From the NCBI GenBank assembly GCA_947476295.1, contig CANJQC010000045.1:1-38261 (forward strand): a stretch of 38,261 bases of DNA, given 5' to 3'. Under the pieces are notes generated by a model, which worked only from the letters and a program-made list of their open reading frames with translations, was not told where the DNA came from and ran no database searches. The position numbers and the translations under genes were made by a program. The stretch is from Planctomycetaceae bacterium (GTDB lineage: Bacteria > Planctomycetota > Planctomycetia > Planctomycetales > Planctomycetaceae). Positions 1 to 38,261 of this stretch are shown here, one piece after another (the stretch's first letter is position 1; each line of letters starts with the position of its first letter).

Positions 1-204
1 ACCCCGGTCTGCCGAAAGCTGCCGCTCCTGTTCGAGCTTCTCCTGCACGGCCTGATGCTTGATCTTCCAGTTGTCGCGCCCCATCCGAAACGACCGAACC
101 AACACGCGCGGCGGACTCCGATACCGACGTCCATCCCGAACGACGTCGCCGCCTGCATGAGATTCCACTTCCGATTCCACACCTCGTCCCTGAGTTTCCA
201 TCAT
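1..204 (-). CDS. Partial N-terminus of unidentified, possibly transposase-like protein
   Basis: An open frame runs off the left edge of the window. It starts at a double ATG (204 and 201) preceded by a purine-rich stretch AGGGAGGGGG that makes a good ribosome binding site. The visible 68 residues are charged, and from about residue 39 they read SFRMGRDNWKIKHQAVQEKL, a basic helical stretch leading into a probable coiled coil. Similar 'SRDxWKxK' N-termini occur in some large planctomycete and cyanobacterial transposases. That match is from memory and the catalytic part lies outside the window, so the identity is only a guess. The frame is open throughout and the start context is good, so a real gene is likely. 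Confidence 0.4.
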   Translation of the reverse strand, partial: MMETQGRGVESEVESHAGGDVVRDGRRYRSPPRVLVRSFRMGRDNWKIKHQAVQEKLEQERQLSADRG

Positions 205-359
205 CCCCCTCCCTACAACGTTTCGACCACCTGCATCCACTTCACGCATTCACGCAGCGAAACAGATTTCACAATATCCCGACACCCCCAATTTCCCTCA
301 AAATGCCAACTTTGCTGCGGCCTAGTTGTGCGCTGCAGTTAAGCAACATTGACAAAATC

Positions 360-1172
360 TCAGATCATAAAGTCCGTCTGGCGTCCGAGGATCTTATCAA
401 CCATATCCTGCGGGAAATCGACGGCAGGCGAGCGTTCCGGATCGAGGTCTGTCGGATTGATGCCGCAATAGACGCTCCAGGGTCCCAGATGTCGCCACCG
501 CCCTGCCCTTTTCGGTTCACCCGGAAGCACGGGAGTTGTACAACGATTGCACCCGATTGTTGAAAATCCCTGCTTGTGCAGCGGGTTCAGCACTACAGCG
601 TTTTTCTGAATGTATTCATCCAGCTGTTCATCCGAAAAATTGGCCAGCGGATTGATTCGCAACGTATTCAATCGGGGATCCACCGCCAATATCGGGCACA
701 CGCCGCGCCGCCCGCCATCAGCGCGACGCAGGCTAGTGATCAAACCGTCGAATTCGCCCTTGATCGCATCCAGCGGCGCGGATTTCCGCATTTCGCAGCA
801 TTCTTTCTGTCCCTCAGGACTTAGATAAAGCACGCCGTGCTTCTCGGTCTGCTGTTCCATCGTCAACGCTGGTTTCAGGGTTCGGATGTTCAAATCATAG
901 TTCTTCATCAGCCGGTCGCGGGTGTCGAGTGTTTCCTGAAAAAGAACACCTGTATCTACGAACAGTATCGGGACATCGATCGAGCTCGCGTGCAGCATGT
1001 GACAGATTACGTTGCCGGACTCCTGCATCGAAGACATTGCCGCGACGCGGGGGCCAAACATTTCCTTTGCCCAATGCAGCAATTCCTGAGGCGTGCGGTC
1101 GTCAAATGTGCGATTCAGATCAACCAAATCTACCTGAGTCAAACGGGGCATGCTACAAATTCCATTGGGCAT
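360..1172 (-). CDS. cysH: Assimilatory APS reductase, iron-sulfur type (phosphoadenylyl-sulfate reductase family)
   Basis: This 270-residue protein is of the CysH family, which uses thioredoxin to reduce adenylyl sulfate to sulfite in sulfate assimilation in the cytoplasm. The nucleotide-binding N-terminal half carries [14 protein letters not shown] and [11 protein letters not shown]. Four cysteines that would hold a [4Fe-4S] cluster are present: the CC pair at 125-126 (KECCEMRK) and C208/C211 (GCNRC). The cluster pattern points to an APS rather than a PAPS substrate. The GEPKRAGRW segment follows, and the catalytic cysteine is C236 in YCGIN, matching the family ECGIH motif. The start could also be the in-frame Met 8 (MPRLTQ), which is closer to the conserved N-terminus. 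No other sulfate assimilation genes are adjacent, so it appears to stand alone. The length is normal and the assignment is strong. Confidence 0.93.
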
Positions 1173-1346
1173 GAAGCCACAACCTCGACCACCGATTGCG
1201 CCGGGAACGAGGCTGCCTGAACGAAACGATCCGAATCATAGCGGGTTTGCTGAAAAAGAGGTCTGGAACTCATGGGCTTTTCATTTTTGCAATCTTTCCG
1301 ACGATGCACAGAGTTCCCGTCCCTTTTTTGAACAAGCAATAATGAA

Positions 1347-1380
1347 CAAAAAAAGCGAAGCTGACACGTCAGCTTCGCTT
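1347..1380 (-). terminator. Rho-independent terminator for the DUF1598-like gene
   Basis: A near-perfect 11-12 bp inverted repeat (AGCGAAGCTGAC paired with GTCAGCTTCGCT) with a tiny loop is followed, on the minus strand, by a run of seven T. It sits about 30 bases after the stop codon at 1411, exactly where the minus-strand transcript should end. It is the clearest intrinsic terminator in the window. Confidence 0.9.
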
Positions 1381-1410
1381 TCAGGGTTTAGTGATTCTTC
1401 CGGGGGGAAA

Positions 1411-3138
1411 TCAGCGAGCCGCCGCGTCCCACCACCAGCGCCCGGACTGACCAATTGGACTCGCCACAGCAGCTTTCTTCGCCACTTCGGCCGAAACTTC
1501 AAACGTCTCCGGATTCTGGATGATCGACTTCAGATCGCCTCGCACACCGCCTGCTATCTGAACCACAATGTCGCCACCGCGGTAGGTTCGGAAATTGGCG
1601 GCTGTCATCAATTCATCGGGAACATCGACATCCGCAGGCTTGTATGAACCATCTATGCCAAAGACTTCTGAATGCCAGCCAGCCTGATGTCCAATTCCCT
1701 GCGACTGTACGAGCGCCGAAACCAGTGCTAAGTCGAAGACGTTCTGCAGGTCAGCAAATACTATATCCTGATCCGCCAGCTTCGGCAGATTTTCCGTAAA
1801 TAGACGAGCAAATTCTGCATTCGCCTTTTCCGCCTTGCCGGTCGACTCATGAGTCCCATCGTTCTTAACGATCTGATTTTCAGCCAGGCAACGAATCGAA
1901 CGACCAGAAAACTCAAACGCCTGCTGATTTGGGGCGACATAAATGGCGTCGTAACCCACAGTCATCCACCACCGAAGTGCATCCATGGAAGAACCGCGAC
2001 GTTCCGAACGGCTAATAAGATCGAAGTAACTCTTCATCCCGTCAGCACCTTCACGTTTGCCGATACCGATGAGTTTCATCTGATAATCGGCATCGACGAT
2101 CACACTGGCAATTCTTGAATCCTGCGGAATTCCCTGCACAATTACGTTCTGCAGTCCAAGTGCTTCTTCTGCTTTCTTTGTGAACGCACCGACGTTCTTG
2201 GCCGACAATGCGTCGTTATTCCCTACAAGTGCCTGAACGGCTTTCACCTGATCTGGTTTCGGATCGATCGAACACATGAAGAAGCCTGGGCCACCAGACG
2301 AAAATGTACGGCCGAGCGTCACCAAGTCATCCAGTCTCAAAGTCGGACGATGCTGAGCGACTCCGACAGTGCGTCCCGTCTCATCAACGGCCCAGTCACC
2401 TGCCGGGCCACCAATCACAACGTCGCCCGTTTCAGCAAACACGAAAAGATACCGGACTTCTGTCAGTCCAGCCAGACACGCGACATCATCCGTTACAGGT
2501 TGGCCAGCTTCGGTTAACTGTCGAAGATGTTGTTCCAGTCGCGGCAGTGACACGAGTCGCAGATTCGACGTTGCATGGACGTCGTGATTGTAATTTGCAG
2601 ACGCTGCCATTTCGAATGCGGAGATCAGTCGTGAGTCATCTGACGCCAGCGTGAGCGCTGCCATCACCGCAGGTGCCCCCATGAAAACCCCTTGAGAGAA
2701 CTCAGTCATGCGTCCACCTTCACCGTCCAAATCAAACCAGCGCGCTGGCGGTGCTGTCTGATCCTGAATGAGCTGCATCAGAGGCTGAAAGTCAGCAAAC
2801 TGCGATCCACCCTGAGCCTGCAATCCAGCATGTGCATCACGAGCCTTGCCTGCCGTCATTCGGTCGCCAACAAGATTCGCTGCGGATTCCAATGCTTCTG
2901 TGGCGGCGAGAAAGTCGCCCTGCTCAGCTGCCAGGCGAGCTTCTCCTCGCAGCTTGGCAGATTGCATGATGGCGTCTAATGAAGGTGCAGTTTCACCTTC
3001 CGATGCTCCAGCGAACGAGGAGCCTGACATCGCCGATGAAGAAAGGACTGCCAGGCAAAAGGCCAGCTTCACACCCTTGCGGAATGTGCGATGAAGCCCA
3101 AAATTAAGCGAAGAAAACGCTAAGAGAGACTGACGCAT
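1411..3138 (-). CDS. Secreted DUF1598-like planctomycete protein of unknown function
   Basis: The open frame continues upstream to 3225, but the start at 3138 (MRQSLLAFSS) has a GAGG site eight bases away and begins a basic then hydrophobic signal peptide ending near SFAGASEG. The mature part is about 575 residues. The first 100 mature residues look helical (SLDAIMQSAKLRGEARLAAE). The C-terminal half contains ALRWWMTVGYDAIYVAP and FEFSGRSIRCLAENQIV, which I associate with DUF1598, a family known mainly from planctomycetes. No catalytic motif is visible and no function is known. It is transcribed alone, divergently from mutM, and ends at a strong terminator. The family name is from recognition only; the secreted nature is directly supported. 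Confidence 0.75.
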   Translation of the reverse strand: MRQSLLAFSSLNFGLHRTFRKGVKLAFCLAVLSSSAMSGSSFAGASEGETAPSLDAIMQSAKLRGEARLAAEQGDFLAATEALESAANLVGDRMTAGKARDAHAGLQAQGGSQFADFQPLMQLIQDQTAPPARWFDLDGEGGRMTEFSQGVFMGAPAVMAALTLASDDSRLISAFEMAASANYNHDVHATSNLRLVSLPRLEQHLRQLTEAGQPVTDDVACLAGLTEVRYLFVFAETGDVVIGGPAGDWAVDETGRTVGVAQHRPTLRLDDLVTLGRTFSSGGPGFFMCSIDPKPDQVKAVQALVGNNDALSAKNVGAFTKKAEEALGLQNVIVQGIPQDSRIASVIVDADYQMKLIGIGKREGADGMKSYFDLISRSERRGSSMDALRWWMTVGYDAIYVAPNQQAFEFSGRSIRCLAENQIVKNDGTHESTGKAEKANAEFARLFTENLPKLADQDIVFADLQNVFDLALVSALVQSQGIGHQAGWHSEVFGIDGSYKPADVDVPDELMTAANFRTYRGGDIVVQIAGGVRGDLKSIIQNPETFEVSAEVAKKAAVASPIGQSGRWWWDAAAR

Positions 3139-3427
3139 CTGCGTGACCTCAAAAAGATCGAAGAAAGGCGGCGATATCGCGGCAATAAACTGGAAACGGG
3201 GGTTTTCAGCACTCACTTCGCGCAAGGGAGCCGCAAAGTCAGAATTGACCTTTGCCTAGGATCGTCGCGATTCAGCTCAGCGTCAAGAAAAATCCTGCAA
3301 TTCCATGACATACCAGTTACCCGCGATACTCCGAATCTGCCGATCCGAACGAATATTCCGAATGACTCGACGTTTAGTAACGATCATCCCATATTTACAT
3401 GCCTGTTTTGCAACCGAATTATAAATT

Positions 3428-4264
3428 ATGCCCGAACTTCCTGAAGTCGAAACGATGGTCCGCGGCATTCGCACAGACTGTGTCGGACGCCGAATTGACC
3501 GGACGCTATTTCCGCCCTGCCGGTGTAGACCGATTCAGATCAGCCCCAGCCGCCACACATTTATCAAACACACCGAGGGCCGGACGATCACCAAAATTCG
3601 CCGTCTGGCAAAACGCATCGTTTTGGAACTGGACTCCGGCCAACTGATTGTTGTGGAACCCCGCATGACGGGATTGATGCTCATTACCGACCCGCCGACT
3701 CGCAAGCATCGCCGAATCTGCTTTGAATTTTCGCCAGTTCGGAAGAAGGCACCCCTCCTAGAATTCTGGGATCGTCGCGGCCTGGGCACGATATCGCTGC
3801 TCAACCCTCAGCAATTTCTGCGGCTTGAATCGAGACTTGGCAAAGACGCGCTGGATCTTTCCGTTGAAGACTGGATATCGATCCTTGCACAAACTGAACG
3901 AGAAATCAAAGTTGTTCTGCTGGATCAGTCGCGCGTAGCGGGCATCGGTAATCTGTACGCGAGCGAGATTCTCCATGAAGCCCGCATTTCACCATTCCGC
4001 GCTGCTTCAAGCGTTTCAAGACGGCAGATTCAAAAACTGGCGAACGCGACGATTCGCATTCTGCAAGAGGCCATCGTATATGAAGGCTCGACGCTTGGCG
4101 ACGGCACGTATCGCAACGCTCTGAACAAAGACGGCGGTTACCAGAATCATCACTTGGTCTACAAGCGAGCCGATACACTCTGTTCGTCATGCGGAAAGGC
4201 CACCATCCATCGCGCAGTGCAGGCTCAAAGAGCAACATTTTTCTGTGGAAAATGCCAGCGGTAG
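3428..4264 (+). CDS. mutM: Formamidopyrimidine-DNA glycosylase (Fpg)
   Basis: This 278-residue bifunctional glycosylase/AP lyase removes oxidised purines such as 8-oxoguanine. The N-terminus MPELPEVETMVRGI is diagnostic: after Met removal Pro2 is the Schiff-base nucleophile and Glu3 the acid. Lys62 (RLAKRIV) matches the conserved lysine near the lesion. The helix-two-turn-helix segment reads GIGNLYASEILHEARISP (about 173-190). The C-terminal zinc finger has C242/C245 and C273/C276, with the conserved RATFFCGKCQ ending. Length and domain order are normal for Fpg/Nei. No Shine-Dalgarno is obvious; an A/T-rich stretch precedes the ATG. It converges on the next gene with a gap of nine bases. Confidence 0.96.
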   Translation: MPELPEVETMVRGIRTDCVGRRIDRTLFPPCRCRPIQISPSRHTFIKHTEGRTITKIRRLAKRIVLELDSGQLIVVEPRMTGLMLITDPPTRKHRRICFEFSPVRKKAPLLEFWDRRGLGTISLLNPQQFLRLESRLGKDALDLSVEDWISILAQTEREIKVVLLDQSRVAGIGNLYASEILHEARISPFRAASSVSRRQIQKLANATIRILQEAIVYEGSTLGDGTYRNALNKDGGYQNHHLVYKRADTLCSSCGKATIHRAVQAQRATFFCGKCQR

Positions 4265-4273
4265 AGTTGCACG

Positions 4274-4717
4274 CTACCAGACATCCTCAATCTTGCCGCT
4301 TTCCGCATGCAATAATCGCCCCGGTCCAGCCCACTCAGGCGCGGCCTGCAGGATTCTCAGCCACACTTGAACTCCACGTGCAACGCCATCGAACGAGAGG
4401 TGATTTCCCAGCTGATCGTCGGACGAAATGTTTTCCGACTGCCAGTAAACTGCCGGGGCCAAGTCAAACGCTGCTGCCACTGCCGCCACGTCAATCTGCA
4501 AGCCGCCAGGAACATGTTTGCCGTCGGCGGGACCGCCGTAGACTTCCGTCCGAGACAAGAATAGTGAAACTTCCCAAACGTCCGAGTCATGATCGTGGAA
4601 GAAATGACATCCCACAGGAGCCGCCGCATGGCGATCCAGGATCCCGCGACCAGCGTCATTCACAAACCACTGCAGCCAAGCCGGTGGTGCTGTCTTCGAA
4701 TCTGTATTACCTAGCAT
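4274..4717 (-). CDS. Hypothetical protein
   Basis: I do not recognise this protein. From the ATG at 4717 it has 147 residues; a TTG at 4831 would add 38 residues with little protein-like character, so the shorter form is preferred. The body (PPAWLQWFVNDAGRGILDRH, CHFFHDHDSDVWEVSLFLSR, GGPADGKHVPGGLQIDVAAV) reads as a compact soluble domain with aspartate/histidine-rich turns, and no signal peptide or membrane segment is seen. The regular mix of hydrophobic and charged residues, and the way it fills the gap beside mutM, suggest a genuine gene. It is convergent with mutM and has no further neighbour on its strand. Function is unknown. Confidence 0.6.
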   Translation of the reverse strand: MLGNTDSKTAPPAWLQWFVNDAGRGILDRHAAAPVGCHFFHDHDSDVWEVSLFLSRTEVYGGPADGKHVPGGLQIDVAAVAAAFDLAPAVYWQSENISSDDQLGNHLSFDGVARGVQVWLRILQAAPEWAGPGRLLHAESGKIEDVW

Positions 4718-5099
4718 TTTTCTGCAATCTGCGGAGATTCTATCGGCGATCAGGAAACACCCCGAACGATGTCCCAAATCGTACCCATTCGGGATCAGAT
4801 GATAACGATACCTTAATCGTTGCTTGAACAAGACGCACTATCGGCGACCACTTCCCGACAGCAGCGAAGCTGCTGAGCGAATGAAAGTTTTGATAGCCGG
4901 GACGGAACGTGATGCAAACGTCGCGCCAGTAAGGTCCAGTCGCAGTATTTGGGCCATTTTGAACGATGCCGTTTATTATCCAATAGAAGTTGTTCAGATT
5001 TTTTTACATGATGGCGTTGCAAGACGACAACACGATCTGTCAGCCGATACGGCTGTCATCGATCTAACCAACATCAGTTCACCCAAAGAAGTTGCAAGT
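4718..5099. other. Intergenic region with no recognised gene
   Basis: About 380 bases between two divergently transcribed genes. The plus-strand frame of the downstream gene stays open here to a TTG at 4824, but the predicted peptide lacks conserved character and would bury the signal peptide that starts at 5100. A small hairpin (CAGCCG-ATA-CGGCTG) sits at 5041-5055. Promoters for both flanking genes presumably lie here, but I cannot point to convincing boxes. Confidence 0.4.
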
Positions 5100-6428
5100 A
5101 TGCAAACCGAATCTGCAGCGTGCAAACTCGTCGGCTCCCGAGCGTTGCTCGCCTCCATGGCATTAAGCGTCGCCGTGCTGCCGTGTCTGGTCTACGCTCA
5201 GGATAAGGAGCCCGCCACGAAATCTTATCGTGACCGGGTCTGTGACTTTGTGATCCTTGCGGATGGTATTCGGCTGACGGGAATTGCCGTCAACGAATCA
5301 CCGGCTCGCCTTATTCTTCGCAGCGAACGGCTGAAAGCAGACGCTCCGGATCTGTTTACCAGTGAGATCCAACCCGCCGTTGCTAATCAAATCGGCGAAC
5401 AGAACCGGAAACTGATCAGCATGCTTCAGTTGCGAGCGGATCAACTCAAAATCGATGTCCCTGACGACGTGCAACAGATTGGATTGTTGGAAGAGGTCAT
5501 CGAACGTCTCAATCCTGATGACAATCAAGTGCCTCCATGGATCATTGCAGAGATCGAGCCGAAGCGATTGAAGCGGCTGGAGACTCTTTCCCCGCGTCGC
5601 CGCGAGCTGGCCACGCTTGCACTACTCAACCAGATTGACGATTTCGAAGACCTGCACTGGAAAACAGTGACCACACGACTTCAGGCGATTCCTGCACCTC
5701 AGCTGAAACGGCCCTCTTCGCCGCAACAGTCGATGCTGCGAGAGGTCACGGCCGAACGAGTTTTTGCCGCCATCGACGTGCGTCTGAACAAGGCCACGCG
5801 CCTGATCCGAACGGGTGATGAATTCCTTCCAGAAGATACCAGGCCCGATTTTGCAGCTTTGCTGAGCACCCAGGCTGGCAACTCCTGGAATAACACACTT
5901 CAGGGGTTGCTCAATGAACCGGTTGGTGCTGCGGTGAATCCATCAACCGCCAGTGACCGGAGCAACGCCTCACTTCCGCAGGCCGCAATTCGATTTGTCG
6001 AACATAATGGCCATTCAACTGTCCTAGTTTCGTCATTCGAATTCGACATTGCGCACGGAGCCGCTTCCGTTACGCGGCAACTCTTCCGAAACTTGAAACA
6101 CGGAGGATGGAATCTTGTCAGCTCAGCCACCGGTTCGTCCACAACCAGCGATGTGACTCAGGAAGAGGTCCGGAAGCTCGAAGATGATCCTCAAGTGAAG
6201 CAAATCAGCGGATTCCTGTCGCAAGTGAATCCCGACCGGAACGCCCTCAAGACTGCACTTCAAATGGGAGCTGTTGTGCAGTCAGCGTCGTCGAAGGCTG
6301 ACGTGGCCTTTCAGACGAAACTTCAGGACATTCTCACCGCTCGTATGGCCGTCACCGAAACTCCGCCAACCGTCGTACTGCGAGTCACACCCGTCAAATC
6401 ATGTCCAGCTTGTGATGACGACGATTAG
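5100..6428 (+). CDS. Secreted hypothetical protein with C-terminal CPAC-Asp tail
   Basis: The start at 5100 is chosen because MQTESAACKLVGSR is followed by a hydrophobic segment (ALLASMALSVAVLPCLVYA) ending in an AQ cleavage site, a normal signal peptide. The mature protein is about 410 residues, largely helical and charged, starting with an NFxV-like segment (CDFVILADGIRLTGIAV) that resembles small beta repeats seen in exported planctomycete proteins. The middle contains repeated leucine/arginine helices (RRELATLALLNQIDDFEDL). The C-terminus is VTPVKSCPACDDDD. I recognise no family and no catalytic motif. The last 35 bases overlap the 3' end of the convergent Fur-family gene. The Shine-Dalgarno is weak (AAAGAAG). 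Confidence 0.7.
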   Translation: MQTESAACKLVGSRALLASMALSVAVLPCLVYAQDKEPATKSYRDRVCDFVILADGIRLTGIAVNESPARLILRSERLKADAPDLFTSEIQPAVANQIGEQNRKLISMLQLRADQLKIDVPDDVQQIGLLEEVIERLNPDDNQVPPWIIAEIEPKRLKRLETLSPRRRELATLALLNQIDDFEDLHWKTVTTRLQAIPAPQLKRPSSPQQSMLREVTAERVFAAIDVRLNKATRLIRTGDEFLPEDTRPDFAALLSTQAGNSWNNTLQGLLNEPVGAAVNPSTASDRSNASLPQAAIRFVEHNGHSTVLVSSFEFDIAHGAASVTRQLFRNLKHGGWNLVSSATGSSTTSDVTQEEVRKLEDDPQVKQISGFLSQVNPDRNALKTALQMGAVVQSASSKADVAFQTKLQDILTARMAVTETPPTVVLRVTPVKSCPACDDDD

Positions 6429-6909
6429 GTGGCTTTGCACAAGCGGCACAGATGCCGTGAACTTCAAGGCGATGATCGCTCATCCTAAATCCGTGATCAG
6501 CAGCGACACGTTCCAGCACAGCCGAGATTTCATCATTGCGGAATTCGACCAGCTTATTGCATTTCTCACAGATGAAGTGATCGTGCTGCGGATAGCCGTA
6601 GTCGTGTTCGTAAACTTCGCGATCATTCGCCCTCGCAACCTTGCGAATAAGACCCGCCTCTTCCAGTGAACTGAGCGTTCGATAAATTGTTGCTCGACTC
6701 ACACGGCCGCCATCGCGACAAGGTTGAGTCAATCTGGCGACGATCTGGTCCGAATCAAAATGTTCGTGATCCCTAAAGATCTCACGCACAATCGTTTCAC
6801 GTTCCTGAGTCAATCGTTTGCCACGTGTTCCAAGGAACTCGCGAAATTTCTCCACGGGCGACACCGCGACTTCAGGGCGAGCAATTTCATTGAAAGCCAG
6901 GTCACTCAC
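6394..6909 (-). CDS. Fur-family metal-dependent transcriptional regulator
   Basis: A ferric-uptake-regulator family protein, a dimeric DNA-binding repressor that senses Fe, Zn, Mn or peroxide. The winged helix is clear (RGKRLTQERETIVREIF, then VSRATIYRTLSSLEEAGLI). The sensor site contains HEHFDSDQI and PQHDHFICEKCNKLVEF. Two CxxC pairs (FICEKC and GICAAC) would hold structural zinc, followed by a basic, histidine-bearing tail (NRRHHK). The frame is open to 6966, but the GTG at 6909 has an AGGGG site five bases upstream and gives a 171-residue protein; Met at 6939 is another option. The metal cannot be told from sequence alone. No obvious target gene is adjacent. Confidence 0.9.
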   Translation of the reverse strand: MSDLAFNEIARPEVAVSPVEKFREFLGTRGKRLTQERETIVREIFRDHEHFDSDQIVARLTQPCRDGGRVSRATIYRTLSSLEEAGLIRKVARANDREVYEHDYGYPQHDHFICEKCNKLVEFRNDEISAVLERVAADHGFRMSDHRLEVHGICAACAKPPNRRHHKLDMI

Positions 6910-7074
6910 AACAACCCCTAATAGAACGCGCTGACGCATGAATCTTCGCCGACCTGACAGCGTCAAAATGTCCCAGTCGTTCCGCTGCGGCGTATTTTGT
7001 CCACGAAAACATCGAATGTCACGGAGTAGTGACTGCGTCCGTGAAAAACTCTCACGATTTGCGACTCAACAGCA

Positions 7075-7350
7075 TTATTGCTCGTTCTCGGGTTTTTCCA
7101 GTCGCTCCAGCATTCGCTCGAGCGACTTTTCCAGAATCGCATCCGAATCGTAGTCGCCCTTTTGGATCGCTCGACGAATGGCCGCAAGTTTTTCGTCTTT
7201 GACCGTCATGAGTTCTGCTGCGGTCAGGCGAGTTTGATCGTACAGAGGACGCCCGGTCAATGGCAGTTCCTGAATGGTATCGACGCGGTCCGGTTCAACA
7301 ACACTGCCTGAGACTGGCGAATTTGATGCTGTCTGGACTGTTTCGTTCAT
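7075..7350 (-). CDS. Small protein resembling FlgM-type anti-sigma factor
   Basis: A 91-residue soluble protein from MNETVQTASN; upstream in-frame Met (7362) and a further start at 7401 are possible. The N-terminal half is polar and probably disordered. The C-terminal half is strongly helical: LTAAELMTVKDEKLAAIRRA and then IQKGDYDSDAILEKSLERML. The pattern 'basic helix, G-x-Y-x-S/T-D, helix' resembles the C-terminal part of FlgM anti-sigma-28 factors (…KVxxLRxAIxxGxYxxD…), where that region binds the sigma factor. No flagellar gene lies nearby, so this is a resemblance only. It lies alone between the Fur gene and a secreted-protein gene on the same strand. Confidence 0.55.
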   Translation of the reverse strand: MNETVQTASNSPVSGSVVEPDRVDTIQELPLTGRPLYDQTRLTAAELMTVKDEKLAAIRRAIQKGDYDSDAILEKSLERMLERLEKPENEQ

Positions 7351-7615
7351 AGTGGAGTCCATCGTACGATCAGCCAACGACTTGGTCCAGTGGTGAATCA
7401 AAAACTGGCAAATTAGCTACCCGAAGTTTTCGAAACATGTTGCAGATGAGTCAAGTCCTGGATTAATTCGGTCCGCTCTGCTTAACGCCGAGTTGGAGGC
7501 ACTTCCCCTGTCTTGTCCCCAGGAAATTCGGCACCTGCGACTGGGCGGTAAACGATTCAGGGCTGAATTTTTGCAGAATTCTGCACTCCGGCTTTGACCA
7601 CGATGCGTTAAACTT

Positions 7616-8101
7616 TCACGGCTCGACGCCGCTGAACCAACCTGCGACATCAAACGGGATTTCCAGTCGTTCGGGCTCCTTTTCCAGAGCAGTATTGATC
7701 CGAGTTGACAGGTTTTTGTTTTCGGGGCCAACACGCCTTCGGATTAATTGTTCGAACCCGTCTCCGAATTCTTGAACGGGCTTCCCTTTCAGATGACTGA
7801 TTCGTCGCAAACTGAAGTTTGTCAATCGGGCTTCCGCCAGAGTCACCTTCGGAAGAAATCGCAGGCGTGTACCCATGTCGTTCTGCAACAGCAGGACAAT
7901 GCCGCGAATAAAATCGATCGATTCACGCGGAATTTCCTGTCGCGCAGTTCCAGCGGAGTTAGCAGTCGCTTCCGCCTGTCGCTCTTCAACAGCATCGAAT
8001 GGCGGGATAATCAATGCTGGCGGTTGCAGTTCCTGAGCAGCAACACAGCTGCAGAAGCCTGCGAGCAAAGTTGACAGAATGATCAGCGTTTCACACCGCA
8101 C
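7616..8101 (-). CDS. Small secreted hypothetical protein
   Basis: A 161-residue protein starting at GTG (8101) with a very good AAAGGAGT Shine-Dalgarno eight bases upstream, which settles the start. The N-terminus (RCETLIILSTLLAGFCSCVA) is a signal peptide ending AAQE, or, because of Cys17/Cys19, possibly a lipoprotein signal. The mature part includes ESIDFIRGIVLLLQNDMGTR and FEQLIRRRVGPENKNLSTRI, a helical domain. No family is recognised. It is followed by about 265 bases to the next gene on the same strand and preceded by the threonine aldolase stop codon 116 bases away, so co-transcription with the aldolase is possible. Confidence 0.7.
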   Translation of the reverse strand: MRCETLIILSTLLAGFCSCVAAQELQPPALIIPPFDAVEERQAEATANSAGTARQEIPRESIDFIRGIVLLLQNDMGTRLRFLPKVTLAEARLTNFSLRRISHLKGKPVQEFGDGFEQLIRRRVGPENKNLSTRINTALEKEPERLEIPFDVAGWFSGVEP

Positions 8102-8217
8102 CTGAGACTCCTTTCGTTCGGCATTCTACACGACGTGTTCGATCAGCCAAAGACTATCCTCCGCAGCGTGTCGTCTGGACGCCAATGGACAGGCAAAGAG
8201 GGCCATCCTGCACAATA

Positions 8218-9312
8218 CTACTTCGAATACGGCCCTCTGCCGACCATCGGTCGATCCGCAAATCCTCGCCCCATGCACAGGCGAATCACATCTATGGCCT
8301 CTGCAATATCATCTGTCGTTGCATCCAGATGCGTCACCGCCCGCAAACGTTGCCCACCCATCGGACCAACCAGAACGCCCTGCTCTTTCAATGCTCCCGC
8401 CAATTGAATTGCCAGCCCGCGTCCTGCCTCAACTTCGAAGAACACGAGATTAGACTTCACGCGATTGGCTTCAATATGGATTCCATCAATCGCCGCCAGT
8501 CCCGACGCAAGTTGCATTGCATTGACATGATCGCACTTCAATCGTGTGATGTTATTCGCCAGCGCATACATCGCTGCTGCGGCGACAATCCCGGTCTGTC
8601 GCAGCGCACCGCCGAAGAGTCTGCGAATTCGCCTGGCACGAGCGATATCTTCCTTGTTACCGACAAGGATTGAGCCCATCGGACAGCCAAGTCCTTTCGA
8701 AAAGCAAATTGAAATCGTATCAAAGCATTTGCCTACGTCGGCGGCTGAGTAACCCCCGGAGACTATCGCATTGAACAATCTCGCCCCGTCCAAATGCCGC
8801 TTCAATCCGTTCGTCGTGGCCCAGTCCGATACACGGTGCAAATGTTCCAGCGAATAGACTTGACCTCCGCCAAGGTTGGTGGTGTTTTCCAGACACAGAA
8901 GACGCGTCCTTGCGAAGTGCTGATCGTTGACGCGGATCTTGCCTTCCAGAGAATCCACATCCAAAAATCCATCGGGCGCTTCGATCGTGCGAACCGTCAC
9001 GCCACTCACCGCCGCCGGTGCGCCACCCTCGAAATTAGCGATGTGACCGGTTTCGTTAATTAGAAGCTCATCGCCAGGCAGACAATGGACACGAATTCCC
9101 ATCTGATTACTCTGTGTTCCCGAACAGGCGAACACTGCCGCTTCGTGCCCGAACATGTCGGCGACGAACCGTTCCAGTCGATTGACGGTCGGATCTTCGC
9201 CCAACATATCATCACCCACTTCTGCCGTGATCATGGCCTGCAGCATCGCCGGTGAGGGACGAGTGACCGTATCGCTGCGAAGGTCGATAATTCTGGAGGA
9301 ACCGGATTTCAC
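8218..9312 (-). CDS. ltaE: Low-specificity L-threonine aldolase
   Basis: A PLP-dependent fold-type I enzyme of 364 residues that cleaves L-threonine or L-allo-threonine to glycine and acetaldehyde. The N-terminus IIDLRSDTVTRPSPAMLQAM is characteristic of the family, as is EVGDDMLGEDPTVNRLE. The cofactor site includes LENTTNLGGG, the Asp/Gly/Ala stretch KRHLDGARLFNA, and the Schiff-base lysine K206 in CFSKGLGCPMGS. Length is slightly above the usual 330-350. The start is a GTG at 9312 with no strong Shine-Dalgarno; the next Met is inside the conserved fold. It is divergent from hisD with about 150 bases between. Confidence 0.93.
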   Translation of the reverse strand: MKSGSSRIIDLRSDTVTRPSPAMLQAMITAEVGDDMLGEDPTVNRLERFVADMFGHEAAVFACSGTQSNQMGIRVHCLPGDELLINETGHIANFEGGAPAAVSGVTVRTIEAPDGFLDVDSLEGKIRVNDQHFARTRLLCLENTTNLGGGQVYSLEHLHRVSDWATTNGLKRHLDGARLFNAIVSGGYSAADVGKCFDTISICFSKGLGCPMGSILVGNKEDIARARRIRRLFGGALRQTGIVAAAAMYALANNITRLKCDHVNAMQLASGLAAIDGIHIEANRVKSNLVFFEVEAGRGLAIQLAGALKEQGVLVGPMGGQRLRAVTHLDATTDDIAEAIDVIRLCMGRGFADRPMVGRGPYSK

Positions 9313-9462
9313 GGGGGCGTCTTTCGAAGAACGGGAATGGACTGGAAAAACTCAGCAAAATTGCGCCGCGGACTGTACTTCGGTCCGCTGGAGGCTTCAA
9401 TCAGGCAGCAGTGGGATATTAACCCGTCCATGATCAATCTCATAACAGCAAAATTTCAGCAC

Positions 9463-10830
9463 ATGAACTTACGACCGGCCATTACAACCATCGACTGCCG
9501 TCAGGGCGACGCTAAAGAAGTATTTCGCCAACTCCGCGAACGACTCAGCCCGCGCGGCGATGTTGTTTCGGAAGCCGGACGTCAGGGAACGATCGCACTC
9601 TTCGGCGAACCACTCAGCCCCCGCGAAGTTGTGCGTCGGATCTGCGACGACGTGCGCAGCCGGGGCCTTGACGCTGTCTTGTACTACACGTCAAAACTGG
9701 ATCGACGTGATCTGACGCCGGAAACGATTCGTGTCACTCCGGAAGAGCTGAAGTCGGCGGCACGACAGGCGTCTCCCGAATTTCTCGCCACGATTCGTCA
9801 AATCCGCGACAACGTTGCGGAGTTTCAGCGGGCCGTTCTCCCGCACGATGCGCGAGTCGTGCGAGCAGTCGGAAATGGAACTGTCGAACTGCGACAGCGA
9901 CACTTGCCGATGAAACGCATCGGCATCTGCGTGCCTGGTGGTGCTGCTGCTTATCCATCGACTGTGCTGATGACGGCTGTCCCGGCGATGACCGCCGGCG
10001 TTCGCGAAATCGCGATCGTAGTTCCACCAACAGCCTTTGGCGGTTACAACGTCGATATGCTGGCGACCTGCCATGAAATTGGTGTGACGGAAGTCTACCG
10101 CGTCGGCGGGGCGCAGGGCGTAGCGGCGCTGGCCTATGGCGTTGAAGGCGTCCCGCGCGTCGATAAGATTGTCGGGCCGGGCAACCTGTTCGTGGCGCTT
10201 GCCAAGCAGCATGTATTCGGCGATGTCGATATCGACAGTATTGCCGGTCCCAGCGAAGTGATCGTCCTTGCCGATAAGACCGCTCGACCGGAATTTGTGG
10301 CTGCAGATCTGATCTCACAGGCTGAACACAGTCCGGGCTCCGGCGTCCTCATCACATGGCATGAGCCATTGATCGCAGCCGTACAGCAGGCATTGGAGAA
10401 ACAACTGGCACGGTTGTCGCGAGGGGATCTGGCACGGCAATCGCTGGCCGACTACGGGGCTCTGATTCTTGCCCGCAGCGAAGCAGAAGCCGCAGAATTG
10501 ACGGACTTGCTGGCTCCGGAGCATCTCCACATTTCGATGGACGATCCGGAAGTCATGCTGAATCAGATTCAAAATGCAGGAGCCATCTTTCTTGGTCATT
10601 ACACCCCGGTTGCTCTGGGTGATTACATTGCGGGCCCGTCACATGTGTTGCCCACGGGCGGCACAGCACGCTTCGCCAACGGCCTTGCTGCAACTGACTT
10701 CCTGAAACGCAGCTCGGTAATCCGGTACGACGCCGCCGCCTTGAGTGCCGATGCTGATCGAGTGCGTCTGATGGCCGAAAAAGAAGGCCTCACCGCTCAC
10801 AGTGCGAGCGTGGATGTTCGGTTACGGTAG
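9463..10830 (+). CDS. hisD: Histidinol dehydrogenase
   Basis: HisD oxidises L-histidinol to L-histidine in two NAD-dependent steps, the last reactions of histidine synthesis, using a zinc ion. Conserved blocks are clear: RIGICVPGGAAAYPSTVLM, YRVGGAQGVAALAYG, IAGPSEVIVLAD, ADLISQAEHSPGSG (zinc ligands Gln and His), EHLHISMDD, and GDYIAGPSHVLPTGGTARF. The frame is open from 9337, but the family starts close to MNLRPAITTIDCRQ at 9463 (455 residues; usual length about 430); 9430 is another possible ATG. No Shine-Dalgarno is obvious at either. It is not in a his operon. A repeat element begins 16 bases after its stop. Confidence 0.93.
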   Translation: MNLRPAITTIDCRQGDAKEVFRQLRERLSPRGDVVSEAGRQGTIALFGEPLSPREVVRRICDDVRSRGLDAVLYYTSKLDRRDLTPETIRVTPEELKSAARQASPEFLATIRQIRDNVAEFQRAVLPHDARVVRAVGNGTVELRQRHLPMKRIGICVPGGAAAYPSTVLMTAVPAMTAGVREIAIVVPPTAFGGYNVDMLATCHEIGVTEVYRVGGAQGVAALAYGVEGVPRVDKIVGPGNLFVALAKQHVFGDVDIDSIAGPSEVIVLADKTARPEFVAADLISQAEHSPGSGVLITWHEPLIAAVQQALEKQLARLSRGDLARQSLADYGALILARSEAEAAELTDLLAPEHLHISMDDPEVMLNQIQNAGAIFLGHYTPVALGDYIAGPSHVLPTGGTARFANGLAATDFLKRSSVIRYDAAALSADADRVRLMAEKEGLTAHSASVDVRLR

Positions 10831-10846
10831 AAACAGCGGAAGAGTT

Positions 10847-10980
10847 GCGATTCCTGTACCTTGGACATTCATGTCCGAGACCTCGCCAATAATCATCCCG
10901 TACGGAAAAGGACTCCTGCGGCACAAGAACCTACGCTACGAAAGCGTTTCATGGCCATGCGACGGACGAGAATGGTCATC
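10847..10980 (+). repeat. Interspersed inverted-end repeat, copy A
   Basis: One of four copies of a short element in this window. It begins GCGATTCCTGTACCTTGG, contains the palindrome GGACATTCATGTCC at 10863-10876, and ends with a diverged inverted copy (GACGGACGAGAATGGTC). The core shares ACGCTACGAAAGCG and TTTCATGGCC with copies B and C. It fills most of the gap between hisD and the epimerase gene and encodes nothing. See copies at 14237, 16661 and 37358. Confidence 0.75.
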
Positions 10981-11092
10981 TCGGATAAGTGCTTTTCGCC
11001 TGTGTTTGTCGCGATTTCGAACATTTTTCGATACGCTTCACGTTCATTCCTCGCATCCTCCACTTGCTGATTCACAACCGCGACATCGCAAT

Positions 11093-11911
11093 ATGATAAA
11101 ATCCGCCATTACTGTCAGCATCGTCGAACAGGCTTGCAAGGGGCCGTTCGTGTTTCATGACGATGTCGCCGATGCCTGCCGTATCGCGTCAGAACTTGGA
11201 TTCGATGCAATTGAATTGTTTGCTCCGTCGGCCGATGCGATCCGATCTCTGCCGTTGGACGACCTGCTGAAACGACATCACCTGAAACTCGCCGCCGTCG
11301 GGACAGGCGCTGGCATGGTGGTTCATAAGTTACATCTCTGCGATTCGGATGCGACACGCCGTCAAAAAGCCGAGCAGTTCATTCGAGAAATCATGAGCGC
11401 CGGTGCCGAACATTCAGCCCCTGCCATCATTGGTTCGATGCAGGGAAAATGGGACGACGTCGTCGATCAGCCCACCGCACAAGAATATTTGCAGGATGCT
11501 CTGCAGCGTCTGGGCGAACACGCGGCATCGCTTGGGACGAAGTTGATCTTCGAACCGCTCAATCGCTACGAAACCAATATAGCGAATACGATGCAGCAGG
11601 GTGTCGAGCTTTTGAGACCGCTGGCCACAAAGTCTGTCAGACTGCTGGCGGACCTGTTTCACATGAACATCGAAGAAGTATCAGTCGCCGATGCGTTGCA
11701 ATTCGCTGGAGAGCATATTGGTCATGTTCATTTCGTGGATTCCAACCGGCAGGCTGCTGGCCGAGGCCACATGGACTTCGCGCGAATTGCCTCTGCCCTC
11801 GCGTCAATCGGCTACGATGGTTACGCTTCCGCCGAAGCATTCCCGATTCCTGATTCACTGACGACAGCGCGCCAGACAATCGAAACTTTTCGCCGCTGCT
11901 TCCGGTCATAG
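11093..11911 (+). CDS. Sugar epimerase/isomerase, xylose-isomerase-like TIM barrel
   Basis: A 272-residue (beta/alpha)8 protein of the AP-endonuclease-2-like sugar isomerase family, which includes D-tagatose 3-epimerase, hydroxypyruvate isomerase and 5-keto-gluconate epimerases. Four probable metal ligands are in place: E154 (IFEPLNRYETN), D187 with H190 (LADLFHMNIEE), H213 (HVHFVDSNR) and E248 (ASAEAF). The LNRYET and DSNRxxxGxGHMDF blocks point to the tagatose-epimerase-like branch acting on ketoses; exact substrate is not predictable. The start at 11093 is preferred over the open frame from 10802, which runs through repeat copy A. The next gene is a RbsD/FucU mutarotase, so the pair probably serves one sugar pathway. 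Confidence 0.85.
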   Translation: MIKSAITVSIVEQACKGPFVFHDDVADACRIASELGFDAIELFAPSADAIRSLPLDDLLKRHHLKLAAVGTGAGMVVHKLHLCDSDATRRQKAEQFIREIMSAGAEHSAPAIIGSMQGKWDDVVDQPTAQEYLQDALQRLGEHAASLGTKLIFEPLNRYETNIANTMQQGVELLRPLATKSVRLLADLFHMNIEEVSVADALQFAGEHIGHVHFVDSNRQAAGRGHMDFARIASALASIGYDGYASAEAFPIPDSLTTARQTIETFRRCFRS

Positions 11912-11920
11912 CTCATGTAG

Positions 11921-11946
11921 CTTGACTCTCCGAGTCGAGTATTTTT
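11921..11946 (+). terminator. Hairpin plus T-run after the epimerase gene
   Basis: Ten bases after the epimerase stop, CTTGACTC and GAGTCGAG form an eight-base stem (one G-T pair) around a three-base loop, followed by TATTTTTCT. This fits an intrinsic terminator for the plus strand. The hairpin core GACTCTCCGAGTCGA recurs at 16677, so it is also a member of a small repeat family. Confidence 0.65.
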
Positions 11947-11970
11947 CTCCCTCGTTTGGACTCTTCATTT

Positions 11971-12423
11971 ATGCTGCGTTCCGAATTGATTCATCCAAAG
12001 ATTTCCGAAGTTCTGGCGCGAGCGGGACACAGTTCTAAAGTGCTGATTGCGGACGGCAACTATCCCGCGGCGTCGGCGATTGGGCCCCGGGCAGAACTGG
12101 TCAGCCTGAATCTGGCTCCAGGACTGGTGTCTGTGTCGCAGGTGTTGAAGGTACTGCTGGCTGCCATTCCGATCGAAGCCGTCAACACGATGGGCATGCC
12201 GGACGATGATCCATACCGCCTGCCCCATGATCCGCCGGTCTGGAATGAGTATCGGAGTATCCTGTCGAATGCCGGAATCGCGATTGAATTGCAGCCGATC
12301 TCCCGCTGGGAGTTTTATGATGCCGTTGATTCACGCGACCATGTGCTCACGATTCAGACCGGTGATCAGTCGCTGTGGGCGAATCTGTTGTTGACCGTAG
12401 GAGTTCGCAAAGCAGGCGAATGA
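11971..12423 (+). CDS. RbsD/FucU-family sugar mutarotase
   Basis: A 150-residue protein of the RbsD/FucU family, which interconverts pyranose/furanose forms or sugar anomers. The start at MLRSELIHPKI matches the family N-terminus; an upstream in-frame start at 11956 adds only five residues. The signature reads LARAGHSSKVLIADGNYP with H20 as the catalytic histidine and D28 nearby. The C-terminal FYDAVDSRDHVLTIQTGD and WANLLLTVGV match the FucU-like end (…YGNVLLRKGV…). It follows the TIM-barrel epimerase after a probable terminator and ends one base before acpS, so it is co-transcribed with acpS. The ABC sugar importer at 21425 could be in the same pathway, but that is inference. Confidence 0.87.
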   Translation: MLRSELIHPKISEVLARAGHSSKVLIADGNYPAASAIGPRAELVSLNLAPGLVSVSQVLKVLLAAIPIEAVNTMGMPDDDPYRLPHDPPVWNEYRSILSNAGIAIELQPISRWEFYDAVDSRDHVLTIQTGDQSLWANLLLTVGVRKAGE

Positions 12424-12424
12424 C

Positions 12425-12805
12425 ATGATCATCGGGATCGGCACGGACATTGTGGAAATCGCACGCATTCGGGAAATGATGGAACGCCACGGCGATCATT
12501 TTCTGAATCGGTGTTTTACGCCCAGTGAGATTGAATACGCCAAACGGCATCGTGACTCGGCCGTTCGTTTTTCCGGTCGCTGGGCCGCCAAGGAAGCCGT
12601 TGTCAAAGTCCTTGGGACCGGCTTCGTGCAGGGCATCACGTTTCACGATGTTGAAGTGATTTCACTGCATACCGGTCAGCCGACAGTGCAGCTGTCCGGG
12701 GAGGCCCTCCAGATCAGCCAGCAGTTGAAGATTGTTGAAATTAAACTCACGATCTCACATGCTCGCGAATATGCGACCGCGACCGCGATCGGGATTTCCG
12801 AGTAA
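12425..12805 (+). CDS. acpS: Holo-[acyl-carrier-protein] synthase
   Basis: AcpS transfers 4'-phosphopantetheine from coenzyme A to a serine of acyl carrier protein, activating fatty acid synthesis. The 126-residue length is standard. The magnesium ligands are present: D8 in GIGTDIVEI and E57 in RWAAKEAVVKVLGTG. The ending SHAREYATATAIG matches the family SHxxxxAxAxVI strand. The ATG lies one base after the stop of the mutarotase gene, so translation is probably coupled. The assignment is certain. Confidence 0.97.
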   Translation: MIIGIGTDIVEIARIREMMERHGDHFLNRCFTPSEIEYAKRHRDSAVRFSGRWAAKEAVVKVLGTGFVQGITFHDVEVISLHTGQPTVQLSGEALQISQQLKIVEIKLTISHAREYATATAIGISE

Positions 12806-12924
12806 GATTCAGGACAGGTCGGATTAGTCGCAGACGACATATCTCGCGCCGATGGCTTGCAACGATCGCGTTTGGAAACTACATCTCCTTGCGTAACGGA
12901 CTCAGCCGCATCTGGACCGCCTGT

Positions 12925-13218
12925 ATGACCGATTCGTTTGATCCATATACCTCTCCCCCGCAGTACGGCCAGCAGTCGGACGGACAAATGAATCCGGGGC
13001 CACAGCGTGATGTTCCGAATCACCTCGTCAAGGCGATTCTGGCCACCTGTTTTTGTTGCCTGCCTTTGGGGATTGTGGCCATCGTATTCGCGGCTCAAGT
13101 GAACGGAAAGCTGGACATCGGCGATTACGCCGGAGCAACCATCGCGTCGGAACAGGCGAACATGTATGGCAACATCAGCATCGGACTTGGCTTCTGCCGA
13201 TCATTGGCATGCTGGTGA
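12925..13218 (+). CDS. CD225/dispanin-like membrane protein, frameshifted near its end
   Basis: A paralogue of the next gene. After a proline/glutamine-rich N-terminus (YTSPPQYGQQ) the conserved segment reads VPNHLVKAILATCFCCLPLG, then IVAIVFAAQVNGKLDIGDYA, the CD225 (interferon-induced transmembrane-like) intramembrane hairpin and cytoplasmic loop. After YGNISIGLG the reading frame is lost and ends at TGA 13216-13218 (97 residues). The missing second membrane helix (LPIIGMLVILAIGLLAGGM) is intact in the minus-one frame up to 13259, so one base has been lost or misread near 13190. The shortened protein may be inactive. It is followed by an intact copy and a DUF2752 gene. Confidence 0.75.
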   Translation: MTDSFDPYTSPPQYGQQSDGQMNPGPQRDVPNHLVKAILATCFCCLPLGIVAIVFAAQVNGKLDIGDYAGATIASEQANMYGNISIGLGFCRSLACW

Positions 13219-13406
13219 TACTGGCGATCGGGCTTTTAGCGGGAGGCATGCAGCAATGACACGAAAACTGAATGAAATCCTGTTGAGTCACGAAGTTGAT
13301 TGATCCCGAGATTATTTGATCCGTTCAGGTGAAACGAACACGTAGGTTCGCTTCAAAATTAGTCGCTGATTTCTCAGTCCGCACGAATTTTCGAAAGGTC
13401 CATTTC

Positions 13407-13742
13407 ATGTCAGGTCAGACGCCGTTCAATCCATATTCAGAACCTGCTCCGGGACAAATGGGTCAGGGAGGACCACGGCCCAACATTCCGAATCATTTGG
13501 TGAAGGCGATCATTTCGAGGATCTGCTGCTGTATTCCATTTGGAATTGTCGCCATCGTGTTTGCCGCCCAGGTCAACGGCAAACTGGATTCCGGGGACTT
13601 TGCCGGTGCCCAGAAGGCCTCAGAACAAGCCAATAAGTGGGGCAACATCGCGATTGGCGTTGGCATTGTTGTCAACATTCTTGTCGTCGTCGGCCAAGTT
13701 CTTCTCGGGGTGGCGGCTCAGCAGGGCCAGCCTGGATTCTGA
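13407..13742 (+). CDS. CD225/dispanin-like membrane protein
   Basis: A 111-residue protein with a polar N-terminus (SGQTPFNPYSEPAPGQ) and the CD225 domain: IPNHLVKAIISRICCCIPFG, IVAIVFAAQVNGKLDSGDFA, then a second membrane helix (IAIGVGIVVNILVVVGQVLL). The three cysteines at the start of the first hydrophobic segment match the family's lipidated cysteine position. The start at 13407 has AAAGG ten bases upstream. Bacterial members have no settled function and often neighbour TM2 or DUF2752 proteins. Its TGA overlaps the possible ATG of the DUF2752 gene (TGATG), so the two are translationally coupled. The gene is a tandem duplicate of 12925-13259. Confidence 0.88.
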   Translation: MSGQTPFNPYSEPAPGQMGQGGPRPNIPNHLVKAIISRICCCIPFGIVAIVFAAQVNGKLDSGDFAGAQKASEQANKWGNIAIGVGIVVNILVVVGQVLLGVAAQQGQPGF

Positions 13743-14350
13743 TGTGTTCATGGAACGCGGAACTGATGCAGACACAACGACTCCTGCGGCGATGCGGCTT
13801 TCTGGGTGCCGTCGCAGGGATCGTTTGCCTGGGATACGTCCTGTTTCAGGAGAATCCGTCAGGAGAATGGCAGGCGTTTTTTCCCAAATGCATGTTCTTT
13901 TGGGCGACCGGCCTGCACTGCCCGGGTTGCGGTTGCCAGCGAGCAATTCATCAACTGTTCAACGGACGAATCCTGCTCGCGCTGCAATACAACGCGATGG
14001 TCATCATCGCCCTGCCCTGGTTGACATGGGAAGCCGCGCGAGCGTCGCTGCTGTTTCTTGAACTGCCGTTGCCACGATTCATGGCAATTCGATGGCGGCT
14101 GAGCGGCAGGCAGGCCATGTCGATCGCCATCGCGGTGATGGCCTTCTGGATTCTGCGAAATATCCCCTGCCGTCCGTTTGAATGGCTGGCACCGCCTCAA
14201 AGCTTGCCTGAGCCAAATGACACGCATTCACAGCCTGCGATTCCTGCAGCGTGGACATTCATGTCCGAGACACTGCCATTTGACGCATTATTGCCAACGG
14301 ACTCTGATGCACAACAATCTTCGCTTCGATCGCGATTCATGGCTAATTGA
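13742..14350 (+). CDS. DUF2752 family membrane protein with repeat-derived C-terminus
   Basis: An inner membrane protein of 202 residues (or 194 from Met at 13766). The family core is clear: a first membrane segment, then CMFFWATGLHCPGCGCQRAI and HQLFNGRILLALQYNAMVII, followed by a second membrane segment and a third near MSIAIAVMAFWIL. The CPxCGxxRA motif defines DUF2752; function is unknown, although such proteins commonly accompany CD225/TM2 proteins. The domain should end near CRPFEWLAP. The last 38 residues or so (from IPAAWTFMSE) are encoded by interspersed repeat copy B, so the natural stop has been lost and replaced. It converges on pgsA with a 13-base gap. Confidence 0.85.
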   Translation: MCSWNAELMQTQRLLRRCGFLGAVAGIVCLGYVLFQENPSGEWQAFFPKCMFFWATGLHCPGCGCQRAIHQLFNGRILLALQYNAMVIIALPWLTWEAARASLLFLELPLPRFMAIRWRLSGRQAMSIAIAVMAFWILRNIPCRPFEWLAPPQSLPEPNDTHSQPAIPAAWTFMSETLPFDALLPTDSDAQQSSLRSRFMAN

Positions 14351-14366
14351 CCGACATGAATGTCTA
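14237..14366 (+). repeat. Interspersed inverted-end repeat, copy B
   Basis: A second copy of the element. It starts GCGATTCCTGCAGCGTGG, carries GGACATTCATGTCC at 14252-14265, contains CTTCGCTTCGATCGCGATTC, and ends GACCGACATGAATGTCTA. It occupies the 3' end of the DUF2752 gene and its last bases coincide with the TAG stop codon of the convergent pgsA gene. Confidence 0.8.
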
Positions 14367-14993
14367 CTCCTGCCGCAGCAGCGAAAAGCCGCGGATGACG
14401 TAAATCAATCCGCTCCAGACTGTCACGCAGACGGCAATCCACAACATCAAATCGCGAACGCCGGGCAGCCATGGCCAGTTCAGCGATTCGGAGAGTGACA
14501 GCAAACTAACGGTGACTGCCACACATTGCAGCGTCATCTTCAGCTTGCCAGCCATGTTGGCGGAGAAGTCCTTGCCTTCCTTTTCGAGGATGCCGCGCAG
14601 ACTGGAAACGAACATCTCGCGACCTATGATGATGATTACCATCCAAGCATTCACTCCGGAATCAGCTTCCCCTTGCTTTTCGAGCAGGAACACGAACGAT
14701 CCGCAGACAATGACTTTGTCTACAAAAGGGTCCAGAATTCTCCCTAGGACCGTGATCTGCTTGTAGCGCCGAGCCAGATATCCATCGAGCGCATCGGTGG
14801 AGGCAGCGAAGACAAACAATGCGGCGGCGGAGATCCACCAGCCGCCGGCTGAGATCATCGAGAACAACAAGAGGGAAAGGAGAAGCCGTGTCCCTGTGAC
14901 CAAGTTGGGCATGTTCAGCGACTCACGCCCCAACACGGCCTTGCGTCTTGCTGCAACTGCAGGTGATGGGTTTGGAATATCTGCGTTTGACAT
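14364..14993 (-). CDS. pgsA: CDP-diacylglycerol-glycerol-3-phosphate 3-phosphatidyltransferase
   Basis: An integral membrane enzyme of 209 residues that makes phosphatidylglycerol phosphate, the first committed step to phosphatidylglycerol. The CDP-alcohol phosphotransferase signature is complete: D67, D70, G71, A74, R75, G84, D88 and D92 (STDALDGYLARRY then GRILDPFVDK). Several hydrophobic helices surround it (ISAAALFVFAAS, VNAWMVIIIIG, LMLWIAVCVTVWSGLIYVI). The N-terminal 25 residues before MPNLVTGTRL are a polar extension, so Met 28 could be an alternative start. Other CDP-alcohol transferases share the motif, but NLVTxxR and GREMFVSSLR are PgsA-like. The stop codon lies within repeat copy B. 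Confidence 0.9.
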   Translation of the reverse strand: MSNADIPNPSPAVAARRKAVLGRESLNMPNLVTGTRLLLSLLLFSMISAGGWWISAAALFVFAASTDALDGYLARRYKQITVLGRILDPFVDKVIVCGSFVFLLEKQGEADSGVNAWMVIIIIGREMFVSSLRGILEKEGKDFSANMAGKLKMTLQCVAVTVSLLSLSESLNWPWLPGVRDLMLWIAVCVTVWSGLIYVIRGFSLLRQE

Positions 14994-15051
14994 AGCCGGT
15001 TGCTGGCGTCCCGTGCGGACTGAGCCACTTTATGGTGTGGGATGAATGAGT

Positions 15052-16500
15052 TTATTCAGCAGACGACTCGTCCGTCTCTTCAGCAACGACATCAGCAACC
15101 ATGCCGACCAGATCATAATCCTCTCGCTCCATGATTTCGACCGGCACCATATCGCCCGGCCGCAGATCGACGCCACGTACAATTACGTTCGCATCAATCT
15201 CAGGGGCATCTGCGTAGCATCGTCCCACGTAAACGCCATCTCCGATCTCCTCATCGATCAGCACATCCAGTTCATAACCAATCATCTTATCCGCGTGCTC
15301 AAACGCAATGTCCTGCTGCAAAGCCATCAGTTCGTCGCGGCGAGCTTCCTTCACGTCTTCCGGCAGATGACCTTCCAGCCTTACAGCGGGGGTACCTGGC
15401 TCAAGTGAATATGTGAACACTCCCATACGTTCGAATCGAGTCTCTTCGACGAACTGCCGCAGTTCTTCAAACTGCTGATCTGTTTCACCTGGAAATCCAG
15501 TAATGAACGTCGTTCGCAGAACGACATTTGGAATTCGTTCCCGCAGTTTGCCGACAAGTTCCCTCGTCTGATCGGCGTTAACTCGCCGCTGCATTCGTTT
15601 GAGCACTGCAGAACTGATGTGCTGCAATGGCATATCAAGATACGGCAAAATATTACTGGAATCCGCAATGACGTCGATCAGCTCATCCGAGAAATTGATC
15701 GGGTACAGATACATAAGGCGAATCCAGTCGATGCCATCAACTTTCTGTAGCTGACGCAGAAGTTCTGCCAGCCGCACTTCACCATACAGGTCCATGCCGT
15801 AGTACGTTGTATCCTGAGCCACAATGATCAGTTCACGCATGCCGTCATCGACTAATTCACGAGCTTCTTCAAGCACCATCTCAATTGGCTTTGTGACATG
15901 CTTGCCACGCATCGACGGAATCGAGCAGAACGTGCAGGTTCGATCACAGCCTTCTGAAATCTTCAGATACGCATAATGCGCGGGCGTGATCCGCAGGCGC
16001 GACTGATCGTTCATCGCCTTGATTGGTGCGGGACGAAAGAGTTCCCGTTGCTCCCGGTTTCCGCCAACAAGCCGATCGGCAACTTTGGTGATTTCATCAC
16101 GTCCAAAAACACCGACCACGTGATCGATATCCGGCATTTCCTTCAGCAGGCCACCGTCCGCTTCCAGACGCTGTGGCAGACAACCGGCTACAATGACGCC
16201 TTTTGTTTTGCCTTCTTTCTTGAGCTCGAGCATCTCCTGAATGACGGATCGTGATTCCTGCCGCGAACTTTCGATAAAGCCGCAGGTATTGACGATGACG
16301 AAGTCCGCGCCATCCGGATTGGAGACCAGCGAATAGCCGTCGAGTGACAGCGATCCCAGCATTTTTTCGCTATCAACAAGATTCTTCGGGCAACCAAGGC
16401 TGACAAAGGCATAGGTACCTTTAGACTGGCCCGGTTCGTTAGAATTGCCTTGAGGCAGTGGGCGTGATTCGGGCAGGTCAATAATCGGGAGTGATGTCAT
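15052..16500 (-). CDS. rimO: Ribosomal protein S12 methylthiotransferase
   Basis: A radical SAM enzyme that adds a methylthio group to an aspartate of ribosomal protein S12. The open frame reaches 16602, but that part runs through small hairpin repeats; the ATG at 16500 (MTSLPIIDLPES) is chosen, giving 482 residues. The N-terminal UPF0004 domain has the cysteines of the auxiliary cluster (SLGCPKNLVDSEKMLG, VIVNTCGFIESSRQES). The radical SAM cluster motif is CDRTCTFC (EGCDRTCTFCSIPSMRGKH). A TRAM domain ends the protein (DVLIDEEIGDGVYVGRC, MEREDYDLVGMV). SLGCPKN and the acidic TRAM distinguish RimO from MiaB. It follows nothing on its strand closely and is not in an obvious operon. Confidence 0.95.
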   Translation of the reverse strand: MTSLPIIDLPESRPLPQGNSNEPGQSKGTYAFVSLGCPKNLVDSEKMLGSLSLDGYSLVSNPDGADFVIVNTCGFIESSRQESRSVIQEMLELKKEGKTKGVIVAGCLPQRLEADGGLLKEMPDIDHVVGVFGRDEITKVADRLVGGNREQRELFRPAPIKAMNDQSRLRITPAHYAYLKISEGCDRTCTFCSIPSMRGKHVTKPIEMVLEEARELVDDGMRELIIVAQDTTYYGMDLYGEVRLAELLRQLQKVDGIDWIRLMYLYPINFSDELIDVIADSSNILPYLDMPLQHISSAVLKRMQRRVNADQTRELVGKLRERIPNVVLRTTFITGFPGETDQQFEELRQFVEETRFERMGVFTYSLEPGTPAVRLEGHLPEDVKEARRDELMALQQDIAFEHADKMIGYELDVLIDEEIGDGVYVGRCYADAPEIDANVIVRGVDLRPGDMVPVEIMEREDYDLVGMVADVVAEETDESSAE

Positions 16501-16527
16501 TGATCGGTTACTTCTGAACGGAACGGA

Positions 16528-16590
16528 GTTTGCGTGGAGCACAGGCTTTCGCCTGCCCACAGTGGCAGCCTGAAGGCTGTACACCAAAGC
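16528..16590. repeat. Pair of short hairpin repeats upstream of rimO
   Basis: Two perfect hairpins lie side by side: CAGGC-TTTC-GCCTG at 16542-16555 and CAGCCT-GA-AGGCTG at 16566-16579, followed by TACACC. The paired arrangement is a dispersed motif I associate with planctomycete intergenic DNA. It lies in the rimO leader region, 40-90 bases before the chosen start. Confidence 0.65.
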
Positions 16591-16660
16591 ATTGACGAGC
16601 ACAGTTTACCGGCAAAGCACAAAAGGGCCACAACCGGAATTCCGGATTCCTTCGGTTGGA

Positions 16661-16826
16661 GCGATTTCTGCAGCGTGACTCTCCGAGTCGAATGAGATTT
16701 CTGTCCGTTAGACATTCATGTCCGAGTCTTCGCCAGCAAACACCCCAATGGCAAAAGCTTGCTCAGACGCAGGGATTTTCGCTTCGACAGCGTTTGGGGC
16801 CATCTGACGGTCATGAATGTACATTC
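16661..16826 (+). repeat. Interspersed inverted-end repeat, copy C, with inserted hairpin
   Basis: A third copy, longest because a GACTCTCCGAGTCGA hairpin (16677-16691) interrupts its left end. It starts GCGATTTCTGCAGCGTG, has GACATTCATGTCCGAG from 16711, shares TTTCGCTTCGACAGCGTTTG with the other copies, and ends GACGGTCATGAATGTACA. It occupies most of the gap between rimO and the next minus-strand gene; nothing else is recognisable there. Confidence 0.78.
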
Positions 16827-16847
16827 TTATGGGATGCCTGCCCCACA

Positions 16848-18581
16848 TTACTTTGCCTGCTTTGCCAATTCTTTCGCCGATTCGATCAGCCTGTTTTGAC
16901 GAATTGCCAGATCGTGCAGTTGTTTTCGCAATGCCGGCAGGTCATCCGTTGTCGCCGACGGCAGCAGCCCATCGACCTGTTTTGTACGACGATTCACCTG
17001 CAATTGCAGTGATCGAAGCACACGAATCTCGGCCATCAGTTCCACCAGGCCCGGTTTCTCCTGACTCGGATCGCTTTGTTGCTGTTGTTGTTTCGGCTGC
17101 TCCTTCATCTGCTGCATCTCTTTTTGAGTCGTCTCAATGAGCTGCTTCAGAGATTCCAGGATGTCTTCCTGAACCGACTGAGTCAGTTCACCGACTTTGT
17201 ATTCCTGCATCCAGCCACTCACGGAATTCATATCCGCTTCGATATCTTCAACCGCAATCACGATGGCGACGGATGTCCCGTCTTCCCGCAACAGATTGAC
17301 GGTTTGAGCACACCCCTGAGTCAATTCCGACTGCTGCTGAGACAGCTCGCGACAACGACCGTAGTTCAAATCCAGCCAATCCTTCTGTGGCATCGCAGCG
17401 ACACCAACCGTGCCTTCATGGATCGCAGTTTCCACCTGCAGCATGCGCTGGAATCGTGCCTCCAGTGACGCCAGCATCATTTCCTTTTCTTCTTCACGCA
17501 ACTGACGCAGCATCGCTTCCAGTTTTTCCGCCGCTTCATGCAGTTCTTCGATCGCGTTGTCTTCATTCTTCAGAGCTTCTTCGCGATTCTGCTCCTTCAA
17601 TTCCTCGAGCGCGCGTTCCATTTCTGCCTGGGCTTTTTCGAGTTGCTCGCGACCGGGAGTCTGCTTGTTCTTGTCTGCTTTTTGCTGGTCCGATTGTCTG
17701 CCGCCGGATTCCTGATCGCGGGGTTTTCCATCACCCTCTGATTTCTCGTCAGACCGCGACGGCTTGCCATTTTCAGAGGATTCTTTCGATGATTTGCTCG
17801 ATTGCTTAGGGTCGCCCTGCCCCGAGTCATTCTTTGGGGAATCGCCATCCTTCGGATCTTGCGACTCGTCTTTTGAATCGCCGTCCTGAGGATTGCCTTC
17901 CGTCGGGTTATCGGCGTCGGATTCCTTGCCATCCTTCGAGCCGACGTCAGAATCTTTGCCGTCCTTTGTTTCCTGATCATCATGCTCGCGCATGGATTTG
18001 AGCAACTTCTCGGTTTCGCTGACGGCTTTCTGCTGTCCCGGGGCGGCATTGGATGGTGCCGGGGAATTCTGAGTCGCCGCGCGGGCGGATCGTTGTTCGG
18101 CCAGCACGCCGCGAACATCTTTTAGCATCCCGTTCAGACGATCACGCTCCCGTTCAACTGCACTTCGCCGATCTTCGCTCTGCAGCAGCGTCAGCAATGC
18201 CTGGAGATTTTCAATCACGTCGGCCTGCTTCTCCGAGGCGTTCCCGATTTCACCGGATTCAATCAACGCAACGACGTTTTCGATCTCTTCTTTAATGCGC
18301 CCTTCGCGCCCCTTACCGATCGCTCGACGCAATAAGTCTGCTCGTTCAGGATCCTGACGCCCCAGAATGTCGGCCATCTGCGTCAACATGCGTTCGAACC
18401 GAGCATACCGCCCGCTCACCGCCAGTTGATCATCGCGCAGCGATTTTGGCGTGACGTTTTCCTCGGTAACGGCCGGCGGCGACGCAGGTGCCACCGTGAT
18501 TGGCGTCGCGTCCTGAGCCACATTCGTTCGAAGCAGAACAAACATTACAAAGAATGTGCAGGCAAATCCTATCGGTCGCAT
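16848..18581 (-). CDS. Large secreted coiled-coil protein with charged low-complexity region
   Basis: A planctomycete-type envelope protein of 577 residues, counted from MRPIGFACTFFVMF at 18581, which begins a signal peptide ending NVAQD. The frame is open to a TTG at 18677 that overlaps the upstream stop as TTGA, so a 32-residue longer form is possible. After a helical region comes about 110 residues dominated by Lys, Asp, Ser, Glu, Gly and Gln (for example DGKDSDVGSKDGKESDADNP), then a long coiled coil (QAEMERALEELKEQNREEAL) and a run of five Gln. No catalytic motif is seen. It is co-transcribed behind the 810-residue protein; a scaffold or cell-envelope role is a guess. Confidence 0.8.
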   Translation of the reverse strand: MRPIGFACTFFVMFVLLRTNVAQDATPITVAPASPPAVTEENVTPKSLRDDQLAVSGRYARFERMLTQMADILGRQDPERADLLRRAIGKGREGRIKEEIENVVALIESGEIGNASEKQADVIENLQALLTLLQSEDRRSAVERERDRLNGMLKDVRGVLAEQRSARAATQNSPAPSNAAPGQQKAVSETEKLLKSMREHDDQETKDGKDSDVGSKDGKESDADNPTEGNPQDGDSKDESQDPKDGDSPKNDSGQGDPKQSSKSSKESSENGKPSRSDEKSEGDGKPRDQESGGRQSDQQKADKNKQTPGREQLEKAQAEMERALEELKEQNREEALKNEDNAIEELHEAAEKLEAMLRQLREEEKEMMLASLEARFQRMLQVETAIHEGTVGVAAMPQKDWLDLNYGRCRELSQQQSELTQGCAQTVNLLREDGTSVAIVIAVEDIEADMNSVSGWMQEYKVGELTQSVQEDILESLKQLIETTQKEMQQMKEQPKQQQQQSDPSQEKPGLVELMAEIRVLRSLQLQVNRRTKQVDGLLPSATTDDLPALRKQLHDLAIRQNRLIESAKELAKQAK

Positions 18582-18673
18582 TGTATCAGCATTCCAAATG
18601 TGAAATTTTGGCCAACGGACTAACGTTTGACCCAAGCCAACGCAAACATCCCATATCATACGCCCCAAAAAAA

Positions 18674-21106
18674 TCAAAGCCCCTTCAGCTTTTCCAGCAA
18701 CTCTCGCTTCTGGAGATCCTTCATCTTTTGCATCAACTCTTCAAGTTTATCCCCAATGGCCTTTCCTTCCTTCAGCAATTCGTGAAATTCAGCCATATCC
18801 CGGACACTCTCCAGAATTAGCTTCAACGACGCAATCACATCCGAAACCTTCTCGCTGGAATGGTTTACAAGCGTTTCCGACGGCAGTGAATCTATCGCCG
18901 CAAGACGAAATGCACTCGCCGCCCGATCCGCTGCCGGCATCATTTCTCCGGATACGTTCTGCAACGGACGCACGATCATCGCTCGCATATCTTTCGCCTG
19001 CTGTTGCGGTGGAATGGCATTATTCTCCAACTGTTGCACGATTTCCTCAAAAGCTTCCATGATGGAATTGAGTTCATTTGTCTGCCGACGGAGGTTGTTT
19101 CCGCATCGCGTCGCAGACGTATTTAGGCTGGTACGGTCTTCCAAACTTGCCGATGTGCCTCCAGCATCCACACGTCGCGCGACGTCGGAATGAAACTGCA
19201 AATCGTCCCGCACTTCTTCAAGCTGTGCGATGACTTCTTCAAATCGATTTCGCAGGGCAATCTCTCGTGTGTACAGCAGCGACAGTAGTTCCTCGTTGCT
19301 CACAATGCGAAACAGCAACGGATCACTGCGCGTCACCGCAGAATTCGGCATTCGATTGTCATCCGCTGCAACGACCGATAACGTCAGCGTCTGGCCTTCA
19401 GATAATTCAAGCGGCTGCAAGTCGAAGATTTCGAACGGCTCATCATCACTTCGCTGCAGGTCGAAGTCCGTCGCATTCGTGGCTGGCACGCGCCGAAACG
19501 GCCTTGGTCGCCACGTGGATTCGTCATCCACCAGAAACTCAAATCCTGCGGACTTCAGTCCATACTCATCACGGATGCGACCTGCCACAGGAATGCGTGC
19601 CAGTCGAGTCACCGCGTTACCAACACCCTTCATCTGAGTGACCACAATCGGTGGAGCATCCTGGATTCCCTGCACACGCAAAGTTTCCGGACTCGACGAA
19701 ATTACATCGTCATCGTCGTGCAGAAAGAATCGCAAACTTGCGCTGGCAGGAATCAGCAGGATGGAGCTGGCAGGATCGATAGTCGTCGCGTTAACAGGAT
19801 CTGAAGTGGCATCTGACGTCGTTGACATGGCTGGGACAATCATCATGCGGGCCGTGATCGTGCGTCCGTCGCCGGAAATCAAAGGCTCATTTCTGGAATT
19901 CGCTGCCGCGAGTTCATCCCGCAAAATTAATCGCGAGGAGTCACGATCGCCCGATAATTCAAACTGATCCGAAACAATCCGTACTGCCTGAAGTGACTTG
20001 CTGCTGGTCGCAACCAGTTCAAACGACGTACCGATTGGCAACGGCACTTCGCTGCCGGTGATGGTCAGAGTTCGTTCACGCAGCTGATTCCAGCCCGTGT
20101 ATTCCGGGTAGGTGCAAAACAACTGGATCTGATCAATCCCCGGCGGGTTCACGACATCGATTCTGTAGGGGACTCGCGTACGATAATCCCCAGCCAGCAA
20201 TTCAATCTCGACAGGTTCCTGCAACTGCGTCACTACGAATCGAAACGTCCATTCGGAAGATGCCGACACATAGGTGCGACTCCGTGATCCATCGACACGA
20301 ATCACATCGACTCGCACACGATCCGGAATAACCCAATTCTGCCCTTCGTGCGGTCCGCCATCCGGAACCGTCATTTCCAGTTCCAGATCCGCCCCGCGCG
20401 GATGTCGATAAGTCAACCGTTCATCGATGGTCTGAAATGCAATTCGTCGATCGCCCGGCTGGGACACCGCGTGCAGCACAAGTTCCGTAGATCGCTGGCG
20501 ATAGATTTCGTCGCAACGAACAAACGCACTCCACCAGCGTGTCAGACTCTGCGGACTGACAATACCGAAGAACGCCACTGACAACATTAAGCCACCAGAC
20601 ATCAATCCGAGTCGTTTCAGGCTGGAAGTATCAAAGACATCCTCCGCTGCCACTTTGCCGGCAAGGGCATCAGCTTCCCGTAGCGAGCGTTCGAGCATTG
20701 GTTTTACCAGCGGGCCTTCGTCCGGAATCCACCGCGACGTTTCTACAGACGTAATCAACCGATCCTGAAACTGCGGGAATCGCCGTTCAACAAGCAACGC
20801 AATGTCTGAGTCGCGCAGACGTCTGACCATTGGGTAAATGACACGGGTCACGAGCAACAACAACCCGCATGGCAACAATACCGCCAGCAGAATCGCACGC
20901 AACCCCACAGGCAGTTCCAGCTTCTGCAATTGAAACCAACCGGCATCCAGAGTAGTCGTAGTCCAAAAGACAACCGCCGCACAGCAGACAACAAACAACA
21001 ACCCAGAAACCATCGCATCCCGTCGCAGTCGCAACCGGACTCGACGCAGCAATCCTCGTATGGAAGTTGGTAAAGCGATGTGGGTAGCAGAGTTCGATGA
21101 CGGCAT
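18674..21106 (-). CDS. Large DUF4175-like membrane-anchored protein
   Basis: An 810-residue protein with membrane segments near the N-terminus (AMVSGLLFVVCCAAVVFW, about 31-48; AILLAVLLPCGLLLLVTRVI, about 71-90; and GLMSGGLMLSVAFFGIV near 170). Between the second and third is a helical segment with ALLVERRFPQFQDRLITSVE, which I associate with planctomycete and proteobacterial DUF4175-like proteins. A long beta-rich extracytoplasmic region follows (DQIQLFCTYPEYTGW, VAGRIRDEYGLKSAGFEFLV), and the C-terminus is coiled coil (ELLKEGKAIGDKLEELMQKM). It forms a two-gene unit with the coiled-coil protein downstream. The start ATG has no Shine-Dalgarno. Function is unknown. Confidence 0.8.
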   Translation of the reverse strand: MPSSNSATHIALPTSIRGLLRRVRLRLRRDAMVSGLLFVVCCAAVVFWTTTTLDAGWFQLQKLELPVGLRAILLAVLLPCGLLLLVTRVIYPMVRRLRDSDIALLVERRFPQFQDRLITSVETSRWIPDEGPLVKPMLERSLREADALAGKVAAEDVFDTSSLKRLGLMSGGLMLSVAFFGIVSPQSLTRWWSAFVRCDEIYRQRSTELVLHAVSQPGDRRIAFQTIDERLTYRHPRGADLELEMTVPDGGPHEGQNWVIPDRVRVDVIRVDGSRSRTYVSASSEWTFRFVVTQLQEPVEIELLAGDYRTRVPYRIDVVNPPGIDQIQLFCTYPEYTGWNQLRERTLTITGSEVPLPIGTSFELVATSSKSLQAVRIVSDQFELSGDRDSSRLILRDELAAANSRNEPLISGDGRTITARMMIVPAMSTTSDATSDPVNATTIDPASSILLIPASASLRFFLHDDDDVISSSPETLRVQGIQDAPPIVVTQMKGVGNAVTRLARIPVAGRIRDEYGLKSAGFEFLVDDESTWRPRPFRRVPATNATDFDLQRSDDEPFEIFDLQPLELSEGQTLTLSVVAADDNRMPNSAVTRSDPLLFRIVSNEELLSLLYTREIALRNRFEEVIAQLEEVRDDLQFHSDVARRVDAGGTSASLEDRTSLNTSATRCGNNLRRQTNELNSIMEAFEEIVQQLENNAIPPQQQAKDMRAMIVRPLQNVSGEMMPAADRAASAFRLAAIDSLPSETLVNHSSEKVSDVIASLKLILESVRDMAEFHELLKEGKAIGDKLEELMQKMKDLQKRELLEKLKGL

Positions 21107-21424
21107 GAGAAAACGCAGCGGGGGAATCGATTAATCGGAAAGCAGTCGCCTTTATACGAGTCATAGCGACCGCAGGGAAGTATAAGGCAGCGGCGGGAAT
21201 ACAGTCTACCCACACCAACCCGATGCGCCAGCGAGGATATAAGTCTGCCGTGCCTCTCAGGCGCTTCAGGTTGTATGATATTGGGCTACTGCGGCCGAAG
21301 CGCCTCTGATTCAACGCCCCGCGCAGCTTGTAGGGGAGATTTGACACCGATAGAATCGAGAAAGCGTGCTGGTCTCGTCGCCGTGACACAGCGGATGCAA
21401 ACACACATGAAAAAGAAGGTTCCC
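21107..21424. other. Divergent intergenic region
   Basis: About 320 bases between the 810-residue protein gene and the sugar importer operon. It must contain two divergent promoters. I see TATA-like stretches on the minus strand (CGTATAAAGG, CTTATACTTC) and a TGTATGATATT on the plus strand, but no convincing paired boxes. No open frame with coding character and no repeat of the named families is seen. Confidence 0.4.
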
Positions 21425-22573
21425 ATGATGATACAACGAACGCTGTACTTTGCCTGGCTTGCTGGATTCAGCTGTGTGTTTCTTATGGGATGTACGGGGG
21501 AGAGTATTTCGACAGGCACGGGAGGTCCGAACGCCCGTTCCGGAGCAGGAGGCGGTGTAGATTCTGCGGCGCGAGGTACGCGGCGGATTATTCTCCTGAA
21601 CAATACGGACTCACCATTCTGGGACGCCGCCCGCGCGGGGATCGACAAAGTTGCCGAAGATTTGAAGCTAAAAGAGGCGGGCTTCGCAGCCAGCATGGAC
21701 ACGAACAACGGGACTGACGAAGGACAAATAGAAAAACTGCGGCAGTATGGAACTCAGGATGACGTTGCGGCTGTGATTATCTCGCCGACTTCGGCAACAA
21801 ATCCAGCGGTCGTTGACGAGCTGAAAAAGCTGAAAGACAAAGGCGTAATTGTTGGAACATTTGACAGCGATCTTGACGAAAAGTTTCAAAGCGTTCGCGA
21901 GTTCTACGTCGGCACCGACAATATCCAAGGTGGTAAAGTTCTCGGGACCGCCGCAAAGAATCTGCGACCTGGCGGCGGTGAGTACGTGCAATTCGTGGGC
22001 CTCGACAGTCAGCAGAATGCATACCAGCGCATGGATGGATTCACCAGTGCGGTCGGTGGCAAGTTTGTTCAGAAAGGGCGTCGCATCGACGACACCGACC
22101 GCAGCCGTGCGCGAGACAACGTGCGGGATTCGATCGACCAGAACCCGAACCTCAATGTGCTCGTCGGAATTTGGTCCTACAACGCTCCCGCAATCGTTGA
22201 CATTGTCAAAGAGAAAAACGTCCGCGAAAGATTTACAATCGTGACGTTCGACGCCGAACAACTTGCGATCGAACAAATGGGCGCAGGCATGATCGATGCG
22301 ATGGTCGTGCAAAATCCGTTCGGTATGGGTTATGACTCGGTCAAGTACGCCTTCGCGAAACTTCAGGGTGATGAAGCCACGATGACTGAGTTGTTTCCGA
22401 GCATGAAAGAACCCGGTGGCAATATCCGCGATACTGGATTGAAAGTGGTCGTGCCGGATTCCGGGACGCCGCTGACTCAGGAGATGTTCAAAGACTTCGG
22501 TCCCGGCGTAAAATTCATGACGCTGACGGAATTCCGTGCATGGCTGGCGGAGTATAAGCTGACGAGTTCGTAG
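21425..22573 (+). CDS. Sugar ABC transporter substrate-binding lipoprotein
   Basis: A periplasmic binding protein of the RbsB-like (type I, cluster B) family. The start at 21425 is chosen because AGAAGG lies seven bases upstream and the product begins with a lipoprotein signal (MMIQRTLYFAWLAG to the lipobox FLMGC, Cys23). Earlier ATGs at 21395 and 21407 would also work. After a Gly/Ser/Thr-rich linker the fold begins RRIILLNNTDSPFWDAARAG, with VAAVIISPTSATNP, GVIVGTFDSD and IVTFDAEQLAIEQM as typical hinge and ligand strands. The ligand is a monosaccharide or related compound, not predictable in detail. It heads an operon with the permease and ATPase. Confidence 0.92.
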   Translation: MMIQRTLYFAWLAGFSCVFLMGCTGESISTGTGGPNARSGAGGGVDSAARGTRRIILLNNTDSPFWDAARAGIDKVAEDLKLKEAGFAASMDTNNGTDEGQIEKLRQYGTQDDVAAVIISPTSATNPAVVDELKKLKDKGVIVGTFDSDLDEKFQSVREFYVGTDNIQGGKVLGTAAKNLRPGGGEYVQFVGLDSQQNAYQRMDGFTSAVGGKFVQKGRRIDDTDRSRARDNVRDSIDQNPNLNVLVGIWSYNAPAIVDIVKEKNVRERFTIVTFDAEQLAIEQMGAGMIDAMVVQNPFGMGYDSVKYAFAKLQGDEATMTELFPSMKEPGGNIRDTGLKVVVPDSGTPLTQEMFKDFGPGVKFMTLTEFRAWLAEYKLTSS

Positions 22574-22643
22574 TTCGACAGGTCCAGATGCCGGTCCGGC
22601 ACGTACCCGCCACTCTAATAAGCATCAACAGTCGGTTAACGGC

Positions 22644-23861
22644 ATGAGTTCCAACGCACCCGGTTTTGTTCGCAGATTGTGGTCGTCAGTTGAGTTCAAA
22701 CTGATTCTGGCCTGGCTGGCAGTTGTCGTCGCCACTGTGGTGCTCGACCCCGGCCACACCTATTGGAACAATCCCGGCAGTTCATCCGAACTGATCATTC
22801 GCAACACCGTGCTGCTTGGCTTCTTCGCGCTGGGAAGCGCGGTGATTATTATTTCCGGCGGCATTGATTTGTCGAGCGGTTCTGTGATTGCGATGAGTGC
22901 CACGGTCTTTGGCAGTTTGCTGATTGTGCTTGACCCGGAAGGTTTTCGCGAGGGTCATCTGGCGACATCGGCAGTGATCATCGCCACGTTTGGTACTCTG
23001 CTGGCCGGTGCGATGGTTGGGACTTTACATGCATGGCTGATCACATGCGTCGGACTGCCGCCGTTTATTGCGACACTTGCAACACTCGTTGGACTTCGCA
23101 GCTTCAGTCGCGGACTAACGCAGGCGGTGACGAACAACAAGTCGCAGATCGACTTTCCTGACCTCGCGCTGAGAGACACTTTAAAAGACGTGACGAGCGT
23201 GTCAATGGTGTTCATCGTGCTGGCAATGGCGGTATGGTTTCTAATGAGTCGCACGGTGATCGGTCGGCATCTGCACGCGATGGGTGGTAACGAACAGGCC
23301 GCAAAGCTGAGTGGGATTCGAACCGATCGACTGAAATGGCTGGCGTATGTTCTGGGCTCCGTCGTTGCATCTATGGTCGGCATCGTTTACTTCGCAGATA
23401 CCGGTTCAGCTAAGCCGGATATTCTTGCGCGAGGCTATGAACTCAATGCCATCGCGGCCTCCGTGATCGGTGGTTGTTCGCTGCAGGGAGGCGTAGGAAC
23501 AATCTTCGGTACTGTTCTCGGATGTCTTTTTCTCCGGACGGTGATCGATTCGGTGAATAAAATCGTTGGCACGGGTGCGGACGTTTACGAAGGCATGATC
23601 GTTGGCATCGTTGTGGTGATGGCTGTGACCTTCAGCCAGCGCGGAGTCAATTCGCTCCGACGTCCTTTCTTCGGAACGTTGATCGGATGGGCGGCGATTC
23701 CGGTCCTGAGTCTGCTCGCGGGCCTTTCGTTTATGCTGTTCTTCCGTGACAAACCGTGGTTCGGTTCCATGCACGCGGCTGTTTTTGGAGTCCTCGTCGC
23801 AGGCATATTATTCGTTCGCGGCATTATTGAAGTCAGACAAAAATCAGCGGCGCGGCGCTAG
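22644..23861 (+). CDS. Sugar ABC transporter permease (RbsC-like)
   Basis: An inner membrane permease of 405 residues, slightly longer than the usual 320-340 because of two extra C-terminal membrane helices (GWAAIPVLSLLAGLSFMLFF and AAVFGVLVAGILFV). Family landmarks are present: ISGGIDLSSGSVIAMSATVF near residue 70, PPFIATLATLVGLRSFSRGL, HLHAMGGNEQAAKLSGI (the loop that contacts the ATPase), and YELNAIAASVIGGCSLQGGV. Eight to ten hydrophobic segments are visible. It follows the binding-protein gene by 70 bases and precedes the ATPase by about 110 bases that include a hairpin repeat. Confidence 0.93.
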   Translation: MSSNAPGFVRRLWSSVEFKLILAWLAVVVATVVLDPGHTYWNNPGSSSELIIRNTVLLGFFALGSAVIIISGGIDLSSGSVIAMSATVFGSLLIVLDPEGFREGHLATSAVIIATFGTLLAGAMVGTLHAWLITCVGLPPFIATLATLVGLRSFSRGLTQAVTNNKSQIDFPDLALRDTLKDVTSVSMVFIVLAMAVWFLMSRTVIGRHLHAMGGNEQAAKLSGIRTDRLKWLAYVLGSVVASMVGIVYFADTGSAKPDILARGYELNAIAASVIGGCSLQGGVGTIFGTVLGCLFLRTVIDSVNKIVGTGADVYEGMIVGIVVVMAVTFSQRGVNSLRRPFFGTLIGWAAIPVLSLLAGLSFMLFFRDKPWFGSMHAAVFGVLVAGILFVRGIIEVRQKSAARR

Positions 23862-23879
23862 CCGCCGGTGCCTCAATGG

Positions 23880-23911
23880 GAGCAGGCATACTCCGTGTGC
23901 CGTCCGCACTC
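23880..23911 (-). repeat. Hairpin repeat of the GGCACAC-GGAGTGTGCC family
   Basis: On the minus strand it reads GTGCGGACGGCACACGGAGT and continues to ATGCCTGCT, an imperfect palindrome. It closely matches 25719-25747 and less closely 25657-25690. It lies between permease and ATPase genes of one operon, where a hairpin could reduce read-through or protect the upstream mRNA. Confidence 0.65.
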
Positions 23912-23974
23912 TTTTCCGCCCTCTCACAATTGACAGTGGTCACCATTTGAACTTTTTTTTATAAGCACAAGGAC

Positions 23975-25489
23975 ATGAACCCCATCATTTCAATTCGCAA
24001 CGTGGGCAAACAGTTCGGTGCTGTCCGCGCACTGGACAATGTCAGCTTCGACGTCACGCCGGGCGAACTGCATGCCGTGATGGGCGAAAACGGAGCGGGC
24101 AAGAGCACGCTCATGAAGATCCTGTCCGGCGTGATCAGTAACTTTGAAGGTGAGTTGTGGCTGCGGAATAAGACCGTTCAATTTTCGAACACGCGCGATG
24201 CGGAAAATGCCGGTGTCAGCATTATTCACCAGGAACTGAATCTCGTCGAACAATTGTCGGTTGCTGCCAACATTTTTCTGGGTCGCGAATCACGATCTTG
24301 GCTCGGCATTCTGAATCAGCGGGAAATGGATGACCGCGCTGCCGCCCTGCTCGCTCAACTGGACACGAACATTTCTCCGCGCGCCCACGTGAGTACTCTC
24401 CGCGTTGGCGATCAGCAACTGGTTGAAATCGCGAAGGCCCTGTCGCTGCAGTCCGATATACTCATCATGGATGAACCGACCAGCGCGCTGACAGAATCCG
24501 AAGTGGCCCGACTGTATCGAGTGATCGACAGGCTTCGCACGCACGGCGTGACGATTCTTTATATCTCGCACAAAATGGACGAAGTGTTTCGGTTGGCGGA
24601 TCGCATCACTGTTCTCCGCGACGGCCAGTTTGTGCAGACAGTGGATCGTGCCGACACCACGCCACGCGCGATTGCGCACTTAATGGTCGGACGGGACATT
24701 GAGCCGCGGAAAAAAAATGTGACCGAGCGAGACGCTGCCGTCGTGCTCGAAACGAAGAATCTGTCACTTCCCTGGCCCGGGCATTCTCGCGGCTGGCGAC
24801 TGCAGGACGTGAGTCTAAAACTGCATCGAGGCGAAATTCTGGGCATCGCCGGTCTGATGGGCGCAGGCCGAACCGAATTGCTGGAGTGTCTGTTTGGAGC
24901 CAGTGAATTTCCGCCTCAGGGTTCAATCCTGATCGAAGGCAAATCGCGTCGCTTTAGTCATCCGTCTCAGGCAATGCAGGCTGGAATCGCAATGGTGACA
25001 GAAGATCGCAAACGACTTGGCCTGTTTGCTCATATGACCGTTCGCGAAAACATCACGGTGTGTGCGTTGAGCGACGTATCGACTGCCGGAGTCATCGCGC
25101 GCGGCCGGGAGACGACTGCGGTGATGAGTCAGATTCAGGCACTGTCTGTCAAAACCGATGGGCCTGAAGCCATGATCACGACGTTGAGCGGTGGCAATCA
25201 ACAGAAGTGTGTCATCGGTCGCTGCATGTTAACGCATCCGAAAGTCCTGCTGCTCGACGACCCAACCCGCGGCGTGGATATCGGCGCAAAGGCGGAACTG
25301 TATCTGTTGATGGAACAGCTGGCCTCAGAAGGTATGGCGATTATTGTGACGTCAAGTGAACTGCCGGAGCTGCTGACCGTCAGTGACCGGATTTTGGTCC
25401 TCAGCGAAGGCCTGTTGACCGGCGAATTCAGCCGATCGGAAGCCACAGAACAATGCATCATGGAAGCTGCCACAAAAGCTCAGTTGTGA
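23975..25489 (+). CDS. Sugar ABC transporter ATP-binding protein, double ATPase (RbsA-like)
   Basis: A 504-residue protein with two fused ABC domains. The first has Walker A GENGAGKST (residues 37-45), a Q-loop HQELNLVEQLSV, signature LRVGDQQLVEIAKAL and Walker B LIMDEPTSAL. The second has a degenerate Walker A (GLMGAGRTEL), signature LSGGNQQKCVIGRC and LLLDDPTRGVDIG, as normal for this subfamily. It energises uptake of the sugar bound by the lipoprotein at 21425. The ATG follows AAGG by only two bases, so the Shine-Dalgarno is not well placed. Length is typical. Confidence 0.95.
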   Translation: MNPIISIRNVGKQFGAVRALDNVSFDVTPGELHAVMGENGAGKSTLMKILSGVISNFEGELWLRNKTVQFSNTRDAENAGVSIIHQELNLVEQLSVAANIFLGRESRSWLGILNQREMDDRAAALLAQLDTNISPRAHVSTLRVGDQQLVEIAKALSLQSDILIMDEPTSALTESEVARLYRVIDRLRTHGVTILYISHKMDEVFRLADRITVLRDGQFVQTVDRADTTPRAIAHLMVGRDIEPRKKNVTERDAAVVLETKNLSLPWPGHSRGWRLQDVSLKLHRGEILGIAGLMGAGRTELLECLFGASEFPPQGSILIEGKSRRFSHPSQAMQAGIAMVTEDRKRLGLFAHMTVRENITVCALSDVSTAGVIARGRETTAVMSQIQALSVKTDGPEAMITTLSGGNQQKCVIGRCMLTHPKVLLLDDPTRGVDIGAKAELYLLMEQLASEGMAIIVTSSELPELLTVSDRILVLSEGLLTGEFSRSEATEQCIMEAATKAQL

Positions 25490-25498
25490 CTCCCCCTA

Positions 25499-25522
25499 TA
25501 GGATGGACATTCTTGTCTGCCC
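25499..25522 (+). repeat. Solo hairpin related to the inverted-end element
   Basis: TAGGATGGACATTCTTGTCT is an imperfect copy of the AGGATGGACATCCATGTCCG hairpin that also occurs alone at 36663 and at one end of element copy D (37358). It sits ten bases after the ATPase stop codon. Confidence 0.55.
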
Positions 25523-25656
25523 ACTGCACTCATCCCACAAATCAATGTGGATTTTCCGGATTAGATGTGGAATTTCAGGAGGACAGTCGCCATTGTGGCA
25601 CTTGCGAGGCGCAGTTATAGTTTGGGTCTCACTGGTTCCCGTCGCGGACTGATTGA

Positions 25657-25747
25657 AAGTGGTAGGCATATTCCATGTGCCACAGCCTGCAAAACATCTC
25701 CCTTATTAAATACTTCGGCGGACGGCACACTGAGTGTGTCTGCTACT
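25657..25747. repeat. Two inverted hairpin repeats of the GGCACAC family
   Basis: Two copies in opposite orientation, about 35 bases apart: minus-strand GGCACATGGAATATGCC (25665-25681, followed by TACCACT) and plus-strand GGCACACTGAGTGTGTC (25724-25740, followed by TGCTACT). They lie just upstream of the SirB1-like gene and, with 23880, form a family of three. Confidence 0.65.
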
Positions 25748-25774
25748 GAATTCTTCCTTGCCGAATTTTTCTCC

Positions 25775-26614
25775 ATGTCGTACAGCCAACTCTTCGAACA
25801 CGATCAGCAGTTCATGCGTCTGGTCCGTCGCGAAACGGACGTTGATCTTGTCACAGCCGCGCTTGAAATCGCCCGAGACGGACAAACAGACCTGACATTT
25901 GAACCCACGCGACTCCGTCTGCAGCGTTCTGTCGCGCGGCTGACTCATCCGGTCACGCAGGCCGGTTCCGACGTGGAAGAATTAAAACTGCTCGTCCGAC
26001 ACATGACGGAAGAATTGAATCTTCGTGGCGATGAAGATTGTTTTTCTGACCCCGACGCCAGCTACCTCAATCGAGTGCTGGAAACCGGCCGCGGCATTCC
26101 TATTTCTTTGTCGCTCGTCTATCTGAACGTGGCCAACGAATTGGGAATTCCACTCGAACCCATTGCCGCTCCTTCGCATTTTCTGACGCGGCTACAGACG
26201 GATACTGGAAATTTGTATGTCGATGCGTTCGACAGTGGTCGCATCATGGACGAGGCGGAATGTCTTGAATGGCTGCACGGAATCACGGAGCTGCCCATCG
26301 CTGAGATTCGTCGATCCTTCAAGCCGGTGGATGAGCGAACAATTATGATTCGCATGTTGAATAACCTCAAAGGTTTGTTCGGCAATCGCGAAATGTGGGT
26401 CTCCGCATGGCGCGTTCAGTGCCGCCTGTCGATGCTGGTTCCCGGATCCTATCGCGAGCGCCGCGACCATGCCATTTTGACTCTGCGCGCCGGTCGCCCC
26501 GGCGAAGCCATGGACCTGCTGCAAAATTGCCTGAACGTCTGCCCTGTTGACGAACGCCCCGTCCTCAATCAGCATCTGATACAGGCCAGACGTGAAGCAC
26601 CGAACTGCAATTGA
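25775..26614 (+). CDS. SirB1-family protein (transglutaminase-like with TPR)
   Basis: A 279-residue protein of the SirB1/YchA family. The open frame runs back to 25565 through hairpin repeats, so the ATG at 25775 (MSYSQLFEHDQQFMR) is chosen. The family core is YLNRVLETGRGIPISLSLVY, followed by ELGIPLEPIAAPSHFLTRLQ and YVDAFDSGRIMDEAECLEWL, a transglutaminase-like fold in which the usual catalytic cysteine is replaced. The C-terminal third (RVQCRLSMLVPGSYRERRDH to AMDLLQNCLNVCP) is a short TPR-like region. Function in bacteria is not established. It is monocistronic. Confidence 0.88.
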   Translation: MSYSQLFEHDQQFMRLVRRETDVDLVTAALEIARDGQTDLTFEPTRLRLQRSVARLTHPVTQAGSDVEELKLLVRHMTEELNLRGDEDCFSDPDASYLNRVLETGRGIPISLSLVYLNVANELGIPLEPIAAPSHFLTRLQTDTGNLYVDAFDSGRIMDEAECLEWLHGITELPIAEIRRSFKPVDERTIMIRMLNNLKGLFGNREMWVSAWRVQCRLSMLVPGSYRERRDHAILTLRAGRPGEAMDLLQNCLNVCPVDERPVLNQHLIQARREAPNCN

Positions 26615-26799
26615 TTCCGGGTTGCGGTGCGCAGCACTTTGGACGCCATCTTCCAGAAATACGATTGTCGTCATCACTCCACTTTTCAGGTCGTCAACTT
26701 TGGCTGCCTTCCAACGATCGATAAATCGCCAGCGTCTACGGAGATGCAGCCTTCGGTCGCATAAACTATTAAGTCCCCGGATAATTCGCGGTGAGTCCA

Positions 26800-27000
26800 A
26801 TGAGCGACGTTGAAGAAGTTGAATCGCGTGTTCGCAACCTTTCTCAAAACGCGCTCGCGCAATTCCGAGAGTGGTTTCATGAGTTCGAGAACGAACACTG
26901 GGATCAACAAATTCAGGCAGACTTCAATGCCGGAAAGTTTAAGGAGATCATTGCTACGGCGCGAGAAGAGTTCGCCCAGGGAAAGGCTCGGGAGATTTGA
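26800..27000 (+). CDS. Antitoxin-like small protein
   Basis: A 66-residue acidic protein: MSDVEEVESRVRNLSQNALA, then QFREWFHEFENEHWDQQIQA and DFNAGKFKEIIATAREEFAQ. The pattern 'E-x2-I/V-x2-LS..ELAxFRxWFxEFDaexWDxQIexDaxAGKLdxLaxEA..dfraGk' is that of antitoxins encoded directly upstream of RelE/ParE-like toxins. A GGTGAG stretch lies upstream of the ATG; the GTG at 26791 is a possible alternative start. Immediately downstream is a broken toxin frame whose remnant matches the expected partner. The antitoxin itself looks intact. Confidence 0.75.
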   Translation: MSDVEEVESRVRNLSQNALAQFREWFHEFENEHWDQQIQADFNAGKFKEIIATAREEFAQGKAREI

Positions 27001-27165
27001 AGCATTACACCTCCTCGCCATCCGTCTCTGCATCTCAAACGTATCGAGGAACTTTGGTCGGTGCGAAACGGTTTGCACACTCGGGCCATCGGTATCGATG
27101 CGACGGACGGGATTCAATGGATCTGGATTGGAAGCCATGCCGAATACGATAAGTTCATGGCCTGA
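26997..27165 (+). pseudogene. RelE/ParE-like toxin remnant
   Basis: The start (TTG AAG CAT TAC ACC, read MKHYT) overlaps the antitoxin stop codon, as in intact pairs. After five or so residues the frame breaks. From about 27013 another frame carries the toxin C-terminus: PRHPSLHLKRIEELWSVRNG, then LHTRAIGIDATDGIQWIWIG and SHAEYDKFMA ending at TGA 27163-27165. The family middle segment of roughly 25-30 residues (two helices) is absent, so an internal deletion with frameshift has removed it. The remaining beta core alone is unlikely to be toxic. Confidence 0.7.
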
Positions 27166-27868
27166 CCGACTGATCCACACCTGCTGGCCGACCGAGCATG
27201 GACATTGCCGAGAAATTTGGAATGCGGCCGCTCGACGCCGCTTCCGATTTTAATGCAGTCAGCCTGCATTCGGCATTCGGTGCATCAGCAACGAAAAAGC
27301 AACTCCGCCGCAAGCCAAAGCTGTATCGAGCCACAGCACTCCAAATTTGCCTCGGCACGCTGCGTGAGTAATTCGTCCAAGCCATTGCGCCTGCTGGCCG
27401 AGCGACGCCGCACTCGCCAATCATGGTGCTCGATTCCAAAATCCCGCAGCAGGCTGCGTGTACAAAAGCGGCAGCAGGCTGCCGCAGTCCAAAGCCTTCG
27501 ACCTTCTTCCGGAAATACGGTCGCCGGCCTCATGCCACTTTCCAATTCTCCATCTCTGGCTGGCCCCGACAAAGAGTCATTGGTGGAATGTTCGGTTGGT
27601 AATCTTCGCAAATGCTTGCGAATTCGATATTGAGGTCACGAAAAAGCTGTGCGTGGCCCAACGACATCTCGCTTCTCTTCCAAAACGACTGGAGTGATTC
27701 ACTGATGTTTTCGCGAGCAATTACACCATCACGATGCGCAACGAAATCGGTGAGGGCCGAGATGTTCCAAGGCGCAACCATGCTCACTTGTTAAGACCTT
27801 TCCACGTCGCAGTATGCCCTGACTTTCCACTGCGCATGTCATTTCGCACGCCGATCAATTCCGAAGTC
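27166..27868. other. Gene-poor region between toxin remnant and helicase gene
   Basis: About 700 bases with no gene I can support. It contains a pair of hairpins (27445-27458 and 27468-27485). A minus-strand frame of 85 codons at 27530-27787 (with SLQSFWKRSEMSLGHAQLFR) has some protein-like character but no family match. A plus-strand frame from 27199 (MDIAEKFGMRPLDAASD, 57 codons) is likewise unconvincing. The region may be decayed accessory DNA next to the defence operon. Confidence 0.4.
27445..27485. repeat. Two adjacent hairpins sharing GCAGCAGGCTGC
   Basis: CGCAGCAGGCTGCG (27445-27458) and GCGGCAGCAGGCTGCCGC (27468-27485) are perfect palindromes with a two-base loop, ten bases apart. 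The second is followed by AGTCCAAA. They are of the same general style as the pair upstream of rimO. Confidence 0.6.
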
Positions 27869-30800
27869 TCAATGGGTGCCTCTGATGTTAACGTCGCGGT
27901 GCTCCGCCAGCAATTTGGCCAATGATAAACCGCCTGGAAATCCACAACGGCCTTGCCACAAGGCGTTATTAACTCCTGCCCACGATTCGTCTGTCCCCTC
28001 TACCCGTCCAGATTTTGCCTTTAGCCACTCACCAGTCAACATCCAGTGTGCGTCGGCCCACCCCAGAATCTGCGGCACGGTCAGGATTGAAAGATCTTTA
28101 TGATTCTTCACACCTCGGTGCTCCGACAGCAATTTCGCCAACGAACGACCACTCTGAAGGCCACGTCCGCCACGGCTCAGCGCGGTATCCACCCGTTGCC
28201 ACGTTTCATTTGAATTTGCTACCGCACCAGATCCCAGATTCGGCCACCTCCCAGTTGCGGTTTTGTGCTGATCTGCCCATGCCAAAATCTCGGGCACAGA
28301 AAGTGTGGGGAGATCCTGTACGTTTCGCACTCCACGATGCGCAGCGAGCAATTTTGCCAACGACGTGTCACCAGGAAGACCGCGACCTGCGTTACTTAGT
28401 GCATCATCAACTCGCTGCCAAGTTTCTTCAGTGCCGGTCACCTGCCCAGATTTCTTGGTCGGCCACTGACTGGTTATCGCGTTGTATACATCGGCCCAAT
28501 CCAAAATCTGCTCAATGGATAGTTGCGGCAGATCCTTGATGTTTCGAACTCCGCAGTGTTCTGCTAGCAATTTCGCCAGCGACGAGCCTCTCAAAAGCCG
28601 CCGAGTGCCCCGGTTGAGCGCAAAATGGATCCCCGACCACGTTTCGTCCGTCCCGCTCACATTGCCGGAATACTGATTCGGCCAAGTACCGTTCGCGGCA
28701 TTGTGCGACACTGCCCAAAATACGATCTGCCTAATGCTGAGCGGCAATAACCCGTGCATGTTTCGCACACCGCGATACTTGGCCAACAATTTGGCCAGCG
28801 TCAAACCTTTACTAAGACCACGATTACCTCGATGAAGCGCAGAATCGATTCCCACCCATGTTTCGTCCGTACCTTTCACTCGCCCAGATTTCTGGTTTGG
28901 CCATTCACCCGAGCTTTTTATGTGGACGTCTGCCCAGGCCAAGATCTGCAAAACCGTCAGCGGCGGAAGGTCCTTCTTGTTTCGAACGGCGCGCGACTCA
29001 GCGAGCAATTTTGCTAGTGACGATCCACCTGTCAGCCCACGTCCTCCTTTCCACAGGGCTGAGTTTATTCCAAGCCATGTTTCGTCGCTGCCCATCACTT
29101 GGCCAGCGTTTTGCTTCGGCCAGTGACCAGTCGCCGCTTTATGCTCGTCAGCCCACACCAGAATATGCTCGATTGTCAGCGGTGGCTTGTCCGTCGTCTG
29201 TTCAACCGTACGCACGTAGAACGCCTGCTCGAAGTCACGCAGCAGCAGGCGAGGAACATCCAGTTTGATGTTATCCGGCAGACTGATTCGGCCGCCGGAT
29301 TTCGACCGCTTCCCCAACGACAGGCGCAGTTGGTCGAGTTCATCTGCCAGGCGGCGGTCGTGGGCTCGCAAAGCCTTGAGGACTTGCCAGACTGGCTCGA
29401 AGGCCGACTGCGAGAGGACGTGGTCGGCGTCTTCGGTCTCGTCGATGAAGACAGGGATCACGATCGTGCCGATTTGCTTGCCTTCGGCTTTGCGGATCAC
29501 TCGGCCGACCGCCTGAATGATATCGACCATTGAGCGTTTCGGGTCAATGAACGCCACGCCGTCGAGCACCGGGACATCGACGCCTTCGCCAAGGCAGGCG
29601 CAGTTGGAGAGGATGCCGCGCGTGTCGTCCGGCAGGTTGCCTAATCCTTTCAGCAATGTGGCTCGCTGGCCGGCGGGTGTGTGGCCGGAGATGTGTTTCG
29701 TCCAAAGTTTTCCCGTCGGCCGCGCTGACCGTGTCAGATTTGGGATGACTCCCGGCAGGGAATCTGGCAGCGTTGGATCGACGAAGCGCGCGGCTTTCGC
29801 GACTGACGAATGAAACGTGATGAGTTTTCGTAAATCATATTTCTTCATCGCTTTGGCGAGGCCGATCTGCGCGGCCAACGTCCGGGCGTCGGTGCTGAGG
29901 CCGTCGGGCGTTTGGACAAGGCGAACTTCCTCAGCCCATGCTTTGGCTTCGCGGTCGGTGACGCCGATCACGACGACTTGATAATCAGTCAGCAATGGCG
30001 GGTTCGCACTGATGGCTTGATGAAAGGTAAGGACGTGGAACTCGGGGCCGAAGACATGCACGTCATCCATTGAGACCAATTGGAAAGATTCAGATTCCAG
30101 TTCCGCCGCACGGCGCTTGACGTGCTCCTTGAAGTAGCGCGGTGTGGCGGTCATGAACAGCCGCTTGCGGGCTCTGATCTTTTTGTTATCCAGCACGGTC
30201 GCGAATAATTCCTCGGCGTTGCCGGCCAGACGGTGGGCTTCGTCGCAGATCACCAGATCGAATTTCTTTATTTTGCCGACCTGCGCGGCCGCGATTCGGT
30301 CGGATGACTGGTACGTGGAAAACACGACGGCCGGGCGTTTTCGACGTTGATCGAGGAACTTCCGGATCTCCGCAGGATCAGTCGTAACCTTCACGCCGAG
30401 ATCGGCCGTCGATTGAATCGCGGTGTCGGCCTTGCTCTGCACGACGGACTCGTCAGAACAGACGACAAGCGTGTCGAAGTCTTCCATCGAGTGACGGCCC
30501 CATTCGGCAAGGTTCTGCTGGACCAGTGAAAGCGAGGGGACGAGTACCAGCGTGAGCGAACTCTGCAACCGTTCGGCAATCCACAGTGCAGTGAGCGTCT
30601 TACCCGTGCCGCACGCCATGATCAGTCGGCCTCGGTCATGGTCTCGCAGCCCTTTGACGACGGATTTGATCGCAGTGGCTTGATGAGGTCGTGCGATCCA
30701 CCGATCCAGCGGCGCGGCTGTGTCTCCGATCTGAACCGGCCATTCAACTTCTTCCGTCAGGAAATGACCACGCAGCACCAGTCCGACCGGTTTCTCTTGT

Positions 30801-31225
30801 CCGTGCAGCGTCCGACGAGCCGTGGTTCCAATGTCGTCCGTCGTCGCCATGAGCAGTCGATACGCGAACTGCGGACGGTTTGACTCGGACAGGAACGAGT
30901 CGATTTCTCGCTTGGGGATCGCTCGGTCGGGATGATCGGCCTTGGCCTGAATCGCCCACAATTCTCCCGTCCGTGTGCGCGCGACGATGTCGATTCCCGC
31001 ATCCGTGCCCCACCGGTCCGGCCAATTCTTCCAAAGCCAGACCCTGTCAAACTGGCCCCGATACCGAGGAGCATTTTCGAGGAACCATTTGCACAGCCAC
31101 TCGAAGTCGCCTCCAAACGTCGTGCCTTCGGCATCACGGCGGATCTTCGCTTCGATGTATTCGAATGTGCCTTTCGTCAAAGTGGGCTCAGTTGTGATCC
31201 TGATTGGCATGTTCGTGTTTATCAT
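27869..31225 (-). CDS. Mrr-type nuclease-SF2 helicase with six 73-residue C-terminal repeats
   Basis: An 1118-residue protein. Residues about 20-150 form an Mrr-like PD-(D/E)XK nuclease: WGTDAGIDIVART with D79, then AIQAKA with Q93/K95. Residues 175-600 are an SF2 helicase: Walker A MACGTGKT (203-210), DEAH (328-331), MTATP (358-362), and motifs V/VI (ACLGEGVDVP; QAVGRVIRKAEG with R575 and R578). Nuclease plus this helicase resembles the front of COG4889/type ISP restriction proteins, but no methyltransferase follows. From residue 680 to 1117 are six repeats of exactly 73 residues, consensus ILAWADxHxxxTGxWPNxxS then ETWxGIDxALxRGGRGLxGG then SLAKLLAEHRGVRN. Start 31225 or Met 6 (31210). It is the last gene of a three-gene operon, 51 bases after the HEPN gene. 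Confidence 0.9.
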   Translation of the reverse strand: MINTNMPIRITTEPTLTKGTFEYIEAKIRRDAEGTTFGGDFEWLCKWFLENAPRYRGQFDRVWLWKNWPDRWGTDAGIDIVARTRTGELWAIQAKADHPDRAIPKREIDSFLSESNRPQFAYRLLMATTDDIGTTARRTLHGQEKPVGLVLRGHFLTEEVEWPVQIGDTAAPLDRWIARPHQATAIKSVVKGLRDHDRGRLIMACGTGKTLTALWIAERLQSSLTLVLVPSLSLVQQNLAEWGRHSMEDFDTLVVCSDESVVQSKADTAIQSTADLGVKVTTDPAEIRKFLDQRRKRPAVVFSTYQSSDRIAAAQVGKIKKFDLVICDEAHRLAGNAEELFATVLDNKKIRARKRLFMTATPRYFKEHVKRRAAELESESFQLVSMDDVHVFGPEFHVLTFHQAISANPPLLTDYQVVVIGVTDREAKAWAEEVRLVQTPDGLSTDARTLAAQIGLAKAMKKYDLRKLITFHSSVAKAARFVDPTLPDSLPGVIPNLTRSARPTGKLWTKHISGHTPAGQRATLLKGLGNLPDDTRGILSNCACLGEGVDVPVLDGVAFIDPKRSMVDIIQAVGRVIRKAEGKQIGTIVIPVFIDETEDADHVLSQSAFEPVWQVLKALRAHDRRLADELDQLRLSLGKRSKSGGRISLPDNIKLDVPRLLLRDFEQAFYVRTVEQTTDKPPLTIEHILVWADEHKAATGHWPKQNAGQVMGSDETWLGINSALWKGGRGLTGGSSLAKLLAESRAVRNKKDLPPLTVLQILAWADVHIKSSGEWPNQKSGRVKGTDETWVGIDSALHRGNRGLSKGLTLAKLLAKYRGVRNMHGLLPLSIRQIVFWAVSHNAANGTWPNQYSGNVSGTDETWSGIHFALNRGTRRLLRGSSLAKLLAEHCGVRNIKDLPQLSIEQILDWADVYNAITSQWPTKKSGQVTGTEETWQRVDDALSNAGRGLPGDTSLAKLLAAHRGVRNVQDLPTLSVPEILAWADQHKTATGRWPNLGSGAVANSNETWQRVDTALSRGGRGLQSGRSLAKLLSEHRGVKNHKDLSILTVPQILGWADAHWMLTGEWLKAKSGRVEGTDESWAGVNNALWQGRCGFPGGLSLAKLLAEHRDVNIRGTH
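27875..29188 (-). repeat. Six tandem 219-bp coding repeats
   Basis: The 3' third of the helicase gene is six tandem units of 219 bp (residues 680, 753, 826, 899, 972 and 1045 begin the units) with no insertion or deletion between units. DNA copies have diverged, while protein landmarks (W, ETW, AL, SLAKLL) are kept, so the array is old and under selection. The unit is predicted to be mainly helical. Confidence 0.85.
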
Positions 31226-31276
31226 CCTGTGACAGATGGTTCTATCGACTCTCGTTCTTTATCGCCCGCTGAGTCG

Positions 31277-31741
31277 TTACGACTTGGTATTTGGAATGAG
31301 ATCAGGATGTTGCTGTTTGAGCCATTCCAGAACGTCCAATCGCAGTTGTTTCGCAAAAGCCAGGAGCTCCCGAGCGTCTTGCTCTGTAGCGATGCCAGCC
31401 ATGTCATATTCGACGGAGTTGCGTTTGATACGGCAGGCATCGAGATATGCAGCGTCCTCATTTCGCTTGTCGCCCAAAATCAGCGGAAGTGCAGCCAGCG
31501 TGCGAAAGTGCTGGAGATTTTTTTCGGGACGATAGCCCGAGGCATGCAGAAGAATCGTGCAGAGCTTCAACGCTGAATTGTAGGCAATGCCGAATTGCCA
31601 GTCGATGGATATGTCGCTTTGAGCATCAGCAAGATCACGCTCAACGATCGACAACAGCCCCGCGATTTCCTGAGGACTCGTTTGATGAGGACGTATCCAA
31701 CCGTGTTTCTCCCAGAGCTTCAAGGTTATGTATGTCTCCAA
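31277..31741 (-). CDS. HEPN-like protein, partner of the nucleotidyltransferase
   Basis: A 154-residue helical protein: TSPQEIAGLLSIVERDLADA, IDWQFGIAYNSALKLCTILL, then ACRIKRNSVEYD. This is the pattern of HEPN-domain proteins encoded beside minimal nucleotidyltransferases. The canonical RNase motif R-x4-6-H is altered: R107-N108 is followed by SVEY, so tyrosine replaces the histidine, as in one HEPN subgroup. Start codon is TTG (31741 or 31723); no ATG is available before the conserved part. The gene overlaps the upstream nucleotidyltransferase gene by up to 101 bases. The likely role is a toxin or RNase regulated by its partner, but activity cannot be assumed. Confidence 0.78.
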   Translation of the reverse strand: METYITLKLWEKHGWIRPHQTSPQEIAGLLSIVERDLADAQSDISIDWQFGIAYNSALKLCTILLHASGYRPEKNLQHFRTLAALPLILGDKRNEDAAYLDACRIKRNSVEYDMAGIATEQDARELLAFAKQLRLDVLEWLKQQHPDLIPNTKS

Positions 31742-32291
31742 TCACAAAAAGCTGCGGAGCGGCGAGTACTGTCGTGACAAAATGATCCTCGGATTTTCTG
31801 CGGCGGTCAAACTCGATTGGAGTTAATACGTGGGGATTGAGTTCCCGGCCCAAAGTCGATGAGACCCCGGCCAACCTTGTGGCGATCTGGCGGAACGTCA
31901 CCGTTCCAATCAACATCAAGTCGATATCGCTGTTCGGGGTCTCGACACCACTGGCGATAGAACCGAAAACAAACGCAACCTGAATGCCGTCGTGACCAAG
32001 AGCATCCCGCAACAACTCCACTAACCCGATGGTCTTCAGCACAAGGTTGTGAATCTCAGGGTACAGCGGATGCCGCACATTTGCGCGATAGTACGTCCGG
32101 TTCCCGCTCCGACGACCCTGGACCAAGCCAAGCTGCACAAGGTTCTTCAGTTCCTGCCGCACTGTGGACAAGGCAAACCCTGACTGACGCTCAAGTTCCC
32201 TTACATGCAGTTCCAGGATATTGATTCCGAACAACAGGCGGAACAACTCAGCTTTGATGCCCGATGAAAATAGGAGAGCAAGCGTGTTCAT
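31641..32291 (-). CDS. Winged-helix protein fused to minimal nucleotidyltransferase (MNT)
   Basis: A 216-residue protein. Residues about 1-75 form a winged helix-turn-helix (IKAELFRLLFG, LHVRELERQSGFALSTVRQE, LKNLVQLGLVQGRRSGNRTY). Residues about 95-180 are a DNA polymerase beta-like minimal nucleotidyltransferase: AFVFGSIASGVETPNSDIDL, with G110/S111 and metal-binding D122 and D124. Such proteins act as antitoxins of HEPN toxins, in some cases by AMPylating them; the HTH suggests autoregulation. The last 30 residues after GDIHNLEAL are polar and lie in the overlap with the HEPN gene. First gene of the operon with HEPN and nuclease-helicase. Confidence 0.85.
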   Translation of the reverse strand: MNTLALLFSSGIKAELFRLLFGINILELHVRELERQSGFALSTVRQELKNLVQLGLVQGRRSGNRTYYRANVRHPLYPEIHNLVLKTIGLVELLRDALGHDGIQVAFVFGSIASGVETPNSDIDLMLIGTVTFRQIATRLAGVSSTLGRELNPHVLTPIEFDRRRKSEDHFVTTVLAAPQLFVIGDIHNLEALGETRLDTSSSNESSGNRGAVVDR

Positions 32292-32299
32292 ATTGAACT

Positions 32300-32328
32300 G
32301 TTATACAGCACGATTGAGCGGTTTGAAA
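32300..32328 (-). promoter_or_regulatory. Possible promoter of the MNT-HEPN-helicase operon
   Basis: On the minus strand, TTTCAA (32328-32323) and TATAAC (32305-32300) are 17 bases apart. The -10 box lies only eight bases before the ATG, so the message would be almost leaderless. The -10 is centred on CTGT-ATA-ACAG, an inverted repeat that could be an operator for the encoded winged helix. No other operator-like sequence is evident. Confidence 0.3.
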
Positions 32329-32466
32329 GCGCAATCTTATGCAAACTCGAGGAGTCACCGAGATCCTAAGTCGTCTCTCTGCCGCCATATTTCCGAAATG
32401 CGTCCATCGAATGAGGTCTACAGAAATCGGTGCCCACAAAATGAAACAACAAACGACTTCAGACCC

Positions 32467-33696
32467 TCAACCAAGTTCCTTCAATGGCCCGACGCCTACG
32501 GTGGTGGTCATGGCGATCGGGAAGCGGTCGAGAACTTCACGGATATCCTTCAGCGTGAGGCTGCGAATGGTCTGCAGGTCGGCAGCGATTGAACGGTATT
32601 CGTGGCGGTACATCCAGTTGCCTCCGAGTGACGACAACCGCCCCATCGGACGTTCACCACGCAGCACAATTCGGGACGCGACCTTGTTGCGAGCCTGTTC
32701 CAGTTCGTCAGCGTTGATGCTGTTTGCGTTGACTTCATCGAACACTTGTTTGCAGCGGGCCAGATTCTCTGCAATGTCTTCTGGTGAACACGCAAGATAA
32801 CTCATCCACGCTCCAGCTCCGTCGTACTCACTGTAGCCAAGATCCGCAGATTCCGCATGGCCGGGATCGACAAGTTCCCAGAACAACCGGCTGCCGGAAT
32901 CGTCACCAACGACGACTGACAGCAGTTCCGCAGCAAATCGTAACGGGTTGTCAGATTTGGGGCCTAGGCCCATCTGCATGATATGTTGCTGCACGCTGCT
33001 GTCGCGGACCACGGTTCGAACGGACGGTTGAGTCATCACTTCCGGCAACGCGCGGACGGCGTCTCCTTTGGGAATTCGACTGCAATACTTTTCAGCGAGA
33101 GTCACGATGTCTTCGAAGCGACAATTGCCCGCGACTGCCAATGTGATATTGCCCGTGTGATAACGGTGACGATGATAATTTCGCATCTGTTCGGCGGTGA
33201 GTGCCGTGATGCTGGCACTGGTTCCGAGGATGCTCTGCCCCAGCGGGTGTCCGGCAAAGTGCGTGGACATGATATGGTCGTAGCAGATGAACGAAGGCTG
33301 ATCTTCGTACATACTGATTTCTTCGAGGATTACATTCTTTTCCATCTCAAAATCTTCGACGCGCAGCGCTGGCTGCATGAGCGATGACAGCAGCTCCATC
33401 GCTCGTTCCAGGTATTCCGGCAGCACGGCGGCGTAATACATGGTGACTTCTTCGCTGGTCGAAGCGTTGTACTTCGCTCCGATTTCGTCGAACACACGAT
33501 TGATGTCGTCCGCAGAAAATTTATCGTCGCCCTTGAACGCCATGTGCTCCAGAAAATGGCTCACGCCGGACACATCCGGCGTTTCATCGCGAGATCCGGA
33601 ACGCACAAAAAATCCGGCGGCGACGCTATGCACCGATGGATTCGTCTCAACGATCAATGTCAGGCCGTTGGAGAGAGTTGTTTGTTGAAAATTCAT
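32467..33696 (-). CDS. M16-family zinc peptidase (catalytic type)
   Basis: A pitrilysin/mitochondrial-processing-peptidase-like protein of 409 residues. The start ATG at 33696 (MNFQQTTLSNGLTLIVE) is chosen; upstream frame to 33774 crosses a short direct repeat. The inverted zinc motif is HFLEH (H47, E50, H51), and the third ligand is one of the pair at EE125-126 in VILEEISMYE. It carries the C-terminal M16 half (RTVVRDSSVQQHIMQMGLGP, LLSVVVGDDSGSRLFWELVD). It has no signal peptide. The downstream-strand neighbour is a second M16 protein lacking the zinc motif, suggesting a heteromeric enzyme. Confidence 0.93.
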   Translation of the reverse strand: MNFQQTTLSNGLTLIVETNPSVHSVAAGFFVRSGSRDETPDVSGVSHFLEHMAFKGDDKFSADDINRVFDEIGAKYNASTSEEVTMYYAAVLPEYLERAMELLSSLMQPALRVEDFEMEKNVILEEISMYEDQPSFICYDHIMSTHFAGHPLGQSILGTSASITALTAEQMRNYHRHRYHTGNITLAVAGNCRFEDIVTLAEKYCSRIPKGDAVRALPEVMTQPSVRTVVRDSSVQQHIMQMGLGPKSDNPLRFAAELLSVVVGDDSGSRLFWELVDPGHAESADLGYSEYDGAGAWMSYLACSPEDIAENLARCKQVFDEVNANSINADELEQARNKVASRIVLRGERPMGRLSSLGGNWMYRHEYRSIAADLQTIRSLTLKDIREVLDRFPIAMTTTVGVGPLKELG

Positions 33697-33703
33697 AGTG
33701 AAG

Positions 33704-33734
33704 TCGGGATTCAGGTGTCGGGATTCAGGATTCA
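33704..33734. repeat. Short direct repeat GGGATTCAGG
   Basis: TCGGGATTCAGG occurs at 33704-33715 and again at 33718-33729, followed by a third partial GGATTCAG. It occupies the 56-base gap between the two M16 genes. Confidence 0.55.
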
Positions 33735-33752
33735 GTCGAAAGTCAACAAAGT

Positions 33753-35003
33753 TCAGCTCAGCGACGTGACACACGCGGGATTGAGTGCCTGCGGGCCGAT
33801 CGTGACCAGTACCATCGCCTTTGGAGCGTACTCAATGGAGAAATCGCGAACCTGGGATGTGCTGAGTGCGTTGATGCGGGAGTTAATTTCGTCCAGCGTG
33901 ACGACACGACCCAGATGATACATGTCGCGAGCCAATGAGGAAGCGCGGGATGTCGTCGATTCCTGCTGCATGATGAGCGAGCTTTTCGCCCGGGCTTTGC
34001 ATCGCTGAAGTTCGTCTTCGGTAATTCCTTCGTGCAGTCGCAGGATTTCTGCGACGGTCACATCGAGCGTTTCCTGAGCGCGTTCGTTGGTCGTTCCGGC
34101 ATAGGCAAACACGCGTCCTTCTTCCCGCAGCGTGCTGAGTGACGCAGAAATGGCGTAGCAAAGTCCGCGGCGTTCGCGAACTTCAGTGAACAATCGGGAA
34201 CTCATACCACCGCTGAGCAGACTTACCGCAGCCCACGCTTCAAAGTAGCGTGCATCGCGGTACGGCACCGTGTTCCATGCAAGCCCGATATGCGTCTGAG
34301 CCGAATCATGTTCGATGTGACACGGTGACAGCGGCAATGTTCCGACCGCGAGATCAGAAACCGGCGCTGACTTCCAGCCGCCGAACGCCGCTTCTGTTGT
34401 TTCGCGAATGTGGTCGGTGTCGATGTTGCCTGCAATGCCCAGGATCGCTTCATCGGGACGGATGAACTGCTGGTAGTGACGTCGCACGTCCTGGATTGTG
34501 ATTGCGGGCAGGTCCGTGAGTTCTCCTTCCGATGAGTTACCCCACGGAGCGGCGTAACTGTACTGACGCAGTGCTTTTCCCAATCGCTGGCGAGGTTCGT
34601 CTTCCAGCGACATCAGGCTTTGCTCAACCAGGTCGCGAGCAGGATCGAATTCCTCTTCCGCCAGATGTGGTTCAGTGACCATGCGTCCGATGAAAGGCAG
34701 AGCGTCAATTATCCGATCGGCAGTGGTCGCCCCGGAAAATGTCACATGCGCGCTGCCCACATGGACGCTGCGTTGCAGGCCGAGATTGTCCATTGTTGCG
34801 CTGAGTTCACGCGCTGACAATCCGCCCGCCCCTCGTGAAAACATTTCGGTCAGAATTGCAGCAGTTCCGCAGCGACCGTCAGCATCGCGCACACCTCCGG
34901 CTGGCACCAGCAAGGTGACTGCCGCCGACTGCACATCCAGCATCGGTTCAACAATGACGAGCAGACCATTGGAAAGACGAAAACTTTGAGGCGATTGGAG
35001 CAT
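33753..35003 (-). CDS. M16-family protein lacking the zinc motif
   Basis: A 416-residue homologue of the adjacent M16 peptidase. Where the zinc motif should be, it reads GTAAILTEMFSRG (about 45-57), with no HxxEH, so it should be catalytically dead. It keeps the substrate-grip motif near LFTEVRERRGLCYAISASLS (R/Y pair) that the non-catalytic alpha-type subunit contributes in processing peptidases. The pair therefore looks like a beta/alpha heterodimer, with this gene first and the catalytic gene 56 bases behind it. Start ATG at 35003; no strong Shine-Dalgarno. Confidence 0.9.
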   Translation of the reverse strand: MLQSPQSFRLSNGLLVIVEPMLDVQSAAVTLLVPAGGVRDADGRCGTAAILTEMFSRGAGGLSARELSATMDNLGLQRSVHVGSAHVTFSGATTADRIIDALPFIGRMVTEPHLAEEEFDPARDLVEQSLMSLEDEPRQRLGKALRQYSYAAPWGNSSEGELTDLPAITIQDVRRHYQQFIRPDEAILGIAGNIDTDHIRETTEAAFGGWKSAPVSDLAVGTLPLSPCHIEHDSAQTHIGLAWNTVPYRDARYFEAWAAVSLLSGGMSSRLFTEVRERRGLCYAISASLSTLREEGRVFAYAGTTNERAQETLDVTVAEILRLHEGITEDELQRCKARAKSSLIMQQESTTSRASSLARDMYHLGRVVTLDEINSRINALSTSQVRDFSIEYAPKAMVLVTIGPQALNPACVTSLS

Positions 35004-35037
35004 GGAGGGATTCTGACTTTTCGAAAAACGCTCTTAA

Positions 35038-36069
35038 CTATTTCTTAGCGGGCAGATTGAAGTCGCCACCGATGTTACGCCACATCGCGTGAACGTGGTT
35101 GGCTTCGTTCTGAGTGTTATTATACTCGATAATGAACGATTCACCCTGCACCACATAGTGATGCCGCTGATTGCGTTCTGATTCACCCCACCAGCCAATG
35201 CGAACGTTATCCATCCCGGATTTTTCAATGGCCTTCATCCGGTCCCGCACAACCTGTACGGGCATGGCGGTTACATATTCGGCAATCAATTCACGCAGCA
35301 GTTTCTGCTGTTCCGGAGACATGTCGGCGTACCGCAAGCCAACGGTTTCCGTCACGACTGGCTGAGCTTCCCCGGCACCGCGAATATCGTCCGGTGCTTC
35401 TTTCGCAATCCACATCTGCTTCTGCTGAGCTTCAGTACATGACTTCAAAATATCGCGTGCCAGATCTTCGCGTTTGCCGAGAACTCGCAAGCTGCGCTTC
35501 GGGCCACCGTCAATGAGTCCCGGATTGGCTCCGAAAAATTCCGGTGTGCTGCTCACGACAACACCGTCCTGAATCATGAAATTCAGAGACAGATGATGCC
35601 CCTCAAATCGCCAGCCCCATTTTCCGGTTTCGCCGGGCGTGCCGAAAATCGTGATGTGATACTTATGAGGATGTCGTCGGGTACGGCGGTACTCTTCTTC
35701 GCCTTCTTCGAACAGGTACAAGACTTCTTCCAGACTTCGAACCTGCAACGTCTTTGCATATCCGGCTGCCGACAATCCTGATTTCACCAGTTCGTCAGCG
35801 GCCTTGCGAGATGCCCCTTCCAGATCCCACAGGACGATGCCGTTGCGATCGCGCGGGATGAAATGCCAATTGAGTCGTTCTGGATCGTCGTACGAGTAGA
35901 TCATCTTCTGCTTTAGCTCAGCGGGCAGGACTTCCGCCAACCGTGTGGCGGCAGCTGCCATGCCCACTCCTGGTCGTTCACTGCCGTCGTCTGCGAAGGA
36001 GGTCCGGCTGGTCGGCACAAGAGCCGCTGCCAGCAGAAACAGAGTTTTTAAATTGAACAGCAATTTCAT
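35038..36069 (-). CDS. Secreted DUF3500 protein
   Basis: A 343-residue protein with a signal peptide (MKLLFNLKTLFLLAAALVPT, cleavage near SFADD). The mature part contains YDDPERLNWHFIPRDRNGIV, HKYHITIFGTPGETGKWGWR and FEGHHLSLNFMIQDGVVVSS, which I recognise as DUF3500, a family of unknown function frequent in planctomycetes and bacteroidetes. The C-terminus NNTQNEANHVHAMWRN with conserved His and Asn resembles a metal or substrate site, but no activity is known. It stands 34 bases before the M16 operon on the same strand and may be co-transcribed with it. Confidence 0.86.
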   Translation of the reverse strand: MKLLFNLKTLFLLAAALVPTSRTSFADDGSERPGVGMAAAATRLAEVLPAELKQKMIYSYDDPERLNWHFIPRDRNGIVLWDLEGASRKAADELVKSGLSAAGYAKTLQVRSLEEVLYLFEEGEEEYRRTRRHPHKYHITIFGTPGETGKWGWRFEGHHLSLNFMIQDGVVVSSTPEFFGANPGLIDGGPKRSLRVLGKREDLARDILKSCTEAQQKQMWIAKEAPDDIRGAGEAQPVVTETVGLRYADMSPEQQKLLRELIAEYVTAMPVQVVRDRMKAIEKSGMDNVRIGWWGESERNQRHHYVVQGESFIIEYNNTQNEANHVHAMWRNIGGDFNLPAKK

Positions 36070-36156
36070 AGACAGAATCCATGCTTAGTGAGGTGGGAGA
36101 GTTGGAGATCGGTCTTGCATGTGCAGCGATCGACGCATGGTTTCGTCGGCCCCTGA

Positions 36157-36951
<795 letters not shown>

Positions 36952-37302
36952 ATGTCTAAGATTCAGCGATTTGGAGAATCGGCCCGTTGGTCGGAAGTCG
37001 TAATTTATCGCGGTGAGGCACGTTGGGTGGAAGTGGCTGACGATGCGACGGCTGATGTTCGCGGCCAGATCGCGCAAGTGCTGACACAGATCAACGTGAC
37101 TTTGGATCGCGTCGGCAGCAGCCGAACAGGTCTGATTCAGGTGCTGATTTTTCTTGCCGATCTGAAAGATGGCTCAATTTTGAATGAGCTGTGGGATGAA
37201 TGGGTTCCGACGGGACAATTGCCGATTCGAGCTTGCGTGGAAGCAAAATTGGCACCGGGATATTTTGTAGAAATGGTGATTTCAGCAGCGGTGATCGGGT
37301 AG
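36952..37302 (+). CDS. RidA-family protein (reactive intermediate deaminase)
   Basis: A 116-residue YjgF/YER057c/UK114-type protein. RidA enzymes hydrolyse reactive enamine/imine intermediates. The start at 36952 (MSKIQRFGESARWSEVV) fits the family; the ATG at 36919 has a better spaced AGGA and would add eleven residues. Conserved features include DVRGQIAQVLTQINVTLDRV and the ligand arginine in PIRACVEAKLAPGYFVEM. The WSEVVIYRGEARWVEV start is the more distant Rid subgroup type rather than archetypal RidA. Repeat copy D lies about 55 bases after its stop. Confidence 0.87.
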   Translation: MSKIQRFGESARWSEVVIYRGEARWVEVADDATADVRGQIAQVLTQINVTLDRVGSSRTGLIQVLIFLADLKDGSILNELWDEWVPTGQLPIRACVEAKLAPGYFVEMVISAAVIG

Positions 37303-37357
37303 CGTTTTCGCGCTGCATGGCAGATTTTATGCTGCGCATGGCCCGACTGTTCTTTTT

Positions 37358-37481
37358 TAGGATGGACATCCACGTCCGTCGCAGGACCCAGAAACGTTGT
37401 CGAAGTGAAGGCTGCCGCAACCCAGGAATCTTGCGTCTGGGCAGCGCTCTTTGGCCAGGACTCGGACAAGAATGCCCAGGC
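37358..37481 (-). repeat. Interspersed inverted-end repeat, copy D (inverted)
   Basis: On the minus strand it reads GGGCATTCTTGTCCGAGTCC at its left, then CCCAGACGCAAG, TTCGACAACGTTTCTGGG, and ends GCGACGGACGTGGATGTCCA. This aligns along its length with copy C (GACATTCATGTCCGAGTC, TCAGACGCAGGG, TTCGACAGCGTTTGGGG, GACGGTCATGAATGTACA). It lies between ridA and the IS66 element. Confidence 0.7.
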
Positions 37482-37605
37482 GACCGAAGCAATACCCGCA
37501 AAACGGTCGTGAAGTGTAAGCGTCCGGGGAAACCATTCTTGCCAAGGTCGGTAGTCTTGGGGCCGGTGAATTCCGGTCTCTGGGCTTTTTCTGGTGAGGT
37601 AAGTT

Positions 37606-38106
37606 ATGAGCGAATGGGAGCAGGTTTGGCGTGAGCGAATGGCGTGGCAGCCGTGGTCGGGCTGACGGTGGCCGAGTGCTGCGAAGAGGCGGGCGTTTCG
37701 GTCGCCGCATTTTATCGGTGGAAGAAACTGCTGACGGAGCCACAAGGTCCTCGGCGTCTCCGATCGACGCGAAGATCGGAAGTTCAGGCATCAGGTTCAA
37801 AGAACCGAACGTCTCAGTTTGTGCCGATTGCCCTGCGAGATTCTTCGACGAATCCCGCTCCTCCGCAGAGCATGGCAGCAGACCATGGCAGCAGACCATG
37901 GCAGCAGACCATGGCAGCAGACCATGGCAGCAGACCATGGCAGCAGCATGCGGATCGAACTGCCGAACGGCGTGGTGATCCATGTGTCTGGCGATCTGGA
38001 TGGTCAGCGGCTGGTTGACGAGATCATCGCGGCCGGTCAGATCTGCAGCGTTCATGCCGACATGACAACGCGCGATCTGCCACGGCATGAGGTGTTGTCA
38101 TGCTGA
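37606..38106 (+). pseudogene. tnpA: IS66 orfA (TnpA), disrupted by frame changes
   Basis: The product should begin MSEWEQVWRERMAWQPWSG from ATG 37606. A stop follows at 37663 because the frame changes there: LTVAECCEEAGVSVAAFYRW, the helix-turn-helix part, continues in another frame and would be reconnected by one extra base near 37660. That frame runs into a 13-bp tandem repeat (37871-37946), after which the conserved C-terminus (MRIELPNGVVIHVSGDLDGQ to EVLSC) lies in the first frame again. The normal orfA is about 110-150 residues. As sequenced the gene cannot give a full protein without two frame changes. Confidence 0.75.
37871..37946 (+). repeat. 13-bp tandem repeat, five full units plus 11 bases
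   Basis: The unit CATGGCAGCAGAC starts at 37871, 37884, 37897, 37910 and 37923, and a partial unit CATGGCAGCAG runs 37936-37946. All full units are identical. Thirteen is not a multiple of three, so each unit gained or lost shifts the reading frame of orfA. Confidence 0.95.
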
Positions 38107-38261
38107 GTCTGCCATCACGCACAAAGATGTTTCTCTTTATGAATCTCGTGGACATGCGGAAAAGTTTTGACGGACTGTTCGGAATCGTGCGGGAGGAGTT
38201 CCAGCAGGATCCGCTCAGCGGCCATCTGTTTCTGTTCGTCAACAAGCGTCGTGATCGGATG
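38100..38261 (+). CDS. tnpB: IS66 orfB (TnpB), partial
   Basis: The first 54 codons of the IS66 TnpB accessory protein. It reads MLSLPSRTKMFLFMNLVDMR, then KSFDGLFGIVREEFQQDPLS and GHLFLFVNKRRDRM, matching the family pattern (VDMRKxFDGL...DPxSGxLFVFxNRRxDR). The ATG overlaps the end of orfA (ATGCTGA), the usual IS66 coupling. The gene continues past the right edge. Confidence 0.92.
   Translation, partial: MLSLPSRTKMFLFMNLVDMRKSFDGLFGIVREEFQQDPLSGHLFLFVNKRRDRM

What the first reader, a model, noticed from the sequence alone, without database searches (positions are those of the whole stretch)
37871..37946. Frame-switching 13-bp tandem repeat in IS66 orfA
Five identical units plus 11 bases lie between the helix-turn-helix and the conserved C-terminus. 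With 1, 4 or 7 units the two parts would be in one frame; with the present 5 they are not. Identical units imply recent or ongoing slippage, so transposase helper expression may be switched by copy number, as in phase-variable genes.
Basis: seen in the sequence. Interest (0 to 1): 0.58.

Follow-up and report, generated by a model that had tools for sequence, protein, structure and literature searches.

The report
Slipped repeat in dead IS66 gene
A 13-base sequence has been copied in tandem inside the helper gene of an ordinary mobile element in a planctomycete, putting the gene out of frame; the gene carries a second break and the element's other genes are broken too, so this looks like decay rather than an on/off switch.

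Summary
The array is real: five perfect 13-bp units plus an 11-bp partial (window 37871-37946), inside tnpA of an IS66-family element whose left end is at 37516. The two nearest relatives with an open tnpA have exactly one unit, in frame; the window's linker is 112 nt against 60 nt, that is +52 nt or four extra units. So slippage most likely expanded the array from 1 to 5 units.

The switching interpretation fails for this copy. It also lacks one G at 37659-37661, which creates a stop at codon 20, before the helix-turn-helix. A second copy in the genome (contig C128) keeps that G, but its contig ends before the array. Both assembled right arms are broken: C144 has a serine-recombinase insertion in tnpB and a shortened tnpC; C236 leaves the element inside tnpB. 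No complete tnpC of this element is assembled. None of five relatives' tnpA genes examined has an array.

Verdict: slippage in a decaying IS copy. Ordinary; switching is unlikely but was not tested at read level.

The parts
37516..38261 (+). Left part of an IS66-family element, cut by the end of the contig
   Evidence: Terminal sequence GTAAGCGTCCGGGGAA at 37516-37531, also at the left end of copies in C128 and C245 and inverted at C144:3382-3397; match to relatives begins at that base
37606..38106 (+). tnpA, frameshifted twice
   Evidence: Open 150-codon homologues in G131 and G118; NCBIfam NF047593 TnpA on the G131 homologue; reading with stops
37659..37665 (+). First lesion: GGG where copy C128 has GGGG; TGA stop at 37663-37665
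37666..37864 (+). Helix-turn-helix part and first half of the linker of tnpA, in the frame of ORF 37644-38018
   Evidence: Pfam HTH_Tnp_1, 24.1 bits, equal to the cut-off
37871..37946 (+). 13-bp tandem array, five perfect units plus an 11-bp partial; second lesion, +52 nt against relatives
37947..38106 (+). Conserved C-terminal part of tnpA, in the same frame as the ATG at 37606
38100..38261 (+). Start of tnpB; its ATG overlaps the tnpA stop (ATGCTGA)
   Evidence: NCBIfam NF033819 TnpB on C144, which shares 38113-38261

Best explanation
This is a slippage expansion in the linker of tnpA of a decaying IS66-family element. In three relatives the sequence before the last CATGGCAGCAG differs from it at two shared positions; in the window lineage it became identical, giving an 11-bp direct repeat at 13-bp spacing. 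Slipped-strand mispairing (inferred) then added four 13-bp units, from one to five. Since 52 is not a multiple of 3, the C-terminal part of TnpA went out of frame with the helix-turn-helix. The copy also lost a G near its start, and the rest of the element in this genome is broken, so the array most likely has no regulatory role. Shown: the array, the one-unit state in relatives, both lesions, the broken right arms. Inferred: the slippage mechanism, the order of events, and absence of function.
For: Linker 112 nt in the window, 60 nt in G131 and in G118, difference exactly four units. Both of these relatives have an open 150-codon tnpA with one unit. G131, G118 and G013 (C106) all carry C and T at the two positions where the window repeat has G and G. 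The missing G and a stop at codon 20 in the window copy. C144: tnpB broken by an insertion with a serine-recombinase remnant at the same junction as in G118, tnpC missing about 390 bp found in G131. C236: element sequence stops inside tnpB after 149 bp. No other complete tnpC of this element in the genome: the other hits are fragments in C100, C202 and C10 and a different IS66 in C246 at 34% identity.
Against: Copy C128 has an open tnpA start through 78 codons to its contig end, so the missing G is private to the window copy. If C128 also has five units, the array would be its only tnpA lesion seen so far. The assembly shows no branch at the array, which could mean that both copies have five units and that the element moved after the expansion. 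Neither right arm can be assigned to a left arm: the 8 bp beyond the C144 right end match neither left flank. Contigs missing from the assembly could hold an intact copy.
Confidence: 0.85

Rival explanations
1. Phase-variable helper: unit number changes between cells and switches full-length TnpA, and through the tnpA-tnpB overlap TnpB, on at 1, 4 or 7 units and off otherwise.
For: Unit length is not a multiple of 3 and the units are identical; the tnpA start is open in copy C128; tnpA and tnpB overlap by ATGCTGA.
Against: A second upstream lesion in this copy; no array in the five relatives' tnpA genes examined; broken tnpB and tnpC in both right arms.
Confidence: 0.04
2. The array is wholly or partly an assembly artefact: two copies of the element were merged from 37708 on, and the unit number is a consensus or belongs to the other copy.
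For: C128 ends 130 bp after its last difference from the window, and C144 and C236 both begin with the last 149 bp of the window, so 37708-38261 is sequence shared between copies.
Against: The array (82 bp) is shorter than the 149-bp overlaps, so reads or k-mers of that size would span it; merging two copies would not by itself invent five identical units.
Confidence: 0.07
3. The expansion is kept because it changes the product: the -1 base and the +52 add to +51, so the ATG frame and the C-terminal frame agree again, and a C-terminal fragment of TnpA or coupling to tnpB is preserved.
For: ATG 37606 and the C-terminal part are in one frame, and that frame is open from 37735 to 38103, with a possible TTG start at 37819.
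Against: Two stops lie between them in that frame, so the whole protein is not restored; no complete tnpC partner was found.
Confidence: 0.04

Closest known systems
IS66 family insertion sequences (tnpA, tnpB, tnpC), TnpA of NCBIfam NF047593 (ISAeme5 type)
   Same: Terminal repeats beginning GTAAGCG, tnpA and tnpB in order with overlapping stop and start; a relative's TnpA, and TnpB and TnpC pieces in C144, exceed the NCBIfam cut-offs
   Different: tnpA broken twice in the window copy; tnpB and tnpC broken in the assembled right arms
Phase-variable genes with tandem repeats whose unit is not a multiple of 3 (general knowledge; PMC12817950 seen in a search listing only)
   Same: Intragenic repeat, perfect units, unit length not a multiple of 3
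   Different: Gene has an independent stop upstream; no array in the relatives examined; variation between cells not tested

Membership tests
IS66 family element | TnpA accessory protein | tested here: met
   G131 homologue: NF047593 51.4 bits against cut-off 28; the window's own HTH piece scores 26.4, just below
IS66 family element | TnpB and TnpC | tested here: met
   C144 pieces: NF033819 82.9 bits against 50, NF033517 304.7 against 180, both from broken genes; C144 shares 149 bp with the window end
IS66 family element | Inverted terminal repeats | tested here: met
   GTAAGCGTCCGGGGAA at window 37516 and inverted at C144:3382-3397
IS66 family element | 8-bp target duplication | tested here: inconclusive
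   C144 right flank matches neither the C45 nor the C128 left flank; which arms belong together is unknown. Two IS66 rows with the value 8 seen in passages of PMC3281130
Phase-variable gene | Changing unit number alone restores the gene | tested here: not met
   Stop at codon 20 upstream of the array in the window copy; copy C128 not testable past its contig end
Phase-variable gene | Repeat array kept in homologues | tested here: not met
   0 of 5 relatives' tnpA genes examined have an array
Phase-variable gene | Unit number varies between cells | not testable with these tools
   No reads held

The most novel reading that the evidence does not exclude
An intact copy of this element, perhaps the one at C128 or one not assembled, uses the 13-bp array as a slippage switch for TnpA and for TnpB coupled to it, limiting transposition to the cells with 1, 4 or 7 units.
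Probability: 0.04. Interest if true: 0.6.

Novelty: new member of a known kind. Interest (0 to 1): 0.12.

Why it matters
If the switch were real it would be a way for a mobile element to limit itself by slippage, which would be notable. As it stands it is a clear small example of how a few substitutions can make a near-repeat into a direct repeat that then expands, and a warning that frame-shifting repeats in IS remnants are not evidence of phase variation unless the rest of the gene is intact.

Tried and rejected
Switching was rejected for the window copy because of the second lesion. Compensation of the two indels (-1 and +52 = +51) was considered and rejected because two stops lie between them in the ATG frame. 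Pairing the arms by target duplications failed: the C144 right flank fits neither left flank. The same repeat pattern elsewhere: no match in viral contigs; in 397 genomes of the class only G000 (5 matches) and G118 (1 match with two mismatches, the single-unit site). A tblastn of the C-terminal reading against plasmids gave nothing. DNA folding of the array gave z = -2.79 on the plus strand and -4.55 on the minus strand, which I attribute to the CCATGG palindrome in each unit; hairpins may favour slippage, but this was not pursued. Of the 12 non-own rows I tested 6 rows (5 genes) for an array; the other 6 (G118 C92, G013 C97, C53, C22, C2, and G166 C188), partial or distant, were not tested. 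Papers: five searches listed no paper on tandem repeats in an IS66 tnpA, judged from titles and starts of abstracts only. I read passages of PMC6778807, PMC3281130 and PMC2864759. Han et al. 2001 on IS679, from which I recall that all three genes are needed, is not held, so that point rests on recall.

Full report
The observation. The window ends inside an IS66-type element. Its left end, GTAAGCGTCCGGGGAA, is at 37516, and the match to relatives starts at that base. tnpA starts with ATG at 37606. Between the helix-turn-helix and the conserved C-terminal part lies a 13-bp tandem array, found by Tandem Repeats Finder at 37865-37946, with five perfect units at 37874-37938. The run of exact self-matches at period 13 is 63 bases; the maximum in 200 shuffles was 15.

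Identity of the gene. The homologue in G131 matches NCBIfam NF047593 (IS66 TnpA) with 51.4 bits, cut-off 28; the window's HTH piece alone reaches 26.4, below the cut-off, and 24.1 bits for Pfam HTH_Tnp_1, equal to its cut-off. tnpB begins at 38100 with its ATG overlapping the tnpA stop. TnpB and TnpC pieces in contig C144 exceed their NCBIfam cut-offs.

The one-unit state. A DNA search of 170 genomes of the family found 16 with any match; besides the window's own genome, three hold nearly the whole piece: G131, G118 and G013. G131 and G118 have an open tnpA of 150 codons with one unit and a 60-nt linker; the window has 112 nt, a difference of 52 nt or four units. The G013 copy in C106 is broken in the same linker by another change (55 nt). 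Two more distant G013 copies, C138 and C171, are open and have no array. In all, 0 of 5 relatives' tnpA genes examined have an array; the longest exact self-match in any of them is 8 bases. Six further rows in other genomes, partial or distant, were not tested for an array. G131, G118 and the C106 copy of G013 have C and T where the window repeat has G and G, so the window lineage made the near-repeat perfect before or during expansion.

The second lesion. Compared with copy C128 the window copy has three differences in the shared 323 bases: 37562, a missing G in the run 37659-37661, and 37707. The missing G leads to TGA at 37663, codon 20, before the helix-turn-helix. G131, G118 and G013 have one base more than the window at this place, as C128 has, so the loss is in the window copy. 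No unit number can restore this copy. The two indels add to +51, so ATG and C-terminal part are again in one frame, but two stops lie between.

The rest of the element. The genome assembly offers two left arms (C45, the window, and C128) and two right arms (C144 and C236), which both start with the last 149 bases of the window. In C144, tnpB is interrupted after TACAAG by sequence shared with G118 at the same junction; in G118 this holds a serine recombinase (Pfam Resolvase and Recombinase), in C144 a remnant with the recombinase zinc ribbon. In C144 the IS66 sequence resumes at about base 1482, and tnpC then lacks about 390 bp present in G131. C236 leaves the element inside tnpB and runs into a fragment with an integrase core. 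Other tnpC hits in the genome are fragments in C100, C202 and C10 and a different IS66 in C246 with 34% identity. So no complete set of the three genes of this element is assembled. I recall, from work on IS679 not held here, that all three are required for transposition.

What speaks against this reading. Copy C128 keeps the G and is open for 78 codons up to its contig end, which maps to window 37837, 28 bases short of the array. The assembly does not branch at the array, which suggests that both copies have five units, or that the assembler merged them. If both have five, the element was copied after the expansion, so five units did not prevent movement, perhaps with helpers acting in trans. 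Since arms cannot be paired and no reads are held, I cannot exclude an intact switching copy, but nothing found supports it.

Verdict. The proposed switch is not. The most likely account is a slippage expansion in a degenerating IS copy.

Noticed in passing
window 36664-36685, 37360-37381; core also at 10863 and 14253: A dispersed 22-bp repeat with a palindromic core, GGATGGACATTCATGTCCGTCG: 65 matches at up to one mismatch in the window's genome, 48 in G118, 81 in G131, 1 in G133, none in the other 14 of 18 genomes of the genus; the reversed-pattern control gave 0. It may be REP-like; the genome has at least one Y1 transposase gene.
   Followed up: partly
L044 (G000:C144) 3631-4200: A Y1 (IS200-like) transposase gene lies just outside the right end of the IS66 element (Pfam Y1_Tnp).
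   Followed up: partly
L044 195-1481 and L048 from 4679: An insertion carrying serine-recombinase sequence lies in tnpB of this IS66 element at the same junction in the window's genome and in G118, with TACAAG on both sides in C144.
   Followed up: partly
   Followed up: no
L005/L047 (G000:C245), L027 (G118:C92), L015 (G117:C169): Several fragments share only the first 146-168 bp of the element with the window and then diverge or come to a contig end.
   Followed up: no
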